Source: an uncultured Opitutia bacterium (lineage in GTDB: Bacteria; Verrucomicrobiota; Verrucomicrobiia; Opitutales; Opitutaceae). From it: a stretch of DNA of 64,000 nt. The notes under the pieces were generated by a model that was not told the DNA's origin, searched no databases, and saw nothing but the letters and a program-made list of their open reading frames with translations. The DNA lies in the NCBI GenBank assembly GCA_903855985.1, contig CAIOAO010000074.1, positions 1-64,000 on the forward strand, in the 5' to 3' direction. Within the stretch, counting starts at the first letter, position 1. Each line of letters begins with the position of its first letter. The position numbers and the translations under genes are program-made. Shown piece after piece: positions 1-64,000 of this stretch.

Positions 1-41
1 CCCCTGCCCCCTGCCCCCTGCCCCCTGCCCCCTGCCCCCAT
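1..41. repeat. C-rich heptanucleotide tandem repeat
   Basis: The window opens with about five copies of the 7-nt unit CCCCCTG, ending six bases before the GH2 start codon. Related C-rich words (CCCTGCTCC, CCTGCCCC) recur at 28104-28134, 50808-50830, 60239-60276 and 60327-60365. The left edge may be cut by the window. Confidence 0.85.
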
Positions 42-46
42 TTCTC

Positions 47-1978
47 ATGAAATCCTCCCGTGACCTCGCCGCCTCCTCCTGGACCCTGATCGGCTACGCG
101 CCTGATGCCTGGCGCGCGCTCGCCGGCGTGGACCTCGGGGCGCCCGACTTCTGCAGCGAAATCGCCCCGATGCCCGCCCGCATCCCGGCCTCCGTCCAGC
201 AGCTGCTGCTGGAGCAGAAGATGATCCCGGACTGGAACTACAACATGGACAGCCGCGCCGCGGAGTGGGTCGAGAACCGCATCTGGATCTTCACCACCCT
301 GATCCCGCGCGCCTGGCTCGAGGGCGGCAGCGTCCGCCGCCTCCGCTGCGCCGGTCTCGACCACGCCGGCTGGATCTGCCTGAACGGCCGCGAGGTCGCC
401 CGCTTCGCGAACGGCTTCGTCGAGCATGTCTTCGACCTCTCCCACGTCCCGGTCGCCGACGAGAACAAGCTTTCCATCGTCTTCGACCTGCCGCCCCGCT
501 GGCTTGGGCAGTTCAACTACACCTCCAAGATCAAGGACTGGAAGGTGCGCTTCAACTACACCTGGGACTGGCAGCCGCGCCTCGTGCAGATCGGCATCTG
601 GGACAAGGTCACGCTCGAGGTCTCCGACCGCCGCGAACTCTCCGGTGTGCGCTGTGCGCTCTCGCCGAAGGGTTTCACCCTCTTCGGCACGTCGCCGGAC
701 AAGGTTGAGGTCATCCTCCAGGACGGCGAGCGCACGATCGCCCGCGCCTCCGTCGAGGCCGCCGCGCTCGCCCGCGGGGCCACGTTCGACAACCTGCCCG
801 TCGAGTCCTGGTGGCCCAACGGCTCCGGCGCGCAGAAAACCTACCAACTCACCTGCCGCCTTGGCGGGCCGGCCGGCGGCGTGGCGGACGAATGGACGCG
901 CACCGTCGGTTTCAAGGATGTGACCTGGCGCGCCTGCGAGGGCGCGCCCAAGGCCGCCGACCCGTGGATCTGCGTCATCAACGGCCAGCCCACGTTCCTG
1001 CAGGGCGTCAACTGGACGCCCATCCGGCCCAACTACGCCGACGTCACCCGCGAGGACTACGAGCTGCGCATCCGCACCTACGCCAAGATGGGCGCCAACG
1101 TGTTTCGCGTCTGGGGCGGCGCCTTCCTTGAGCGCGAGATGTTCTACGACCTCTGCGACCAATACGGCATCCTCGTGTGGCAGGAATTTCCGTTCTCCTC
1201 GTCCGGCATCGACAACTGGCCGCCGGAGGACCCGAAGGTCATCGCCGAGACGCGCCCGATCGTGCGCGACTACGTCGCCCGCCGGCAGCACCACGCCTCG
1301 CTGCTCCTCTGGTGCGGCGGCAACGAGCTGCAGGGCGCCTTGGACGGCAACGCCGTCGGCTCAGGCATGCCCACGCCGCCCACACATCCGATGCTGGTGG
1401 CGATGAAGGAGGAGGTCGCCGCGATGGACCCCGGTCACCGCTTCCTCCACACCTCGCCCACCGGCCCGCGCGCGCAGGCGACGGAGAAGGAATACGGCCA
1501 GGAAGTGCACTGGGACATCCACGGCCCGTGGTGGCCGGTGCCGCAGAGCTACTGGGATGGAGACGACTCGCTCTTCCGCTCCGAGGTCGGCACGGGCGGC
1601 GCGAGCCCGCTGGACATCCTGGAGAAATACTTCGCCAAGGACGTGCTGATTCCCTTCGACGAGAGCAACCCGCACTGGCGTCGCTTCGGTTTCTGGATCC
1701 AGGGCGAGGCCTTCGCCAAGGACAACGGCCGGCCCGCCCGCAACCTCGCGGAGTTCGTCGCGTGGAGCCAGCAGCTGCAGGTCAAGTCGCTCGACATGGC
1801 CGCGCGCGGCATCAAGAAGCGCTTCCCGAAGATCGGCGGCATGATTGTCTGGATGGGCCACGACCCCTTCCCCTGCCCGATCAACACCGCCGTCCTCGAC
1901 TTTCACGGCCGCATCAAGCCCGGCGGCGAGGCGCTCAGCAAGATCTGGCACATGAAGCCGGAAGCGCTGCGCGGCTGA
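47..1978 (+). CDS. GH2 beta-mannosidase-like glycoside hydrolase
   Basis: This 643-residue protein has the glycoside hydrolase family 2 layout: an N-terminal jelly-roll sugar-binding domain (about 1-190), an immunoglobulin-like domain (about 190-290) and a TIM barrel. The acid/base Glu is in WCGGNELQG (about residue 427) and the likely nucleophile Glu in FRSEVGTGG (about 512). The overall pattern is closest to beta-mannosidases, which remove non-reducing beta-mannosyl residues. It is shorter than typical beta-mannosidases (about 800-850 residues) and lacks most C-terminal beta domains. No signal peptide is visible, so a cytoplasmic role on imported manno-oligosaccharides is inferred. The ATG at 47 follows a CCCCCTG tract with no Shine-Dalgarno motif. 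An exo-beta-glycosidase of other specificity in GH2 is the main alternative. Confidence 0.85.
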   Translation: MKSSRDLAASSWTLIGYAPDAWRALAGVDLGAPDFCSEIAPMPARIPASVQQLLLEQKMIPDWNYNMDSRAAEWVENRIWIFTTLIPRAWLEGGSVRRLRCAGLDHAGWICLNGREVARFANGFVEHVFDLSHVPVADENKLSIVFDLPPRWLGQFNYTSKIKDWKVRFNYTWDWQPRLVQIGIWDKVTLEVSDRRELSGVRCALSPKGFTLFGTSPDKVEVILQDGERTIARASVEAAALARGATFDNLPVESWWPNGSGAQKTYQLTCRLGGPAGGVADEWTRTVGFKDVTWRACEGAPKAADPWICVINGQPTFLQGVNWTPIRPNYADVTREDYELRIRTYAKMGANVFRVWGGAFLEREMFYDLCDQYGILVWQEFPFSSSGIDNWPPEDPKVIAETRPIVRDYVARRQHHASLLLWCGGNELQGALDGNAVGSGMPTPPTHPMLVAMKEEVAAMDPGHRFLHTSPTGPRAQATEKEYGQEVHWDIHGPWWPVPQSYWDGDDSLFRSEVGTGGASPLDILEKYFAKDVLIPFDESNPHWRRFGFWIQGEAFAKDNGRPARNLAEFVAWSQQLQVKSLDMAARGIKKRFPKIGGMIVWMGHDPFPCPINTAVLDFHGRIKPGGEALSKIWHMKPEALRG

Positions 1979-1999
1979 AGCGCAACGAGCAGAAAACAG

Positions 2000-2190
2000 T
2001 TTTAGCCGGAAGCCAGAAAACCAGGAACTCGGATGCCAATCCTTGTCGCGGAAACGCGGAGGTGCGGAAAAACCGGGGAAGGGAGGCAGGCCGGGACGTG
2101 ACCGTCCCGGCCAGCCTCCCCTCCGCGTTTTCGCGATCCAGATTGGATTCCATGCTTCTGCGCTCCTGGTTTCCTGGCTTCCGGCTAAAA
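2000..2190. repeat. 191-bp nested imperfect palindrome between convergent genes
   Basis: The outer arms 2000-2026 and 2164-2190 are 27 nt each and complementary with one mismatch (outer word TTTTAGCCGGAAGCCAG). The inner arms around 2081-2098 and 2101-2118 are complementary with one mismatch and enclose only two bases at the centre. The segments in between also pair partly (CGCGGAAACGCGGAGG against CCTCCGCGTTTTCGCG). It fills the space between GH2 (ends 1978) and the minus-strand permease (ends 2208), so a bidirectional terminator role is plausible. No transposase is present. Confidence 0.85.
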
Positions 2191-2207
2191 ACGACCTATC
2201 TCCACCT

Positions 2208-3071
2208 TCACCCTTTCACCCCCGACGACGCCACGCCCTCGACGAACCGCCGCTGGGCGAACGCGAACAGCAGGATCACCGGCGCCACCATCACCGTGGC
2301 GAGCGTCATCACGAGGTGCCACGGCACCTGACCGGCGTTGCCACCCGTGAGCTGCTCGGCGCGGGCGATGAAATAGAGCAGGCCGACGGGCAGCGTGTAA
2401 GTCTCCTCATTGTGCAGGTAGATCAGCGGATTGAAGAGGTCGTTCCAGCTCCATAGGAAGGTGAAGATCACCACGGTCAGCACGGCGGGCAGGCTCATCG
2501 GCACGACGAGCTTCCAGAGGATCGACCACTCCGAGGCCCCGTCCAACCGCGCCGCCTCGATGAAGCTCCGCGGGATCGTGCGGAAGAACTGCCGCAGCAG
2601 GAAAATCCCGAAGACGTTGCCGCCGAGCCACGCCGGCACCACGAGCGGCAGATAGGTGTTCACCCAGTGCAGCGCCGCATACGCCTGGAAGAGCGGGATC
2701 ACCGTCACCTGCGCCGGCAGCATCACCGTGCACAGCAGCGCGCCGAAGATCAGGTCCTTGTGGCGGACGTCGTAGTAGGCGAACGCATACGCCGCCGGGC
2801 AGCAGGTGAGCACCGTGCCGGCGATGACCATCACCGCGACAAAGGCGGAATTGAGGAAGAAGCGGTAAAACGCGAAGCCCTCCCACACCGTGCGGTAATT
2901 CTGCCACTGTGGCGCCGCCGGCAGCCACGGCGCGGGATTGCGCAGGATCTCGGGGAAGGTCTTCAGGCTCGTCAGCACCATCCACGCGAGCGGCAGCAGC
3001 ATGATCAGCGCGCCGAGCCCGAGCAGGACGTAGACGAGTACCGTGAGGGAGCGTGGCCGGGTGTGTTCCAT
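2208..3071 (-). CDS. carbohydrate ABC transporter permease, MalG type
   Basis: This 287-residue inner-membrane permease belongs to the MalG-like (CUT1) branch of binding-protein-dependent importers. About six membrane helices are visible, starting with a strongly hydrophobic segment near residues 12-32. The cytoplasmic EAA loop reads FIEAARLDGASEWSILWKLV (about 165-185), the site that docks the ATPase. It is the last gene of a three-gene minus-strand operon: binding protein, MalF-type permease, then this gene, with 6 bp to the previous stop. No ATPase is encoded with it, which is common in CUT1 systems that share an MsiK/UgpC-type ATPase from elsewhere. The substrate is probably an oligosaccharide; the neighbouring GH2 suggests a mannose-containing one, but that is inference. 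Confidence 0.92.
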   Translation of the reverse strand: MEHTRPRSLTVLVYVLLGLGALIMLLPLAWMVLTSLKTFPEILRNPAPWLPAAPQWQNYRTVWEGFAFYRFFLNSAFVAVMVIAGTVLTCCPAAYAFAYYDVRHKDLIFGALLCTVMLPAQVTVIPLFQAYAALHWVNTYLPLVVPAWLGGNVFGIFLLRQFFRTIPRSFIEAARLDGASEWSILWKLVVPMSLPAVLTVVIFTFLWSWNDLFNPLIYLHNEETYTLPVGLLYFIARAEQLTGGNAGQVPWHLVMTLATVMVAPVILLFAFAQRRFVEGVASSGVKG

Positions 3072-3077
3072 GGCGCG

Positions 3078-3971
3078 TCAGTCCCCGTAATGCACCCAGC
3101 GGCGGCCGAGGCGGAAGTTGAGCCAGGTGATGAGCAGGATCACCGCGAACAGCAGCCACGCCATCGCGCTGGCCAGGCCCATGTGGAAATACGCGAAGGC
3201 CTGCTGGTAGAGGTTCAGGCCGTAGAACAGCGTCGCGCGCGCCGGCCCGCCGGGCGTCAACCCCTGCGCCGCGCCAAACGCGTAGGCGAGGTCGAAGACC
3301 TTGAGCGCGCCGATCACGCCCATGACGAGGTTGAAGAAGATCACCGGCGAAATCTGCGGCAGCGTGATGTGCCGGAAGCGCGCCCACGCCCCCGCGCCAT
3401 CGATGTGCGCCGCCTCGTGGAGCTCCCGCGGCACGTTCTGCAGCCCGCCGAGCAGGATCACCATCGGGTAGCCGAAGCCCCAGAGGCTGATCAGGATCAC
3501 CACCGGCAACGCCCACACCGGGGAGCTGACCCACGCCGGGCCCGCCACGCCCGCCAGCGCGAGCAGCCGGTTCAACAGTCCGCCGTCCGATTGGAAGATG
3601 TAGATGAACACCGCCACGCTCGCCGCCTGCGGCAGGATCGACGGCAGGAAATACACCGCGCGCCACCAGCCCCGCCCGCCCACCGGCTGGTTGAGCAGCA
3701 GCGCGACCCCCAGCGCCGCCGCCAGCGAGAGCGGCAGCTGCACGGCGGTGAACACCAGCGTCACCTTCACCGACGCCCAGAACGCCGGGTCGGATTGCAG
3801 CAGGTAGGCGTAGTTGCGCAGCCCGATGAAGCGCGGGGCGCTCACGACGTCGTACTGGCAAAGGCTCAGCCAGAGGGAATCCAGCATCGGCCAGAGGCTG
3901 AAGAGGACGAATCCCGCCAGGGCGGGGCCCGCCAGCAGCCAGAACCAGAGTTGTTCGCCGCGGCGGTTCAT
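3078..3971 (-). CDS. carbohydrate ABC transporter permease, MalF type
   Basis: This 297-residue MalF/UgpA-like permease partners with the MalG-type protein downstream. The first helix is FWLLAGPALAGFVLFSLWPM, followed by a periplasmic loop and five further helices. The EAA motif ELHEAAHIDGAGAWARFRHI is near residues 185-205. I place the start at the ATG at 3971 because it overlaps the TGA of the upstream binding-protein gene by four bases (ATGA), a common sign of translational coupling, and the homology begins there. The open frame runs further upstream but only as a shadow inside the binding-protein gene. Confidence 0.92.
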   Translation of the reverse strand: MNRRGEQLWFWLLAGPALAGFVLFSLWPMLDSLWLSLCQYDVVSAPRFIGLRNYAYLLQSDPAFWASVKVTLVFTAVQLPLSLAAALGVALLLNQPVGGRGWWRAVYFLPSILPQAASVAVFIYIFQSDGGLLNRLLALAGVAGPAWVSSPVWALPVVILISLWGFGYPMVILLGGLQNVPRELHEAAHIDGAGAWARFRHITLPQISPVIFFNLVMGVIGALKVFDLAYAFGAAQGLTPGGPARATLFYGLNLYQQAFAYFHMGLASAMAWLLFAVILLITWLNFRLGRRWVHYGD

Positions 3972-5272
3972 GGTCCGGCGACCGCGAAGGTCGCAAGGTA
4001 GTCGTTGACCGCGGCCGCGGCGCGCCGGCCCGCTTCTTCCGGCGTGATTTCGCCCTGCACCATGCGGTCCACCTCCGGCTGCACCACCTGCAGCATGATC
4101 TCGATGTAGTTCGGGTGCCGCGGAATCGGCAGCGAGTATTTCAGCTGCTCGTAAACCGCCGCGAGGTTGTGCGGGTTGCCGGTGCGCCGCGGGTCGTGCA
4201 CGTGGGCGTCCGCGATCGAGCGGCGGACGGAAATGCTGCCGCGCCGCACCACCTCCTCGGTCGCGGCGGGGCGCGTCATCCACTTCATCAGCGCCCACGC
4301 TTCCTCGGGATGCTGGCAGGTCTTGCTCAGCGAATAGCCCGCAATGGCCACCTCGCCGCCGGTGCGCGAAGCCGGCCCGGCGGGCAGCAACTGGACGTCC
4401 CAGTCCAGCCCCGGCACCTGGTTGTAGTTCAGCCAGAAGTTGACGTGCCCGACGACGAGCATGGCCACGCGCTGGTTGACGAAGCCATTGAGCGGCTCGA
4501 AGCCGGCGGGCGCGCTGATGTGATACTTGCTGGATTTCTCGAGGTAGAACCGCAGCCCCGTGATGGCCTCCGGCGAATCGAGCACGCAACGGCGGCCGTC
4601 GGCCGAGAACACCGTCCCGCCCGCCTGCCGGATGTAGGTGAGCCACTCACCCCACCAGCCTTCCATGCGCGAACAGCCCCACACGCCCGGGTCGGTCGCG
4701 GTCGGGGCGCGCGTGAGTTTTTGTCCGGCGCGGACGAGGTCGTCCCACGTCCAGGTCGCCGTCGGTTCCGCCACGCCGGCGGCGCGGAACAGCTCGCGGT
4801 TAAAATAGAGCAGCGAGACGTTCACCGTCTCCGGCACCACGAAGTAGCGTCCTTCGTGCTGCATCGCCGCGCGGATCTCGGGAAAATAATCGTCGAGCCC
4901 GATCTCGGCCGCATCGCGCTGCACGTACGGTGTGAGGTCCCCCGTAAACGGCCGGAGGTAAGCCGCCCAGACATCGCCCGAGTAGAACATGTCGGGCGTC
5001 TGGCCCGCGGCCGCCAGCGTCTTGAACTTCATGTTGTACTCACTGCCCGGCACCCAGATGAGACGCACCTCGACACCCGGATGCAGCCGCTCGAACTCGG
5101 CGACCTCCCGCTCGTAATAGTCCCGCATCGGCGAGATGAACACGATCCAGCTGATCACCTTGTGGCCCGGCGCCGGCCGCGGCTCACGGCTGCGGCCCGC
5201 CCACCAGAAACCCGCCACCGCCAACAGGGCGAGAGCCAGCCAGAAGAGGGATTCGCGGTGCAGCCGGGGCAT
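3968..5272 (-). CDS. extracellular solute-binding protein, family 1
   Basis: This 434-residue sugar-binding protein of the SBP_bac_1 (MalE/UgpB) family would capture the substrate in the periplasm for the two permeases that follow. The chosen start, ATG at 5272, gives MPRLHRESLFW followed by a hydrophobic segment (about residues 8-24) that acts as a signal peptide or anchor; no lipobox cysteine is seen. The mature part starts with ISWIVFISPMRDYYEREVAE and contains FKTLAAAGQTPDMFYSGD, typical of the N-lobe ligand-binding region. The 3-prime end overlaps the MalF-type gene by four bases. The open frame extends to 5404 but the extra residues run through a palindromic repeat. Confidence 0.9.
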   Translation of the reverse strand: MPRLHRESLFWLALALLAVAGFWWAGRSREPRPAPGHKVISWIVFISPMRDYYEREVAEFERLHPGVEVRLIWVPGSEYNMKFKTLAAAGQTPDMFYSGDVWAAYLRPFTGDLTPYVQRDAAEIGLDDYFPEIRAAMQHEGRYFVVPETVNVSLLYFNRELFRAAGVAEPTATWTWDDLVRAGQKLTRAPTATDPGVWGCSRMEGWWGEWLTYIRQAGGTVFSADGRRCVLDSPEAITGLRFYLEKSSKYHISAPAGFEPLNGFVNQRVAMLVVGHVNFWLNYNQVPGLDWDVQLLPAGPASRTGGEVAIAGYSLSKTCQHPEEAWALMKWMTRPAATEEVVRRGSISVRRSIADAHVHDPRRTGNPHNLAAVYEQLKYSLPIPRHPNYIEIMLQVVQPEVDRMVQGEITPEEAGRRAAAAVNDYLATFAVAGP

Positions 5273-5322
5273 GGGGGTGATGCCAATCACTCCCAGTATC
5301 GCGAGCGGTAGAGCCGCGGGCG

Positions 5323-5442
5323 AGTTGAAAGGTGAAAGCGGAAAGCCGGAGTCGATCCGCATCACGGACGCGCGATCGGGGGCTGAAGCGCGACAAAGAC
5401 CCACCGCCCGCGCCTAGGCGCTCCGGCTTTCAGCTTTCAACT
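5323..5442. repeat. imperfect palindrome of the GTTGAAAG type
   Basis: The left arm (5323-5351) carries AGTTGAAAGGTGAAAGC and ends CCGGAG. The right arm (5421-5442) is its reverse complement with one substitution and without one 7-nt GGAAAGC unit. It lies between the cinA-like gene end and the binding-protein gene start. The same GTTGAAAG word forms the arms of the palindrome at 33331-33460. Confidence 0.75.
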
Positions 5443-5463
5443 GCGCGGCACCCGGCACCGCGC

Positions 5464-6801
5464 TCACTGCATCACGCCCGAGCGGCGCACCGGCGCGACG
5501 GCGCCGTTTTGCGCGCGCACCAGCTCGCGGCGGAGCCAGTCGAGCGCGGCGTTCACCGCGCGGCTCTTCACCGCGGGGCGCGGGCCGGGCCAGTTGAGTT
5601 TCTTCGACCACACGCCGTGCGGCGCATGGAGCGCGATGAAGATCGTGCCGACCGGGTTGCCGCCGGCGCCGTCCGCCTCGCTCGCGCCCGCAAAACCCGT
5701 CACCGCCAGCGCGTAATCGGCGCTGAGCGTCTCCGCCGCGCCGGTCGCCATCGCCACCGCGCCCTCGGCGCTCACGGCGCCGTGCTGCAGCAGCAGGCAC
5801 TCCGGCACGTCGAGCAGCAGCATCTTGGCGTCGTTCGAGCAGCACACCACGCCGCCCGCGAAAAATTTGCACGCCCCGCAGACCGCCGTGAAGGCCTGGG
5901 CGAGCAACCCGCCCGTGGCCGTCTCGGCCACCGCGAGTTTTTTCTCCTGCGCGCGGAGCAGGTCGGCGCAGACCTTCGCCAGCGAATCGTGGCCGTAGCA
6001 GACAAAATCCTCGCCGAGCAGCGCCGCACATTCGGCGGCCACGGTTTCGAGCTGGGTCTGGGAAAGCTTCTCGCTGGGCGAACTCACCCGGCAGTCCACC
6101 TGGCCCTGGTGCGCGCAAAACGCCACGCTTAGCGCCTCGCCGTGGCGGTCGAACACCGGTTGCAGGCGAGTCTCGAGCGCCGACTCGCCGATGCCCGCCG
6201 TGCGCAGCTGCACATAAGCCTCGCGGTCGAGCAGCAGCCCGAGCTTCGCGAGCCGCGGCAGCACCTGCTCGATGAACATCGGCTGCAATTCGTTCGGCGG
6301 GCCCGGCAGCATGCAGAGCACCTTGCCGTCCTGCTCCACCCACAGCCCCGGCGCGGTGCCGTTGGCGTTCGGCAGCACCTCGCCGCGCTCAAACCGGTAG
6401 GCCTGCTTGAGGTTGTTCGGCGTCATCTTCCGGCCAAATGAAGCAAACCGCTCCACCATCGCCTGCTCGATCGCCGGATCGAACACCAGCTTCTGGCCCA
6501 GCACGCCGGCCAGCACCTCGCGGGTCCGGTCGTCACACGTCGGCCCGAGGCCGCCCGTCGTGATGACCACATCCGCGGCCGCCCAGCTTTCGCGAAACTG
6601 GCGCGCAATGGCGTCGGCCTCGTCGGTGATGGTCACATTGCGGTTCAGCAGCACCCCGCGCCGGCCCAGCTGCGAGCCGATGAACGTCAGGTGGCCGTTG
6701 GCCGTCAGGCCCAGCAGCAGCTCGTCCCCGAGCGTGAGCAGCTCGTAGCGTTTCGCGGCAAAGGGCGCGGGGGCGGAGGATTGGGTGCTGGATGAAACCA
6801 T
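5464..6801 (-). CDS. cinA: CinA family protein, nicotinamide-nucleotide amidohydrolase
   Basis: This 445-residue protein has both halves of the CinA family. The N-terminal MoaB/MogA-like (COG1058) domain starts near residue 18 with ELLTLGDELLLGLTANGHL and includes TTGGLGPTCDDRTREVLA. The C-terminal PncC-type domain, from about residue 285, starts KKLAVAETATGGLLAQAF and includes the GFAGASEADGAGGNPVGTIF region. PncC domains deamidate NMN to nicotinic acid mononucleotide in pyridine nucleotide recycling; the N-terminal domain is linked to ADP-ribose pyrophosphatase activity in some members. The gene stands alone, divergent from the phosphotransferase gene. The first 15 residues are low-complexity, so the true start may be slightly downstream of 6801. 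Confidence 0.92.
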   Translation of the reverse strand: MVSSSTQSSAPAPFAAKRYELLTLGDELLLGLTANGHLTFIGSQLGRRGVLLNRNVTITDEADAIARQFRESWAAADVVITTGGLGPTCDDRTREVLAGVLGQKLVFDPAIEQAMVERFASFGRKMTPNNLKQAYRFERGEVLPNANGTAPGLWVEQDGKVLCMLPGPPNELQPMFIEQVLPRLAKLGLLLDREAYVQLRTAGIGESALETRLQPVFDRHGEALSVAFCAHQGQVDCRVSSPSEKLSQTQLETVAAECAALLGEDFVCYGHDSLAKVCADLLRAQEKKLAVAETATGGLLAQAFTAVCGACKFFAGGVVCCSNDAKMLLLDVPECLLLQHGAVSAEGAVAMATGAAETLSADYALAVTGFAGASEADGAGGNPVGTIFIALHAPHGVWSKKLNWPGPRPAVKSRAVNAALDWLRRELVRAQNGAVAPVRRSGVMQ

Positions 6802-6891
6802 ACTTGCGAGCCGGGGAGACTAGGCGGATTCTGGGAAAATGCCAGCGTCTGTAAGCAATACACCCCAGTACCACCTTTGGGCCCGCACGGC

Positions 6892-7404
6892 ATGAATCCC
6901 GACGTCATCCTCCTCAACGGCACGTCCAGCGCGGGTAAAACGAGCATTGCCCGGGCCTTACAGCGGCGGGCAGGGATCCCGCTGTACCATGCTTCGCTCG
7001 ACACCTTCACCGACATGTTCCTGTGGGAGGCGATTACAGATCCCGCCGAAAAACAGCGGTGTCACGCCCTCGGCGCGGCCAATTTTCACCGGGCACTGGC
7101 CCTGTTCGCCGCCGGGGCCTACGGCCTGGTCGTGGACCACCTGATCCTCCTGCCCGAGTGGCAGGAGGCGACGCGCCAGGCGCTGGCCGGCCGCCGCGTG
7201 CATTTCATCGGCGTGCACTGCCCGCTGCCGGTATTGCTGGCCCGCGAACGCGCCCGCCCGGACCGCGCCCCCGGCCTCGCGGAACGGCAGCTGGCCCAGG
7301 TGCACCGCAACCAGACCTACGACTTCGAGGTGGATACGTCGCTCGCCACCCCGGAAGAGTGCGCCGACCAAATCCTCGCGTTCATCCGCCACCGCCCTGC
7401 CTGA
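6892..7404 (+). CDS. chloramphenicol phosphotransferase-like P-loop kinase
   Basis: This 170-residue protein has a Walker A motif right at the N-terminus (LLNGTSSAGKTSIARALQ) and resembles the CPT family typified by Streptomyces chloramphenicol 3-O-phosphotransferase. SLDTF (about residue 40) matches the catalytic acidic position. Further features are VVDHLILLPEWQEA and GVHCPLPVLLARERARPDR, matching the strand and LID regions of the family. The substrate cannot be told from sequence; many CPT-like proteins are not antibiotic resistance genes. I prefer the ATG at 6892 to the upstream TTG at 6877 because the P-loop normally starts within the first 10-15 residues. It ends one base before the uvrC start, so the two may be co-transcribed. 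Confidence 0.8.
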   Translation: MNPDVILLNGTSSAGKTSIARALQRRAGIPLYHASLDTFTDMFLWEAITDPAEKQRCHALGAANFHRALALFAAGAYGLVVDHLILLPEWQEATRQALAGRRVHFIGVHCPLPVLLARERARPDRAPGLAERQLAQVHRNQTYDFEVDTSLATPEECADQILAFIRHRPA

Positions 7405-7405
7405 C

Positions 7406-8908
7406 ATGAGTGACTCCGCCGCCACACTGAAGGAAAAGGTCCGCCGGTTGCCGGACAAGCCGGGCGTCTACCTGATGAAGGACCGGCTCGGCCGCATCAT
7501 CTACGTCGGCAAGGCCAAGAGCCTCAAAAAACGCGTCTCGTCGTACTTCCAGCGCGGCCGCGCCCGGACGATTTCCCAGCCCAAGATCCGCGCCCTGATC
7601 GAACTGATCGCGGACCTCGACACGATCGAGGTGAAGTCCGAGCCCGAGGCCCTGCTGCTCGAGGGCAAGCTCATCAAGCAGTGGCGGCCGCGCTACAACA
7701 CCGACTTCACCGACGACAAGCGCTTCCTCCTCGTCCGCGTGGACCCCAACGAGGAACTCCCCCGCTTCCGGCTCACCCGCATCAAGAAGGACGACCGTTC
7801 GCGCTACTTCGGGCCGTTCGCCCACAGCGGGCTCCTCCGCAAGACCCTCACCCAGATGCGGCGTCAGTTCGGCATCCTTCTCGGCGACGGCACGCCGCAA
7901 CAGCTCCCCAGCGGACACTGGCAGCTCTACGATGACGTGCGCCAGGAACTCTACGGCGCCGCCACCATCGTCTCCGCCGACGACTACCGCCGGCGCGTGG
8001 ACGAGGCCTGCGCCTTCCTCGAGGGCAAGTCCCGCGAATGGCTGGCGTCGCTGCGCCTCGAGATGGTCACCTCCGCCTCCCGCCAGGAATTCGAGAAGGC
8101 CGCCGAGTTGCGCGACGTCGTCTTCGCCCTCGAGAAAACCCTCGCGAAGACCCGCAACTTCACGCGCACCGACCCCACGCGCCCGTCCGGCGACAGCGAT
8201 GCGCTGCGCGAACTCGGCGAGGCACTCGGCCTGTCCGGCCCGCCGCGCGCCATGGAGTGCTTCGATATCTCCCATATCTCCGGCACCTTCGTCGTTGCCT
8301 CGATGGTCCACTTCACCGACGGCCGGCCCGACAAGGACCAGTACCGTCGCTTCTCGATCAAGAGTTTCATCGGCAACGACGACTTCCGCGCCATGGAGGA
8401 GGTCGTTGGCCGCCGTTACCGCCGGCTGCGGGACGAAAGCAAGCCGTTCCCCGACCTCGTCGTCATTGACGGCGGCCGCGGCCAGATCAGCGCCGCGCTG
8501 AAGGCCTTCTTCGCCCTCGATATCACGCCGCCACCGCTCATTGGCCTGGCCAAGAAGGCCGAGACGGTGATCTTCCCCGACGCCCGCGCGCCGTTGAATC
8601 TGCCGCTCAACCATCCGGCGCTGAACCTGCTCCAGCGCCTGCGCGACGAGGCCCACCGCTTCGCCAACACCTACAACGCCGACCTGCGCTCCCGCAAAAT
8701 CCGTGAGAGCGTCCTCGACGACGTCCCCGGCCTCGGCCCGATCCGGCGCGCCGCGCTGCTGGCACACTTCGGCTCCATCGAGAAGATCCGCGCCGCCACC
8801 GCCGCCCAACTCGCCGAGGCCCCGGGCTTCGGCCCCAAGTTCGCGGTGGAATTGTCGGAATTTTTCAAAACCTCCCTTGCAGCCCCGACGCCCGCCAGTG
8901 AGGTTTGA
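7406..8908 (+). CDS. uvrC: UvrC-like excinuclease subunit, compact form
   Basis: UvrC makes both incisions in nucleotide excision repair. This 500-residue protein has the GIY-YIG nuclease domain (GVYLMKDRLGRIIYVGKAKS, residues 21-40, with a Glu in ALLLEGKLIKQ near 87), a UVR motif that contacts UvrB (about 216-250), the RNase H-like nuclease (MECFDISHISGT near 282, VVIDGGRGQ near 352, DEAHRF near 415) and two helix-hairpin-helix motifs at the end (DDVPGLGP and APGFGP). Canonical UvrC is about 600 residues. Here roughly 100 residues between the UVR motif and the RNase H-like domain are missing, and the region that normally holds four iron-sulphur cysteines has none (LPSGHWQLYDDVRQELYG stands there). 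It follows the kinase gene by one base. Confidence 0.93.
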   Translation: MSDSAATLKEKVRRLPDKPGVYLMKDRLGRIIYVGKAKSLKKRVSSYFQRGRARTISQPKIRALIELIADLDTIEVKSEPEALLLEGKLIKQWRPRYNTDFTDDKRFLLVRVDPNEELPRFRLTRIKKDDRSRYFGPFAHSGLLRKTLTQMRRQFGILLGDGTPQQLPSGHWQLYDDVRQELYGAATIVSADDYRRRVDEACAFLEGKSREWLASLRLEMVTSASRQEFEKAAELRDVVFALEKTLAKTRNFTRTDPTRPSGDSDALRELGEALGLSGPPRAMECFDISHISGTFVVASMVHFTDGRPDKDQYRRFSIKSFIGNDDFRAMEEVVGRRYRRLRDESKPFPDLVVIDGGRGQISAALKAFFALDITPPPLIGLAKKAETVIFPDARAPLNLPLNHPALNLLQRLRDEAHRFANTYNADLRSRKIRESVLDDVPGLGPIRRAALLAHFGSIEKIRAATAAQLAEAPGFGPKFAVELSEFFKTSLAAPTPASEV

Positions 8909-8989
8909 CCCTCTTTGCCATGCCCGACCTTTCCTGTCGCCGTTTCGCGTCCGCCCTGCTCGACGGCGGGCCTCCGACCAAAATTTGAC

Positions 8990-10546
8990 ATGAAACTTCT
9001 CCGTCTGCTCTTCGTTTCGCTGGGTCTGCTGGCCGTCGCCCGGGCCGATGTGACCCTCGCGCCCCTGTTTCAGGATCACGCGGTGTTGCAGCGTGACCAG
9101 CCCCTGCCGGTCTGGGGCCGCGCCGAGCCCGGCGAGCATGTGACCGTCGTTTTCCACGAGCAAACCATCGGCACGACCACCGGCGCGGACGGCCGCTGGA
9201 TGGTTTATCTGGCCGCCGTTCCTGCGTCGGCCGAGCCGGCCGAGCTGGTCGTGACCGGGAAGAACTCCCTCACGGTGAAGGACATTCTCGTCGGCGAGGT
9301 CTGGCTCGCGTCCGGCCAGTCGAACATGGAATGGCCGCTGAAATCCGCCGCCAACGGCGAGCACGAGGTCGCCGCCGCCAACTTTCCCCAGCTGCGCCTC
9401 TTTTCCGTTCTGCGCCACATCGCCGGCGAGCCGGTTGATACCGTCACCGGCACCTGGCAGCCCTGCACGCCGGAGTCGGTGAAGACTTTCAGTGCCGTCG
9501 CCTATTTTTTCGCGCGCGACCTGCAGCGCAAACTCGGCGTGCCCGTCGGCGTCATCGGCACCTATTTTGGCGGCACCCCCATCGAGTCCTGGATGAGCGA
9601 CTGCACCCTGCGGGCCACCGCCGTCTGGCCCGTGATCGAGGCGCGCTGGGTGAAGGACACCGCGGATTTTCCGACGTATAAGGTGCAGTATCCCGCCCTG
9701 CGGGCGGCCTGGGGCAAGGCCGAGGAGCACGCCAAGGCGACGCACACCAAGAATCCGCTGACGTGGCCGCCGCCGCCCATGGGGCCCGGCACGCAATTTG
9801 CGCCGAGCGGATTGTTCAACGGCATGATCGCCCCGCTGCAGCCCTACGCGCTCCGCGGCATGCTCTGGTACCAGGGGGAGCAAAACTGGCCGCACCCGGA
9901 GGAATACACCGAGCTCTTCCCCGCGATGATCCGCTCGTGGCGCGCGCAATGGGGCCAGGGCGACTTCCCGTTTTATTTCGTGCAGGTCGCCAACTTCACC
10001 GTGGTCGCCGACCCCACCGGCCGCGGCTGGGCCCGGCTGCGTGACGCGCAGCGCTCCGCCCTCGCGCTCCCGGCCACCGGCATGGCGGTCACGATCGACA
10101 TCGGCAACCCGAAGGACATTCACCCGCTCAACAAGCAGGACGTCGGCCGGCGGCTCGCCCTCATCGCCAAGACCTCGGTCTACGGCATCCCCGGGGATTT
10201 CAACGGCCCGCTCTTCGCCTTCGTCACCGGCGAACACTCCGCCCTGCGCATCCATTTCACCCACGCCGGCACCGGCCTGATCGCCGCCAACAAGCCCGTG
10301 CAATCCCTCGAGATCGCCGGCGCCGACAAAATTTTCCATCCCGCCACCGGCAAGATCGAGCGCGAGACGCTGCTCGTCTCCTCGCCCCTGGTAAAGGTGC
10401 CTCTCGCCGTGCGCTACGCCTGGGCCAACGCCCCCGAGGCCAACCTCTTCAACGGCGCCGGCCTGCCCGCCGTGCCGTTCCGGTCGGACGACTGGGACCC
10501 CGAGCCTCAGCCGGTCCCGGCCAGCCAGCGGGCAAACCCGAAATAA
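8990..10546 (+). CDS. exported sialate O-acetylesterase family protein
   Basis: This 518-residue SGNH-type esterase has a signal peptide (LLRLLFVSLGLLAVARA, cleavage near residue 20), so it acts in the periplasm or outside. The family removes O-acetyl groups from sialic acids or other acetylated glycans. The Ser block is LASGQSNMEWPL (about residue 105), and the Asp/His pair is in GNPKDIHPLNKQD (about 375). FGGTPIESWMS and LWYQGEQNWPHP, both typical of the family, are also present. The ATG at 8990 was chosen because the signal peptide begins there; the frame opens at 8915. The last 40 bp overlap the convergent sbtA-like gene. Its true substrate is more likely acetylated plant or algal glycan than sialic acid, but that is inference. 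Confidence 0.88.
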   Translation: MKLLRLLFVSLGLLAVARADVTLAPLFQDHAVLQRDQPLPVWGRAEPGEHVTVVFHEQTIGTTTGADGRWMVYLAAVPASAEPAELVVTGKNSLTVKDILVGEVWLASGQSNMEWPLKSAANGEHEVAAANFPQLRLFSVLRHIAGEPVDTVTGTWQPCTPESVKTFSAVAYFFARDLQRKLGVPVGVIGTYFGGTPIESWMSDCTLRATAVWPVIEARWVKDTADFPTYKVQYPALRAAWGKAEEHAKATHTKNPLTWPPPPMGPGTQFAPSGLFNGMIAPLQPYALRGMLWYQGEQNWPHPEEYTELFPAMIRSWRAQWGQGDFPFYFVQVANFTVVADPTGRGWARLRDAQRSALALPATGMAVTIDIGNPKDIHPLNKQDVGRRLALIAKTSVYGIPGDFNGPLFAFVTGEHSALRIHFTHAGTGLIAANKPVQSLEIAGADKIFHPATGKIERETLLVSSPLVKVPLAVRYAWANAPEANLFNGAGLPAVPFRSDDWDPEPQPVPASQRANPK

Positions 10547-11571
10547 ACCGGAATTCCGATCACCACGTTGAACGGGAAGGTGACCACCAGCGCCGCGGTT
10601 AGATAATACGCCGGGTTCGCCTCCGGCAGCGCGATCCGGACCGCCGCCGGCGCCGCAATGTACGACGCGCTCGCCGCCAGCGTGCCCAGCACCGTGGCTC
10701 CCCCCACCCCAAGCCCGGCCCACCGCGCCAGCGCGACGCCGAGCAGTCCGTGCACCAGGGGCATCACCACCGCAAATCCGCAGAGAAAAAGCCCCGCCGT
10801 CTTCAGGTCGCGCAGTCGCCGGCCCGTCACCAGCCCCATCTCCAGGAGAAACAGCGTCAGCACACCCTTGAACGGCACGTCGAACAGCGGCGCGACTTGC
10901 TCAAAGCCCTTCTTGCCCGAAACCCACCCGATCAGCAGGCCCCCGAGCAGCAGCATGATGCCCTTGCTCGTCAGCAATTCGTGCAGGACCCGCGGCCGGC
11001 CAGCCGGCGCCGCGACCGCCAGGGCGGTGAAACCCAGGGCCGGCCGGGCCGGTTCCAACCCGCCGGCTGCCGTCGGGTCCGCCCGCCGGACCAGGTAGAG
11101 CGCCACCAGGATCGCCGGTACCTCCATCACGGCCAGCAGCGCCGGCATGAAGGGCTCGGTCCCCACCTGGCGCGACTCCAGGAAGGCCAGGCAGGCCCCG
11201 AATGTGACGACCGACACGGACCCGTAGTGCGCCGCAATCGCCCCGGCATTGGCGGCGTCAAACCGCCCCAACCGGCGGAGAATGAAGTAGCTCCACGCTG
11301 GAATCGCGGCGCAGAGGCCGAGCGCCAGAACCAGGGGCCGGGCGAAATCCGCCGGCATCACCCCGTCCAGCTTCGCCCCGCCCTTCAGCCCGATGGCCAG
11401 CAGCAGGTAGATCGTCAGCGCCGCCGTCAGCGACTCCGGGATCCTCAGCTCGCTGCGCACCAGCGTGGCAAGGAGGCCCAGCCCGAAGGCGAGCACCATC
11501 GGGGACAGCAGGCTGGGTCCGAGACTGTGGATAAGGTCCATGACCCCGGGGATAAGTGAATCACGTAACAT
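10507..11571 (-). CDS. sbtA: SbtA-type sodium-dependent bicarbonate transporter
   Basis: This 354-residue integral membrane protein has about ten hydrophobic segments in two inverted halves, as in the SbtA/DUF897 family that imports bicarbonate with sodium. The halves are recognisable by LSPMVLAFGLGLLATLVRSE near the N-terminus and LLLGGLLIGWVSGKKGFEQV near the middle. AHYGSVSVVTFGACLAFLE and TLAASASYIAAPAAVRIALP match conserved transport-core stretches. Start codons at 11571 (used here) and 11541 are both possible; the first would put an inverted repeat directly on the start codon. It is divergent from a small winged-helix gene that is the obvious candidate regulator. The cyanobacterial partner SbtB (a PII-like protein) is not present nearby. 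Confidence 0.85.
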   Translation of the reverse strand: MLRDSLIPGVMDLIHSLGPSLLSPMVLAFGLGLLATLVRSELRIPESLTAALTIYLLLAIGLKGGAKLDGVMPADFARPLVLALGLCAAIPAWSYFILRRLGRFDAANAGAIAAHYGSVSVVTFGACLAFLESRQVGTEPFMPALLAVMEVPAILVALYLVRRADPTAAGGLEPARPALGFTALAVAAPAGRPRVLHELLTSKGIMLLLGGLLIGWVSGKKGFEQVAPLFDVPFKGVLTLFLLEMGLVTGRRLRDLKTAGLFLCGFAVVMPLVHGLLGVALARWAGLGVGGATVLGTLAASASYIAAPAAVRIALPEANPAYYLTAALVVTFPFNVVIGIPVYFGFARWLAGTG

Positions 11572-11584
11572 GAAGTCAACTTCA
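11571..11584. promoter_or_regulatory. inverted repeat TGAAGT-CA-ACTTCA, candidate operator
   Basis: Perfect 6-bp arms (TGAAGT, ACTTCA) are separated by two bases in an AT-rich stretch between the divergent sbtA-like and winged-helix genes. The minus strand also reads TTGACT here, a possible -35 element if sbtA starts at 11541. Binding by the adjacent regulator is inference. Confidence 0.45.
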
Positions 11585-11631
11585 TTATTTAGTTTTCTTG
11601 TCTCCACCCATGCTGCCGCCATCCTGCCGCC

Positions 11632-11928
11632 ATGGCCGCCCCCGCCCGCCCACCCACCAGCTGGACCTTCCTGACCAACCACACCCACGTGCTGGTCTGT
11701 CTCGACCGGAATGAGGATATCACCCTCCGCGAGGTCGCCCAAAAGGTCGGCATCACCGAGCGGGCCGTGCATGCCATCGTGACCGCGCTCGAGGCCGAGG
11801 GCGTGCTGTCGCGGACCCGGGAGGGCCAGCGCAACCGCTACCGCCTCAACCGCGGCTACCGCCTGCGCCACCCCTTGGAATCCCACCGCAAGATCGGCGA
11901 TTTGCTGGACTTGGTCGGATCCGATTAA
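11632..11928 (+). CDS. small winged helix-turn-helix regulator
   Basis: This 98-residue protein is a single winged-helix domain of the MarR/ArsR-like type. After NHTHVLVCLDRNEDITLREV comes the recognition helix region AQKVGITERAVHAIVTALEA and a beta wing (LSRTREGQRNRYRLN). There is no visible sensor domain or metal-binding cysteine cluster. It is divergent from the sbtA-like transporter with a 60-bp shared control region, so control of that transporter is the simplest guess. The ATG at 11632 follows a C-rich leader without a Shine-Dalgarno motif. Confidence 0.85.
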   Translation: MAAPARPPTSWTFLTNHTHVLVCLDRNEDITLREVAQKVGITERAVHAIVTALEAEGVLSRTREGQRNRYRLNRGYRLRHPLESHRKIGDLLDLVGSD

Positions 11929-11998
11929 GGCGGGGGCGGCCGATTTTTCCTAATATTCCGGGCCGGGCGGCGTTTGAAGGGGCAGAACCCTCCCCTCC

Positions 11999-13675
11999 AT
12001 GAAACGTATCCTCGCCTCCCTCGGCGCGCTCTGCGCCGCCGTCCTCGTCTCCGCCGCGCCCGTGCCGGTGGACTCTGCCATCACCGCGGTCACGGTTTAC
12101 ACCGACCGCGCCGTCGTCACCCGCACCGGCAGCGTCGAGCTGCCCGGCGGCATCACCGAACTAACGTTCGCCAACCTGCCCCAGGCCCTCAACGAGCACT
12201 CGCTCCAGGTCAGCGGCAAGGGCACCGCCCAGGCCCTCATCCTCGATGTGGCCTCCCGGCAGACCTACGTCGACTTCACGCCCAACGCTCGCGTGAAGGA
12301 ACTCGAGGACCAGTTGCGCGCCCTGCAGAAGCAGATGCGCGGGCTCGATGACCGCAACGGCGTGCTGTCAGCCCAGAGCATCATGCTCGACCGCATGGAA
12401 GCCGCCCTTTTCGCCCCGCCGACCAAGGACGTGCCCCGGCCCGACCTGACGCAGTTCACCAATTCGCTCACGTATCTCTCCGAGCAAAAATCCCGCATCA
12501 TCGCCGAGCACGCCACGCTCGATGAGCAGCGCGAGGATCTCACGAACAAGGTCAACATGACCCAAAACCAGCTCAACGAGCTGCGCGGCGCCGGCGGCCG
12601 CGGCTACAAGACCGTCACCGTGCGCGTCTCCGCCCCACAGGCCGGCAGTCTCGCCGTCGCCCTCTCCTACACCGTTCCCGGCGCCAGCTGGGTGCCGAGC
12701 TACGACGCCCGCGTCCTCAGCTCCGAGCGCGCCGTCAACCTCGGCTACTTCGGCGTCGTCCGCCAGAGCACCGGCGAGGACTGGAAGGACGTCGCCCTCA
12801 CGCTCTCCACCGCGCGGCCCGGCTTCGGCGGCGCCGCCCCCGCGCTCTCGACGTGGAATCTCGATGTGCTCATCATGCGCCAGTTCGCTCTCGCCGGTGC
12901 CATGCGCGAGGATCAGGCCAACGAAAGAATGAAGGCCGCCGCTGCGGCCGTGATGAACATGCAGTCGCTCACCAGCAACGCGCCCGGCGAGACGGGTGCC
13001 CTGTTCGACAAGAAGGAAAAGGACGCCGAACTCGCCGCCGCCACCATCGAGGCCGGCGCAACCAGCGCCTCCTTCAAGATCGCCATCTCCGCCAGCGTCC
13101 CGAGCGACAACTCGCCGCAGAAGGTGCCGATCACCAGCGCGCGCCTCAACGCCGCCCCCGAGTACCTCACCGTCCCGAAGCGCCTCACGACGGCCTTTCT
13201 CACCGCCAAGGTCATCAACACCTCCGAGTTCCCGCTCCTCTCCGGCGCCATGAACGTCTTCCTCGACGGCACCTTCGTCGCCACCAGCGGCCTGCGCACC
13301 GTCATGCCGGGCGAGAAGTTCGACCTCGCCCTCGGCGCGGACGAGGCCATCGCCGTGAAGTACAAGCGCGTGAACAAGTTCACCGAGGACACCGGCCTGA
13401 CCAACTCCGGCAAGCGCATCACGTACGAGTACCTGCTCACCGTGCAGAACAACAAGCGCACCTCCGAGCACGTCATCGTCGCCGACCAGGTCCCGCTCTC
13501 CCGCAACGAGAAGATCACCGTGAAGCTGCTCTCCCCCGATGCGAAGGAAGTGAAGCCCACCGACGAGGGCACGCTCAAGTGGAACCTCGACCTCAAGCCC
13601 GGCGAGAAGCGCGAGCTGACCGTGAAGTTCACCGTCGAGTACGCCAATGATGTGAACGTGATCGGCCTGGAGTAA
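11999..13675 (+). CDS. exported MuiA-like (mucoidy inhibitor A family) protein, DUF4139
   Basis: This 558-residue protein starts with a signal peptide (RILASLGALCAAVLVSAAP). It then has the DUF4140 N-terminal domain (about 25-130: ITAVTVYTDRAVVTRTGSVE), a long coiled coil (about 95-200, with repeated EDQLRALQKQM-type heptads) and the DUF4139 domain (about 205-555: YTVPGASWVPSYDARV through ELTVKFTVEYANDVNVIGLE). The family is named after a Rhizobium protein whose loss affects exopolysaccharide, but its biochemical role is unknown. It is probably periplasmic. A strong terminator hairpin follows at 13698-13725, so it is monocistronic or the last gene of a unit. Confidence 0.85.
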   Translation: MKRILASLGALCAAVLVSAAPVPVDSAITAVTVYTDRAVVTRTGSVELPGGITELTFANLPQALNEHSLQVSGKGTAQALILDVASRQTYVDFTPNARVKELEDQLRALQKQMRGLDDRNGVLSAQSIMLDRMEAALFAPPTKDVPRPDLTQFTNSLTYLSEQKSRIIAEHATLDEQREDLTNKVNMTQNQLNELRGAGGRGYKTVTVRVSAPQAGSLAVALSYTVPGASWVPSYDARVLSSERAVNLGYFGVVRQSTGEDWKDVALTLSTARPGFGGAAPALSTWNLDVLIMRQFALAGAMREDQANERMKAAAAAVMNMQSLTSNAPGETGALFDKKEKDAELAAATIEAGATSASFKIAISASVPSDNSPQKVPITSARLNAAPEYLTVPKRLTTAFLTAKVINTSEFPLLSGAMNVFLDGTFVATSGLRTVMPGEKFDLALGADEAIAVKYKRVNKFTEDTGLTNSGKRITYEYLLTVQNNKRTSEHVIVADQVPLSRNEKITVKLLSPDAKEVKPTDEGTLKWNLDLKPGEKRELTVKFTVEYANDVNVIGLE

Positions 13676-13697
13676 TCCCCGGCCCGACTCCCCTGCG

Positions 13698-13725
13698 CCG
13701 CGGTCCGAGTGGGCCGCGGCTTTTT
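13698..13725 (+). terminator. rho-independent terminator after the MuiA-like gene
   Basis: A 9-bp stem CCGCGGTCC/GGGCCGCGG (one G-U pair) with a 4-nt loop is followed by CTTTTT, 22 bp after the stop codon. Confidence 0.85.
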
Positions 13726-13789
13726 GCTGAAAAAATGCCAAAGGCTTTGCCCGGGCAATTTTCCCGGCGGACGCGGTATCCGCCCGCGC

Positions 13790-13824
13790 AAAAACCACGG
13801 CGCCCCCCCCCGGACGCCGTGGTT
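13790..13824 (-). terminator. rho-independent terminator of the beta-barrel gene
   Basis: Perfect 10-bp arms AACCACGGCG (13793-13802) and CGCCGTGGTT (13815-13824) enclose a C-rich loop. Read on the minus strand, the stem is followed by a T run, just after the stop codon of the gene ending at 13829. Confidence 0.85.
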
Positions 13825-13828
13825 CCAG

Positions 13829-14530
13829 CTACCCATCTGCCGCCCTTTGGGGCGGCTCGAATTGGAAATCTAAGTAGTGGTAGTTCACGCCGAGCATCAG
13901 GCTCGTGCCGTCCTTGGCATGGCGGACCGCCGCATACTGCACGCCGGCCGTCACGCTCCACTCCTTGGTCAGCCGGTAGGCGGTCTTCACGCCGAAATTG
14001 ACCTCGCTCGAGTTGAAACTGGTCGCGCGCACGAAGTTCACGTACGGCGTCAACACGAACGCCGGTGCCAGCTGGAACTCGACGCCGGTGCCCAGTGTGT
14101 AGGCAAACGAGTTGTCCGACGGCCCGTTGCCATCGCGCCACTCCCAGCCCGCGAGCGCCTGGACGTAGGGCTTGCCCCAGTCGAGCGCGGTGAAGGCGGT
14201 GACGCCGCCGCTGATCCCCTGCTGCGTCAGCCGCACCGCGGAGTCGCTGGCCCGCCTCCAGCCGTAGGCGAGGTTGAAGTCCAATCCCGCCGCGAGCGGT
14301 TGATTGACGTCGAACGTGAAGCCGCGCCACTCGCTCGGCGACGCGCCCGACACATGGTCGTAAGTGAAGGCCACGCCGCTGTAGCCGGAGCCCAGGAGGC
14401 TCCAGTTGTGGGCCTCGGGGGCCGGCGTGGTGGTGGCGGGCGTCGCGTCCTGCGCCCGGGCGGGGCGCGCGAGGCCGAGGGTGGCCGCGGCGGCCAGCAG
14501 AGTGATTCCAAGTTTGGTTTTCTGTTTCAT
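13829..14530 (-). CDS. predicted outer-membrane beta-barrel protein
   Basis: This 233-residue protein has a clear signal peptide (KLGITLLAAAATLGLARPARA, cleavage near 26). A short Thr/Pro/Ala-rich linker follows, then alternating amphipathic strands rich in Tyr/Trp/Phe, for example GVAFTYDHVSGASPSEWRGF, FNLAYGWRRASDSAV and LMLGVNYHYLDFQF at the end. This pattern is that of small 8-10-stranded outer-membrane proteins (OmpA/OmpW-like folds); I do not recognise a specific family. A weak AAAGGA lies about 12 bases before the ATG, one of few purine-rich leaders in the window. It has its own terminator at 13790-13824 and no obvious operon partner. Confidence 0.75.
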   Translation of the reverse strand: MKQKTKLGITLLAAAATLGLARPARAQDATPATTTPAPEAHNWSLLGSGYSGVAFTYDHVSGASPSEWRGFTFDVNQPLAAGLDFNLAYGWRRASDSAVRLTQQGISGGVTAFTALDWGKPYVQALAGWEWRDGNGPSDNSFAYTLGTGVEFQLAPAFVLTPYVNFVRATSFNSSEVNFGVKTAYRLTKEWSVTAGVQYAAVRHAKDGTSLMLGVNYHYLDFQFEPPQRAADG

Positions 14531-14714
14531 GGTAGGGTCCTTTGGTTGTTACCCGCCGTGAGCTGGACCAGGGCGATTGCGCGGTGTGACGCCGGTTCGC
14601 GCGAATGGGTACGGGATTTAATTTTAAAAAAAATCCGCGCCGCCGGAACTTTTGGCCGGCTTGTTCCCCACCCGGCGCTTGCGAAAATCCCGCCACCCGC
14701 TATCTTTGGGCAGT

Positions 14715-15230
14715 ATGAAACTCCGCCCCTTCCTCGTGATTGCTTCCTTCCTCGCCATGTTCTCCTTCTCCCGCGCCGAGCCCCTCAAGGTCGGTGATTC
14801 CGCCCCCGCCGTCTCCGGCGTGACCGAAACCGGCACCAAGCTCGCGTTCGCCGACGTCTACGCCAAGCAGCCCTACACCCTCGTCTACTTCTACCCGAAA
14901 GCCGACACTCCCGGCTGCACCGCCCAAGGCTGCTCGCTGCGCGACGGCTACGAGGCGCTCACCCAAAAGGGCGTGGCCGTCATCGGCGTGAGCCATGATG
15001 ACGTGGACGCCCAGAAGGCCTTCAAGGACAAGTACCACCTGCCCTTCACGCTCATCGCCGATCAGGACGGCGCGGTCATCTCCGCCTTCGGCGTCCCCAC
15101 CTATCCGGTCGTCGGCTTCGCCCACCGCCAGGCCTACCTCATCAAGAACGGGAAAATCATCTACACGGACTACCGGGGCACGACCAGCACGCAGGCCGAG
15201 GCCATCCTGCAGGTCATCGCCGCGCAGTAA
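14715..15230 (+). CDS. exported peroxiredoxin of the Bcp/PrxQ type
   Basis: This 171-residue thiol peroxidase reduces peroxides using a catalytic cysteine. The Bcp-type active site is complete: YFYPKADTPGCTAQGCSLRD holds the peroxidatic Cys in TPGCT and a resolving Cys five residues later. PTYPVVGFAHRQAYLIKNGK follows as in the family. The ATG at 14715 begins a signal peptide (LRPFLVIASFLAMFSFSRA), so unlike the usual cytoplasmic Bcp this one is periplasmic. The frame opens upstream at 14652, but the extra residues do not look like protein. A strong terminator follows the stop. Confidence 0.93.
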   Translation: MKLRPFLVIASFLAMFSFSRAEPLKVGDSAPAVSGVTETGTKLAFADVYAKQPYTLVYFYPKADTPGCTAQGCSLRDGYEALTQKGVAVIGVSHDDVDAQKAFKDKYHLPFTLIADQDGAVISAFGVPTYPVVGFAHRQAYLIKNGKIIYTDYRGTTSTQAEAILQVIAAQ

Positions 15231-15253
15231 TCCTGGCTCGCATTGGTTTTGTC

Positions 15254-15282
15254 AGGCGGGGTCATCGCACCCCGCCTTTTTT
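15254..15282 (+). terminator. rho-independent terminator after the peroxiredoxin gene
   Basis: The 9-bp arms AGGCGGGGT and ACCCCGCCT enclose a 6-nt loop and are followed by TTTTT, 24 bp after the stop codon. Confidence 0.9.
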
Positions 15283-15390
15283 GTGCGCCGACCAAACCCC
15301 GTCTCCCGCGATCCAGTGTAACCTATTGGGTTACACTTTTCCGGGAAACAGCCGCGCCGGCGGACGAGATGGGTTGGCGCCGGGCGGTTT

Positions 15391-16323
15391 TTATAGTTCC
15401 TCGTCCCGCGCTCCCGGCAGGACGGAAGCCGTTGGGTCGAGCCGCACGCGCTTCAGCCAGTCGGCCATCAGGGACTGGCTCGCCGCCACCGGCGCGGGCC
15501 AGGGTGCCGCCACGAGATCAATGACCCGCAGCGCCCCGTCCTCGCACCGCACAAAATTACGCGCATGCAAATCCGCCACCAGCCACGCCTCCTCGCCGTG
15601 CAACAGCAGCCGCGGGTGGTCGCGGTTCGCCCGGAGGAAGCGCGAGGGAATCTCGATCAACCCCGCCGGCAGCACGCCCGACACATCGTCGCCCTGTGGC
15701 AGCGGCTGGCCGAGCGTCTGCTTCGCCACGACAATGCCCTCGGGCGTCACCGCCACCACCTCGGTCGCCATCCCGCCGAGCGCGTGGATGAGCAATAGTT
15801 TCTCCAGCAGCCCGCGGTAGTCACCCAGCCGCGCCTCGGCCAGCAGCGCGCCTTCATCCCCGGGCTGAAACCCAAACACGCTGCCAATCCGCTTCTCCTC
15901 GCGCGGCAGGTAAAACTTGTAAACCGACCCGTCCGTTTCCGCCGCGAAGGCCCACGCCTCCACCCCGCCGCCGATGCGGCGCAGCCGCGCATTGGCTTCC
16001 TCCAGGGGATTCTCCGCCGCGGCGAGAAACCCGAAATCATCCAGCGTCCGCAGCGGCAGCAGTGCCCGCCACGCCCGGATCGCGTCACCCAGCGCCGCCC
16101 ATGCCGGGCCGGCGGCCTCGAGCAGGCTTACTTCGTCTTCCGCGAGGACGACGAGATCGCGGTCCGAATCTGCGCGGAGACCGCATTCGGCTGCCGCCGC
16201 GCCGAGGCGAGCGAGCGCTTCCAGTCGTCGCTCGTGATCGTGTTGAAGAGCGGCGCGGTCGTCCGCGCCCGGGAGGGTGCGGCCGCGGATGCGGGTGGGT
16301 TGTCCGGTGAAGGCATCTTGCAT
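15391..16323 (-). CDS. hypothetical protein with kinase-like C-terminal motifs
   Basis: I do not recognise this 310-residue protein with confidence. The middle contains VEAWAFAAETDGSVYKFYLP, and the C-terminal half has LLHGEEAWLVADLHARNFVR followed by RVIDLVAAPWP. These resemble the catalytic (HxDxxxxN-like) and metal-binding (DxD/DL) loops of the aminoglycoside phosphotransferase/protein kinase-like fold, with the His-x-Asp spelled ADLHARN here. There is no P-loop, signal peptide or membrane segment. It is followed by no clear partner, and the upstream gap (16324-16520) holds a palindrome that separates it from the CNNM gene. It could be a pseudokinase or an unrelated lineage-specific protein. 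Confidence 0.6.
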   Translation of the reverse strand: MQDAFTGQPTRIRGRTLPGADDRAALQHDHERRLEALARLGAAAAECGLRADSDRDLVVLAEDEVSLLEAAGPAWAALGDAIRAWRALLPLRTLDDFGFLAAAENPLEEANARLRRIGGGVEAWAFAAETDGSVYKFYLPREEKRIGSVFGFQPGDEGALLAEARLGDYRGLLEKLLLIHALGGMATEVVAVTPEGIVVAKQTLGQPLPQGDDVSGVLPAGLIEIPSRFLRANRDHPRLLLHGEEAWLVADLHARNFVRCEDGALRVIDLVAAPWPAPVAASQSLMADWLKRVRLDPTASVLPGARDEEL

Positions 16324-16421
16324 GAGTCCGCCATGGGCGAAACGTCGGTGGCGGCGGACTCAAACGCAACGCCGGTTTGCCGACAAGTTATTCGCACGCG
16401 AAACGCGGAAGGTTAAAACCA

Positions 16422-16517
16422 TTTATCGCCAAAGCGCGAAAGGGCGGAAGCGCGTAAAAACCAATACCCGAGGACCGATTCCCTGCCTTTTCCGCCCTTT
16501 TGCGCTTTGGCGATAAA
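16422..16517. repeat. palindrome with 26-bp arms
   Basis: Arms 16422-16447 and 16492-16517 are complementary with one mismatch (word TTTATCGCCAAAGCGC). It lies four bases downstream of the CNNM gene stop. The 44-bp centre shows no further pairing that I can see. Confidence 0.85.
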
Positions 16518-16520
16518 GTC

Positions 16521-17858
16521 TTAGGCCGACGCCTGCTCCGCGGGCGCGGCAGCGGGCGGCGTCTTCGACACCAGCACCTTGTCCACCCGGCGGCGGTCCA
16601 TGTCCACGACCTCAAACCGCCAGCCCGACCAGTCAAAATGATCGCCCGCCGCCGGGATGCGGCCGAAATGCGTGACCACAAACCCGCCCAGCGTCTGGAA
16701 CTCCGCCGCGTCCTCGTGCGGCAGCTCGATCGTCAGGCCCAGCAGCGTCTTCAGCTCGCTCGTCGCGAGCGTGGCGTCGATCAGCCACGAGCCGTCATCC
16801 CGCTTCTTCGCCTCGGGCTGGTTGCGCTGCCCCGGGCTCGGCAGGTCGCCGACGATCGCCTCGAGCACGTCAATCAGCGTCACCAGGCCCTGCACCGCGC
16901 CGAACTCATCCGTGATAATCGCGATGTGCTTGCCGGACTTCTTGAACGACTCGAGCAGCTGGATCGCGGTCAGCTTGTCCGACACGATCAGCGGCGGCAG
17001 CAGCAGGTTCTTGAGCGTCGTCGGCAGCCCGATCGCCGAGTGCGCCCACAGCGCCTTCACCGGCACCATGCCGACAATCTGGTCGCGGTTGTTCTGGTAG
17101 ACGGGAAAATACGAGTGGCCGCTGGTGACGATCTTGCGCCAGTTGGTCTCCTCGGGGTCGTCGAGGTTCAGGAAAACGATCTTCGGCCGCGGTGTCATCA
17201 GCGCCGTCACCGGCAGCTGGTCCAGCGCAAGCACACCCTCGACCATCTGCTGTTCCGCGCGCTGAAACACGCCGGCGTGCAGCCCTTGCTCGATCAGCGC
17301 CCGCACCTCGTCGTCACCCACGGTTTCCGACGCCGGCCGCGCCCGCAGCCGGATCAGCCGCGTCATGCCATCCGTCGCCAGCTCCAGCAACCGCAGGAAC
17401 GGCGCCGCCAGCCAGGCCAGACCGCGCATCGAGCCCGCGAGCAGCGCGGCGACCTTTTCGGGATGTGCCCGGCCGATGCGCTTCGGCACCAATTCGCCGA
17501 ACAGCAGCATGAACGCCGACAGCCCCACCGTGATGATCACAAAGGACAGCGCGCCGGCATACGGCGCCAGCACTTCCACCCGCGCCAGCTCGGCCGTGAG
17601 CTGCCCGGCCAGCTTGGCCCCGCCGAGCACACCGGCGATCATGCCGGACAGCGTCAGCCAGAACTGCACCAGCGCCAGAAATCGCGTCGGATGCTCCGCG
17701 AGCTCCAGCGCCTTGGCCGCCCCCGTGTCGTTTTTCGCCGCCAGTTCCCGCAACCGGGCCTTGCGCGCCGACACAACCGCCGTCTCCGCCATGGCGAGGA
17801 GGCCGTTGGCGAGCACGAGGAGGCAGACGATCAAAATTTCAACCGGAAGGCTGAGCAT
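16521..17858 (-). CDS. CNNM/CorC family membrane protein with CBS domains
   Basis: This 445-residue protein has the standard layout: DUF21/CNNM membrane domain (about 1-190, starting PVEILIVCLLVLANGLLAMA, with further helices around 95-165), a CBS pair (about 215-335, containing VTALMTPRPKIVFLNLDDPE and HIAIITDEFGAVQGLVTLID) and a C-terminal CorC/HlyC domain (about 350-430, TLGGFVVTHFGRIPAAGDHF). Proteins of this type are annotated as hemolysin-related or magnesium/cobalt efflux proteins, and recent structures support magnesium transport. It stands alone on the minus strand. Confidence 0.92.
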   Translation of the reverse strand: MLSLPVEILIVCLLVLANGLLAMAETAVVSARKARLRELAAKNDTGAAKALELAEHPTRFLALVQFWLTLSGMIAGVLGGAKLAGQLTAELARVEVLAPYAGALSFVIITVGLSAFMLLFGELVPKRIGRAHPEKVAALLAGSMRGLAWLAAPFLRLLELATDGMTRLIRLRARPASETVGDDEVRALIEQGLHAGVFQRAEQQMVEGVLALDQLPVTALMTPRPKIVFLNLDDPEETNWRKIVTSGHSYFPVYQNNRDQIVGMVPVKALWAHSAIGLPTTLKNLLLPPLIVSDKLTAIQLLESFKKSGKHIAIITDEFGAVQGLVTLIDVLEAIVGDLPSPGQRNQPEAKKRDDGSWLIDATLATSELKTLLGLTIELPHEDAAEFQTLGGFVVTHFGRIPAAGDHFDWSGWRFEVVDMDRRRVDKVLVSKTPPAAAPAEQASA

Positions 17859-18006
17859 GGGCGGACCGGTAGGCTGTTCAGGCCGGCCTAGGACGCAAAT
17901 CCTTTACAGATGATGCTATTCATCAATTACTTCCCAATAGGCTAAGACTGCGTATCTTCTGGGCTTGAACCCGCCCCCGTGCGCCCGTCCTGATAGCCTT
18001 CCTGCC

Positions 18007-18837
18007 GTGAAAACCGCCCGCCTCAACCGCCTTTTCAACCCCAAGACCGGCCGCTGCTTCGACGTCGCCATCGACCACGGCTTTTTCAACGAGGGCTCCT
18101 TCCTCGCCGGCATCGAAAACCTGCCGCGCGCCATCGCGATCCTCGCCGCCGCCGCCCCCGATGCCATCCAGCTGACCGTCGGCCAGGCCCCCCACCTCCA
18201 GAAACTGCCCCAGCGCCCCAAGCCCGCCCTCGTCCTTCGCACTGACGTCGCCAACGTCTACGGCAACCAACTGCCCCGCGCCCTGTTCTCCCGCATCATC
18301 GAGGACGCCGTGCTGCAGGCCGTCCGCCTCGACGCCTCCTGCGTGGTCGTGAACCTTTTCCGCATCCCCGAGCAGCCCGAGGTCGCCGACCAGTGCGTCC
18401 AAAACATCCTCAAGCTGAAGCCGGCCTGCGACCACTACGGCATGCCGCTCATGATCGAGCCCCTTGTCTTCCAGCCCAACGCCAAGGCCGGCGGCTACAT
18501 GGTGGACGGCGACCCCGCCAAGATCATCCCTCTCGTCCGCCAAGCCGTGGAACTCGGCGCCGACATCATCAAGGCCGACCCGACCGACGACGTCTCGATC
18601 TACCACAAGGTCATCGAGACCGCTGGCGGCATTCCGGTGCTCGTCCGCGGCGGCAGCAAGGCCCCCGAGGCCGAAATCCTCGCCCGCACCGCCGCCCTGA
18701 TTGCCCAAGGCGCCTCCGGCATCGTTTACGGCCGCAACATCATCCAGCACCCCAAGCCCGCCGCGATCACGCGCGCGCTGATGGCCGTCGTCCACGACGG
18801 CGTCTCTCCCGCCGACGCCCTGAAATTCCTCGCGTGA
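18007..18837 (+). CDS. class I aldolase of the FbaB/LsrF/DeoC-like family
   Basis: This 276-residue TIM-barrel protein begins, after a GTG start, KTARLNRLFNPKTGRCFDVA with IDHGFFNEG, and continues with ADIIKADPTDD, where the Lys is the likely Schiff-base residue (about 195). VLVRGGSKAPEAEILARTAA and ASGIVYGRNIIQHPKP form the phosphate-binding end. Members cleave or form ketose phosphates (FbaB acts on fructose 1,6-bisphosphate, LsrF on phospho-AI-2, and close relatives on other deoxy-ketoses). The substrate is not decidable. I chose the GTG at 18007 because the homology starts there; an in-frame ATG at 17965 gives an unlikely proline-rich extension. Next comes a sugar oxidoreductase gene across a palindromic repeat. 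Confidence 0.85.
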   Translation: MKTARLNRLFNPKTGRCFDVAIDHGFFNEGSFLAGIENLPRAIAILAAAAPDAIQLTVGQAPHLQKLPQRPKPALVLRTDVANVYGNQLPRALFSRIIEDAVLQAVRLDASCVVVNLFRIPEQPEVADQCVQNILKLKPACDHYGMPLMIEPLVFQPNAKAGGYMVDGDPAKIIPLVRQAVELGADIIKADPTDDVSIYHKVIETAGGIPVLVRGGSKAPEAEILARTAALIAQGASGIVYGRNIIQHPKPAAITRALMAVVHDGVSPADALKFLA

Positions 18838-18868
18838 ATCTAACTATACTCAGCCGGCTTAAGCAGAT

Positions 18869-18959
18869 TGTCATTCTGGGCACAGCGAAGAATCCACTTG
18901 GATAGTGCCGAAGCCTGCAGCGCACTCTCACTGGATTCTTCGCTACGCTCAGAATGACA
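18869..18959. repeat. palindrome with 28-bp arms
   Basis: Left arm 18869-18896 (TGTCATTCTGGGCACAGCGA plus eight more bases) and right arm 18932-18959 (starting TGGATTCTTCGCTACGCTCA) are complementary with three mismatches. From memory, very similar words occur as intergenic repeats in many unrelated bacterial genomes; I cannot check this here. Confidence 0.85.
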
Positions 18960-19018
18960 GACGGGGAGAAGATGACCTCATCCTCCGTCCATCGCCCATA
19001 ACCCTTCACTCCTCACCC

Positions 19019-20149
19019 ATGACCTCTCCCGCTCCCGTCCGCATCGGCATCATTGGCGGCGGCCTCATGGGCCGCGAAGCCGCCAGCGCCCTCGCCCGCT
19101 GGTTCGCCCTCGTGGATTTTCCGGTCAAGGCCGAGCTCGTCGCCGTCTGTGACCTCCAGCCTGGCCTGCTCGACTGGTTTCGCCAGGTGCCCACGGTCAA
19201 GACCCTCGTCACCAGCCACCGCGAGCTGCTCGCGCGCGATGACATCGATGTCGTCTACGCCGCCGTCCCGCACCACTTGCACGAGGAAATCTATCTCGAC
19301 GTTCTCCGCGCCGGGAAGGACCTCTTCGCCGAGAAACCCTTCGGCATTGATCTCGCCGCCGCCCGCCGCATCCGCGACGAGGCCACGAAACTCGGACGCT
19401 TCGTGCGCGTATCGTCGGAGTTTCCCTTCCTCCCGGGCGTCCAGCGCGCCTGGTCGCTCGCCGCCAGCGGATCGCTCGGCCGCATCCTCGAGGTCCGTTG
19501 CGCCTTCCTGCACTCGAGCGACCTCGATCCCACCAAACCCATCAACTGGAAGCGCCAGTCCAAGTTCTGCGGCGAGATCGGCGTGATGGGCGACCTCGGC
19601 CTGCACGTCGCCCACGTCCCCCTCCGACTCGGCTGGAAACCCACCAGTGTCTACGCCCAGCTCCAGAAAATCTATACCACGCGCCCCGACGGCAAAGGCG
19701 GCACCGCGGCCTGCGACACCTGGGACAACGCCAGCCTCCACTGTTCCGCCCCCATCGCCGGCCACTCCACCCCGCTCACGCTCGAGATGAAGCGCCTCGC
19801 GCCGACCGAGACGAACACCTGGATCTTCGAGGTGCTCGGCACCGACCGCGGCGTGCGTTACTCGACGAAGGAGCCCAAGACGTTCTGGTCCTTCCGCCGC
19901 GACAAGGAGCAGTGGTGGGAAAAGACCGACCTCGGCTTCGGCACGCCCTTCAAGACGATCACCGGCGGCATCTTCGAGCCCGGCTTCCCCGATATCCTCC
20001 AGCAGATGTGGGCCGCCTACCTCGCCGAACGCGCCGGCGCCCTCGGCGACAAATTTGGCTGCGCCACCCCCGACGAGGCCGTTGCCCACCACGAAATCTG
20101 GGCCGCCGCGCTCGCCTCAAACAGCGGGCAGAAGGTCGTCTCGCTCTGA
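19019..20149 (+). CDS. Gfo/Idh/MocA family oxidoreductase
   Basis: This 376-residue NAD(P)-dependent oxidoreductase has an N-terminal Rossmann fold with RIGIIGGGLMGREAASALAR (about residues 7-26). The AEKPFGID motif (about 105), with the conserved Lys, marks the family, and the C-terminal alpha/beta domain carries the substrate. EIGVMGDLGLHVAHVPLRLG holds the Asp and His usually used in catalysis. Members oxidise or reduce sugars, inositols or glycosides. The frame opens at 18905, but the part before the ATG at 19019 is translated palindrome. The leader is C/T-rich. It is convergent with the PIG-L gene. Confidence 0.9.
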   Translation: MTSPAPVRIGIIGGGLMGREAASALARWFALVDFPVKAELVAVCDLQPGLLDWFRQVPTVKTLVTSHRELLARDDIDVVYAAVPHHLHEEIYLDVLRAGKDLFAEKPFGIDLAAARRIRDEATKLGRFVRVSSEFPFLPGVQRAWSLAASGSLGRILEVRCAFLHSSDLDPTKPINWKRQSKFCGEIGVMGDLGLHVAHVPLRLGWKPTSVYAQLQKIYTTRPDGKGGTAACDTWDNASLHCSAPIAGHSTPLTLEMKRLAPTETNTWIFEVLGTDRGVRYSTKEPKTFWSFRRDKEQWWEKTDLGFGTPFKTITGGIFEPGFPDILQQMWAAYLAERAGALGDKFGCATPDEAVAHHEIWAAALASNSGQKVVSL

Positions 20150-20152
20150 TTG

Positions 20153-20290
20153 TTAGCCGTAAAGAGGCGCAAGCCGGCACAGGAAAGAAATGGCCACATA
20201 GGTCGGGTTTATCCCCGACAGGCCTCGGATGTCGGGCGTAAAGCCCGACCTACGTCAAAGCCCTCTATTCTTGCGCCTCTTTGCGGCTAA
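20153..20290. repeat. nested palindrome between convergent genes
   Basis: The outer arms 20153-20173 (TTAGCCGTAAAGAGGCGCAA) and 20270-20290 are complementary with one mismatch. An inner pair (20199-20220 and 20230-20252) is built from GGTCGGG/CCCGACC words, each half being itself a small hairpin. It lies between the oxidoreductase (ends 20149) and the PIG-L gene (ends 20302), so it may end transcription from both sides. Confidence 0.85.
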
Positions 20291-20301
20291 ACGGTTTGGC
20301 T

Positions 20302-21150
20302 TCAGTCGAGCTTCGCGATCCGTCCCGCCACATCCGCCCGCAGCCGGTCGATGTGGCCCAGCGCGAACTCCGCTACGCTCAGTTTCTCGTCCGTCACAAG
20401 TGGCGTCAGATCCATCGCCCAGGCGATCTCGGTGAATCTATCGGTCGCATGGGAAGTGTGGAAAGTCGCATTCGCCTGCCGGCGTCCGATCGCGGCGAGG
20501 TCGTAGCGCTTGCCGCCGGCGATCTGGGAGTCGAACACCTGCATGAGCTTCAGCGCCAGTTCCGGATGCGCGCTGCAATCGAGCGGCAACTTCTCGTTGT
20601 CCATCAGCCAGTCGAGTCCGCGCCAGGCCTCCACGCCGACGACTTGCTTCGGCCGCTGGGCCACGGGCAGCGAACGGATCGCCTCGAGGCTGCGCAGCAG
20701 CACGGCCACGTGCGTGTCGTGCTTGTCGGCCGGCTGGTGCAGGTAAACCACGCTCGGACGGCACGCCGCGAAAATCGCCTTCAGATCCGCCACCACGCCG
20801 GCGTGCCCGGATTTCTTCACCTCCGCGCTGGGATGCCCGAGCTGGAGCTGCAGGTTGTACTTCCCCAGCCGCGCCGCCGCGCGCTGTTCCTCGCGCCGCA
20901 CGTCCATCATCTGGGCATCGGTCATCACCGCGTACCTTCCCGCCCGCGGCGAGCCGGCGCCATTCGTCACCGTCACGCCCGTGAAAAACTTGTCGGCCTT
21001 CCCGTAACACTCCGCCACCGCCGGGTAGGCGTTGATCTCGATGTCATCCTGGTGGGCGATCACGCAGAGGTGCGTCGTCCGCGCGAGCGCCACCGCCGCA
21101 TCGCTGCCCGCCGGCACAAAAACATCAGCATCAGCTCTCGAGAACTTCAT
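20302..21150 (-). CDS. PIG-L (LmbE-like) family deacetylase
   Basis: This 282-residue protein matches the PIG-L/LmbE zinc-dependent N-deacetylases that act on N-acetylglucosaminyl or related amides. The first metal site reads CVIAHQDDIEINAYPAV instead of the usual HPDDE; the Pro is replaced by Gln but the His, Asp and Glu remain. The distal histidines are in VYLHQPADKHDTHVAV (about residue 140). No signal peptide is present with the ATG at 21150. The next genes on the same strand are a sugar 1-kinase, GH116 and a nucleotidyltransferase, a setting that fits acetamido-sugar metabolism, though a hairpin at 21162-21221 separates them from this gene. Confidence 0.85.
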   Translation of the reverse strand: MKFSRADADVFVPAGSDAAVALARTTHLCVIAHQDDIEINAYPAVAECYGKADKFFTGVTVTNGAGSPRAGRYAVMTDAQMMDVRREEQRAAARLGKYNLQLQLGHPSAEVKKSGHAGVVADLKAIFAACRPSVVYLHQPADKHDTHVAVLLRSLEAIRSLPVAQRPKQVVGVEAWRGLDWLMDNEKLPLDCSAHPELALKLMQVFDSQIAGGKRYDLAAIGRRQANATFHTSHATDRFTEIAWAMDLTPLVTDEKLSVAEFALGHIDRLRADVAGRIAKLD

Positions 21151-21161
21151 GGGAAGAGTTT

Positions 21162-21221
21162 GCCCACGGAACACACGGAATACACGGAATAAAATTCCCT
21201 GCTTCCGTGTGTTCCGTGGGC
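21162..21221. repeat. perfect 19-bp palindrome, short loop
   Basis: Arms 21162-21180 (GCCCACGGAACACACGGAA) and 21203-21221 are perfectly complementary around a 22-nt AT-rich centre. It lies eight bases after the kinase stop and just upstream of the PIG-L start on the same strand. On the minus strand it could act as a terminator for the kinase. Confidence 0.9.
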
Positions 21222-21228
21222 TAAAAAA

Positions 21229-22344
21229 TCAGGACGCCGCGATAATCGCATCCATCGCGCCTTTCGCCGCCTCGATGCTCCGCACCAGCGCGAACTGCGT
21301 CCGGCACCGGTCCAGGTTGTGCCGCGGGTGCTTGATTTTGTAGTAGGTGTCGCCCTGCAGGTAATCCGTCAGGAAGCGCAGGCCGTTCTCGTAAGCCATC
21401 AGCTTCCCCGCAAAGCCGAGATGGGCCCGCTCAATGGCGTTAAGCACGCCGCCCACTTCCGAGGCGAGATACCCCTCAACCAGCGCGCGGAACGGCGGCA
21501 GCACCACGTGCATGTTCGCGGCGTTGGGATCGTCCTCATCCGTCGAGCTGGCCGACGTGCGGACCATTTCGCCAAAATCGTACAACGGCAGCCCTGGCAT
21601 GATCGTGTCGAGGTCGATCACGGCCACCGTCTTCCCCGTGGCGTCATCGAGCATGACATTGTTGATCTTGGTGTCGTTGTGCGTGACGCGCTCGGAAATC
21701 TTCCCCTGCGCCAGCAGGTTCAGCAGCACGTCGGCGTCCGCCTCGCGGGAAAACGCGAAAGCAATCTCCGCCGCGACCTCGCCCTTCCGCCCCGCTGCGT
21801 TTTCGTTCACCGCTTTGCGGAAGTTCTCGAACCGGCTGCGTGTGTGGTGAAAATTTGGGATCGTCTCAACCAGCCGCCCGCCCGGCAGATCCGCCAGCTG
21901 CGCCTGGAATTCCCCGAACGCCGCCGCGACCGCAGTCGCTTGCGCCTCGGTCGTCACGCGATCCACGGTGTGGGCGCCTTCGATGAAATCGTACACCCGC
22001 CAGTAGCCGCCACCGGAATCCTGCGCGAACGCCCGGCCATCCTTGGCGGACACCAGCGTCAGCACGCGTTTCGCCGCCGCCTCGCCCGCCGCCGCCCGCA
22101 CCTTCGTCGCGATGTGCGCGGTCACCCGCCGCACATTGTCCATCAGCCCGGGTACATCCTTGAAGATGCGGTGGTTGACCTTCTGAAAAACATAGCGGCG
22201 CGTCCCTACGCCCTCGGCAAACACCGCCGCGTAGGTCTCGTTGATGTGCCCGTTGCCATGCGGCGCAACGGACACCACCCGGCCGGGCAGCGGGAAGGCG
22301 GAAATAACTTCGTGAAATTCGGGCGGGACGACGGCGGAACTCAT
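21229..22344 (-). CDS. NahK-like N-acetylhexosamine 1-kinase
   Basis: This 371-residue aminoglycoside-phosphotransferase-fold kinase resembles bifidobacterial NahK and the related proteins often annotated as mucin-desulfatase. It has the nucleotide-binding start VSVAPHGNGHINETYAAVF (about 25-43). The catalytic loop is RVTHNDTKINNVMLDD (about 220-235) and the metal-binding loop VAVIDLDTIMPGLPLYDFGE. NahK phosphorylates the anomeric oxygen of GlcNAc or GalNAc with ATP. The start codon overlaps the end of the GH116 gene by four bases (ATGA), so it is translated with it; a sugar nucleotidyltransferase lies just upstream of both. The exact hexose is uncertain. Confidence 0.82.
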   Translation of the reverse strand: MSSAVVPPEFHEVISAFPLPGRVVSVAPHGNGHINETYAAVFAEGVGTRRYVFQKVNHRIFKDVPGLMDNVRRVTAHIATKVRAAAGEAAAKRVLTLVSAKDGRAFAQDSGGGYWRVYDFIEGAHTVDRVTTEAQATAVAAAFGEFQAQLADLPGGRLVETIPNFHHTRSRFENFRKAVNENAAGRKGEVAAEIAFAFSREADADVLLNLLAQGKISERVTHNDTKINNVMLDDATGKTVAVIDLDTIMPGLPLYDFGEMVRTSASSTDEDDPNAANMHVVLPPFRALVEGYLASEVGGVLNAIERAHLGFAGKLMAYENGLRFLTDYLQGDTYYKIKHPRHNLDRCRTQFALVRSIEAAKGAMDAIIAAS

Positions 22345-24905
22345 GCGGCAGGCGCTATTTCAAAGGTCAGCGGCCGTCTAGGCGCGAGGGTTTTCTCGGA
22401 TTTGAACTCCTTTTGCCCGAAGCCCGTCAGCGCCAACCAGCGCAACTTCAGCCGGCCCCCCAGCACCGTCAGGGTCACTTTCGTCCGCCGGCGCGTCGGC
22501 GCGAGATCCACCGTGCCCCACGCCGTTCCGATGGACCAGAACCAGTTCACCTGCCGTTTGCTGGGGGCGAAGCTCAGGCCGCCGGTGACCGCGGAATAAT
22601 GGAAGCCCGTGAGCGCCGGGATCAGTCCCCAACTGTTCATCGCCCGGGCGTAGTGGTGGCCGCACTCGGCCTCGTCAAAGGGGTTTCGCTTCCGGCCATC
22701 GTAGCGCGCCCGGATATCCCGGACTACTTTCAACGCCTCCCGCACCATGCCTTCCTGCGCGAGATGCAGTGCCACGCAGTATTCAAAGCCCGTCATGACC
22801 TCCGTGTAGTACGGAAACGGCCGTGCCGGGCGCCGCCCGCGGGGATACGACGCCATCAGCAGCGCCGTCTCGTCGCCGAGCACATAGCTGCGCATGTGGT
22901 TGAAATGCCCGTCAAAGCCGTGCCGCCGGTTGTGCGCGAGTACCGCGCGCAGCGCCTCGCGTTCATGCACCGGATCCAGCAAATGCCCGAGTCCTTCAAA
23001 ATGTGCGTTCACCTGCCCCGCCAGCTGGTCCACCAGGCAGCCGGCGCCTAACTGGTAATCCGGCGCCGTCGCGCTTTTGCCTTCGATCCCGGACACGAGC
23101 CCCGTCCGTACCTTGTCCCAACTGCCCGGCGGCCGGATGTGCTGCTCATAATAATCGTCGTTGAACAGGTTCGCGTCCACCCACGCCCGGCCGCGCTCGA
23201 ACAGGTCGCGGCACTTCACCGCAAATTTCCTTTCCCCCAGCGCCAGCGCCATTTCCTCCGCCGCGCGCAGCGCCCCGAGGTACCACGACGCCATCTGCGG
23301 GTTCGGCCCGAAATATTCCACGTCCATCGTGTTGTGCTGCGCCCCTTCCATCACGCCGTCCTGGTCCGCATCCCAGCCGCCCGGCAGCCACGCGAATTCC
23401 AGCGCCAATTTCGCCCGCGGCCAGAGTCCCTTCAGCCACGCCGTGTCGCCTGACAGCCGCCACTCGCGGTGCAGCTTGATCAGGCAGCCCATCTGCCCGT
23501 CCGCCGCCGCCAGCCCCCAGCTCGAGCCGACCTTGAGCGGCAGCGCCACGCGAAAGGTCATCAGCCCATCCGGCTGCGTCATGAATTCCGAAAATTCCGT
23601 CTCCCGCATCGACCGCGCCAGATCCGGGAACAGATGCGCCGTCGCATGCTCATAATTCCACACATGCGTGCAGCTGCCATGACAGCTTCCGCGCCGGTCG
23701 AAACAGCCTTCCCAGCCGTAGAATTTCCCGTCCGCCGTGCGGAAACAGGTCTGCGAGCGTAACGTCGAGAGGTTGAACAACGCCGCTTCGCGCACTTCCG
23801 CGGGCAGGTCGCTTTCCGTCACCCCGCGCACAAACGCCAGCGTCTCGCGCTCCAACGCCGGCCAGGCCTTCGCCGCGTGCACCGCCGCCGCCCAGGCGTC
23901 GGCAAATTGCGTCGTGTAGAAATTCCCCACGAGCGTGGGCGGCTCCGTCGCCGGCCGGCTCCACGTCTCACGGTTCGGAAAATGCCAGGCCATGACAAAC
24001 TCCACCGTGCGTTCGCTCATCGCCGGCACCTCGATCGCCACCGCCAGCGAGCCCGTTGGCGTGTCATTTTTTGACGTCCGCGCCTCCAGTTTGCCATCCG
24101 CCGAGAAATCATCCCAGAAATCGAGCAGCGAGTCCGCGGGCCAGACAAAATCCTGCCAGCACGTCCGGTGCGTCACGCCTTTCTTCGCCGTCGTCGCCAG
24201 TGCCATCGTGCCCGACGCGACGTGCCCGCGATCCACGCCATCCGAGCTCATCGCCAACCCGCGCAACCCGCCCGCCTCGCGCCAGTCGTTGCGGTTGCCC
24301 GCCGCGCCCGCTGGAAACAGCCGCCCGCGGAAATCATCCAGCTTCTGCGCAAACCCGTCCGCCCCGATGAAATTCGGCAGCACCGCCGCCACCGCCGCGC
24401 TCACCGGCGCCCGCGAGGGATTGCGCAGCACCACACGCACGAGCGCGACCGGCAGGCTGCTGCGCGCGCTGTCGCCGGGGATAAACGGGTTGAAAACCTG
24501 CACCACGGCACTCACCGGCATGGCCTCGTCCGCCAGTTCCACCTGCGCCAGCGGATACGCCGCGCGAAACGTGCAGCGACGGAACCGTGGCAGGCCGGCC
24601 TGGCGCGTGGGCGAACCTTCCTCCCCTTCCCACTCACTCACCGGCAGCGGGCCTTCGAGCAGCCGCGTGACCGGCGCTTCGCCCCGCCGCGCCGCACGTA
24701 CCGCAAAGAACGGCGCCGCCCCGCCCTGGCCCGACGGCGTGTAGTTCTTCGCCGGCCGGTTCATGATTTCCCAGTGACGCCACGCCCCCCACCCGGTGAG
24801 CGAGACCGTCCCGGTGCCAATGCCACCCACGGGCAGCGCGACCCGCGCCAGTTTACCGTTGGGATAGGACTTGAGGACGGGCCAGCCGAAGGGAGAATTT
24901 TTCAC
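22341..24905 (-). CDS. GH116 glycoside hydrolase (non-lysosomal glucosylceramidase family)
   Basis: This 854-residue protein has the GH116 arrangement: an N-terminal beta-sandwich (about 1-330, starting GWPVLKSYPNGKLARVALPV with GGIGTGTVSL) and an (alpha/alpha)6 barrel. The barrel contains SCHGSCTHVWNYEHATAHLF (about 415-435), whose Glu is the likely nucleophile, and YFGPNPQMASWYLGALRAAE (about 530). FDEAECGHHYARAMNSWG near the C-terminus is typical. Bacterial members are beta-glucosidases, beta-xylosidases or N-acetylglucosaminidases. The start is GTG at 24905. No signal peptide is visible, so it is cytoplasmic. It is coupled by ATGA to the NahK-like gene, which hints that the released sugar is phosphorylated at C1 directly. 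Confidence 0.9.
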   Translation of the reverse strand: MKNSPFGWPVLKSYPNGKLARVALPVGGIGTGTVSLTGWGAWRHWEIMNRPAKNYTPSGQGGAAPFFAVRAARRGEAPVTRLLEGPLPVSEWEGEEGSPTRQAGLPRFRRCTFRAAYPLAQVELADEAMPVSAVVQVFNPFIPGDSARSSLPVALVRVVLRNPSRAPVSAAVAAVLPNFIGADGFAQKLDDFRGRLFPAGAAGNRNDWREAGGLRGLAMSSDGVDRGHVASGTMALATTAKKGVTHRTCWQDFVWPADSLLDFWDDFSADGKLEARTSKNDTPTGSLAVAIEVPAMSERTVEFVMAWHFPNRETWSRPATEPPTLVGNFYTTQFADAWAAAVHAAKAWPALERETLAFVRGVTESDLPAEVREAALFNLSTLRSQTCFRTADGKFYGWEGCFDRRGSCHGSCTHVWNYEHATAHLFPDLARSMRETEFSEFMTQPDGLMTFRVALPLKVGSSWGLAAADGQMGCLIKLHREWRLSGDTAWLKGLWPRAKLALEFAWLPGGWDADQDGVMEGAQHNTMDVEYFGPNPQMASWYLGALRAAEEMALALGERKFAVKCRDLFERGRAWVDANLFNDDYYEQHIRPPGSWDKVRTGLVSGIEGKSATAPDYQLGAGCLVDQLAGQVNAHFEGLGHLLDPVHEREALRAVLAHNRRHGFDGHFNHMRSYVLGDETALLMASYPRGRRPARPFPYYTEVMTGFEYCVALHLAQEGMVREALKVVRDIRARYDGRKRNPFDEAECGHHYARAMNSWGLIPALTGFHYSAVTGGLSFAPSKRQVNWFWSIGTAWGTVDLAPTRRRTKVTLTVLGGRLKLRWLALTGFGQKEFKSEKTLAPRRPLTFEIAPAA

Positions 24906-24968
24906 GGCAAAATTTGCGCGGGTGAAACAGCGGTGCTTCTTTTTTCCTGAGCCAGCGACCCGGGGCCA

Positions 24969-25925
24969 TCAAAATAGTTGAGCCGGGTAGTCACCCGTCC
25001 GCACCCGTTCCGCGATCGCCGCCATGACGCGCGGCTTGTCTTCGCGGTAGGTCACCCCGAACCACGCGCTTCCCGTCGGCAGCACGCGCACCGCCGCCTC
25101 GTGGCGCGCAATCATCTCCGACACCGCCGCCGGCAGGTAAAACTCCGCCTTCAGATCGGTGCCGCGCGTGGCCAGAAACTCATGCAGCTGCCGGTCCAGT
25201 CCCCCAAACAGCGCCGGCGTGAAGCCCCAGCAGTTCATCGAGACCGTTTCCTGGCCGGAAAATTTCTTCTGCGGCTTGCCCGCCATAGTCTCGGCGGAGG
25301 CGGGCCCCACGTCCGCCGCGAGGATCCCCGTCTGCTCCGTGATGGACTCCAGCAACCCGCCGGGCCCCATGGCGCAAAGCCCACGCGCGACCGCGCCGTG
25401 CTCGGACAGCGTGTTGGCCATGGTGAACCCCACCATCGCAAACTGCGCCGCCATCGTGCGCGGCGTGCGATGGCCCGACATCGGGTCGAAGCCGCGCGGC
25501 GCCGCCGCCTCGCTGGTCAGAAATTTTGCCAGCTGCGCAAAAGAGTCCGCCCCGTAGAAATCGTCCGCATTGATCACCGCGAACGGCTCATGCACCGCCT
25601 CGCGCGCGCACCAGACCGCATGCCCGGTGCCCCAGGGTTTTTCCCGGCCCGCCGGCCGCGTGAACCCCGCCGGCAGCGCATCGGACGCCTGAAAAACGTA
25701 GTCCACCGCGATCCGGCCCGCGTACTTGGCGCCGATCTGCTCCCGAAATACGGCTTCGAAATCCCGCCGGATCACGAACACCACGCGGCCGAAGCCCGCG
25801 CGCAGGGCGTCAAACACCGCATAATCGAGCACGGTTTCCCCGGAAGGCCCGACGGGATCGATCTGCTTGAGCCCGCCGTAGCGCGAGCCCATGCCCGCGG
25901 CGAGAACGAGGAGCGTGGGTGACAT
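24969..25925 (-). CDS. sugar-phosphate nucleotidyltransferase
   Basis: This 318-residue protein has the nucleotidyltransferase fold, with the signature LLVLAAGMGSRYGGLKQIDP and VGPSGETVLDYAVFDA at the N-terminus and FAVINADDFYGADSFAQL (about 115-132), where the Asp pair binds metal. The family joins a sugar 1-phosphate to an NTP. No left-handed beta-helix acyltransferase domain follows. It is first in a minus-strand group with GH116 and the NahK-like kinase, with a 63-bp gap. A kinase and a nucleotidyltransferase acting in sequence would yield a nucleotide sugar. The ATG at 25925 is chosen because the motif starts within a few residues. Confidence 0.85.
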   Translation of the reverse strand: MSPTLLVLAAGMGSRYGGLKQIDPVGPSGETVLDYAVFDALRAGFGRVVFVIRRDFEAVFREQIGAKYAGRIAVDYVFQASDALPAGFTRPAGREKPWGTGHAVWCAREAVHEPFAVINADDFYGADSFAQLAKFLTSEAAAPRGFDPMSGHRTPRTMAAQFAMVGFTMANTLSEHGAVARGLCAMGPGGLLESITEQTGILAADVGPASAETMAGKPQKKFSGQETVSMNCWGFTPALFGGLDRQLHEFLATRGTDLKAEFYLPAAVSEMIARHEAAVRVLPTGSAWFGVTYREDKPRVMAAIAERVRTGDYPAQLF

Positions 25926-25970
25926 CCAAGCCAAGCAGACGAAGTTGCCGCGCGCGGTCAATGCCTCAGG

Positions 25971-26038
25971 GGCAGGGTGGATCTTCGACCCGCCTTAGTT
26001 CGACCTTCCAACCTAAGGCAGGTTGAAGACCTGCCCTC
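25971..26038. repeat. imperfect palindrome between divergent genes
   Basis: The arms read CTAAGGCAGGTTGAAGA on the right (from 26013) and the near reverse complement of it on the left (25982-25998), extended by GGCAGGG/CCTGCCC. It uses the same GGCGGGTC/GACCCGCC vocabulary as 40143-40227. It lies in the control region of the nucleotidyltransferase and GH38 genes. Confidence 0.7.
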
Positions 26039-26096
26039 CCCCGCGCTCCGCTAAACAATTGCGCGCCACCCTCTCACCCCCGACACTCCCCTCCTG

Positions 26097-29000
26097 ATGC
26101 TGCCCCTCAATCCCCTGCTTTCAATGACACCCCTGCGGGCCCAGCGCGGCGTGCTGCGTCTCGCCGAAATGATCTGGTCCGACGCCCGCCCCCTCGCCGT
26201 CGAGGCCACCGCCTCCCGGCCGGACCACGTGGCGCTGGCCGTCGGCAAAAAAGCTCCGCGCCGCCTCGTGCGCGCCGGTGAGGCCTGGGGCCGGCTCTAC
26301 GACCAGCGCTGGTGCAAGGTCACGATCCCTGGCAAAGCCAGCCCTGAGCGCAGTCGCAAAGGCGGCCACGCCGGTTCCTCGCGCTGGATGCGCTGGGACG
26401 AACAGGGCGAGGCCACGCTCTTTATCAACGGCACGCCGTTCTATGGTTTCGACGTCGCCCATCGCACCGTCGAACTTCCCGCCGGCGTGCGCGAGGTCTG
26501 GATCGAGTCGCTCTGCTGCCAGGCCGCGGTCTGGCACCCCGACGCGAAGGGCCTCGCCGAGAACGGCAACCTCTTCCGCGGCGCGTCGCTCCTCCGCCGC
26601 GACGAGGCCGCCTGGGCCGCATACCACGACCTCAACTGCCTCTACGATTATCTGATCGAGCTCCGCGCCCGGGAGCTCCCCGGCGTGCCGCGCGAACTCC
26701 AGGCCATGGCGCAACAGCCGCCGTTGATTGACGTCTCCCCGCAGTTTCGCCGCCTGCTGCGCGGACTCGACCTTGCGCTCGATGCCTTCGACACGTCCGG
26801 CGTGGACGCCCTGCGCCGCGCCCTGGCTGCGGTCTACCGCGAAATGAAGGACGCCGCGCCTTTCTCCCGCGCCGCGCTCACCGGCCACTCCCACCTCGAC
26901 CTCGTCTGGCTCTGGACCGAGCAGGTCGGCGAGGGCAAGGCCGTGCACACGTTCTCCAACGTCAACCGGCTCATGGCACTCTACCCCGAGTTCCGCTTCG
27001 CCTACTCACAGTCCGCGAGCTACGAGGCCGTCGCCCGCCGCTCGCCCGAGCTGCACCGCGCCGTGAAGGCCCGCCTTCGCTCCGGCCAGTGGGAAGCCAC
27101 CGGCGGCATGTACGTCGAGGCCGACTCCCACGTCCCGTGTGGCGAGGGTCTCGCCCGCGCGTTCACCATCGGCCAGGACTCGTTCAAGAAACTGACCGGC
27201 AAACTCTCGCGCGTGCTCTGGCTGCCCGACCTGTTTGGCTTCAGCGCCTGCCTGCCGCAGCTGATGAAGCTCAGCGGCGTGGATTATTTTTTCACGACCA
27301 AGACCACGTGGAACACCACCAACCGTTTTCCGCACTCCAGTTTCATCTGGCGCGGCGCCGGCGGCCACGCGGTCGTCAGCCACGTCACGCAAGGCGTGCA
27401 GTTCAACAACACGCTCGCCGTCGACCAGATCAATGCCTCCGCCCGCCAGAACCAGCAGGGCGACATTCATAACGAGGTCCTCATGCCGAACGGCTACGGC
27501 GACGGCGGTGGCGGCCCGAGCGAGGAAATGTGCGAGCGCGCCCGCCGGCTCGACGCGCTGCGCGGACTTCCCGCCCTGAAATGGGACCAGCCCGAGGCCT
27601 TCTTCGACCGCCTCGCATTGAAACGCGCCCAGCTCCCCGCCCTCGATGGCGAAATCTACCTCGAATACCACCGCGGCACGTTCACCACCCAGAGCCGCGT
27701 GAAGTCCCACTTCCGCGACCTCGAGCGCGCGCTGCAGGCCCACGAGGCCGCCCTCGTCGCCACGGGCGGCAAGCCCGGTGCCGACCTCGCCCACGCCTGG
27801 CGCCGGATGGTCTTCGCCCAGTTCCACGATTTCATCCCCGGCAGCTCCATTCCCGAGGTTTACGTCAAGGGCCTCCCGGAGCTGGCCCAACTCACGCGCG
27901 AGCAAACCAAAGCAGCGCTCAGGCAGGTGGAACGCATTGCCCCCAAGGCGTTGAAACGCCAGTCCGCGAACCAGCGCGTTGAGGGCAACACGCTCCACCT
28001 CTTCAACCCCCTCCCCCTCGCCCGCCGCTGCGTCGTCGCCGGCAAACTCGTCGACCTCCCCGCGCTCTCCGGCATCCGTTTCTCCGACGCCGTCGTCCGC
28101 ACTTCCTCCTCCCTGCTCCTTGCTCCCTGCTCCGTCAGCGTGCCCTCGCGCACGCTGACCAACGGCCGGGTGACTGCTCGTCTCGCGGCGAACGGCGAAC
28201 TCGCCGCGCTCAGCGTGGACGGCCGCGCCCTCGAGCTCTCCGCCGGTGCCGGCCGCCTGGTCGCCTACCCCGACCACGCCGCCAATTTCGGCCCGTGGGA
28301 TATCGACCGCTCCACGCTTTCCCTCGGCCAGCCCGCCCACGGCCCCGTCAAAATCACCGCCGGCAAGAACTCCCTCTCCGTCACCCGCCAGCTCGGCGCG
28401 AAGAGCACCGCCACCGTGCGCTATTCGCTCGAACCTGGCGCGAGCGTGCTGCGGCTCACGGTCGAGCTCGACTACCAGGAGGAGGACTCGCTCCTGAAAC
28501 TGCATTTCCCGACCGCCTACCGCGGACGCGAGGTCCGCTGCGGCACGCCGTTTGGCAGCGTGCTGCGTCCGCAGCTCGCCACCACGCGCGAGGCCGAGGC
28601 GATGTTTGAATGGCCGATGAGCCGCTGGGCCACCGTGAGCTCCGAAGGCGAACGCTCCGGCCTGTTCGCCCTGACCGAAAACAAATACGGCGTGAGCGTC
28701 CGCGACGGCGACCTGGCCGTCACACTGCTGCGCACCCCCCGCCACGTCGGCTTCGAGGACCACGGCCGCGCTTATCCCCAGCAGCTCAGCCGCCTGCCGA
28801 AACCCAAGACAATCTACACCGACCTCGGCCGCCACACCATCGAGCTCGCCGTTGGTTTCTACGACCTCACGGCCCCCCGCGCCGAGCAACCCGCCGCGCA
28901 GGCCGAGAACCTCTTCACCCCGCCCCTCGCCTACCGCGGCGTCCCCATCTCCTCCGCCTTCCGCGGCCTCGAAGGCGGCGAAACCCTGATTCCCCACTGG

Positions 29001-29204
29001 GCGAAGCCCGACACCCGCACGCGCTGGCTCCTCCGCCTTCACGAGGTCGGAGGCCAGCGTGGCACCGCGAAGCTCGCCCTCGCCCCCGGCTGGACCGCGC
29101 GGAAAGTGGACCTCCTAGGCAATAACCTCGGCGCCCCCCTGCGCGGCGGACGCCTCGCCTTCGCTCCGTACGAGATCGTGAGCCTGCAAATCAGCCGCAG
29201 CTAA
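26097..29204 (+). CDS. GH38 alpha-mannosidase
   Basis: This 1035-residue enzyme belongs to glycoside hydrolase family 38, which cleaves alpha-mannosides using zinc. The catalytic domain contains TGHSHLDLVWLWTEQVGEGK (about 262-281, with His and Asp zinc ligands), GGMYVEADSHVPCGEGLARA (about 336) and LWLPDLFGFSACLPQLMK (about 375), where the Asp is the nucleophile. QFHDFIPGSSIPEVY (about 580) is another signature. C-terminal beta domains follow. No signal peptide is seen. A Ser/Leu-rich stretch TSSSLLLAPCSVSV (about 667-680) is encoded by CCTGCTCC-type repeat DNA, as if an intergenic repeat had been inserted in frame at a domain boundary. The start could also be ATG 26124. Confidence 0.92.
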   Translation: MLPLNPLLSMTPLRAQRGVLRLAEMIWSDARPLAVEATASRPDHVALAVGKKAPRRLVRAGEAWGRLYDQRWCKVTIPGKASPERSRKGGHAGSSRWMRWDEQGEATLFINGTPFYGFDVAHRTVELPAGVREVWIESLCCQAAVWHPDAKGLAENGNLFRGASLLRRDEAAWAAYHDLNCLYDYLIELRARELPGVPRELQAMAQQPPLIDVSPQFRRLLRGLDLALDAFDTSGVDALRRALAAVYREMKDAAPFSRAALTGHSHLDLVWLWTEQVGEGKAVHTFSNVNRLMALYPEFRFAYSQSASYEAVARRSPELHRAVKARLRSGQWEATGGMYVEADSHVPCGEGLARAFTIGQDSFKKLTGKLSRVLWLPDLFGFSACLPQLMKLSGVDYFFTTKTTWNTTNRFPHSSFIWRGAGGHAVVSHVTQGVQFNNTLAVDQINASARQNQQGDIHNEVLMPNGYGDGGGGPSEEMCERARRLDALRGLPALKWDQPEAFFDRLALKRAQLPALDGEIYLEYHRGTFTTQSRVKSHFRDLERALQAHEAALVATGGKPGADLAHAWRRMVFAQFHDFIPGSSIPEVYVKGLPELAQLTREQTKAALRQVERIAPKALKRQSANQRVEGNTLHLFNPLPLARRCVVAGKLVDLPALSGIRFSDAVVRTSSSLLLAPCSVSVPSRTLTNGRVTARLAANGELAALSVDGRALELSAGAGRLVAYPDHAANFGPWDIDRSTLSLGQPAHGPVKITAGKNSLSVTRQLGAKSTATVRYSLEPGASVLRLTVELDYQEEDSLLKLHFPTAYRGREVRCGTPFGSVLRPQLATTREAEAMFEWPMSRWATVSSEGERSGLFALTENKYGVSVRDGDLAVTLLRTPRHVGFEDHGRAYPQQLSRLPKPKTIYTDLGRHTIELAVGFYDLTAPRAEQPAAQAENLFTPPLAYRGVPISSAFRGLEGGETLIPHWAKPDTRTRWLLRLHEVGGQRGTAKLALAPGWTARKVDLLGNNLGAPLRGGRLAFAPYEIVSLQISRS
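28104..28134. repeat. CCTGCTCC-type repeat words inside the GH38 gene
   Basis: The stretch reads as alternating CCTGCTCC and TTGCTCC words, matching the intergenic element at 60239-60365. It is in frame and sits at a likely interdomain linker. Confidence 0.7.
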
Positions 29205-29234
29205 CTGGACCGAACTGAGCCAGGGAGATTCTAA

Positions 29235-29504
29235 ATGAGAACGACCCGGATCCTCGCCCATATCTCGCTCGACGGCGTGATTGCGCCCGGCGGGCGGGGC
29301 GAACCCGCTGACTTCGAAACCGGCGGATGGATGGGCGCGTATCGTCATCCGGCGGGGGCCGCTGCCATCGTCGAGGCCCAGGGCCCGAGCTTCTTCTCCG
29401 ACCGGGTGGACCGGCGGGAACTCGCCTTCGTCAGCTCGAAGGCCCTGCCCACGGGCGCACTCCTCAACACGTATCGCCACGTTGGATCGCTGCGCACCAA
29501 GTGA
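29235..29504 (+). pseudogene. dihydrofolate reductase/RibD-C-like family remnant
   Basis: The 89-residue product begins TTRILAHISLDGVIAPGG and continues to GGWMGAYRHPAGAAAIVEA, the typical N-terminus of the dihydrofolate reductase-related (RibD C-terminal) family. After that the expected middle is missing: the sequence jumps to FFSDRVDRRELAFVSSKALP, which matches a region normally some 30-40 residues later. The remaining half of the domain, including the VHGSGxL part, is absent. Full members are about 180-200 residues. It is therefore probably a decayed copy with an internal deletion and lost C-terminus. Its leader has AGGGAG nine bases before the ATG, unlike nearly all other genes here, which suggests foreign origin. 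Confidence 0.65.
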
Positions 29505-29530
29505 AAGCGGGCCCGGACACTGAAATCAGA

Positions 29531-29735
29531 TTTTAATCGCGGATAGCACGGCAGACACGGATCAATCCCAAAACCTCGGATTGTCATTGCGAGGAAGCCC
29601 ACCGGGCTGACGAAGCACTCCATCTGGGACTGAACCACCGCCTTTAGGAGGGATTGCCGCGTCGGTCCCGCAACCGCGGGACCTCCTCGCAATGACCATC
29701 AGGGGATTGATCCGTGTAATCCGTGGTAAAATGGT
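29531..29735. repeat. two nested palindromic repeat families
   Basis: The outer arms pair GGGATTGATCCGTGT (29703-29717) with its complement near 29556-29570, and TTTTAATCGCGGAT-like ends flank them. Nested inside is a second pair, TTGTCATTGCGAGGA (from 29581) and TCCTCGCAATGAC (ending near 29697), with a GCAATCC/GGATTGC-like core and a small GGTCCCGC/GCGGGACC hairpin. It looks as if one repeat had landed in the loop of another. Confidence 0.8.
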
Positions 29736-29750
29736 TCGGGAAATCGAAAA

Positions 29751-29777
29751 GAAAAAGGCGGGATCAGCGATCCCGCC
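29751..29777 (-). terminator. rho-independent terminator of the heparinase-like gene
   Basis: Perfect 9-bp arms GGCGGGATC/GATCCCGCC with a 3-nt loop begin immediately after the TAG stop (29778-29780) of the minus-strand gene. On that strand they are followed by TTTTTC. Confidence 0.92.
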
Positions 29778-32129
29778 CTACCGCAACTCCAGCTTTACCC
29801 GCACCGCGAGCTGCCCGCTCCGGCCGCGCTGGGTGAGCGCGAGGCGGGGCTGGGTTTCGCCGTGCAGCGTCGCCACGAGGTACTGCTCCTTGCGCTCCTG
29901 CATTACCTTTTTCCAGATGGGTTCCGCGAGGGGCAATTGTTCCACGACCGCCTCGATGCCTTCGCCCCAGGTCAACGTCGCACGGCCGCGGCGACCTTGG
30001 ATCACCGCGCGGCGGTTCTTCGCGTCGAGCGTGATGGGCAGCGTAGTCGTCCAGTAAAACGTCACGCCTTCGCCCTGCTCGAGCGCCCAGTCGTCGGTGA
30101 TCGTGAGTTCGGCCGGAGTCAGTGAGTCCCACGTCCGCGTCCAGCGCGTGAACCAGCCTTCCCAGCCGGCCTTCAATTCCATCGTGGCGTGAAAACGCGT
30201 CTCGTCGCCGCGCGCCTGCGGCGTGAGGTCGGCGAAGATCGGGTTGGCCGGACGCGGACGCGCCCCCGCGGCGATCGGTACGAGCATGTTGTGCCGTTGG
30301 CAGTGCTTGAGGACATCCGCGAGCGGGTTGCTGTAGTCGCAGCTGCCAAAGTCTCGCGCGAACGCATCGCCGGCGAACTCCAGCACGAACGAGCCCTTGT
30401 CCTCGTGCGTGTGCGACGCCCCCGACTGGTTGCCCATCAGGAAGAGCTTTACCCATTCGCCCCCGAGCTTCCGGTGTGACGCCAGCTGGCCGATCTTGGG
30501 CATTTCCACGAGCGGACGAAACTCCGGCCCCTTCGCCGGCACTTCGCGCAGGAGGTTCTGCGCGAGCAGCGTCATGGGCTGGCCGCCCGTCCGCGCGACG
30601 GACTTGCGGAAGACCGTCACCCAGTGCGAATCCGGCATGAGCCACGCGAGGAACGCCGCGCCTTCCTGCGGGATGTACTGCGCGTCGCAGATCAGGATCA
30701 TCTGCAAATCATCCGCCGTGCTCGCCAGCACCTCGGCCATCTGCGCCGTGGCCCGTATCGCCGGCGGGATCAGCTCGCGCGAAACTTTGCCGCGCGCCCG
30801 GGCATAGTAGTAGCAAGTGATCATCGCCTGCCGCGCCGTGAACGTGAAATACATCGGTCCCTCGGTGTAGCCGCCGTCGGGCAGCAGAATCTTCGCGAGG
30901 TTGTCGTACAGGTCCGCCAGCGCGAGGTCAGTGTACGGCGCGACGCGCGACGCCGCCGGCTTCGGATAGGGATCCCAGCGCGCCGGCATCGTTTTTTCCA
31001 GCACCAGGTAGGCATACATCCGGCCCGGCATGAACCACGCCGTCTGGTTGCACCAAAACAGATACTCCCACCACCAGGTGTTGTAGTTGTTGGTGCCCTG
31101 CCCTTCCTCCGCGAGTCGGCGGAGAATCAGCTGCCGGCCGTAGTCGGTAAACCACTCGCCGCACAAATCGAGAATCAGCGCGCAGTCGTACATTACCAGG
31201 CTCGGCACAAACGCCCGATGCTCCCACTTGCAACCCGGCAGCCAGCTAAGAAAGGACGGGTCCCACCGCGTGCTGTGCGCGAGGCACATCGCGTACCGCG
31301 CCGCCAGCCGGCCGAGCGTCTTGTCGCGAAACAGCACCGACGCCTGCGCGGCGTTCGCGCCGTGCGTCAGCAGGTGTTTGCCCGTGTCGCGCTCGCGGCT
31401 GAAACGCGTGTCATTCCAAAAATTGACGTACTCCGTCGTCATCTTCTCCGGCACCAGCCGCCGCGCGTCTTCGGCCTGTTCCCACAGCGGTGACGCCTTC
31501 GGCCCGCCGCCTTTCGCCACCGCGGCCCGGGCCTCCGCCAGTTCCGCCCCCGTGAGGTGCAAGCCGTAGGCGGGTTCAAACGCCGGCTCAAAGCTCTCGG
31601 GCTGGAGATAGTCCTCCCAGCGCTCATCAAATCGCGCCACCTGCCGCAGGTAACGCTCGAGTTGCCCGCCGTGCTGCAGGCCAATCCAGTTCAGCCAGCC
31701 CACGACTCCGACCATCTGCCGCGAATCCACGTAAATCTCCAGCGTCAGCGCCGTGATCCGCCGCGCCCCGCCGAGTGGCAGGAGCAGCTCGCGTTTCTGG
31801 TGGGCGAAGGGCGTGCTGAGCATCCGGCGCTCTCCCGCATCCGTCCCGGCAACCAGCGCCACGCGGGCGCCTGGCGGCGCCATCAGCGAAAACATCAGCG
31901 TCTCGTAGTCTCCGCAATTGAGGTCAAGCGTCCGGCTCATCTGCAGCGCGGGCGTCGCGGGATCCGCCGGCGCCCGCTGCCACTCGTACTGCACCCACGC
32001 CCAGCGTTGCGCGACCTGCAGCCCCTCGGCGCCGCCATCGTGCACGGTCCATTTGGGCAGGCCGCTCAGCGTTTCGTCGAAAAACGCCTCAAAGATGGCC
32101 TCGGCCGAGTTGATGGGGGTGAGCTGCAT
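29778..32129 (-). CDS. heparinase II/III-like family protein, probable polysaccharide lyase
   Basis: This 783-residue protein has an N-terminal beta-sandwich-like region (about 1-170), then an alpha-helical toroid-like region rich in Trp/Tyr (for example NNYNTWWWEYLFWCNQTAWF, about 350-369). It ends with the heparinase II/III beta-sandwich, whose hallmark SGASHTHEDKGSFVLEFAGD is near 563-582, with FARDFGSCDYSNP following. Family members cleave uronic-acid-containing polysaccharides by beta-elimination (heparin, alginate and others). No signal peptide is visible with this start, so it may act on imported oligosaccharides. It is divergent from an operon with oxidoreductase, isomerase, enolase-family enzyme and importer, which fits uronate catabolism. 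Confidence 0.82.
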   Translation of the reverse strand: MQLTPINSAEAIFEAFFDETLSGLPKWTVHDGGAEGLQVAQRWAWVQYEWQRAPADPATPALQMSRTLDLNCGDYETLMFSLMAPPGARVALVAGTDAGERRMLSTPFAHQKRELLLPLGGARRITALTLEIYVDSRQMVGVVGWLNWIGLQHGGQLERYLRQVARFDERWEDYLQPESFEPAFEPAYGLHLTGAELAEARAAVAKGGGPKASPLWEQAEDARRLVPEKMTTEYVNFWNDTRFSRERDTGKHLLTHGANAAQASVLFRDKTLGRLAARYAMCLAHSTRWDPSFLSWLPGCKWEHRAFVPSLVMYDCALILDLCGEWFTDYGRQLILRRLAEEGQGTNNYNTWWWEYLFWCNQTAWFMPGRMYAYLVLEKTMPARWDPYPKPAASRVAPYTDLALADLYDNLAKILLPDGGYTEGPMYFTFTARQAMITCYYYARARGKVSRELIPPAIRATAQMAEVLASTADDLQMILICDAQYIPQEGAAFLAWLMPDSHWVTVFRKSVARTGGQPMTLLAQNLLREVPAKGPEFRPLVEMPKIGQLASHRKLGGEWVKLFLMGNQSGASHTHEDKGSFVLEFAGDAFARDFGSCDYSNPLADVLKHCQRHNMLVPIAAGARPRPANPIFADLTPQARGDETRFHATMELKAGWEGWFTRWTRTWDSLTPAELTITDDWALEQGEGVTFYWTTTLPITLDAKNRRAVIQGRRGRATLTWGEGIEAVVEQLPLAEPIWKKVMQERKEQYLVATLHGETQPRLALTQRGRSGQLAVRVKLELR

Positions 32130-32245
32130 GTCGCGCCGCGGAAATTTTCATTTCTTTTCACTAGTGGCGAGCGGCGAGTTGCGCGTAGTCTGGCCCCGTC
32201 CGTCTCCGCCTTATCCCTCAGTCCCTTCGTCCCTCAGTCCCCCTC

Positions 32246-33322
32246 ATGGCCGACCAACCCATCCGTTACGGCATCATCGGTGCCGGCGTCATCGCGAACT
32301 ACATGGCCCGCGTCTTCACCGAGGGCCGCGGCTCCACCGCCGTCGCCATCTCCGACGTGAATGCGGAGGCCGCCGCCAAGCTCGCGGTCGCCGCAGGTGG
32401 CGTGAAAAAAATCTACGCCGACTATCACCAGCTGCTCGCCGACCCGGAGGTGGACGCCGTGTACATCGCCACCCCGCCGTTCCTGCACAAGCCGATGACG
32501 ATCGACGCCCTGCGCGCCGGCAAACACGTGCTCTGCGAGAAACCCTTCATGCTGAACCAGGCCGAGGTGCGTGAGGTCAGCGCCGTGCAGAAGACCGTGC
32601 CGCAGCTCAAGGTCCTCTGCGCCTCCTCCCGCTACCACGACGCCGGCATCGCCCTGAAGGCGCGGGCCATGGTCGCCCAGCGCGAACTGGGCGAGCTCTA
32701 CCACGTCTCCTACACCCAGGTCACCGGCGCGCCCAAGCCCGGCACAACGTTGCCCCCGTGGCGCAACAATCCGGCAAAAAACGGCGGCGGCATGACCTAC
32801 GACTGGGGTCCGTATGACCTCGACTGGCTCAGCTGGGTGCTCGGCGACCTGTTCCGGCCGCGCGTGGTGTTCGGCACCCTGGGAAATTATTTTCCGCTCA
32901 CCGCGGAGCGCGTGCCGCCCTGCCTCGACGTGGACGGCCATTACTGCGCCCAGATCATCTGCGAGAGCGGCCTGACCATCCTCTGGGAACGCCGCGCCGC
33001 CGAGCACGGCCCGGCCCGCCACACCATCGAGCTGCGCGGGAAAAAAGGCGGCCTCGACACGTATTTCATGCCGATGCCCGAGAAACCGGGCCTGCAGCAC
33101 TACGCCTACGTCGGCACCGATGAGCTGAAGACCACAGTGCTGCCGGACGCCCCGCCCAATTGGGACGACGCCATCGTCCATCCTATCCGCGAGCTCACCG
33201 CCGCCATCCGGGAAAACCGCGCGCCGTCCAACACCCTCGAGGACAACGTCCGGATCCATGGCGTGATCGACGCCCTCCTCACTTCCGCCAAGACGCAACA
33301 GGCGGTGAAGGTCGTCACGTAA
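32246..33322 (+). CDS. Gfo/Idh/MocA family oxidoreductase
   Basis: This 358-residue dehydrogenase-type protein has the Rossmann start RYGIIGAGVIANYMARVFTE and the CEKPFMLN motif (about 95) with its conserved Lys. GGMTYDWGPYDLDWLSWVLG (about 180-200) corresponds to the catalytic Asp/His helix, with Tyr/Asp in place of the common Gly-His pattern. It opens a plus-strand run with an isomerase, an enolase-superfamily enzyme and an importer, so it probably oxidises or reduces a sugar or sugar acid delivered by them. The leader contains repeated CCCTCAGTCC words and no Shine-Dalgarno motif. The 116-bp gap to the divergent heparinase-like gene should hold both promoters. Confidence 0.9.
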   Translation: MADQPIRYGIIGAGVIANYMARVFTEGRGSTAVAISDVNAEAAAKLAVAAGGVKKIYADYHQLLADPEVDAVYIATPPFLHKPMTIDALRAGKHVLCEKPFMLNQAEVREVSAVQKTVPQLKVLCASSRYHDAGIALKARAMVAQRELGELYHVSYTQVTGAPKPGTTLPPWRNNPAKNGGGMTYDWGPYDLDWLSWVLGDLFRPRVVFGTLGNYFPLTAERVPPCLDVDGHYCAQIICESGLTILWERRAAEHGPARHTIELRGKKGGLDTYFMPMPEKPGLQHYAYVGTDELKTTVLPDAPPNWDDAIVHPIRELTAAIRENRAPSNTLEDNVRIHGVIDALLTSAKTQQAVKVVT

Positions 33323-33330
33323 GCACCGAA

Positions 33331-33460
33331 GTTGAAAGTTGTGGGTTCAACGTTGAAAAACCGGGCAGCGAAAACCGGCACGCACACTTAGAAACCACTT
33401 CTTCGCGCTGGAGCTTTCCGGCATTCAACCGCTTTCAATTTTCACCTCGCAACTTTCAAC
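33331..33460. repeat. imperfect palindrome, GTTGAAAGTTG arms
   Basis: GTTGAAAGTTG at 33331-33341 pairs with CAACTTTCAAC at 33450-33460, with further interrupted pairing inside (TTGAAAA/TTTTCA and CCGG). It is the same word family as 5323-5442. It lies between two plus-strand genes of one apparent operon. Confidence 0.75.
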
Positions 33461-33472
33461 CGGCGCCGCCCC

Positions 33473-34369
33473 ATGCCCCTCCCCAACCCGCTTTACCTCT
33501 TCAACAACCACTTCGCCGGGCACCGTCGCAATTATCCGTACCACACCCGGCTCGCGATTGCCGCGGATCTGGGCTTCGACGGGTATGAGCTGCACCCGAT
33601 CGAGCCCAACGACGACAAGTCCTGGGACGAGGCCGCCGCCGCGTTCAAGGCTAGCGGGATCAGGCACGCCGGCATGTACGTCGTCGCGAAGGGCGCGACC
33701 GACGCGGAGTTCCCCGCGATTGACGCCGAGATCGAGCGCACGCGCCGCATCATCGAGCGGCTCCACGCCATCGACCCTCATGCGTTCCTGAATTTCACCG
33801 TCATGAGCAATCCCGCCGGCACGAGCCCGCCGGACTACCGTGAGGCCGGTTCCGCCAAGGCCGAGCTGCGTCACTGGGAACGCACCGCCCGCATCGTGCG
33901 CGCGGCCGATGACGAACTCGCCGCCCGCGGCATGAGCGGCAACCTCTACAACCACGTCTGGTTCATCATCGACACCCCGGCCGCCGAGCTTCGCGTGCTG
34001 CAGGACGCCGGCGCCAAGGTCATCCGCCCGGGCGTGGCGATCTTCCATTCCCACTTCCACCTCGGCGTGCCCGACTTTCCCGCGCTGCTGGCCACCCCCG
34101 GCATGGAGCGCATCGGCTATTTCGCCGTGCTCAACGGCTGGCCGAAACCCGCCGAGCCGTTCCGCACGCGCCCGCTCGACGACGGCAACATCGACCTCGC
34201 CGCCGCCCTCGGCCTGCTCTGGTCCAAGGGCTACACCGGCCCGATCGTCTCCCAGGCCTACGACCTCGGCGGGGACCCCTACGAAACCGCCCGGCGCGCC
34301 CGCGATTACATTCGTGATGTCCACGCCCGCTTCCTCCGCAACCCGGCCCTCAATCCGGCAACACCGTAG
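33473..34369 (+). CDS. sugar phosphate isomerase/epimerase family TIM-barrel protein
   Basis: This 298-residue protein matches the xylose isomerase-like (AP endonuclease 2) TIM-barrel family. Motifs include AIAADLGFDGYELHPIEPN near the N-terminus (about 25-45), where the Glu and His are typical metal ligands, NLYNHVWFIIDTPAAELRVL (about 158) and IFHSHFHLGVPDFPALL (about 190). The family covers isomerases, epimerases and dehydratases of sugars and inositols, so the reaction is not determined. It lies between an oxidoreductase and an enolase-superfamily gene, suggesting a step in a sugar-acid pathway. A hairpin overlaps its TAG stop codon. Confidence 0.82.
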   Translation: MPLPNPLYLFNNHFAGHRRNYPYHTRLAIAADLGFDGYELHPIEPNDDKSWDEAAAAFKASGIRHAGMYVVAKGATDAEFPAIDAEIERTRRIIERLHAIDPHAFLNFTVMSNPAGTSPPDYREAGSAKAELRHWERTARIVRAADDELAARGMSGNLYNHVWFIIDTPAAELRVLQDAGAKVIRPGVAIFHSHFHLGVPDFPALLATPGMERIGYFAVLNGWPKPAEPFRTRPLDDGNIDLAAALGLLWSKGYTGPIVSQAYDLGGDPYETARRARDYIRDVHARFLRNPALNPATP

Positions 34370-34411
34370 GTTGCATGCTCGCACGCAACGTTGCGCGCCA
34401 GCGCGCAACCT
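34368..34411. repeat. hairpin starting on the stop codon of the isomerase gene
   Basis: AGGTTGC (34368-34374) pairs with GCAACCT (34405-34411). Inside, GCGCAACGTTGCGC-like words form a second stem. The first two bases are part of the TAG stop. No T run follows, so terminator function is uncertain. Confidence 0.65.
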
Positions 34412-34518
34412 CCCTCGGATTCCCGACGTTTGATCATTTTTGATTCACCCCTCCGGATTCAAATGCCTTCATCTTCGTGCCTTCTTGTGCCTTTTCGTGG
34501 CCAATCCGTACCGCTCCC

Positions 34519-35661
34519 ATGAGCCCCATTGTTAAGGTCGAAATCGGCCGCTTCGACTATGCGGTGGCGGGTGAGTTCAAGTTCTTCGCGCCCGGCCCCG
34601 ATGGCCGTGTCACCCGGCCCAGCGTGCTCGTCCGCCTGACCGATGCCGATGGCCGGACCGGCTGGGGCCAAGCCGTACCCGTGCCGGCGTGGACCTACGA
34701 GACGGTCGAGACCGTGCGCACCACGTTGCAGCATTACCTCGCACCACTACTGCTTGGACGCGACCCCGCCGACTTCGACGGCCTCCACGCCGCGATGAAC
34801 ACCGCGATCCGTCCGGCGTTTTCCACCGGCCAGCCGCTGTGCAAAGCCGCCCTCGACCTCGCTTGCCACGATCTCGCCGGCAAACAACGCGGCGTACCCG
34901 CCTGGCAACTGTTTGGTCCGCCCGATGGCGCTCGTTCCTCGCTCACCCTCAGCTGGACGGTCGCCTCGCCGAAGCCCGCCGTGATCGAGCAGCAGCTCAC
35001 CGAGGGTCACGCCCGCGGGTACCGGAATTTCAACATCAAGGTGGGTTACCCGCAGTCTGCTGAGTATGACTTGGACCTCGCGCGCCGGGTGCGCGCGTTC
35101 GCGCCGAAAGGTTTTCTCTGGGCTGACGCCAACACCGGCTACACTCCCGAACAGGCGCTCGCGATCGCGCCCAAGCTGCGCGCCGCCGGCGTGGATGTGC
35201 TGGAGTCGCCTTTGCCGCCCACCGCAATCCGCGGCTACCAGGCGCTGAAAAAGCAGGGCGCACTTCCCGTCCTCATGGACGAAGGCATCGTCGGACCCGA
35301 GGTCGCCGCCGAGTTCATCGCACTCGACCTGATGGACGGCATGGCCCTGAAACCCGCGCGCAACGCCGGCCTCCGGCCGTCCGTGCAGATCGTCAACCAG
35401 CTCCGCGCAGCCGGGTTGATGATCCTCGGCTCGGGCCTGACCGACCCCGATTTTTCCCTCGCCGCCGCCGTGCAGCTCTACGCGTGGGCCGGGCTCACGG
35501 CGCCGTGCGCGCTCAACGGTCCGCAATTCCTCGTCGACTCGCTGGTGGGCACGACGCTCGCGCCCAAGCACGACGTGCTCACCGTGCCGACCGCACCCGG
35601 ACTCGGCCTTACCCCGGATGACCGTGCCGCAGATTGCCTTGAGCGCGTGGCCGCGCTCTGA
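34519..35661 (+). CDS. enolase superfamily (mandelate racemase-like) enzyme
   Basis: This 380-residue protein has the MR/MLE capping domain plus barrel. NFNIKVGYPQ (about 173) holds the second Lys of the usual KxK pair with Asn at the first position. LWADANTGY (about 203), LESPLPPTAIRGY (about 230) and PVLMDEGI (about 255) carry acidic ligands for magnesium, and LKPARNAGLRPSVQIVNQL and MILGSGLTDPDFSLAAAVQL follow. The family abstracts a proton next to a carboxylate and includes sugar-acid dehydratases. Loss of one Lys of KxK is seen in several acid-sugar dehydratase groups. The frame opens with GTG at 34477, but the ATG at 34519 fits the family length; 34463-34503 is repeat-like (CTTTTCGTGGCC). 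Confidence 0.85.
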   Translation: MSPIVKVEIGRFDYAVAGEFKFFAPGPDGRVTRPSVLVRLTDADGRTGWGQAVPVPAWTYETVETVRTTLQHYLAPLLLGRDPADFDGLHAAMNTAIRPAFSTGQPLCKAALDLACHDLAGKQRGVPAWQLFGPPDGARSSLTLSWTVASPKPAVIEQQLTEGHARGYRNFNIKVGYPQSAEYDLDLARRVRAFAPKGFLWADANTGYTPEQALAIAPKLRAAGVDVLESPLPPTAIRGYQALKKQGALPVLMDEGIVGPEVAAEFIALDLMDGMALKPARNAGLRPSVQIVNQLRAAGLMILGSGLTDPDFSLAAAVQLYAWAGLTAPCALNGPQFLVDSLVGTTLAPKHDVLTVPTAPGLGLTPDDRAADCLERVAAL

Positions 35662-35676
35662 TCCGCCCTCCGCTGG

Positions 35677-38600
35677 ATGTTATCTTCCCACCCACGTCTC
35701 CGCCTGCTGCTGAAATTTTCCGCGGGCCTGGTCGCCGTCGCCGTTGTGCTCACGGGTTTCATGGTCGCGACCGCCGCCCTCTTCCGGCCCGACCTCACGC
35801 ACCGTCCGGCCATGCCCTCGGCCGCGGAAGCCAGCGCCGCGCAAACCGCCCGCGCCGCCCGGGTTGATCCCGACCACCCCCAGGTTATCTGGCGCGATGT
35901 CAATTATGCCGAGGGCGCGCGCGCTGCGTGGTGGCCGAAGCACGAGTCGCCCATCCTGGCCGAGCTTGTGCACGAGGGCAAACTGCCGCCCCTCGCCCAG
36001 CGCGTCGGCCCGGAGCCGCTGGTGCTGGGGGGCGTGGATGGACTCGGCCGCTACGGCGGCACTTGGCACCGCGTGGCGATCAACCCCGAGGATCTGGAGG
36101 GTATCATCCCCACCCGCCTGTCCTACGTGTCGCTCGTGCGCTGGTCGCCGGAGGGTTATCCGGTCGTGCCGCATCTCGCCAAATCCTGGACCGTGTCGCC
36201 CGACCAGCGCGTGTGGACGTTCACCCTGCGCCGCGGCCTGCGTTGGTCCGACGGGCATCCGTTCACCGCCGGCGACATCATGTTCTGGTGGCAGCAGGAG
36301 GTGCTCTACTTCAAGTCCGACACCCTCACCGATCCCAGCTTCATGCGGCAGTCCGGCAAACTCGGCCAGATCGAGCAGCTGGATGACCTCACGCTGCGCT
36401 TTAGCTTTGCCGAGCCCAACGGCCTATTCCTCGAGAAGCTCGCCAGCGCGGTGGATTATTTCCGCCCCGCGCACTACCTGAGGAAATTTCACCCGGCGTT
36501 CGGCGACCCGCAGTTCATCGCCGACACGATGCGGGCGATGAACCTCCCGAGTCCCCAGGCCGTCTACAAGCGCATCCAGCACCGCCTCAATCCGGAGCAT
36601 CCGCGCCTTTGGCCGTGGATCTACTGCGACTACCGGCCGTCCGCGCCGCAGGCGCTCGTGCGCAACCCGTACTATTTCGCCGTCGACCCCGCCGGCAACC
36701 AGTTGCCCTACCTCGACCGGGTGCTGATTGACGTGAAGGACCAGGCCGTGATTTCCGCCGCCGCCACCGGCGGGGAAATCTCCATGCAGCTCCGCCACCT
36801 CACCTTCGAGGATTACACCCTGCTCGCTTCCGAGGCGCCGCGCCGGGGTTACCGCCTGCTGCACTGGTACAACGCCACGCGCACCATGGCGCAGATCAGC
36901 CCCAACCAAAACCGCCTGGTCGATCCGGCCCGGCCCGAGACGGCGTGGAAGCACCGCCTGCTGAATGAAAAAACCTTCCGCCAGGCGCTGTCGCTCGCGA
37001 TCAACCGCCCGGAGATCATCGCCGCGGTGTACAACGGTGTCGGCGAGCCCGCCCAAAATTCCCCGGGCCCCGACTCGCCGTACGGCCACGAACGTCACTT
37101 TCACTCGTTCACTGCCTTTGATCCCGCCCGCGCCAACTCGCTGCTCGACGGCCTGCGGCTCGCGCACCGCGACCGGGAGGGCTTCCGGACTTTTCCCGAC
37201 GGCTCGCGCATGACGTGGTTCCTCAACCTCGCGAGCAGCTTCCCCCCGGACGCCGCCCAGTTTGTGGCCGACCAGTGGTCCCACGTGGGACTCCGCACGA
37301 TCGTACAGATCCATGTCCGCACACTCTGGCAGGTCGAGCAGGCCGGGCTGGAGCATGATTTTACCTTCTGGCCGGGGCTGGAGGAATTCATGCCGATGCT
37401 CGAGCCGCGCTATTACGTGCCGGTCAACGGCTCATCGTTCTTCGCCCCCGCCTGGGGCCGTTGGTACCAGCACGGCGGCCTGCAGGGCAGTCCCGAGGCC
37501 ACCCGCCCCGGACTCGAGGCGCCGCCGCCCGGCCATCCGGCCCGCCGGGCCATGGAGCTTTACGATCTCGCGCAGACCGCGCCCACCGCCGCCGCCCGGG
37601 TGGACTACTTTCGCCAGATTCTTGATCTCGCCGCTGAAAACATCTGGTCCATCAACATCGCCACCGCCCCGCCCGGGCTCGTCGTGGTAAAGGACGGCTT
37701 CCGCAACGTCCCGGTTCGCGCGCTCTCAGGCTATTTCTACATGACGCCGGGCAACACCGGCCTCGAAACGTACTTCTGGGACACGCCGAACGACACACCC
37801 GCCGCCGTAGCGCAGATCAAGCACTCCATCGCCGAGCCCTCGCTGCTGCCCCGCTCCGCCGCCGGTCGCGCCGCCGCGGCGGCTTCCGGTTCCACGGCCG
37901 GGTCCTGGATCCTTTGGGCGCTTTCGCTCGGCGCGGTGGTGGCCTTTGGCTTTGTGGCCGCGCGCCACCCGTTCCTCTGGCGGCGCGTGCTCGTGCTGGT
38001 CCCCACGCTCCTGGTGATCTCGGTCATCGTCTTCACCATCGTCCAGCTGCCGCCGGGCGATTTCATCACTTCCAAGACCCTCGAGCTCTCGCTCAACGGC
38101 GATGCCAACGCCGGCGCCCAGCTGGCGGATCTCCGCAAGACCTTCCGTTTCGATGAGCCCGCCTGGTCCCAGTACCTGCACTGGATGGGCTTTTCCTGGT
38201 TTGTGCACTTCGACCCCGCCGACACCGGGCTGCTGCAGGGCAATCTCGGCCGCTCCATGGAGAGCAGCCTGCCGGTGAATGAAATCCTCGGCGACCGGCT
38301 GCTGCTGACCTTCGTGATCTCGGTGCTCACGATCCTGTTCACCTGGGTCCTCGCGATTCCCATTGGCATTTACTCCGCGGTGCGGCGCTACACCTGGGGC
38401 GACTACGGGCTCACCCTGCTCGGTTTCATCGGCATGTCCGTGCCACCGTTCCTGCTCGCGCTGGTGCTGATGTGGGCGAGCACGGAGTATCTCGGCATCA
38501 GCGTTTCCGGCCTCTTCAGCATGCACTACGCCGCCGACCCCGCCTGGTCCTGGGGCAAGGTCGTGGACCTGTTCCAGCACGTCTGGGTGGCCGTCATCGT

Positions 38601-38997
38601 GCTCGGCGTCGGCAGCACCGCCGTGATGGTGCGCGTGATGCGCGCCAACCTGCTCGACGAGCTGAAAAAACCCTACGTCGTCGCCGCCCGCGCCAAGGGC
38701 GTACGGCCGCTCAAGCTCCTCCTGAAATATCCCGTGCGCATCGCCCTCAACCCCTTTGTCTCCAGCTTGGGCGCGTTGTTTCCAACTCTCATCTCCGGGG
38801 GCGCCATCGTCGCCCTCGTGCTCAGCCTGCCGACGATCGGGCCGATGCTGATGCTGGCCCTGCTCAACGAGGACACTTACTTCGCCGCCTCGATGCTCAT
38901 GATCCTGAGCGTGCTCGGCGCCGTCGGCACGCTGCTGAGCGACCTGCTGCTGCTCTGGCTCGACCCGCGCATCCGTTTCCAGGGAGGGCGCCGATGA
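35677..38997 (+). CDS. fused family 5 solute-binding protein and DppB-like ABC permease
   Basis: This 1106-residue protein joins two transporter parts. An N-terminal hydrophobic segment (about 10-33) leads to a periplasmic family 5 substrate-binding domain (about 80-700; for example VPHLAKSWTVSPDQRVWTFT and LRRGLRWSDGHPFTAGDIMF). Near 745-762 an extra helix (ILWALSLGAVVAFGFVAARH) brings the chain back to the cytoplasm. The C-terminal 340 residues are a complete DppB-type permease: VLVPTLLVISVIVFTIVQLP, a periplasmic loop with GNLGRS, five more helices and the EAA loop YVVAARAKGVRPLKLLLKYP. Family 5 importers carry peptides or, in several bacteria, oligosaccharides; the location favours an oligosaccharide. 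It overlaps the DppC-like gene by four bases. No ATPase gene is nearby. Confidence 0.9.
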   Translation: MLSSHPRLRLLLKFSAGLVAVAVVLTGFMVATAALFRPDLTHRPAMPSAAEASAAQTARAARVDPDHPQVIWRDVNYAEGARAAWWPKHESPILAELVHEGKLPPLAQRVGPEPLVLGGVDGLGRYGGTWHRVAINPEDLEGIIPTRLSYVSLVRWSPEGYPVVPHLAKSWTVSPDQRVWTFTLRRGLRWSDGHPFTAGDIMFWWQQEVLYFKSDTLTDPSFMRQSGKLGQIEQLDDLTLRFSFAEPNGLFLEKLASAVDYFRPAHYLRKFHPAFGDPQFIADTMRAMNLPSPQAVYKRIQHRLNPEHPRLWPWIYCDYRPSAPQALVRNPYYFAVDPAGNQLPYLDRVLIDVKDQAVISAAATGGEISMQLRHLTFEDYTLLASEAPRRGYRLLHWYNATRTMAQISPNQNRLVDPARPETAWKHRLLNEKTFRQALSLAINRPEIIAAVYNGVGEPAQNSPGPDSPYGHERHFHSFTAFDPARANSLLDGLRLAHRDREGFRTFPDGSRMTWFLNLASSFPPDAAQFVADQWSHVGLRTIVQIHVRTLWQVEQAGLEHDFTFWPGLEEFMPMLEPRYYVPVNGSSFFAPAWGRWYQHGGLQGSPEATRPGLEAPPPGHPARRAMELYDLAQTAPTAAARVDYFRQILDLAAENIWSINIATAPPGLVVVKDGFRNVPVRALSGYFYMTPGNTGLETYFWDTPNDTPAAVAQIKHSIAEPSLLPRSAAGRAAAAASGSTAGSWILWALSLGAVVAFGFVAARHPFLWRRVLVLVPTLLVISVIVFTIVQLPPGDFITSKTLELSLNGDANAGAQLADLRKTFRFDEPAWSQYLHWMGFSWFVHFDPADTGLLQGNLGRSMESSLPVNEILGDRLLLTFVISVLTILFTWVLAIPIGIYSAVRRYTWGDYGLTLLGFIGMSVPPFLLALVLMWASTEYLGISVSGLFSMHYAADPAWSWGKVVDLFQHVWVAVIVLGVGSTAVMVRVMRANLLDELKKPYVVAARAKGVRPLKLLLKYPVRIALNPFVSSLGALFPTLISGGAIVALVLSLPTIGPMLMLALLNEDTYFAASMLMILSVLGAVGTLLSDLLLLWLDPRIRFQGGRR

Positions 38998-40139
38998 ATG
39001 CCTCCACCGCACCCATCGTTCCCGCCGCGCGTCCCGAGTCGGTCCGCTCGCCGTGGGACCTCACCATCCGCCGTTTCGCCCGGCACCGGCTCGGCCTCGC
39101 CGCGTTCTTCCTCCTCTGCCTGTTCTACCTCATGGCCATCGGCTGCGAGTTCTTCGCGCCGATCACGCGCGAGTGGCGTGACCTGCGCCACTCGTACTGT
39201 CCGCCACAGCCCGTCCACTTCTCGTTCGCCGAAGGCCTGCACACGGGTGCGATGCGGCGGCTCGACAACCCCGTCACGTTCGCGCGCACCTACCTCGAGG
39301 ATGCCAGCGTGTCGGTTCCGCTCGGGTTCTTCGTCCGCGGCGAGCCTTACCAACTGCTCGGTTTTATCCCGCTCGAGCGGCATTTCTTCGGCGTGGATCG
39401 CGCCCAGCTCGCCGCCCTGGGCCGCGGCACCGACCCGGACGCCGTGTTTTACCTGCTCGGCGCCGACAAATACGGTCGCGATGTCCTCTCCCGCCTCATC
39501 TACGGTGCGCGCATCAGCCTTTCGGTCGGGCTCATCTCCATCGTGGTGACCTTTTTCCTGGGCATCGTGCTCGGCGGTATCTCGGGCTACGTCGGCGGCG
39601 GCTGGGACAACCTCATCCAGCGTGGCATCGAGGTGATCAACGCCCTGCCCCAGCTCCCGCTCTGGCTCGCCATCGGCGCGATCTTCCCGGCCGACTGGTC
39701 GCCACTCACGGTTTATTTCTGCGTCACGGTCGCGCTCAGCCTCTTCAGCTGGACCGGCCTCGCCCGCGTGGTCCGCGGCAAGATCCTCGCCTTGCGCGAG
39801 GAGGATTATGCGATGGCGGCGCGCTTGCTCGGTGCCAGCCACGCCCGCGTGCTGTTCCGCCACCTCGTGCCCGGCTTCGCCAGCCACATCATCGTCACGC
39901 TCACGCTATCCGTCCCCGGCATGATCCTTGGTGAAACGGTGCTGAGTTTCCTCGGACTCGGTCTGCGCCCGCCCATCGTGAGCTGGGGCGTAATGCTGCA
40001 GGACTGCCAGAACCTGCAGACCGTCGGCCACTACCCGTGGCTGATGGCCCCCGCGCTGTTCATCATCCTGACGATCCTCGGCTTCAACTTCGCCGGCGAC
40101 GCCCTCCGCGACGCCGCGGATCCGTACAGCGACCGGTAG
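38994..40139 (+). CDS. DppC-like ABC transporter permease
   Basis: This 381-residue partner of the fused binding protein/permease starts at the ATG of an ATGA overlap (38994). The first helix is LGLAAFFLLCLFYLMAIGCE (about 32-51). An unusually long periplasmic loop follows (about 55-160), ending in the family signature YLLGADKYGRDVLSRLIYGA, then five helices. The EAA loop is DYAMAARLLGASHARVLFRH (about 262) and the C-terminus reads GFNFAGDALRDAADPYSDR. DppC proteins are usually about 300 residues; the extra length is in the first periplasmic loop and may contact the tethered binding domain. The following gap holds paired hairpins. Confidence 0.92.
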   Translation: MNASTAPIVPAARPESVRSPWDLTIRRFARHRLGLAAFFLLCLFYLMAIGCEFFAPITREWRDLRHSYCPPQPVHFSFAEGLHTGAMRRLDNPVTFARTYLEDASVSVPLGFFVRGEPYQLLGFIPLERHFFGVDRAQLAALGRGTDPDAVFYLLGADKYGRDVLSRLIYGARISLSVGLISIVVTFFLGIVLGGISGYVGGGWDNLIQRGIEVINALPQLPLWLAIGAIFPADWSPLTVYFCVTVALSLFSWTGLARVVRGKILALREEDYAMAARLLGASHARVLFRHLVPGFASHIIVTLTLSVPGMILGETVLSFLGLGLRPPIVSWGVMLQDCQNLQTVGHYPWLMAPALFIILTILGFNFAGDALRDAADPYSDR

Positions 40140-40142
40140 TCC

Positions 40143-40227
40143 AAGGCAGGTCGGGACTACGACCCGCCTTTTCCGACGTAAGTGCGAGCGAACCCGCGAC
40201 CAACAAGGCGGGTCAAAGACCCGCCCT
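40143..40227. terminator. paired hairpins between convergent genes, candidate bidirectional terminator
   Basis: Two hairpins use the same words: AAGGCAGGTCG/CGACCCGCCTT (40143-40170), and GGCGGGTC AAA GACCCGCC (40207-40225, perfect). The outer halves can also pair with each other. They lie between the DppC-like gene (ends 40139) and the PhyH gene (ends 40231). T runs are weak, so termination is inference. Confidence 0.65.
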
Positions 40228-40230
40228 ACT

Positions 40231-41151
40231 TTACTTGCTCTTCTCCAGCTTCGCGTAATCGCAACCGATGAACAGCCCGTCGGGGCCCGCGAACTTGCGG
40301 CGGTATTCCTCCTGCGGGGCGATCTGGGTCGCCGCGCTCTGGTAGTGGAACTGCAGTGCCCGCCGGCGCAGGTCGGAGTTGTTCACCGGCGTCTCGTGCG
40401 GCAGCAGACCGTGGAAAATCAACACGCCGCCGGGTGGCAGCTCGATCGGCACCGCGTCGGCGGGATTGATTTCCTGGGTGATAATCTCGCAGTCCACCTT
40501 AGACCACTCGTGCTTGCGCGGTCCCTGGCGATGACCGCCGGGGATCACGTGCATGCAGCCGTTGGCCACCGTCGCCCGGTCGAGCGCGATCCACACGCCG
40601 CAGACACCGTCGAACCGGTTGACTTCAAAATACGCGAGGTCCTGGTGCCAGGGTTTCTCTGCCCCGCCGTTCGCCGGCTTGCACAGGGCCATGCTCGAGT
40701 AGGGCCGGAAGCCCTCGCCGAGCACCGCCGCCAGCAGCGCCTGCAGCCGCGGATGCTGGTGCGCGAGGAAGTCGTAGATCGGCAGCTCTTTCGCGTAGGA
40801 ATGAAATTTCCGGATATTGTCCGCCAGCTCGTCCAACCGGTCTGGCCGCGCCTCGTACGTGCCCTCGACCTGGAAATGAAAATCTGACGTCCGGCTTTTG
40901 AAAAGCATGCCGCGGCCGTTCTTGATCGCCTTGCCGTACGTGCCGATGCCGCCGACGTGCTCCGTCAACGCCTCGTTGAACGCATACTTGTGCACCAGCT
41001 GGTTGATGCCGTCCGACGCCTCCTTCACTTCCTGCGGCGTCAGCACCGACGTGAACGCGAGATAACCTTCCTCGTGGTACCGCTGGACCATCGCGGCGTC
41101 GGGCCGGTCCGGCAGCGTCGCATAGATCGCGGGTAATTTCGCGGCGTTCAT
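40231..41151 (-). CDS. phytanoyl-CoA dioxygenase (PhyH) family protein
   Basis: This 306-residue protein is a Fe(II)/2-oxoglutarate-dependent oxygenase of the PhyH family. The iron ligands are visible: the HxD motif in KPWHQDLAYFEVN (about 180) and the distal His in LIFHGLLPHETPVNNSD (about 245), followed by the Arg of DLRRRALQFHYQS for 2-oxoglutarate. Such bacterial proteins hydroxylate small molecules; substrates are mostly unknown. It lies 12 bp downstream of a GH36 gene and in line with a Gfo/Idh/MocA gene on the minus strand, so a role in modifying a sugar-derived compound is plausible. A second PhyH protein is encoded at 49624-50466. Confidence 0.87.
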   Translation of the reverse strand: MNAAKLPAIYATLPDRPDAAMVQRYHEEGYLAFTSVLTPQEVKEASDGINQLVHKYAFNEALTEHVGGIGTYGKAIKNGRGMLFKSRTSDFHFQVEGTYEARPDRLDELADNIRKFHSYAKELPIYDFLAHQHPRLQALLAAVLGEGFRPYSSMALCKPANGGAEKPWHQDLAYFEVNRFDGVCGVWIALDRATVANGCMHVIPGGHRQGPRKHEWSKVDCEIITQEINPADAVPIELPPGGVLIFHGLLPHETPVNNSDLRRRALQFHYQSAATQIAPQEEYRRKFAGPDGLFIGCDYAKLEKSK

Positions 41152-41163
41152 GGCGACCCCTGT

Positions 41164-43611
41164 TCAAAACCGAACCGACCAGCTTGTCACGCCCGCCGTG
41201 GCCGTGAGCGGAAGTTTCCGCACCCCGCCTTCATCCGGCACGCCGGCGATCATGATAAAACCCGTCTCGCCTTTCGGCCGCAGGAGTTTCCCGGACAGCG
41301 TGCGCGTCCGCGCCTCCCACTGCACGTCCGCCAGCTCGCGTCCGCCGCTCTGGTGAAAACTTGTCCCCACCGGCCAGGGGTGCGGCCGCGGCCGGCGCAG
41401 CACGACCAGCTTCACCGCCGGGCCGTGGAAACCGATATCCAGCAACCCCGGACCCGATTCCTGAATCGGATGCGCAAAATCACCGGGATGTCGGTAATCC
41501 CCCGCCGGCCGCTGCGCCCGCGGGATTTCACCGAGGAACTGGCCCGACCAGAATTCGTAGGCCCAAAATTTAGCGTCCGCCGGCAGCCCCAGCCGCGTCA
41601 GCTCCACCTGGTAGCGCCGCGCGAGATTCACCCCCGAGCCGATCTCGGTTGGCGGTTCCGTCCAGTTGACGACCGCCACGAGCGTCCATTCGTCCCAATC
41701 CGTGCGCACCGGCAACACCCAGAGGCTGGCCCCCGCCGGCTCGCGCTCGCTGGGTGACTCCAGCGCGATCAGCGCCGCGGTCTTCGGGTCCGTTTTCTCC
41801 TTCGACTTGATGAGGGTCAGGTACGGCAGCGTGCCGGTCTTGATCGGATGAAACAAATCCACGGGCCGGGCCGGCGTGTTATTCGGCGGCAGCGTGGCCA
41901 GCAGCACCGCCCAGCGGTCCTCCGGCAGCACGGTCAGGTCGTCGCCAATGTCCACGTGCCCCGCCCCCATGAACGTGATCGTCGCGCGCAGCCGCGCCTC
42001 CTCCAGCGTGCCGGGCAGGCCGACGACGAAACACGACGGCTGCTGCAGTGCCCAGCGGGACTTGAACAGGTGGCAGGCGTAGCTCGTGTACACTTCCCTC
42101 AGGTGACGCCACCCAAGCCCCGTGTTGCCCGTGTCCAGGTTTGCGTAGTTCACGCCCGCGATTCCGGCCGCAGCGAGATCCGTGCCCGAGCAATCGATCA
42201 TCAGCGCCTTTTCGCCGGTGGAATCGAGGGCCTCCTGCGCGATGCGAAAGGCCGTTCGCACCGCCTCGCGCGCCCGCGGGTTGACCTGCCGCGGATCGTG
42301 CCGCCCGCGGAGCTTCTCGCCCGTCACGATGCCCGCAAAATCCCATTTTACATAGCGCACGCCCTGCTGCGCCAGCGCGGTGAAGTTTTCCCGCAACCAC
42401 TCCTGCGCCCCCGGATGCGACACATCCAGCGCGTACACCGGACAGAACGGCTCCCAGAACCAGTGGTAATTGACGAACGGCTTCCCATCGGCACCGCGCA
42501 GCAGCCACTCCGGATGCGCCTTCGCCACCGGATGCGTGTCCGCCACGCACAGCACGCCCACCCAGACCCCGAGCTCGAACGTCTCCTTCCGCAACTCGCC
42601 GCTCAGCCAGCCGAGACCGTGTGCAAAACGCTCGTTGGTCTCGAAGTACGTCGGGATGTTGTCCTTCTCCCAGCCGAGATCGAGCTGCAGGTACTTCAGC
42701 CCGAGTTGGTCGAGGTGACGCGTCCGCGCCGCGCGCGCATTCGCGAGCACGTTTTTTTCGCTCACCCCGAGCCGGTACGGATACCAGCTGCACCAGTTCG
42801 CGAGCGGCGGCGGCGGCGGGGCAAAGCCGTTGCGCGCCTGGATCCGGTCACCGTGCGCGTCGAGCAGCGCCTGCGGGTCCGGCCCCGCCTCGAGTACAAA
42901 ATCACCCAGCGCCAGCGTCTCACCCGGCTGGACCGGATAATCCCCGCCATCAAAATCCACCGTGAACCGGCGGAACGGCGGCACTTTCACGGGCCGGGTG
43001 ATTTTCGTTCCGCTGGCGCTAGCCACTTTCACCCCTCCGTCCACGTTGTTGGTCCCCGACACCAGCTTCCCCGCCGCCGGTTTCATCCGGCCCGTCAAAT
43101 TCGGCAGCCACCGGTCCACTGTTTCGAAGCCCACCAGCAGCCCGCTTCTCGTGGCCGGGTTATAGAAGACCACATGGTTCTGGGAGACGAATCCGCCCAC
43201 GGTGCCGTCCAGTGCCTTGAGCTGGTCGCTACCCGTCACCATCTGCCGCGGCGTGCGCACCCGGCCCATGTAGGCATTCTGTTCCAGGATCCTCACCGCA
43301 TCGGGCTTGGGTCCGAGCGCGAGCCGCGCGCATTCGAAGAGCGTCACCTGGTTCACCGCCACCGCCTGAGTGGCCAGATTGTGCAGGCTGCTCGTGATCC
43401 GGACCCGACCGGACATTTCCTGGTCAAATACCTGCCGTAGCTCCACCTTTCCACTGCGCCACGTGGCCGTGCGCTGCTTCGCGGAGCCCTTGATCCCGAC
43501 GAAGCGCAGCGGGGCGGTCCGGCCGTCCAGCGTGAGCTTGGGCCCGCCTGGCCCCGCTTCAAATCCACCCGCGGCCCACGTAATTTTCCCCGCCTTAATG
43601 GTGATTTTCAT
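41164..43611 (-). CDS. GH36 alpha-galactosidase-like enzyme, cytoplasmic
   Basis: This 815-residue protein matches glycoside hydrolase family 36, which removes alpha-galactosyl residues such as those of raffinose-type sugars. An N-terminal beta-supersandwich (about 1-270) precedes the TIM barrel. The barrel has NWCSWYPYRLGVSEKNVLAN (about 280), LKYLQLDLGWEKD, the nucleophile Asp in YVKWDFAG (about 422) and the acid/base Asp region LMIDCSGTDLA (about 475). No signal peptide is visible. A palindrome TTTCACTTA-A-TAAGTGAAA lies 33 bp upstream of the ATG. The enzyme leads the PhyH gene by 12 bp. The C-terminal domain (about 620-815) contains NWTEPPTEIGSGVNL. Confidence 0.87.
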   Translation of the reverse strand: MKITIKAGKITWAAGGFEAGPGGPKLTLDGRTAPLRFVGIKGSAKQRTATWRSGKVELRQVFDQEMSGRVRITSSLHNLATQAVAVNQVTLFECARLALGPKPDAVRILEQNAYMGRVRTPRQMVTGSDQLKALDGTVGGFVSQNHVVFYNPATRSGLLVGFETVDRWLPNLTGRMKPAAGKLVSGTNNVDGGVKVASASGTKITRPVKVPPFRRFTVDFDGGDYPVQPGETLALGDFVLEAGPDPQALLDAHGDRIQARNGFAPPPPPLANWCSWYPYRLGVSEKNVLANARAARTRHLDQLGLKYLQLDLGWEKDNIPTYFETNERFAHGLGWLSGELRKETFELGVWVGVLCVADTHPVAKAHPEWLLRGADGKPFVNYHWFWEPFCPVYALDVSHPGAQEWLRENFTALAQQGVRYVKWDFAGIVTGEKLRGRHDPRQVNPRAREAVRTAFRIAQEALDSTGEKALMIDCSGTDLAAAGIAGVNYANLDTGNTGLGWRHLREVYTSYACHLFKSRWALQQPSCFVVGLPGTLEEARLRATITFMGAGHVDIGDDLTVLPEDRWAVLLATLPPNNTPARPVDLFHPIKTGTLPYLTLIKSKEKTDPKTAALIALESPSEREPAGASLWVLPVRTDWDEWTLVAVVNWTEPPTEIGSGVNLARRYQVELTRLGLPADAKFWAYEFWSGQFLGEIPRAQRPAGDYRHPGDFAHPIQESGPGLLDIGFHGPAVKLVVLRRPRPHPWPVGTSFHQSGGRELADVQWEARTRTLSGKLLRPKGETGFIMIAGVPDEGGVRKLPLTATAGVTSWSVRF

Positions 43612-43643
43612 GGCTAAGAGGGGCGCCGGCCGTTCCGCGTCGA

Positions 43644-43662
43644 TTTCACTTAATAAGTGAAA
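43644..43662. promoter_or_regulatory. AT-rich palindrome upstream of the GH36 gene, candidate operator
   Basis: The perfect 9-bp arms TTTCACTTA and TAAGTGAAA around one base stand out in GC-rich surroundings. They lie 33-51 bp upstream of the GH36 start codon (minus strand). The spacing and dyad symmetry fit a repressor or activator site; no regulator is adjacent. Confidence 0.45.
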
Positions 43663-43699
43663 ACGACAGGGCGGGGCGCGGGCAGTGGGGTGTGGGCGA

Positions 43700-44614
43700 T
43701 CAAAGCTTCACTTCCTTGCCGCCGTTCGCGCTGCTCTCGTTAGCGGCCTCGATGAAGCGGATGATCTCGATCGTCTCCTCCGGATCGATCGGCGTCGCGC
43801 CGCCGTGGAAGAACGCGAGGAACGCCTCGCTCAGGCTGGCGTAGAACGGCTTGGTCTGCGCCTGCACGTTCACCACCGCGGTGTTTTTTTCAAAGTGCAC
43901 CAGCCCGAGCATCTCGTAGTTGCCGGTCCGGTTGCCGCGCACCGTGCCCAGACGGCCGTCCGCCCAGCTGCCGGTCGCCACGTCGTAGTCCTTGTTCGAG
44001 ACGCAGCGCACGCTCTGGCAGCCGCGGCCCATCGTGGTGAACAGCATTTCCACAGCGTGGATGCCGTACCAGTACAGACCCGGATTCGTCGGCTCGTGCG
44101 CCGCGGCGCCACAGAAGTCCGCGCCCTTGACCGTCGGGCGCGTCTCGGGCGTGACGACTTTCACCAGTGCCTCACTGAAGCGCAGCGAGGACGACGAAAA
44201 CAGTTTCACGTTGTGCTGCTTCGCCGTGGCGAAAATCGCCTTCGCGTCCGCCGTGCTAACCGCAAAGGGCTTGTCCATGAACACCGGCTTGCCGAATTTC
44301 GCGATCCGCGCGAACTGGCCGGGATGCGTCCGGCCGTCGAGCGACGTGAGCAAAATCGCATCGCAGGCCTCCGCCACCGCCTCGGGGCTGTCCACGATCG
44401 TGACGCCGAACTTGTCGCGCAGCTCGGCGGTGTAACCGGGGATGCGGCTGATGCTTGAGTGAATGTCCGGCGATCCGCCGGGCCAGGCCACTGTCACGCG
44501 CGCGCCCTTCAACGCCAGCTTCGAGGCCGGGTTGTTAAAGATGTCGCTGAAAACGAGCACGTGCGAGGTGTCGAGTCCGATGATGCCGATTTTCAGGTCG
44601 CCGGTGGGGTTCAT
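43700..44614 (-). CDS. Gfo/Idh/MocA family oxidoreductase, short
   Basis: This 304-residue protein begins LKIGIIGLDTSHVLVFSDIF, a Rossmann start, and has FMDKPFAVSTADAKAI, where Lys of the DKP motif is the family hallmark (about 110). LYWYGIHAVEMLFTTMGRGC (about 185-204) supplies the catalytic His. It is shorter than usual members (about 340-390) and belongs to the subgroup with a DTSH loop after the glycine motif. It is placed before GH36 and PhyH on the same strand, with an 88-bp gap holding the candidate operator. The ATG at 44614 is chosen; the frame stays open far upstream only as a shadow of the L-asparaginase gene. Confidence 0.85.
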   Translation of the reverse strand: MNPTGDLKIGIIGLDTSHVLVFSDIFNNPASKLALKGARVTVAWPGGSPDIHSSISRIPGYTAELRDKFGVTIVDSPEAVAEACDAILLTSLDGRTHPGQFARIAKFGKPVFMDKPFAVSTADAKAIFATAKQHNVKLFSSSSLRFSEALVKVVTPETRPTVKGADFCGAAAHEPTNPGLYWYGIHAVEMLFTTMGRGCQSVRCVSNKDYDVATGSWADGRLGTVRGNRTGNYEMLGLVHFEKNTAVVNVQAQTKPFYASLSEAFLAFFHGGATPIDPEETIEIIRFIEAANESSANGGKEVKL

Positions 44615-44716
44615 GCCCCGCGACACTGCGAGGCCGGGCGCGGCGGTTCCAGCGCAGAGTGTGCGCGTATTCTGTATTTTCATCCGGCCGCGTCCTGTGC
44701 ACACTCCGGCACTCCG

Positions 44717-45751
44717 ATGTCTCCCGCCACCCCTACTCGCCCTGAGCCTGTCGAACGGGCCACCCCACTGCCGCGCATCCGCCTGCTCGCCACCGGCGGC
44801 ACCATTGCCGGCGCCCAGACCGGAGGCTCGCGCAGCTACCAAGCCGGGGCGTTCTCGATCGACGCCCTCATCCAGGCCGTCCCGCAACTCGCCACCCTCG
44901 CCCGGCTCGAGGTCGAACAGGTCGCCGCGCTCGGCAGCCAGGACATGAACGAGGCCATCTGGCTGAAGCTGGCCGCGCGCGCGGAAGCCGCCCTCGCCGA
45001 CCCCGACATTGCCGCCGTCGTCATCACCCACGGCACCGACACCATGGAGGAGACGGGTTATTTCCTGAACCTGACCGTGCACAGCCCGAAACCGGTCGTG
45101 CTCGTCGGCGCGATGCGCCCCGCCACCGAGATCAGCGCGGACGGCCCGATGAACCTCTACAACGCCGTCGCCGTCGCGGCTTCACCCGACACGCGCAACC
45201 GTGGCGTGCTCGTCGTCGCCAACGACGAGATCCATTTCGCCCGCGAGGTCAGCAAGACCAACACCACCCAGGTCGGCACATTCAAGGCCTCACACCGCGG
45301 CCTCGCCGGCCTCGTCCATGCCGGCCGGCTGCACCTCTACGCCCCGCCCGTGCTCCGGCACACCACCGCGAGCGAGTTTTCCCTCACGGGTCTCCCGGCG
45401 CTGCCGCGCGTGGACATCGTCTATGCGCATGCCGGCATGGGCCGCGAGCTCATCGACGCCGCCGTCCGCGCCGGCGCCAAGGGACTCGTCATCGCCGGCG
45501 TCGGCGACGGTAACCTGAACGAGGCCGCGCTGACCGCCACGGCGGCCGCTGCGCGCGCGGGGGTGGCCGTGGTCCGCAGCTCGCGGACCGGCGGCGGCGT
45601 GGTGGAGCGCAACATCGAGGTGGACGACGACGCGCTCGGCTTCATCGCCTCCGACGAACTCAACCCGCAGAAGGCCCGCGTGCTGCTGATGCTCGGCCTC
45701 ACCCGCACCACCGACCCGCGGGCGCTACAGGAGTTGTTTTTTACGTATTGA
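44717..45751 (+). CDS. L-asparaginase
   Basis: This 344-residue enzyme hydrolyses asparagine to aspartate and ammonia. Both signature regions are present: RIRLLATGGTIAGAQTGG (about 20-37), with the nucleophilic Thr, and AAVVITHGTDTMEETGYFLN (about 98-117), with the second Thr-Asp pair. PVVLVGAMRP and GVLVVANDEIHFAREVSKTN follow as in the family. No signal peptide is obvious, although the length and DGPMNLYNAV region resemble type II enzymes. Residues about 8-14 (RPEPVER) are encoded by CCCTGAGCCTGTCGAACGGG, a word I know as an intergenic repeat in other genomes. It is divergent from the oxidoreductase gene. Confidence 0.92.
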   Translation: MSPATPTRPEPVERATPLPRIRLLATGGTIAGAQTGGSRSYQAGAFSIDALIQAVPQLATLARLEVEQVAALGSQDMNEAIWLKLAARAEAALADPDIAAVVITHGTDTMEETGYFLNLTVHSPKPVVLVGAMRPATEISADGPMNLYNAVAVAASPDTRNRGVLVVANDEIHFAREVSKTNTTQVGTFKASHRGLAGLVHAGRLHLYAPPVLRHTTASEFSLTGLPALPRVDIVYAHAGMGRELIDAAVRAGAKGLVIAGVGDGNLNEAALTATAAAARAGVAVVRSSRTGGGVVERNIEVDDDALGFIASDELNPQKARVLLMLGLTRTTDPRALQELFFTY

Positions 45752-45905
45752 GGCGGGGCAAGTCCCCGCGCCTGCCTGGGAAAGCGCAGCCCGTGCGTTG
45801 AGCGTGGCTCGCCAGGCAATTACCGTGACGGAATGCGGTCACATCCCGTACCCGCCCACCCTAGGGTCGAGCTGAACCCGCCGGAAGCACGAGCAAGTTC
45901 ACCCC

Positions 45906-46424
45906 CTACAATTTACCTGCCGGCGGAGACTGCGACTCCGGCGGAATCCTGCCCAGCTCCAGGTCCTGCTCCCGGCTGTGGCGCAGCGCGTAGACCATAT
46001 AGAGCACCACGACGATGTTCGTGAGCAAGATGCAGAATTTCACCCAGCCGAAGCGGGGCCACATCTCGTAAACTTCGACCGGCAGGTAGCTCGCACTGGA
46101 GGCCAGGGCGAACCACTCCGCCCAGCGCCGCTCGTTCCACAAACCATACGCCTCGATGGCGCGGACGAGCGCATACAGCGCGGCCAGGCCCGCGAACAGC
46201 CAGAGGTTGGCATCGGTGACCTTGTTCGCTGCATCCAGAAAAATCTTCGGATACTTGCTCGCCGGGTTGAGGTGGCTGTGCCGCACGAGCCCTTCCGCCA
46301 CGTCCTGCACGTCGCGATGGATCAGCGCGAGCAGCCCGAAACCCGCGAGCAGTACGATGGCCGCCTTGATGCCCTCGATAAGGGCCACAGCCCGGACGCC
46401 GGTCAGTAACGGTTTACGAATCAT
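45906..46424 (-). CDS. DUF2127-like membrane protein
   Basis: This 172-residue protein has about four hydrophobic helices: ALIEGIKAAIVLLAGFGLLA (about 13-33), LWLFAGLAALYALVRAIEAY (about 74-93), a segment around AEWFALASSASYLPVEVYEM, and FCILLTNIVVVLYMVYALRH (about 130-150). The motif GLWNERRWAEWFALASS and the His-rich loop after helix one match the DUF2127 family of predicted inner-membrane proteins of unknown function. The ATG at 46424 gives a sensible N-terminus; the frame opens at 46487. It stands alone, with no operon partner. Confidence 0.75.
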   Translation of the reverse strand: MIRKPLLTGVRAVALIEGIKAAIVLLAGFGLLALIHRDVQDVAEGLVRHSHLNPASKYPKIFLDAANKVTDANLWLFAGLAALYALVRAIEAYGLWNERRWAEWFALASSASYLPVEVYEMWPRFGWVKFCILLTNIVVVLYMVYALRHSREQDLELGRIPPESQSPPAGKL

Positions 46425-46594
46425 CCAGCGGCAGCATAGCAGGATGACCCCGCTGGCGCAATGTCCCGGCGGCGTTGGGGCTCGCAAACGCCCTGCGCTC
46501 CGCTATCAGGTAGGGGTCCAAGTCTCGCTTACCGCCCTGAAGCCAGCGCTTAACCCTTGGCCAGTCCGACCACCCAATTCATCCCTGCCAACCC

Positions 46595-46921
46595 ATGAGA
46601 ATCTCGAACCAACCCGACGAGCCCGAGGAGGAACTCCCGCTGGAAGTTCAGCTGTGGCTGAACAAGGGCTGGACGATCATCCGCACCGAGCGCCGGGGTA
46701 TCGTGTTGTCGGGCCAGAAATCCATGAAGGGCCGGAGCAAAATTTTACTCACGGTGGGCATCTTTTTCCTCGCCTTCGTGTTTCTCCCGCTGCCCAAGAA
46801 GCTGGCCTGGGTGGGCGTGGGGTTGGTCGCCCTGAGTATTCTGGATTTCAAGTACGCGACCAAGCCGCCAACCAAGTTCTTCCCCGCCGACGGCGAAAGA
46901 ACGCGCACGCTGGAGCGCTGA
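46595..46921 (+). CDS. hypothetical small membrane protein
   Basis: I do not recognise this 108-residue protein. It has an acidic N-terminus (PDEPEEELPLEVQLWLNKG) and a short hydrophilic region (TIIRTERRGIVLSGQKSMKG). Two closely spaced hydrophobic helices follow (ILLTVGIFFLAFVFLPLP about 51-68, and LAWVGVGLVALSILDF about 71-86), then a basic tail. Codon use is like its neighbours and the start follows a C-rich leader, so I take it as real. It lies between two minus-strand genes. Confidence 0.65.
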   Translation: MRISNQPDEPEEELPLEVQLWLNKGWTIIRTERRGIVLSGQKSMKGRSKILLTVGIFFLAFVFLPLPKKLAWVGVGLVALSILDFKYATKPPTKFFPADGERTRTLER

Positions 46922-46952
46922 GCGCGACCGGCGAGTGCAGGGGCACCGGCCG

Positions 46953-48980
46953 CTACCGCACCGGCAGTTTTTCGTAGGTGAGCACCGCGGACCCCGGCCG
47001 GAGGGCGATGGCCAGCTCGAGCCCGGTTTCCATCAGTTCGCGGCCGGTGACTTCGCGCGGAGCGGACGGATGGTCCAGATCCTTGAGCCGATAGCGCGCC
47101 GCCGGATCGAGCCCACGCGGCCTGATTCGCGCGGTCTCGTAGATGCTGCCTGCGCGGCGAAACGCCTGGATCACGCCGCGGCCCGCCTCCGGGCGGTCAA
47201 ACTGCCACGCCAGCCACACGTCCGCGCCGAGGCTCGCCGGCGTGAGCGGGTAAAAATCACCCGCGTAATTGTCCGCATAGTCGCGCCACTCCTGAATCGC
47301 CGAACGCAGGTCGGTGTAGGGCAGCGTGCGGTCGCGCATATCCCACGACCCGCCGATCAGCGGGCAGGCAAAATTGCTGCGGAGTTCATAACGGCTGAAC
47401 TGGCGCGGCCCGGTGGCGGTGCCGAAATACGGCAGCCAAAGCGCCAGGCCGTAGGTTTGGCATTGGTTGGACACGACATCAAAGCAGTAGTCCGAGCGCC
47501 AGAACGGCAGTGACCGGCGCATGGATTCAAGGTCGATGCGCGAACCGCCGCCCGCACACGAGTCGATCACCAGCTCCGGATGCCGGCGGCGCAGTTCGTC
47601 GAAGTGTTCCAGATAACCGGCCACGTGGTGGTTTTCCGTGATGCCCTGGCGGTCCCCGGCGTCGTTGCTGCGCCAGAGTTCCACCGGTTCGAGCACGTTG
47701 AAATCCTGCCGATAGACGTCGATGCCTTCCTTGGTTAGGATGCCGCTGATCAGGTCGGTCAGCCACCCGCGGGCCGCGGGATTGCCAAGATCAAGCAGCT
47801 TCGAGAGTCGCTTGGAGATGTGATTCGCGATCAGCCACTCCGGATGCTCGGTGTACAGGCGGTTACTCCCCATCACGCGCTCCGGCTCAAACCACACGAT
47901 ATTCTTGATGCCGGCGGCATGCGCGTAGTCGGTGACCGCGCGCAGCCCGTGAGGGAACCGCTTGGGGTCCGCCTGCCAGACCACCGGCTCCTGCCAGCGG
48001 CCGTTGTTCACATACCAGCCCGCGTCCATCCACCAGTAGTCGATCGCCAGCTTCTCCTCGCGGTAGCGATCAATGAAGAACCGCTGGCTGGCCTCATCGG
48101 CCTTCACCATGTTGTCGAACTGGTCACTCGACGAAGCCGTAAAGACGGGCTTCGGCGGCTGCCCGCCGACCCGCGGAAGGTTGTAGGCTGTCATCCAGCG
48201 CCGCCAGGTGTTCTGCGCCGCAATCCAGTCGCCGCGCCAGAATTGCACCACCATCAGCGGGGTGCGGATCTCCTCGCCCGGGTGCAGCCGCAGGTGCGTG
48301 AGCTCCTGCCCGGCGGTGACGCGGATGCCGGCCTGGTCGTCGCGCGCAAACTCGGCCGCCCACGCTCCAGGCCACCCCACGACGACGATGACCCCCGACG
48401 AGGCACTGCGCGCGAGGTTGAAATAAGGCATCACATCCGCGCACGCCCGGCCCTTGCTGGGGATGAAGCGTTTGGCCTCGCTCGGGCCGAGCACGCTTTC
48501 CTGCGGCATGAAATCCGCCGGCGAGTTGGGATAAAACGTGCCGAACTCGTGGTGCAGCAGGAATTCACCCGCGGCGGCGCCCTCGCGCTTCCAGTGCGTG
48601 TCCAGCGCCTGGATGTTCGCAATCAGCGGCGTGTCCGTCGGCCCGGTGTTTTTGAAATAGACCGTCCACTCGACGGTGGGAAAATCGCGGTAGCGGATGG
48701 CAACGCAGCGGACCTCGAGCCCGGTCTTCGGATCCGTGTAGCTAACCTCCGTCTGCTGCCGCTGCGCATCCAGGTCGTGCAGCGTGGAACGTGATTGCCA
48801 GCCGGGCATGATTTCCCGGGACGATTGACCGGCGTAGGTGAAGGAGAACGCCGACTGGAAGTTACTCCCCCAGGCCTCTGCCTCGGCGTACTCAGGCCCG
48901 CGCACCGGGACGGCGGCGAACCCGGCCGGGGCGAAAACCAGACCGGCCATCAACCGAAAGAAGCCTGCGGGGCGGAGCAT
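46953..48980 (-). CDS. exported GH36 alpha-galactosidase-like enzyme
   Basis: This 675-residue GH36 protein has a signal peptide (FFRLMAGLVFAPAGFAA), so unlike the other GH36 here it acts in the periplasm or outside. The barrel motifs are complete: IDYWWMDAGWYVNNGRWQ (about 310-327), IKNIVWFEPERVM, the nucleophile Asp in YRQDFN (about 423) and the acid/base Asp in VIDSCAGGGSRIDLESMRR (about 470). These match the alpha-galactosidase/alpha-N-acetylgalactosaminidase branch of GH36. The N-terminal sandwich (about 25-270) is present. It has no operon partner; a PNPOx-like gene is divergent on the other side. Confidence 0.88.
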   Translation of the reverse strand: MLRPAGFFRLMAGLVFAPAGFAAVPVRGPEYAEAEAWGSNFQSAFSFTYAGQSSREIMPGWQSRSTLHDLDAQRQQTEVSYTDPKTGLEVRCVAIRYRDFPTVEWTVYFKNTGPTDTPLIANIQALDTHWKREGAAAGEFLLHHEFGTFYPNSPADFMPQESVLGPSEAKRFIPSKGRACADVMPYFNLARSASSGVIVVVGWPGAWAAEFARDDQAGIRVTAGQELTHLRLHPGEEIRTPLMVVQFWRGDWIAAQNTWRRWMTAYNLPRVGGQPPKPVFTASSSDQFDNMVKADEASQRFFIDRYREEKLAIDYWWMDAGWYVNNGRWQEPVVWQADPKRFPHGLRAVTDYAHAAGIKNIVWFEPERVMGSNRLYTEHPEWLIANHISKRLSKLLDLGNPAARGWLTDLISGILTKEGIDVYRQDFNVLEPVELWRSNDAGDRQGITENHHVAGYLEHFDELRRRHPELVIDSCAGGGSRIDLESMRRSLPFWRSDYCFDVVSNQCQTYGLALWLPYFGTATGPRQFSRYELRSNFACPLIGGSWDMRDRTLPYTDLRSAIQEWRDYADNYAGDFYPLTPASLGADVWLAWQFDRPEAGRGVIQAFRRAGSIYETARIRPRGLDPAARYRLKDLDHPSAPREVTGRELMETGLELAIALRPGSAVLTYEKLPVR

Positions 48981-49081
48981 GGCGGTTTCATGGACGCAAA
49001 CTCCCGTGACGCAAAGGCCTAACCGCCCGAATAAACACCCGGCGGTCGGGAACCGTCCCGCCCCGCCACAGTCCGTCCTAG

Positions 49082-49606
49082 ATGAACAAGCACCAGCCCA
49101 ACCCCAACGCCGAAAACCTCGGCTCGGACGCCGCCGTTGAAAAAATCCGCCAGCTCGCGACCTCCGCCCGCGTCTGCCTCTTCGGCACCTCCGAGGGCCA
49201 CCTGCCGCTCGAGTTCCGGCCGATGACGATGCAGCACGTGGATGACGCGGCCAACCTTTGGTTTCTCAGCGCGCGCTCCAGCCAGCAAAACCGCCAGATC
49301 AGCCGCCATCCCCAGGTGCAACTGATGTTCGCGAACCCCGGGGCGTCGGAATTCTTGAGTCTCCAGGGCCGCGCGTTCGTCAGCGACAGCCGGCCCTTAC
49401 GCGAAAAATACTGGAATCCGCTGGCCGCGGCCTGGTTCCCGGGCGGCATGGACGATCCCGAACTGACCGTGATCCGGGTTCAGACCGAGTCCGGCCACTA
49501 TTGGGACACCGAATTCGGCAAGACCATCACTCTGCTGCTGGTCGCCGCCGGCGCCCTCACCGGCAAACCCATGCCCATCGGCGTCCAGGGCGACGTGCGG
49601 CCGTAG
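49082..49606 (+). CDS. pyridoxamine 5-phosphate oxidase-related (general stress protein 26-like) protein
   Basis: This 174-residue split-barrel protein resembles the general stress protein 26 group of the FMN-binding PNPOx-like family. The order of segments fits: VEKIRQLATSARVCLFGTSE, FRPMTMQHVDDAANLWFLSA, RQISRHPQVQLMFANPGASE, FLSLQGRAFVSDSRPLREKY and WNPLAAAWFPGGMDDPELTV. Members bind FMN, FAD or F420 and are linked to stress responses; the reaction is unknown. It ends 18 bp before the convergent PhyH gene. Confidence 0.87.
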   Translation: MNKHQPNPNAENLGSDAAVEKIRQLATSARVCLFGTSEGHLPLEFRPMTMQHVDDAANLWFLSARSSQQNRQISRHPQVQLMFANPGASEFLSLQGRAFVSDSRPLREKYWNPLAAAWFPGGMDDPELTVIRVQTESGHYWDTEFGKTITLLLVAAGALTGKPMPIGVQGDVRP

Positions 49607-49623
49607 CCCAAACCAGTCCGCCC

Positions 49624-50466
49624 TCAGGCGAACTTGTCGAACTTCGACCAGTCGTAGTCCGCGCCACACGGGCCACCCATGCCGGAGGCCTTGCGTGCGA
49701 TGACGTTGCCATGGAAGTCGTGGAGCGGGAAATACCACTCGGCGATTTCCTCCGCCGCCGCGGGCATGTAGTGGCAGATGAAGCTGCGGCGCCACTGGGT
49801 CGGATGCGAGTTGGGCTCCGAGCCGTGGATGACGCTGCCGTTGAAAAACAGGACATCGCCCGGCGACAGCTGCGCGGGAATGGCCCGTTTCCCCTCCGGC
49901 GGCGGGACGTAGTTGTTGACGAAGCTCCGCGTGCCGTCAGCCGGCCCCGGGCACTGGAGGGCAAGATCGTGCGTGCCAGGCACAACCCAGAGCCCGCCAT
50001 TTTCCGGAAAGGAGGGATCGATCGCGGTCCAGGCCGCGAGACATGAGCCGGGTTTCACCATCAGGTAAAAATTATCCTGGTGCAGCGCCTGCCCCCGACT
50101 GCCGGGCGGCTTGAAGTACACCATGGACTGGCACGCGATGGGCTCGTCCTCGAGCAGCCCGCGGACGACGGCGCCAATGCGCGGGTCGAGCATCATGCGC
50201 TTCCCGATCGGCTGGTGCCGGTGGAGATGCAGCATGCGTGGGTAGCGCTTGAGCGGGTCGGGATCGAGCGAACCGTCGGGCTGGAGCTGCGGCTCCCAAA
50301 AACCCGGGATCGGCTTACCCGACTCCGCCAGCCCGTCGACGACCTGCTTCAGCTCTGCGATTTCCTCCGGCTGCCACAACCCGCGCACAATGAGGTAGCC
50401 CTCGGTGCGGTAAAATTTCCGCTGCTCGAGCGTAACGCCGGGGATGGACTGCGTGGACGGGCTCAT
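49624..50466 (-). CDS. phytanoyl-CoA dioxygenase (PhyH) family protein
   Basis: This 280-residue Fe(II)/2-oxoglutarate oxygenase has the HxD ligands in QALHQDNFYLMVKPGSCLAA (about 130). The distal His is in VLFFNGSVIHGSEPNSHPTQ and the 2-oxoglutarate Arg in WRRSFICHYMP (about 230). Other family positions are FYRTEGYLIVRGLWQPEEIA at the N-terminus and NGGLWVVPGTHDLALQCPGP. The ATG at 50466 is used; the open frame runs to 50640 through a perfect palindrome. It is related only distantly to the PhyH protein at 40231-41151, so the two probably have different substrates. It is divergent from the SDR pair. Confidence 0.87.
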   Translation of the reverse strand: MSPSTQSIPGVTLEQRKFYRTEGYLIVRGLWQPEEIAELKQVVDGLAESGKPIPGFWEPQLQPDGSLDPDPLKRYPRMLHLHRHQPIGKRMMLDPRIGAVVRGLLEDEPIACQSMVYFKPPGSRGQALHQDNFYLMVKPGSCLAAWTAIDPSFPENGGLWVVPGTHDLALQCPGPADGTRSFVNNYVPPPEGKRAIPAQLSPGDVLFFNGSVIHGSEPNSHPTQWRRSFICHYMPAAAEEIAEWYFPLHDFHGNVIARKASGMGGPCGADYDWSKFDKFA

Positions 50467-50524
50467 GGGATAAACTGCGGCGAAACCTACCCGCCCGCCC
50501 CGGAGCGTCGATTCGAAATTGTCC

Positions 50525-50590
50525 GTCGTGGGTCGGGGTTTATCCCCGACAGGTTTTTCCGGATGTCGGGGATAAACCCCGACCCACGAC
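50525..50590. repeat. perfect palindrome with 27-bp arms
   Basis: Arms 50525-50551 (starting GTCGTGGGTCGGGGTTTATC) and 50564-50590 are perfectly complementary around a 12-nt centre. Each arm also holds a small internal hairpin (TCGGGGTTTATCCCCGA). It belongs to the same GTCGGG..CCCGAC vocabulary as 20199-20252 and 53864-53882. Confidence 0.95.
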
Positions 50591-50615
50591 GAACGGCTGC
50601 CAGACTCCGGAAGTG

Positions 50616-50729
50616 TAGCCACAAAAAGGCACGAGGACACCGGGGCTTCGAATTAACTCTCCCGCGCGCCTATTGGCGCGATGGCGGCTCGTTCGCAGCC
50701 CCAGAAACCGTTGTGCCTTTTCGTGGCCA
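50616..50729. repeat. imperfect palindrome, GTGCCTTTTCGTGGCC arms
   Basis: TAGCCACAAAAAGGCACGA (50616-50634) is the near reverse complement of TTGTGCCTTTTCGTGGCCA (50711-50729). A single arm of the same word occurs at 34463-34503. Together with 50525-50590 and the C-rich tract at 50808-50830, it makes up the 375-bp gene-free gap 50467-50841. Confidence 0.75.
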
Positions 50730-50841
50730 AAACGATCGGGGAATTGCTGCCTTGCTCGCGTCCTTCCCTGCCGGCACATCTTCCGCCGCCTTCCCTGCCC
50801 CCGACTCCTGCCCCCTGCCCCCTGCTCCCGCATCCCTATCC

Positions 50842-51597
50842 ATGCCCGCTAAAGTTGCCCTCATCACCGGTGCCGCCCGCGGCATCGGCTACGGTATCGC
50901 CACCTGCCTCGCCCGCCAGGGCACGCGGATCGTCATCGCCGACATGAACGGCACCAGCGCCAAGAAATCCGCCGCCCAGCTCGCCCAGGACACCGGCGTG
51001 AAAACCCTCGGCCTCGCCTGTGACGTCACTTCCCGCACCCAGGTGGCCGCCCTGGTGAAGAAAACGATCAAGCAGTTCGGCCAGATCGACATCCTCGTGA
51101 ACAACGCCGGCATCTGCCCGTTCGTGGACATCATGGCGATGAGCGAGGACGTGTTCAAAAAGACCCTCGATGTGAATCTCACCGGCGCCTTCCACTGCAC
51201 CCAGCTGGTCGCGAAGGAGATGATCAAGCGCGGGAAGGGCGGCCGGATCATCTTTATCACCTCGCTCGCCGTGAACGTCTCCTCCGCCGCCCAGGGCGAC
51301 TACGCCGCATCGAAAGCCGGGCTGCACATGCTGATGAAAAGCTTCGCCATCGCCCTCGGGCCCAAGGGCATCACCTGCAACGGCGTCGCCCCGGGCATGA
51401 TCCTAACCGACATGACAAAGTTTCACTGGGAAAAGCCCGAGCCCGCCGCGTTTGTGAAACAGCGCGTGCCCGTTGGCCGCATCGGCACGCCCGAGGACAT
51501 CGGCAACGCCGTCACCCTGCTCTGCTCCGACGCCGCCGCCTACATCAACGGCGTCGGTCTCATCGTGGACGGCGGCCACCAGGCCGTGTGCGCATGA
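50842..51597 (+). CDS. SDR family NAD(P)-dependent oxidoreductase
   Basis: This 251-residue classical short-chain dehydrogenase has the nucleotide motif VALITGAARGIGYGIA (TGxxxGxG), ILVNNAGICPF (NNAG) and the catalytic Ser in FITSLAVNVSSAAQGD followed by YAASKAG (YxxxK). The Asp in IADMN (about 38) favours NAD. It resembles 3-oxoacyl or sugar dehydrogenases such as glucose, rhamnose or 2-deoxygluconate dehydrogenase; the substrate is not decidable. The ATG at 50842 is preceded by a pyrimidine-rich leader, and the frame opens far upstream only through repeats. It overlaps the next SDR gene by four bases. Confidence 0.92.
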   Translation: MPAKVALITGAARGIGYGIATCLARQGTRIVIADMNGTSAKKSAAQLAQDTGVKTLGLACDVTSRTQVAALVKKTIKQFGQIDILVNNAGICPFVDIMAMSEDVFKKTLDVNLTGAFHCTQLVAKEMIKRGKGGRIIFITSLAVNVSSAAQGDYAASKAGLHMLMKSFAIALGPKGITCNGVAPGMILTDMTKFHWEKPEPAAFVKQRVPVGRIGTPEDIGNAVTLLCSDAAAYINGVGLIVDGGHQAVCA

Positions 51598-52337
51598 ACC
51601 TCGACCTCACCGGCCGCGTCGCCCTGGTCACCGGCGCCACCGGCGAACTCGGCCGCGCCATCACCCGCACGCTCGCCGGCTGCGGCGCGCGCGTGGCGAT
51701 CCACTACCACCGCGCCGCCGACCGTGCGGTGGCGTTGCAAAAGGAACTGCCGGGCTCGGAGATTTTCTCCGCCGACATCACCAGCCAGGAAGAGATCAAC
51801 CGGATGCGTGATGCCGTGAAGGCGAAGCTCGGTGCGCCCGACATCATTGTGACCAACGCCGTGATCCAGTACCAGTGGACGAAGGTGCTCGAACAGTCGC
51901 CCGCCGACTACCGGTCGCAGTTTGAAAGCTGCGTCCTGCAAAATGTCCTCATGGCGCAGGCCTTCCTTCCCGACATGATCGCGAAAAAGCGCGGCCGCGT
52001 CATCGCGATCAACACCGAGTGCGCGATGCAAAACGACCCGAACCAGTCCGCCTACGTCGCCGGCAAGCGCGGCATGGACGGCCTGTTGCGCGTCCTGGCG
52101 AAGGAAGTGGGCGAACACGGCATCACGGTGAACCAGGTCGCTCCCGGCTGGATGCTCAGCGAAAACCGCCCCGCCGCCGACCGACCCGATTCCTACCGCG
52201 AGCAGATCCCGTTGAAAAAATGGGGCACCGACCAGGACGTGGCCAACGCCGTGGCCTTCCTCGCCTCCGACCTCGCGGGCTACATCACCGGCGTCTACCT
52301 CCCCGTCTGCGGCGGCCACGTGATGCCGGGAATCTGA
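51594..52337 (+). CDS. SDR family protein with altered active site
   Basis: This 247-residue short-chain dehydrogenase-like protein keeps the TGxxxGxG motif (VALVTGATGELGRAITR) and the YxxxK pair (SAYVAGKRGMDG). The NNAG motif is changed to VTNAVIQ, and the residue 13 before the Tyr, normally the catalytic Ser, is Thr (INTECAMQNDPNQSAY). The C-terminus GYITGVYLPVCGGHVMPG is normal. It is translated with the preceding SDR gene through an ATGA overlap, so the two may form a heteromer or act in sequence. The start could also be ATG 51588, two codons earlier. Confidence 0.9.
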   Translation: MNLDLTGRVALVTGATGELGRAITRTLAGCGARVAIHYHRAADRAVALQKELPGSEIFSADITSQEEINRMRDAVKAKLGAPDIIVTNAVIQYQWTKVLEQSPADYRSQFESCVLQNVLMAQAFLPDMIAKKRGRVIAINTECAMQNDPNQSAYVAGKRGMDGLLRVLAKEVGEHGITVNQVAPGWMLSENRPAADRPDSYREQIPLKKWGTDQDVANAVAFLASDLAGYITGVYLPVCGGHVMPGI

Positions 52338-52343
52338 AGGGAA

Positions 52344-52419
52344 TGGTGGGCCGACTGGGATTTGAACCCAGACTCAAAGGATTATGAGTCCTCTGCTTTA
52401 ACCATTAAGCTATCGGCCC
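52344..52419 (-). tRNA. tRNA with anticodon CAU (elongator Met or Ile2)
   Basis: The 76-nt gene folds into a full cloverleaf: acceptor GGGCCGA/TCGGCCC, D arm GCTTAATGGTTAAAGC, anticodon stem GAGGA/TCCTT with loop CTCATAA, T arm CTGGG/CCCAG with loop TTCAAAT, discriminator A, and an encoded CCA end. The anticodon CAU and a non-initiator acceptor (first pair intact) leave elongator Met or lysidine-modified Ile2. I cannot decide between them from this gene alone. Confidence 0.95.
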
Positions 52420-52533
52420 CGTAACGCAGCGTGGTTAAGCAGCTTTGCCGGCCTGAGGAAAGCACACTGTTGGTCGCCGCGGGAGCCTGGGTGCTGGCCG
52501 GAATCGGCCGCGGACCCGAGCCGAACGTTCATT

Positions 52534-53820
52534 TTGTCGGAATTGCCTCCGGAATATTCCCCGTTCTTCATCGCCAGCTTGAATCTCGCCGACGCCATTG
52601 CCGCCACGCGTTCGTACATCGACGCCAACTGGGAAAAGACCTTCCGCGTGTCCCGCGAGGAAACCGCCAAGGAGATCTCCCTGCCCCGCCCCCACACCGT
52701 CCCGTCCACGGACCCGAGCATGTGGCTCTTCTTCTACTGGGACACCTACTTCACCAACCTCGGCCTCATCCGCCAGGGTCGCTTCGACCAGGCGCTCAAC
52801 AACGCCGAGAACATTATCTACGTCCTCGATCGCTTCGGCTTCGCGCCGAACATCTCCGTCAAGATCGCGCTCAACCGCAGCCAGATCCCGGTCTCCGCCG
52901 TGCTCTTCCAAGAGATCTACGCCCACTCGCGCGACAAGGCCTGGCTCGCCCGCGCCTATGCCGCGCTCGTGAAGGAATACGCCTTCTGGATGGCCCTGCG
53001 GCTCGCCCCCAACGGCCTCGCCACCTGCGGCAACTTCGCCGACCCCGTCACGCTCGCCAATTTCTACGAGGTCATCAAACACCGCCTGGCCGACATTCCC
53101 GCTGATCCCGTCGCACGCCTCCGCTACCTCCACCACAAGATGGCGGAATGTGAGGTGTGGGACTTCAACCCGCGCTTCGACCAACACGCGGCGGATTTCA
53201 ACCCGGTGGACACCAACGCAATCCTCTACCAGTTCGAAACCATTGCCGGCGACTTCGCCCGCGAACTCGGCCACGCCGACGCCGAACCGATCTGGCGCGA
53301 GCGCGCCGCCCGCCGCCGCGCCCTCGTGAATGAGTATCTCTGGGACGAGGCTAAGGGTTTCTATTTCGACTACGACTGGGCCCACCGGCGTCCCGGCCGC
53401 GTCGTCTCCGCCGCCCCGTATTTCGCGCTGTGGTCGGGCATCTGCTCCGACGCCCAAGCTGCCGCGCTCGCCCGCAATCTCCCGCTCGTCGAACGCGCGC
53501 ACGGCGTGATGACCTGCGCCGAGGGCAGCAACACCTCCGCCAACACCTACCAGTGGGACGCCCCCAACGCTTGGCCGCCGCTCCAGACCGCCGCGATCCT
53601 CGGCCTCCTACGCCACGGCTTTAAAGCTGACGCCCGCCGCCTCGCGGAAAAATACGTCCTGACCTGCGCCCGCAACCTCGCCACCACCGGCCAGCTGTGG
53701 GAAAAGTACAATGCTCTCACCGGCCGCATCGATGTCGCCGACGAATACAAGATGCCGCACATGATGGGCTGGACCGCCGGCGGCTGCGTACACGCCTGCG
53801 AGGTGCTCGAGTCCGACTGA
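52534..53820 (+). CDS. GH37 trehalase-like enzyme, cytoplasmic
   Basis: This 428-residue (alpha/alpha)6-barrel protein has trehalase features: STDPSMWLFFYWDTYF (about 58-73), close to the family PGGRFxExYYWDSYF signature, RSQIPVSAVLFQEIYAHSRD (about 115) and YQWDAPNAWPPLQTAA (about 338), matching the second signature QWDxPxGWAP. It would split trehalose or a related glucoside. No signal peptide is present. No ATG fits the family start, so I use TTG at 52534, which gives SELPPEYSPFFIASL. It is the first gene after the tRNA. Confidence 0.8.
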   Translation: MSELPPEYSPFFIASLNLADAIAATRSYIDANWEKTFRVSREETAKEISLPRPHTVPSTDPSMWLFFYWDTYFTNLGLIRQGRFDQALNNAENIIYVLDRFGFAPNISVKIALNRSQIPVSAVLFQEIYAHSRDKAWLARAYAALVKEYAFWMALRLAPNGLATCGNFADPVTLANFYEVIKHRLADIPADPVARLRYLHHKMAECEVWDFNPRFDQHAADFNPVDTNAILYQFETIAGDFARELGHADAEPIWRERAARRRALVNEYLWDEAKGFYFDYDWAHRRPGRVVSAAPYFALWSGICSDAQAAALARNLPLVERAHGVMTCAEGSNTSANTYQWDAPNAWPPLQTAAILGLLRHGFKADARRLAEKYVLTCARNLATTGQLWEKYNALTGRIDVADEYKMPHMMGWTAGGCVHACEVLESD

Positions 53821-53863
53821 GTGGCGGCCCAAGACCGCGGCGATCGAAGCCCGATCTCTGCAC

Positions 53864-53882
53864 GTCGGGCATAAAGCCCGAC
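53864..53882 (-). repeat. hairpin directly after the enolase-family stop codon
   Basis: GTCGGGC and GCCCGAC (7-bp arms) enclose ATAAA and end against the TAG stop (53883-53885) of the minus-strand gene. No T run follows on that strand. It uses the same word as the inner arms at 20230-20252. Confidence 0.75.
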
Positions 53883-55292
53883 CTACAGTTCCACGGGCTC
53901 CAGCGCGGCCAAATCCAGCCCCACCGCGCAGCCGAGGGGCGCGCGGAGCACCGTGCCGAGCTGGATTTTTCCTGCCTTCACGTCGAGCCGCGGCCAGCCG
54001 GCGGGGCTGCGGGTGTAAAGGTCGCCGTGGTGCGCGAGGATGAACTCCTGGATCGCGGTGGGAAACTGCGCGAGTCCAGTGAAGTAGTGGTGGCCGTTCC
54101 GCTCGATGCTCGTCACGCCGAGCACTGCCGCCACCGCGAGATCCTGCAGCAACGCCACCGGCCCGACATTCGTCAGGTCCTCGCCGCTGAGCATCGCCGG
54201 CAACCCGGTCGAGCGGCGCAGCGCGAGTAGGCAGGCGTGGCCCACGCCCTTGAAGATGCCTTTGCAATTCTTGTGACTCGTCCCGGCGTAACCTAGCGCG
54301 AGCGCCGCCGGCAGGCTGCCGAGCTCGGCGTCGGACTCATCAATGATGATCGGCGGACGCTCCGGCCACGCCGACCAGTCGGCCGCGGGCGTCAGCGCCA
54401 CGTCGCGGTGCAGCGGCTGCTCGATGAAGAGCAGCTTCGGCCAGAAGTTCTGCAGCTCAGGTTCCGCCAGCAGCGCGCGCATCTGGGCCGCAAATACCGC
54501 CGGGTCGCGGAAGCTCTCGTTGCCGTCGAGCGAGAACGCGTAGTCCCCGCCGCACTCGCGCGCCAGCACCGCCGCGATTTTCAACAGGCGCTCCTTCGCC
54601 CGCGCCACGTCGGCGTCGATTTTGATTTTGAAGTGGCGCAGCCCGTAAAACTTCACGCAGGCCGCCAGCGACTGGGGCAGTCCGTCGTGCACGCGATCAG
54701 CCGCGGCAATTTCTGACTCCTCGATCGAATCCACCAGCCCCACCGTGTGCCGCGCAAAAACTGTTGCTGGCGGCGTCGCCGGCAGCCAGTCGCGCACCGC
54801 CGTACCCGCCAGCGGCGGATGCAACGCACCCAGGTCCACGCCGAGACGGTTTTCACGCAACGCCACGGCGAACGATTGCCCGATTGAGCGGCAAAACGCA
54901 TCCAGTAACGCCCGCTCCACCAGCGACGTCCCGAAGTGCGCGAGCAGCGGCGGAATCTTGTGCGCGGTACCCCACAAGCCCTGCGCGGCATACAACTGCT
55001 GCCAGAATTGGAACGGCGTCGCCGCCTGGATTGTCCGGGCGCTGGCCACGGCGGCGCGGATCACGACCAGCATCTCGTCGATTTCATCGGCGAGCGCCCG
55101 GCTCGGGTCCTTGGTGAACCACTTCGGCGGCAGGTGATCCGCCGCGAGCCCCTCGTGGGTCTGCCCTTCGAGCTCAAACGTCAGGCGCAGGATCACGTGC
55201 GGCACCTCCGTCATCGTCACGATCCCATAGCGAAACGGCATCCGTGCGCGCAGTTGGATCCGGGAGAGTTCGGCGTGGCGGAGTTGAATCAT
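53883..55292 (-). CDS. enolase superfamily enzyme (mandelate racemase/muconate lactonizing type)
   Basis: This 469-residue protein shows the enolase-superfamily barrel residues in order: KxK in RHFKIKIDADVARAK (about 222), Asp in FSLDGNESFRD (about 254), Glu in LLFIEQPLHRD (about 291), Asp/Glu in PIIIDESDAELGSLPA (about 316) and a Lys in GTSHKNCKGIFKG (about 337). This set fits acid/base catalysis at a carbon next to a carboxylate, as in muconate lactonizing enzyme, dipeptide epimerase or related groups. The protein is about 100 residues longer than usual, with extra sequence in the capping domain (about 60-200). It stands alone, and its substrate is unknown. Confidence 0.83.
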   Translation of the reverse strand: MIQLRHAELSRIQLRARMPFRYGIVTMTEVPHVILRLTFELEGQTHEGLAADHLPPKWFTKDPSRALADEIDEMLVVIRAAVASARTIQAATPFQFWQQLYAAQGLWGTAHKIPPLLAHFGTSLVERALLDAFCRSIGQSFAVALRENRLGVDLGALHPPLAGTAVRDWLPATPPATVFARHTVGLVDSIEESEIAAADRVHDGLPQSLAACVKFYGLRHFKIKIDADVARAKERLLKIAAVLARECGGDYAFSLDGNESFRDPAVFAAQMRALLAEPELQNFWPKLLFIEQPLHRDVALTPAADWSAWPERPPIIIDESDAELGSLPAALALGYAGTSHKNCKGIFKGVGHACLLALRRSTGLPAMLSGEDLTNVGPVALLQDLAVAAVLGVTSIERNGHHYFTGLAQFPTAIQEFILAHHGDLYTRSPAGWPRLDVKAGKIQLGTVLRAPLGCAVGLDLAALEPVEL

Positions 55293-55363
55293 GGCCGGAG
55301 GCTGGACAGGTGAATTGGTTTAAACAATCCTACCGGTGCTTTCATCCCCGGACTCTTTTCCCC

Positions 55364-55930
55364 ATGAAATCCGCCCCCCTGCTGCTTGGTTTCTGCCTCC
55401 TCGCGCCCGGCCTGATCGCCGCTCCCCCGCACCCGACGGTGCTGCGGGTCAAATACAAGGATAAGATGCTGGAGGTGGTCCGCGTGCACCGCGACGACCC
55501 GTATGTGATCGTGGACGGCCACGAGACGCTGATCCGCTCCAAGCCCCTCTACTTCCTCGAGAACGCCAACGGCTACAGTGACAATTTTGTGCAGACGCCC
55601 CGCAGCTTGAGCGGAAAATTCCAGATGCGCGTGCTGGGCGACCATTATTTTAACGACCGGGAGGGCGGCATCAGCGCGACGATCACCTTCGAGGTGCCGA
55701 TGACGGCCCGGAAGACGATCAAGCACGGGTTTATCACCATCGCGATCGCGACCACGGTCGGTTTTGGTGAAATCATCGTGCACGGTCTGCCCGAGCTGCC
55801 GGCCGGCAAGCCGGTCAAGGTCAAGCTGGAGGTGCACCAGATGCCCAGCGTGAACGAGCCGGCTTATTTTGCGCAGATCTTTGACGATGAGGGGCGCGAG
55901 GTCCGGACTCCCGACTTGGCTCTGGCCTAG
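55364..55930 (+). CDS. exported hypothetical protein, cut short by an in-frame TAG
   Basis: The 188-residue product starts with a signal peptide (APLLLGFCLLAPGLIAAPPH, cleavage near 19) and continues with VLRVKYKDKMLEVVRVHRDD, VDGHETLIRSKPLYFLENAN and TITFEVPMTARKTIKHGFIT. I recognise no family in this part. The stop at 55928-55930 is followed in the same frame by 109 more codons without a break, ending in a TonB-C-like segment. The two parts therefore look like one periplasmic protein of about 297 residues split by a nonsense codon. The ATG at 55364 was chosen for the signal peptide. Confidence 0.7.
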   Translation: MKSAPLLLGFCLLAPGLIAAPPHPTVLRVKYKDKMLEVVRVHRDDPYVIVDGHETLIRSKPLYFLENANGYSDNFVQTPRSLSGKFQMRVLGDHYFNDREGGISATITFEVPMTARKTIKHGFITIAIATTVGFGEIIVHGLPELPAGKPVKVKLEVHQMPSVNEPAYFAQIFDDEGREVRTPDLALA

Positions 55931-56257
55931 AGTTATTACGCCCAGCGGGACCGCGCCCGCCTCGCCAAGGCCGTGGAGTCGTACGTAAAGAAATTTCCCA
56001 ACGCCGACCACGAGCTCGTCCCGGCCTTCACCCCCAGTCCGATTTTCAATTCCACCGCCGTGCTGCCGACCGGCGAGGTGACTGTGGAACTTAGCGTTAT
56101 GGAAGACGGCACCGTCGCCCATGTGGACGCCGGCATGATCGCCGACGACAGCGCCCGGGAGAGCGTGATCCAGGCGCTGAGCGGCTGGCTCTTCCTGCCG
56201 CAGCTCAAGGCTGGCCAGCCCGTGTTCTTCCGCGTCCGCGTGCCGCTGCAATTTTGA
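55931..56257 (+). pseudogene. downstream part of the interrupted exported protein, TonB C-terminal-like
   Basis: Reading on from the TAG in the same frame gives SYYAQRDRARLAKAVESYVK and then IFNSTAVLPTGEVTVELSVM, DAGMIADDSARESVIQALSG and WLFLPQLKAGQPVFFRVRVP. The last three resemble the TonB C-terminal/energy-transducer fold (variable substitution, then WxFxPAxxxGxPV). An independent start at the ATG at 55973 would lack a signal peptide, so this is more likely the severed C-terminus of the upstream gene. Confidence 0.6.
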
Positions 56258-56319
56258 GTCCCGTTCGTTCCGGAAATCAGCCGTCGCCAAACTTCCGGAC
56301 TCCGCCTCAAGTTCGCCCC

Positions 56320-56796
56320 ATGCGCAGGAAATCCGCCGACCAGTGGTTCGCCGAGTACGGCGAGAGCCACCAAGACCACGCCAACGAGCTGATCCACTGG
56401 ATTTGCGTGCCACTTATTTTCTTCAGCGTGCTCGGCTTCATCTGGGAAATCCCGACGCCCGGCGCGTGGGAAACGAGCCTGCCATGGTTCAACTGGTCCA
56501 TCGTGGCCATCGCCCTCGCCACCTTGTTTTACGCCTGCTTGTCACTGCCGCTCGCGATCGGCCTGCTGGGGTTCATGACCGTCTGCCAGACCGTGCATCT
56601 GCGCATCGAGATGATGACGCCCTGGCCAGTGGGGAAAATTTGCGCTGTCGTCTTCGTCCTCGCCTGGATCGGCCAATTCATCGGCCACCAGATTGAGGGC
56701 AAAAAGCCGTCCTTCCTGAAGGACGTGCTGTTCCTGCTCATCGGCCCCGCGTGGCTGCTGAGCAAGGTCTACAAAAAAGTCGGGCTCAACTATTGA
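56320..56796 (+). CDS. DUF962/Mpo1-like membrane protein
   Basis: This 158-residue protein begins KSADQWFAEYGESHQDHANE, followed by IHWICVPLIFFSVLGFIWEI. This is the pattern of the DUF962/YGL010w family, in which yeast Mpo1 is an iron-dependent dioxygenase of 2-hydroxy fatty acids. The conserved His residues of the first segment (SHQDHxNExIHWICVP) and the later WIGQFIGHQIEGKKPSFLKD are present. Four hydrophobic helices are visible (about 30-48, 60-85, 92-105, 112-128). It probably sits in the inner membrane. The ATG at 56320 matches the family start. Confidence 0.88.
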   Translation: MRRKSADQWFAEYGESHQDHANELIHWICVPLIFFSVLGFIWEIPTPGAWETSLPWFNWSIVAIALATLFYACLSLPLAIGLLGFMTVCQTVHLRIEMMTPWPVGKICAVVFVLAWIGQFIGHQIEGKKPSFLKDVLFLLIGPAWLLSKVYKKVGLNY

Positions 56797-56809
56797 GGTC
56801 CGCCCGCAT

Positions 56810-57925
56810 TCACATCGCCATGCGGGCCCAGCCGGTGCGGGCGGGGTCGAGGGGCGGCAGGCCGAGGATTTCCCGGCCAAGCGTGACGTAGTAGCGGTAG
56901 TTCTCCAACGGCGTGCCGTTGGGGATGCGGTGGTCGAGCCCGAGCGCGCAGCCGGTGCGCAGGGCCGGGGCGAGCTTGTACTCGAGCTCGCGGCGGATGG
57001 CCGCGCGGTCTTGGCGCAGCACATGCTTGTCAATGCCGCCGCGCATCGCGAGGCGCGTGCCATAGGTCTTCCGGACCTCAACAATGTCCATGCCGGCCGC
57101 GGGCTCCATCGGGTAGATGCTGGTGAGACCGCAGTCGAGGAGCGCCGGGATGACGGGGTTGATGTTGCCGTCGGTGTCCTGTTCGAAAATGCGCGCGCCC
57201 CGGGACGACACCATCTCCCACACCCGGCGGTAGTAGGGCTGGAAGTATTCGTTAATCTGCACGGGCCCGACGAGCGGGCCGGATTTTCCGGCAAAGTCCT
57301 CGTGCACCATCAGCTGGTCGATCTGCAGCGTCTCACTGAGCGGCTCGAGCACGCGCATCGTGGTGTCGGAAACCGTCGCCAGGATGTCCGCCATCAACTC
57401 GGGCTGCTCGTAGTACGCCAGACAGGCGACTTCCTCGCCCATCAGGTCGCGCGGAGTGTCGAACGCCCCCGGCATGTGCGCCACGACAAGGCTGCCTTCC
57501 GCCTGCGCGCGGCGCGCCGCCTCAATTTCATCCCAGTGGATCCGGGCCGGGTTGAAGGTGTAGAAGGGCTTCACGCGCAGCCAGTCATCCATGTCCTTCA
57601 CCGGAAAATTCATCGGCAGCGGGATGGTGGCAGTCTTTTTCAGGAGCAGCATCTCGCGTCCGAGGCAGTCGCGCTCCCGGCGGAGCTCGGCCGTGTCCTC
57701 CAGCACCACGGACGGCGGGCCCTGCAGGTGGGTGTACCCGCCACAAAACACCGTGGGCACGTAGTCCCAGTCGAACGCGGTCATCGCGATCTCGGCCTCG
57801 GACGCGCCTTGGGCGCGCCATTCGGCATCGAGCCCGATGAGCGGGCCGAAGAGTTCGGTGAACATCGGCCGCGGCGCGGCCCCGAAGGTCATGAGGTCGA
57901 GGTATGATTCACGGTTCCAGCGCAT
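56810..57925 (-). CDS. UroD-superfamily protein, DTDGN subtype
   Basis: This 371-residue protein has the uroporphyrinogen decarboxylase (UroD)/MtaA-type TIM barrel. The N-terminus MRWNRESYLDLMTFGAAPRP, the middle DQLMVHEDFAGKSGPLVGP and the C-terminal GTRLAMRGGIDKHVLRQDRA follow the superfamily plan. Where corrinoid methyltransferases of the MtaA type carry a zinc-binding His-x-Cys, this protein reads FEQDTDGNINPVIP (about 245). It is therefore neither a canonical zinc methyltransferase nor heme HemE. Members with this pattern are common in Verrucomicrobiota and Lentisphaerota genomes, and their reaction is unknown to me. It is the last of four minus-strand paralogues. Confidence 0.85.
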   Translation of the reverse strand: MRWNRESYLDLMTFGAAPRPMFTELFGPLIGLDAEWRAQGASEAEIAMTAFDWDYVPTVFCGGYTHLQGPPSVVLEDTAELRRERDCLGREMLLLKKTATIPLPMNFPVKDMDDWLRVKPFYTFNPARIHWDEIEAARRAQAEGSLVVAHMPGAFDTPRDLMGEEVACLAYYEQPELMADILATVSDTTMRVLEPLSETLQIDQLMVHEDFAGKSGPLVGPVQINEYFQPYYRRVWEMVSSRGARIFEQDTDGNINPVIPALLDCGLTSIYPMEPAAGMDIVEVRKTYGTRLAMRGGIDKHVLRQDRAAIRRELEYKLAPALRTGCALGLDHRIPNGTPLENYRYYVTLGREILGLPPLDPARTGWARMAM

Positions 57926-57945
57926 GGGATTGGGGGGAGGTTGGC

Positions 57946-58034
57946 TCACGCAGAGGCGCAAAGTCGCGGAGGTCGGATCATGGAATGTGGGGTTGAAATT
58001 CGATGGTCGTTCCGGTCTTTGCGTCTCTGCGTGA
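57946..58034. repeat. palindrome with 18-bp arms, TCTGCGTGA type
   Basis: TCACGCAGAGGCGCAAAG (57946-57963) and CTTTGCGTCTCTGCGTGA (58017-58034) are complementary with one mismatch. It fills the gap between two UroD-like genes. I recall this word as widespread in intergenic DNA of several phyla. Confidence 0.9.
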
Positions 58035-58039
58035 AAAAT

Positions 58040-59086
58040 TCAGCGTTGCCGGTGTTGCTCCAGGTACGCCCGGTACTGCTCCAGCATCGGGGCGGGGATG
58101 TTCGCCGGGAGGTGGTTGCCGGTGGCGAGGATCACCGCGCGGCAGGTCCGGGCCAGCTCGAGCGAGCGGTCGATCGAGGCGCGCACGGTCTCCCATTTCC
58201 CAAATGTCAGATCGCGGCAATCCACGGCGCTGCCCACGAGAACGGTGGTCCGGCCGTATTTTGCGGTCATCTCGGCAAAGTCCATCACCGGCTCGAAGAT
58301 CAGCCCGTCCGCGCCCGCGGCGACGATGTCGGCGGCGAATTCCCGAAAATCCCCGTCGGCGCAGAACAACACCTTCTTGCCGGCGCGCTTGAGCGGTTTC
58401 CACAGCTCGGCATAGCGCGGGATGATGACCGCGCGGTAGTAGTCGGGCCGCATGAAGGCGCCCGCGGTCCAGACAAAGTCGTCGTGCTGGATGATCGCCT
58501 CCGCACTGGTTTGCGCCCAGGCGTTCATGTGAAACTGTGTGCGACGGAAAAAGCCGTCGAACACCGCCTCCATCCGGTCGCGGTCGGCCGCGGCCTCGAG
58601 CAGCAGGTCCCAGCCAAACGCCTGGATCGCGCCCGACACGATCGTCTTGTAGTAACCGCCGGGACAAAGCTGGTCGGGGAAATTGCGGCGCTTTTCACCC
58701 AGCCATGCCTCGTAGGCCGCGACCTGTTCCGCCATCGTGGGCAACCCGTATTCCGTGACGGCGTCGAACGCCCAGACCTCCTCAGGATCTTGGAACGGAC
58801 TCTGGGTGGCCTGGTGCAGGTCGCTGCCGTCGGCCGCATATTCGGCGTGGCCCATGTTGGTGCAGCGGCCGAATTTCGCCCAGTCGCCCCGCAAGCCGTC
58901 CTCCGTGGTCCAGAGGAAGTCCAGGTCCCACTTGGCGTAGAGTGCGCGCGGGGCCGCCGCCGGATCGGCGCCGGTCACCACCGCGCCCGGCGGGACCGCC
59001 TGATGATACTCGAGGCTGTACTCCGTGCGGGCAAACCGCGGGACGGGCTTGAGCGCGAGCGTGTCGAGGGCGAGTTTAAGGCTCAT
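58040..59086 (-). CDS. UroD-superfamily protein, divergent active site
   Basis: This 348-residue TIM-barrel protein belongs to the same superfamily as its neighbours but is the most divergent in its metal region, reading KVLFCADGDFREFAADI (about 243) in place of His-x-Cys. Other landmarks are YAKWDLDFLWTTEDGLRGDW near the N-terminus, VWTAGAFMRPDYYRAVIIPR (about 200-220) and GLIFEPVMDFAEMTAKYGRT. The C-terminus lacks the usual Cys of MtaA-type proteins (AVILATGNHLPANIPAPMLE). It starts 12 bp after the stop of the next UroD-like gene upstream, indicating one transcript. Confidence 0.85.
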   Translation of the reverse strand: MSLKLALDTLALKPVPRFARTEYSLEYHQAVPPGAVVTGADPAAAPRALYAKWDLDFLWTTEDGLRGDWAKFGRCTNMGHAEYAADGSDLHQATQSPFQDPEEVWAFDAVTEYGLPTMAEQVAAYEAWLGEKRRNFPDQLCPGGYYKTIVSGAIQAFGWDLLLEAAADRDRMEAVFDGFFRRTQFHMNAWAQTSAEAIIQHDDFVWTAGAFMRPDYYRAVIIPRYAELWKPLKRAGKKVLFCADGDFREFAADIVAAGADGLIFEPVMDFAEMTAKYGRTTVLVGSAVDCRDLTFGKWETVRASIDRSLELARTCRAVILATGNHLPANIPAPMLEQYRAYLEQHRQR

Positions 59087-59098
59087 GGGTGGGTGCGG

Positions 59099-60226
59099 TC
59101 AAAACGCTTCACCGCGGAGGAGCTGGTGCTTGCGGCGCATGTAGTGCTCGAAGTTCGCGAGCGACACGTCCGGCGGAACGAGGTGGTCCACCGTGGGAAT
59201 GAACCCGCCCTCGGCGATGAGCGGCTGGAACGTGCGTAGATGCGCGTCGATCGCGGCGGGGTCCTTCGCCAGCTCACGCTTGTCCACCCCGCCCCACAGC
59301 CGCAGGTCGCGGCCGAATTTTTTCCGGATGTCCAGCGGGTCCATGTCGGAGGCGCGTTCCAGCGGCCAGATGGCGTCCACGCCGGCCTCCATAAAGGGCG
59401 GGATCACCAGCTCGCAGTTGCCGTCGGTGTCGATGACCACCCAGCGGACGCCTTGCGACTTGAACCAGGCCACCAGTTTTTTCAGCTCCGGGAGGATGAA
59501 GGTGCGGTAGCAGTCGGGGCTGAGCAGCGGGCCGTTCTTCATGCTCAGGTCCTCGTTGATGAACACGTAATCCGGCTTCACTCCGGCCGCGAGGAACGGT
59601 CGCGTCACCTCGATGGTGAAGTCGGTGATGAATTCCATCATCTCGTGCATCATCGCCGGCTCGTCATACCAGGCGTAGCTGAGGTTCTCGGTGCCCATCC
59701 ACTCGCGGGCGCGCCAGTAGTAGCCGAGGATGGAGCAGTTGCGGCCGAGAATAAGCGGGTGCTGGCGCAGGCCCCAACCGGGCAGTTGGAATTGCTGCCA
59801 ATACGCGGGGTAACGGACCGGGCTGGACGGACGGAAGCGGCGCTTCAGGTCCTGAAAATCCGCCGGCGTGGACACGGGAAAGCCGATGAACTCGTCCATG
59901 CTCGCCCGCATGCCGTCCACGGTACCGGTGATGAGCGCCTTGGTGGTGACGCCGTTTGCGCCCCGGATGATTTCGGTCTCTCCCTCGCGGCTGATCACCT
60001 GCACCTCGAACCCCGGCACCATGCCGGTGCCGACGTCGATGTACTCGCGCGGATCCAGGTCCCAGCGCGCCTCGCCGACGAACCAATCCCAGTGCAGTTC
60101 GTCGGCCGCCAGGCCTTCCTCGCGCCAGCGCTGCTTGGTCTGGGTCCACACGCCCACCTCGTGGTTGGGCACCCGGTCAACGGGCGAGTAATTCATGCAG
60201 GCGTGGAAGCGATCGAGTGGCGTCAT
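59099..60226 (-). CDS. UroD-superfamily protein, DTDGN subtype
   Basis: This 375-residue protein starts MTPLDRFHACMNYSPVDRVP with NHEVGVWTQTKQRW, the standard N-terminus of UroD-like methyltransferases. In the metal-site position it reads VVIDTDGNCELVIPPFMEAG (about 263-282). The middle has DYVFINEDLSMKNGPLLSPD and the end has IPTVDHLVPPDVSLANF. It pairs in type with the protein at 56810-57925. The ATG at 60226 is preceded by a C/T-rich leader that runs into the CCTGCTCC palindrome; the open frame to 60478 is a read-through of that repeat. Confidence 0.87.
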   Translation of the reverse strand: MTPLDRFHACMNYSPVDRVPNHEVGVWTQTKQRWREEGLAADELHWDWFVGEARWDLDPREYIDVGTGMVPGFEVQVISREGETEIIRGANGVTTKALITGTVDGMRASMDEFIGFPVSTPADFQDLKRRFRPSSPVRYPAYWQQFQLPGWGLRQHPLILGRNCSILGYYWRAREWMGTENLSYAWYDEPAMMHEMMEFITDFTIEVTRPFLAAGVKPDYVFINEDLSMKNGPLLSPDCYRTFILPELKKLVAWFKSQGVRWVVIDTDGNCELVIPPFMEAGVDAIWPLERASDMDPLDIRKKFGRDLRLWGGVDKRELAKDPAAIDAHLRTFQPLIAEGGFIPTVDHLVPPDVSLANFEHYMRRKHQLLRGEAF

Positions 60227-60238
60227 GGGAGGAAAGGC

Positions 60239-60365
60239 AGGAGCAGGGAGCAGGGGGTAAGGAGCAGGGAGCGGGGCGCAAGGCGCATGGAAAACCGGCC
60301 ATCGCTGATCTGGGCGAGGTTCAGTTTCCTGCTCCCTGCTCCCTGCTCCTTGCTCCCGGCTCCTG
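60239..60365. repeat. palindrome of GGAGCAGGG/CCCTGCTCC words
   Basis: The left side (60239-60276) is a run of AGGAGCAGGGAGCAGGG-type words and the right side (60327-60365) a run of their complements, each made of 7-8-nt units. It lies between two UroD-like genes and ends 13 bp before a start codon. Confidence 0.85.
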
Positions 60366-60383
60366 TTTTCAACGCGGCTCATT

Positions 60384-61547
60384 TCAGTACGTGCATTGCC
60401 GCGCCTCATCGGCGAAGGCATGGAGGAGTTCGGGCTTGGCCTCGAAGAAATGGTCCGACGGGCTGAGGATGAAGCCACCGCCGGCGCCCGCCTCGCGGAA
60501 GCACCGGCGCACTTCCGCGCGCGTCTCGGCCGGCGTGGCGGTGGTGAAGAAGCGGTTCTGATCGAAGCCGCCGATGAAACACACCTTGTCCCCGATGCGG
60601 CGCTTCGCCTCGGCCAAGTCCATGTCGCCGCCCATCGCGGGCGGCGTGAAGGTCTCGAGCGCGTTCGCCCCGAGCCCGACCAGCCGCTCCAGCAGCGGCA
60701 TCATGCCGCCGCAGGTGTGGTAGACCACGCGCTGCCCGGCGGCACGGGCGTGGGCGATGACCGCGTGGTCGTAGGGCGCGACGAATTCGTCGAAGACCTT
60801 CGGCGAGATGACGGTGGAGGAGGCGTCGCCGCCGCCGTGCTCGATGAGGTCGTAACGCGCGCCCTGCATCGAGTCGGCAAAGCGGACCTTCCGGTCACGC
60901 AGGATGCCGAGGAAGGTGTGCACCCATTCCGGATCGTCGTAGGTCGCGAGAATCATCTCCTCGACGCCGTAGAGCACGCAGGCGTCCTGCCAGCAGCCAG
61001 GCTGGCCGTAGAGTTCGAAGCAGTTGATGTTGCCGCGAATCAGCGTGGTGTCGCCATGCGCGTCGGCGCAACGGTTGATGGCCGCCACGTCGCACAGCGG
61101 CTGCGGGGCAAACTCGGCAATGAGGTCGATGTCGGACTTTTCCTTGATCAGCCGCTCCGAGACCCACGCGGTGAACTCGTTGCTCTGCAGTTCCAGGTTC
61201 AGTGTCTTGCGCGGCGTGACGATGGCATGGCGCGTCGTGGCGTACTCGCGGCCGGGCACGTCCCGGTGCTCAAACCGCCAGGTGGGCGAGACGATCCGTT
61301 GCGCCTCGAGAAAGCCCGGCACCTGGCCCGGTTCATAGTCCGCGCCCGCTGACTGGTCGGGGCGGTGGGCCTGGATCCAGCAGATAGGGTCGAGCCCGAA
61401 GGTCGCGAAAAAATCGGCGTCCGTCTTCCCGGGGAAGTATTTCTTCAGGTACGAACGCATCAGGTGATGCGTCGTCACGGGCAGGTGATCGGTGGGCCGG
61501 CGGTCGAGGGCGGCCACAAGGCGCTGGCGTGGCGACATGGTTTTCAT
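60384..61547 (-). CDS. UroD-superfamily protein with His-x-Cys motif
   Basis: This 387-residue protein begins SPRQRLVAALDRRPTDHLPV and reads RVVYHTCGGMMPLLERLVGL (about 274-293). It has the His-x-Cys pair used for zinc in MtaA/MtbA-type methyltransferases and in other UroD-like proteins. VCFIGGFDQNRFFTTATPAE is the usual GGxD segment. The third zinc ligand, a Cys in the GCE motif near the C-terminus, is replaced by GGGFILSPSDHFFEA. It heads the minus-strand group of four and is divergent from the next UroD-like gene with 71 bp between start codons. Start codons at 61553 (TTG) or 61538 (ATG) are also possible. Confidence 0.87.
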   Translation of the reverse strand: MKTMSPRQRLVAALDRRPTDHLPVTTHHLMRSYLKKYFPGKTDADFFATFGLDPICWIQAHRPDQSAGADYEPGQVPGFLEAQRIVSPTWRFEHRDVPGREYATTRHAIVTPRKTLNLELQSNEFTAWVSERLIKEKSDIDLIAEFAPQPLCDVAAINRCADAHGDTTLIRGNINCFELYGQPGCWQDACVLYGVEEMILATYDDPEWVHTFLGILRDRKVRFADSMQGARYDLIEHGGGDASSTVISPKVFDEFVAPYDHAVIAHARAAGQRVVYHTCGGMMPLLERLVGLGANALETFTPPAMGGDMDLAEAKRRIGDKVCFIGGFDQNRFFTTATPAETRAEVRRCFREAGAGGGFILSPSDHFFEAKPELLHAFADEARQCTY

Positions 61548-61618
61548 GGGCAAATAGTGCGCAGCAATCGCGGTAGCGCGGGGTTGATTTCCGCCGCACC
61601 GCCCAACATCAAGCTGGC

Positions 61619-62662
61619 ATGACTTCGATCGAACGCGTGCGCCGGGTCGTCCGAGGCGAGGCGGTGGACCACCTGCCGGCCCAGCCCATGTCGATGATGT
61701 TTTCGGCCAAGCACGCGGGCATCCCCTTCATTGATTACACCAAGGACGGGCGGAAGATGGCGGAGGCGCAGCTCAAGCTCGTGGCGGACTTCGGGCTCGA
61801 CTGCCTGCTCACCTGCTCGGACCCCGCGCGCGAGGTCATTGATATCGCCGGCGAGGGTAGCGTGGACTGGTTCACTGACCAGGGCCCGGCGATCAACGAG
61901 GAGCGCGCGGCGCTGGCCGACAAGTTGCGGCTGCGCAGTTTCAAGCTGCCCGACCCGCTGGGCGGCGGCCGGATGCACGACCGGGTGAAAAGCATCGAAC
62001 TCATGCGCCGCACCGCCGGTCCGGGCATGTCCATCGTCGGCTGGATCGAGGGCCCGCTGGCCCTCGCCGCCGAGCTGCGCGGCCTGAACACGATCATGCT
62101 GGATTTCGGGGATGACCCGCAGTTTGCGCACGACCTGCTGGCCTTCTGCGCGGACGTCGCCCTCGCCTACGCCCCGGCGCAGATCGCCGCGGGCGCCGAC
62201 ACCATGGGCATGAGTGATGCCGCCGCCGGCCTCATCGGCCCGGACCTCTACGAGAAATTTCTCTGGCCGCAGCAAAAGCGCGTGCTGGAGACGCTCCGGC
62301 GGAACCATCCCGACGTACTGCTGCGGCAGCACATGTGCGGACGCATTGACCGGCTGTACCCCAAGATGGCGCAGCTCCCCATCGACATCTACGAAATCGA
62401 TTTCCCCGCCAACCTTGCGCTCGCCCGGGAGCAGCTCGGCTCCACGCGCACGCTCGCCGGCAATGTCTCCACGATCACCGACCTGCTCGAGGGCACACCC
62501 GAGCGCGTGTACGAGGCCTGCCGGCGCTGCCATGAGACGTGCGGGAAATATTTCATCGTGGGCGCGGGCTGCGAGATTTCTCCGCTCACCCCGCCGGAGA
62601 ACGTGCGCGCGATGGTCGCCTACGCCCGCGACCACAAGCCGGAGGACGCCGGGAAGAAGTAA
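61619..62662 (+). CDS. UroD-superfamily protein, MtaA/MtbA-like with full zinc motif
   Basis: This 347-residue protein is the one closest to methylcobamide:coenzyme M methyltransferases and related corrinoid-linked enzymes. It begins SIERVRRVVRGEAVDHLPAQ and has GMSIVGWIEGPLALAAELRG (about 138) and DTMGMSDAAAGLIGPDLYEK (about 197). RQHMCGRIDRLYPKM (about 236-250) and VGAGCEISPLTPPENV (about 314) supply His, Cys and Cys, the complete zinc site at the positions expected for MtaA. No corrinoid-binding protein is encoded in the window. It is the only plus-strand member of the cluster. Confidence 0.88.
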   Translation: MTSIERVRRVVRGEAVDHLPAQPMSMMFSAKHAGIPFIDYTKDGRKMAEAQLKLVADFGLDCLLTCSDPAREVIDIAGEGSVDWFTDQGPAINEERAALADKLRLRSFKLPDPLGGGRMHDRVKSIELMRRTAGPGMSIVGWIEGPLALAAELRGLNTIMLDFGDDPQFAHDLLAFCADVALAYAPAQIAAGADTMGMSDAAAGLIGPDLYEKFLWPQQKRVLETLRRNHPDVLLRQHMCGRIDRLYPKMAQLPIDIYEIDFPANLALAREQLGSTRTLAGNVSTITDLLEGTPERVYEACRRCHETCGKYFIVGAGCEISPLTPPENVRAMVAYARDHKPEDAGKK

Positions 62663-62712
62663 GTCCACCGGCTGGGGTCGGGTCCGCCGGTGCGCGCTGG
62701 AAGGGCCGCCGT

Positions 62713-63990
62713 TCATGTGCGGCCTTCCACGAGTTCCTGCGCCATCGCGGCCCACTGCCACAGCCGCTCGGGCTGGCCGGCCACGGTCGAGATGTCCTTC
62801 AGGACGAGCTCCACGTGACCGCCGCGCGTGCAGTCCAGCACGTGCTTCAGCTCGCCGCGGGCCTTGCCGAGGTCGAACGCATCCGTGGCAAAGCACGCGG
62901 GGTTCGGCTTGTAGCTGAAAACGTAGTCCGACCCGACCGCGGCCGCCGCGCGGTCCACGTGAATGCGGTAGTTCATCGAGATTTTCCGCAGGTTCGGGAT
63001 GCGCCGCAGGATCTCCATCTTCGTGTCGAGCGCCTCGCAGCAGCCGTAGTAAATGAGGCCCCAGCGCGCGAGCCAGGGCAGGTCGTGGCGCAGCGCGAAC
63101 TCCCAGTGCATCTCCGGCGAGACCTCGGTGAAGATCTGGGCGTTCGAGCAGCCCCAGAGGTGCGGCGGGGTCGGGTGCGCGGGATTGAAGCCGGCCCGCG
63201 GCAGCTCGCTCGTGTAGCCGTAGGCGCCGGAGCCGATGCGGCAGTTGTTGTTGTTCGCCGCGAGGAGGTTCAACGCAATGAACTGGTCGAGTTCCTTGAG
63301 GCAGCACTCGACGATGCGCGCGACGGCGGCGTTGATCACCTCGGGCTGCTCGATGAGGTCCGTCAGCGCCTCCTGCACGCCGTACCACATCACCAGGTTG
63401 TCCCAGGGCGTGAACCAGACGTTGTTACACCCCTGCTCGCGCACGGGCATGATGTCGCCAAACGCCTCGTGCATCACGTCGAACCGCGCGGCGGTGTCTG
63501 CCCGGTCCACCGTCACGACCGGATCCTTGATCTTCTTCAGGTCGGCCAGGCACGAGATCTGCGGCTCGAAGTGTTGCGAGTTGATCCCGGCGCCGCCGGT
63601 TACCGCCAGCAGCTCACCCTGCCGCATGATGCCGAAGCTCGTGCTGCGGTAGGCGATCGGGCACGGCACGTAGGTGTTGAAGATCATGTCCCCCGGCAGG
63701 TGCCGCCACTGGTACAGCTGGCGGCGCAGGTCCACCTCCAGGGCGCGCGCCCACGGCGACCGGCAGCGCAGCACCAGCTCGTCGGTGCGGTCGCTGAATT
63801 CGTGCCATGGCACCTCGGTGATCCAGATCATCGGGCGCTCGCTGTGCAGATCGTTCATCCGGCCCCACAGCCGCGCCTTTTCCCGGTGCACGGGCAGCGC
63901 CGCGATCTGCGCGGTGGCCTCCACCAGCGGTCGCAGGACCTCGCGGTCGTGGGCGAGCAGCTGGATCGGCGGAGCGGGCGGGGTGGACAT
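62713..63990 (-). CDS. UroD-superfamily protein, distant member
   Basis: This 425-residue protein is a longer relative of UroD-like proteins. It has an N-terminal extension (LLAHDREVLRPLVEATAQIA, then MNDLHSERPMIWITEVPWHE) and the barrel stretches MPVREQGCNNVWFTPWDNLV (about 180), NAQIFTEVSPEMHWEFALRH and WGLIYYGCCEALDTKMEILR (about 308). Here the GCCE segment takes the place where HTCG is found in neighbours, so two adjacent Cys could bind metal. The end reads SYKPNPACFATDAFDLGKAR. It faces the MtaA-like gene tail-to-tail with 50 bp between stops. The start at 63990 lies 10 bp from the window edge. Confidence 0.8.
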   Translation of the reverse strand: MSTPPAPPIQLLAHDREVLRPLVEATAQIAALPVHREKARLWGRMNDLHSERPMIWITEVPWHEFSDRTDELVLRCRSPWARALEVDLRRQLYQWRHLPGDMIFNTYVPCPIAYRSTSFGIMRQGELLAVTGGAGINSQHFEPQISCLADLKKIKDPVVTVDRADTAARFDVMHEAFGDIMPVREQGCNNVWFTPWDNLVMWYGVQEALTDLIEQPEVINAAVARIVECCLKELDQFIALNLLAANNNNCRIGSGAYGYTSELPRAGFNPAHPTPPHLWGCSNAQIFTEVSPEMHWEFALRHDLPWLARWGLIYYGCCEALDTKMEILRRIPNLRKISMNYRIHVDRAAAAVGSDYVFSYKPNPACFATDAFDLGKARGELKHVLDCTRGGHVELVLKDISTVAGQPERLWQWAAMAQELVEGRT

Positions 63991-64000
63991 GGGAGGATTG

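Follow-up and report, generated by a model that had tools for sequence, protein, structure and literature searches.

What is a 191-bp palindrome doing between the stop codons of two convergent genes? The palindrome lies at positions 2000 to 2190 of a 64,000-nucleotide (nt) stretch of bacterial DNA (the window, by which we always mean the whole of that stretch), and an earlier note had read it as one very long hairpin available to the transcripts of both genes. Our answer, to which we give a probability of about 0.75, is that the palindrome is a composite of dispersed, recombining intergenic palindromic repeats, made of A arms, B arms, and a G+C-rich core. The composite identity is well supported; that the arms recombine and become homogenized is what we infer.

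Anatomy of the palindrome

The layers of the palindrome are concentric, with repeat family A outside, family B within it, and the G+C-rich core innermost. The features of the locus are as follows.

47..1978, + strand: glycoside hydrolase family 2 (GH2) protein, 643 aa (open reading frame; Pfam PF22666, PF02836)
2000..2026, + strand: left outer arm, repeat family A, dialect TTTTAGCCGGAAGCCAGAAAACCAGGA; 27-bp arm of a family found elsewhere in the genome
2027..2044, no strand: left A-B spacer (..GGATGCCAATCC..), which pairs imperfectly with the right spacer and is common to the G009 and G011 composites
2045..2075, + strand: left middle arm, repeat family B (TCGCGGAAACGCGGAGGTGCGGAA)
2070..2131, no strand: G+C-rich core stem (AGGGAGGC-A-GGCCGGGACG / CGTCCCGGCC-A-GCCTCCCCT, center TGAC), overlapping the inner ends of the B arms; a similar core occurs in G009 composites
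2118..2137, − strand: right middle arm, repeat family B (CCTCCGCGTTTTCGCGA plus inner extension)
2138..2163, no strand: right B-A spacer (TCCAGATTGGATTCCATG..), with the same spacer in the G009 orthologue
2164..2190, − strand: right outer arm (family A repeat), which probably served as the crossover arm in a GH29 deletion or insertion
2208..3071, − strand: ABC transporter permease, 287 aa (open reading frame; Pfam PF00528)

Most of the earlier description was reproduced. The outer arms (2000–2026 and 2164–2190) pair over 27 bp with one mismatch, the middle is partly paired (60-nt arms at 2008–2067 and 2115–2174, 70% complementary), and the whole lies between two stop codons, 21 nt past that of the GH2 gene (1976–1978) and 17 nt short of that of the permease gene (2208–2210). 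The inner stem, described as 18 bp around a 2-bp center, has instead a 4-nt center (TGAC) and one mismatch; the inner arms (2070–2098 and 2103–2131) are 86% complementary and 4 nt apart. The long layered palindrome of this convergent gap is real, and a cruciform or an RNA hairpin could form from it. The predicted RNA fold of 1990–2200 has an energy of −132.8 kcal/mol versus a shuffle mean of −73.1 (z = −12.95), and 0 of 200 dinucleotide shuffles folded as stably. The palindrome had no family match in Rfam, for which the only match in the window was a tRNA at 52347–52419.

The arms belong to dispersed repeat families

When the genome from which the window comes (2.94 Mb, 66.5% G+C) was searched with the palindrome, 80 pieces matched; beyond its own locus, the strong matches were copies of the outer arm (A) or the middle arm (B), often in inverted pairs. 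With up to 2 mismatches allowed, the core patterns of the arms were found 39 times (A) and 43 times (B); the reversed-pattern control gave 0. Across 12 genomes of the genus, A matches numbered 39 in this genome, 119 in G009, 47 in G011, and zero in six; B was distributed more broadly. On C74, a contig of the window's genome (288,210 bp, 251 called genes, 92% coding), there were 27 inverted repeats with a score of at least 15, versus 0, 3, and 0 in three Markov shuffles, and all 21 palindrome clusters lay outside genes. The sequence fetched from this genome held 19 paired A elements and 11 distinct paired B elements: multicopy intergenic inverted pairs, as in BIME- or REPIN-like repeats.

By our own reading, many arms consist of purine-rich units repeated in short tandem arrays, with a period of 7, 8, 9, or 10 nt. 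Period 7 is represented by GAAGGAA, GGAGCAG, and TTAGGAT, period 8 by A and B themselves, and period 9 by CACGAAAGA and CACGGATTA.

Among 24 loop records of at least 20 nt from this genome, BLAST gave 6 hits, each between two records of one locus. Because these loops are unrelated, the arm-loop-arm units are not obviously self-copying as wholes, the G009 composites excepted. Copying of the whole unit with its loop was therefore rejected for this genome, yet the G009 composites do align. Likewise, the conserved interior expected of MITEs was not seen in this genome, the exception being the A(B(core)) composites of G009, which align end to end. No clean insertion junctions with target duplications were found at the empty sites checked in G003.

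Two further structures are recorded here. The window has a perfect hairpin at 50524–50591, with 28-nt arms (CGTCGTGGGTCGGGGTTTATCCCCGACA) and a 12-nt loop, within a 369-nt gap. On C74, inverted 25-nt arms (GTGTAACCTATTGGGTTACACTGTC) lie 358 nt apart at 250202–250609, possibly as a small mobile element.

The locus in related genomes

Opitutae metagenome-assembled genomes carry the close relatives of the GH2 gene; several of these genomes we take to be lake derived, judging by their isolate names. The closest relative at this locus is G003 (locus L048), with DNA identities of 96% for the GH2 gene and 98% for the permease gene. The earlier note had named, as one half of what would speak against it, a relative that lacks the palindrome while the flanking genes still end normally, and G003 is such a relative: the two genes are separated by 12 to 13 nt, the palindrome is absent, and both genes end normally. 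The palindrome is also absent from G011 (L049), where the gap is 23 nt and both genes are intact.

In G009 (L050) the order is the GH2 gene, a first palindrome, a GH29 alpha-L-fucosidase gene, a second palindrome, and the permease gene. Window positions 46–2189 align to L050 4000–6107, and 2158–3999 align to L050 8081–9926. Only the right A arm, with a few adjoining bases ahead of it, is covered by both alignments, as would be expected had direct copies of that arm recombined. Such a crossover, in which the right A arms of both palindromes take part and about 2 kb is removed, would explain the absence of GH29; the reverse event is possible. Of 19 relative loci examined, 4 had a GH29 gene next to the GH2 gene; the part of the window's genome that was fetched showed none.

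A further palindrome family (TGGTCGTCGGTTTCC...) was observed inside A or core palindromes of G009 and G011 (L050 7986–8112, L188, L189, L192, and L207).

Is the palindrome a terminator or a selected hairpin?

The palindrome might be a bidirectional terminator, or an RNA hairpin protecting 3′ ends, common to the GH2 gene and the permease operon and selected for its pairing. Its position between convergent stops and its very stable fold are what such a structure would have. In addition, palindromes are mildly overrepresented in convergent gaps: of 45 (one more, at a contig edge, was left out), 11 were in convergent gaps versus 5.3 expected from gap bases (binomial P = 0.013), 26 versus 27.4 in codirectional gaps, and 8 versus 12.3 in divergent gaps. 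This mild excess makes a secondary 3′-end effect possible.

Nevertheless, we consider this explanation unlikely. Intrinsic terminators have a G+C-rich stem followed directly by a U run, and here the U tract is missing: the tail past the right arm is AAAAACGACC, the opposite strand likewise ends AAAA, and the stem ends 5′-TTTT...AAAA-3′ are therefore the reverse of those of an intrinsic terminator. There were 0 terminator-like matches in 1500–3500. G003 and G011 have both genes intact and no palindrome, and the eight palindromes in divergent gaps argue against a terminator as well. At locus L013, an A palindrome is accompanied by a U-tailed terminator that is separate from it. The terminator was dropped because of the polarity of the tail, the absence from relatives, and the copies in divergent gaps; and the shared 3′-end structure implied by the earlier note is not supported, given the normal gene ends in G003, the missing U tract, and the dispersal of the layers.

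The canonical U-tailed hairpin of L013, at about 780–820, is directly beside the A palindrome; ordinary terminators thus exist here.

The earlier note had also proposed to look for compensatory changes in the arms. We exchanged right arms among loci and compared pairing within loci with the mean of 500 such swaps. The two were alike (0.864 versus 0.855 for A and 0.772 versus 0.757 for B), and double-sided changes were not in excess in either arm set; the power of this comparison is lowered because two loci enter the B set of 13 twice, with their arms shifted, and because resemblance to a consensus was the basis for choosing the A set. In the outer stem of 8 composites there were 0 double-sided changes, and over all pairs in the composites there was a double-sided change in 12 of 53. 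In the arm sets and the outer stem there was thus no excess of the compensatory changes that keep pairing, the mark of a conserved structured RNA. Since arm matching within loci was not in excess, hairpin-templated copying of one arm from the other at each locus (quasi-palindrome correction) is also unsupported. Any effect of the palindrome on the GH2 and permease mRNAs would be incidental.

Palindromes within palindromes

The composite reading is that the layers are separate repeats, and nesting is found in more than one order. The window copy is A(B(core)); the opposite order, B(A), occurs at L022, and family C, the third, encloses A at two loci, L029 and L019 (near 27.6 kb in the latter). 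C(D) is found at C74 81511 in both this genome and G009, and another C(D) follows the GH2 gene in L055. The A(B(core)) composite recurs in the window, in its G009 orthologue, and at further loci in G009 and G011. When 8 composites were aligned, the mean column identity was 68% and the A-B spacers were partly common; the core differed in two of them (G009 C24:369k and C13:169k). Among inverted repeats of C74 only 3 nested pairs and 1 adjacent pair were counted at a looser threshold, at which shuffles gave 35 to 41 inverted repeats, so that this count is weak alone.

Comparisons between strains are more direct. At L017/L138 the B arms are alike in this genome and G003, and in G003 they enclose an entire A palindrome. 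C74 162960/L158 has nearly matching outer arms in the two genomes, and another palindrome sits in the G003 loop. At site 18 the loop in G009 holds a palindrome of family F. Inner palindromes come and go inside unchanged outer arms between strains, and these three comparisons support insertion into loops as the likely route.

Turnover and arm dialects among close strains

We compared 33 palindrome loci, chosen because they had A or B arms or a C74 palindrome in the window's genome, with G003. All 33 were located by their flanks, and 28 aligned on both sides (the others were L013, L020, L026, L027, and L036). The strongest stem in the G003 gap scored at least 13 in 16 of the 28, 9 to 12 in 5, and below 9 in 7. 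Classified by eye, 6 of the 16 high-scoring gaps held the same family (two with another B subfamily) and 10 held a different family.

Three other palindromes of the window also differ from G003. At 16422–16517 both arms differ together from the G003 C76 orthologue (GCGAAAGGGCGGAA versus GCGGAGGAGCGGAA), with flanks that are 96% to 98% identical. A palindrome with GGAGCAG heptamer arms is present at 60238–60365, where the G003 gap is empty. The palindrome at 18869–18959 (TGTCATTCTGGGCACAGCGAAGAATCCA) is absent in G003, and a similar sequence occurs in G003 palindromes L136 and L141.

The arms of family A also come in dialects, mostly AAGGGG in the window's genome and mostly AGCCGG in G009. AGGGG-type and GCCGG-type arms numbered 25 versus 4 in the former and 12 versus 103 in the latter (Fisher P = 5e-15, with copies that are not independent). 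In its own genome the window copy belongs to the small GCCGG minority. At 11 of 14 A sites compared, at least one A arm was present in G009, G011, or both; G009 had GCCGG at 9 of these 11 and GGGG at two (sites 15 and 17). At site 20 the loop is clearly common to all three genomes, and the dialect block differs on both arms between this genome and G009; G011 carries the block of G009 on its right arm, and its left arm is disrupted. Sites 8 and 18 give the same picture less completely, and at site 13 the two G011 arms are of different dialects. Site 20 thus gives full evidence of arm switching around a shared loop, and sites 8 and 18 give partial evidence. A dialect switched on both arms around a common loop suggests that A arms are homogenized within a lineage. 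At the other dialect sites, a new insertion may have taken the place of the palindrome.

Lineage-wide dialects and coordinated change of both arms would also be expected if a protein read the arm, that is, if the arm were a DNA-binding or topological site (a BIME-like gyrase or nucleoid site, or an uptake-like motif) whose dialect tracked a trans-acting protein. However, many unrelated families of one design occur in a single genome and replace each other at the same gaps, and we regard a protein site as quite improbable.

No sign of a mobilizing enzyme

Movement as a REP- or TIR-type repeat by a RAYT or TIRYT (Y1 tyrosine) transposase is very improbable. The repeats are intergenic, palindromic, and multicopy, the genome encodes one PF01797 protein (Y1 transposase), and O. 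terrae, a verrucomicrobium, is reportedly rich in GTAG repeats (PMC3733652). However, REPs are defined there by a GTAG or CGTC tag at the foot of a 20- to 40-bp palindrome (PMC3733652), and the ends here are TTTT(A)/(T)AAAA, with no such tag; G011, with its 47 A matches, lacks any PF01797 match; and at none of the 19 PF01797 loci of the genus did arms of A, B, C, or D stand on both sides (2 had one distant arm), for which reason RAYT mobilization was rejected. No mobilizing enzyme was found.

Proposed explanation

Repeats that are scattered between genes, in this Opitutae bacterium from fresh water as in related genomes, and are rapidly gained, lost, and recombined look like mobile or recombining DNA, not like a conserved switch or terminator. 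In the composite-repeat reading that we prefer, palindromes would accumulate by insertion into the loops of existing palindromes, and their arms would then serve as short homologies for recombination. Such recombination would homogenize the arms within a lineage and would delete or join DNA. Here, if two palindromes stood as they do in G009, a crossover between their right A arms would account for the presence of GH29 between the GH2 and permease genes in G009 and its absence there in the window.

At rather less than even odds, these repeats are an undescribed Opitutae superclass of palindromes with arms of tandem 7- to 10-nt purine-rich units, insertion into loops, exchange of families at gaps between close strains, and a lineage-wide joint switch of dialect through homogenization by recombination without a RAYT, driving gene loss (the GH29 deletion).

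What appeared to be a gene-specific hairpin becomes a case of palindromic repeat dynamics. In close strain pairs, loop insertion, replacement, and arm switching become datable, and the locus itself is one at which a gene for sugar degradation was probably lost or gained through recombination of repeats. In genomes of this kind, a long hairpin between genes should not be taken for a terminator.

Comparison with known systems

A literature search of titles and abstract openings, with partial coverage, gave no description of these Opitutae families, and the portions of the RepRanger paper compared (PMC12306157) have no mention of Verrucomicrobia or Opitutus.

Nested palindromes as such are already known. 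In organelle DNA of Volvox carteri, short intergenic palindromes are inserted within one another to give larger composites, by a mechanism that the authors left open (PMC2670323). The likeness is in the nesting of short intergenic palindromes into composite repeats; the differences are that our DNA is bacterial, not organellar, and that its loops are unique and mostly 14 to 50 nt, versus usually 3 to 5 nt in Volvox mitochondria (PMC2670323). Arm dialects do not appear in the parts of that paper compared.

REP-like repeats are likewise known from many bacteria, and like REPs and BIMEs our elements are intergenic, multicopy, strain-variable inverted pairs around loops (PMC3733652). Unlike REPs, BIMEs, and REPINs, they have no GTAG/CGTC tag, longer arms (27 to 30 nt), no link to a RAYT, and concentric nesting of different families. 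REPINs, like the elements here, are laid out as inverted pairs separated by loops.

The TIR repeats of TIRYT transposases are inverted and unrelated to REPs, some being partly self-complementary and some joined with other stem-loops (PMC3733652). Our repeats resemble them in all of these respects, but the TIR motif GGGGWSAS does not fit the A arm (GGGGAAGC) and was not seen in B, and no flanked transposase was found. IS elements that target REPs also insert into an existing palindrome, in one consensus at the axis of palindromy (PMC1525189); there the insert is a full IS, and here it is another short palindrome.

Finally, the palindromic microsatellite repeats of Fusarium mitochondria are optional between close species and linked to indels (PMC7218506). 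As simple-repeat palindromes with that behavior they are like ours, but they are mononucleotide A/T runs in mitochondrial DNA, whereas the units here are purine-rich, 7 to 10 nt long, and belong to a bacterium of 66.5% G+C.
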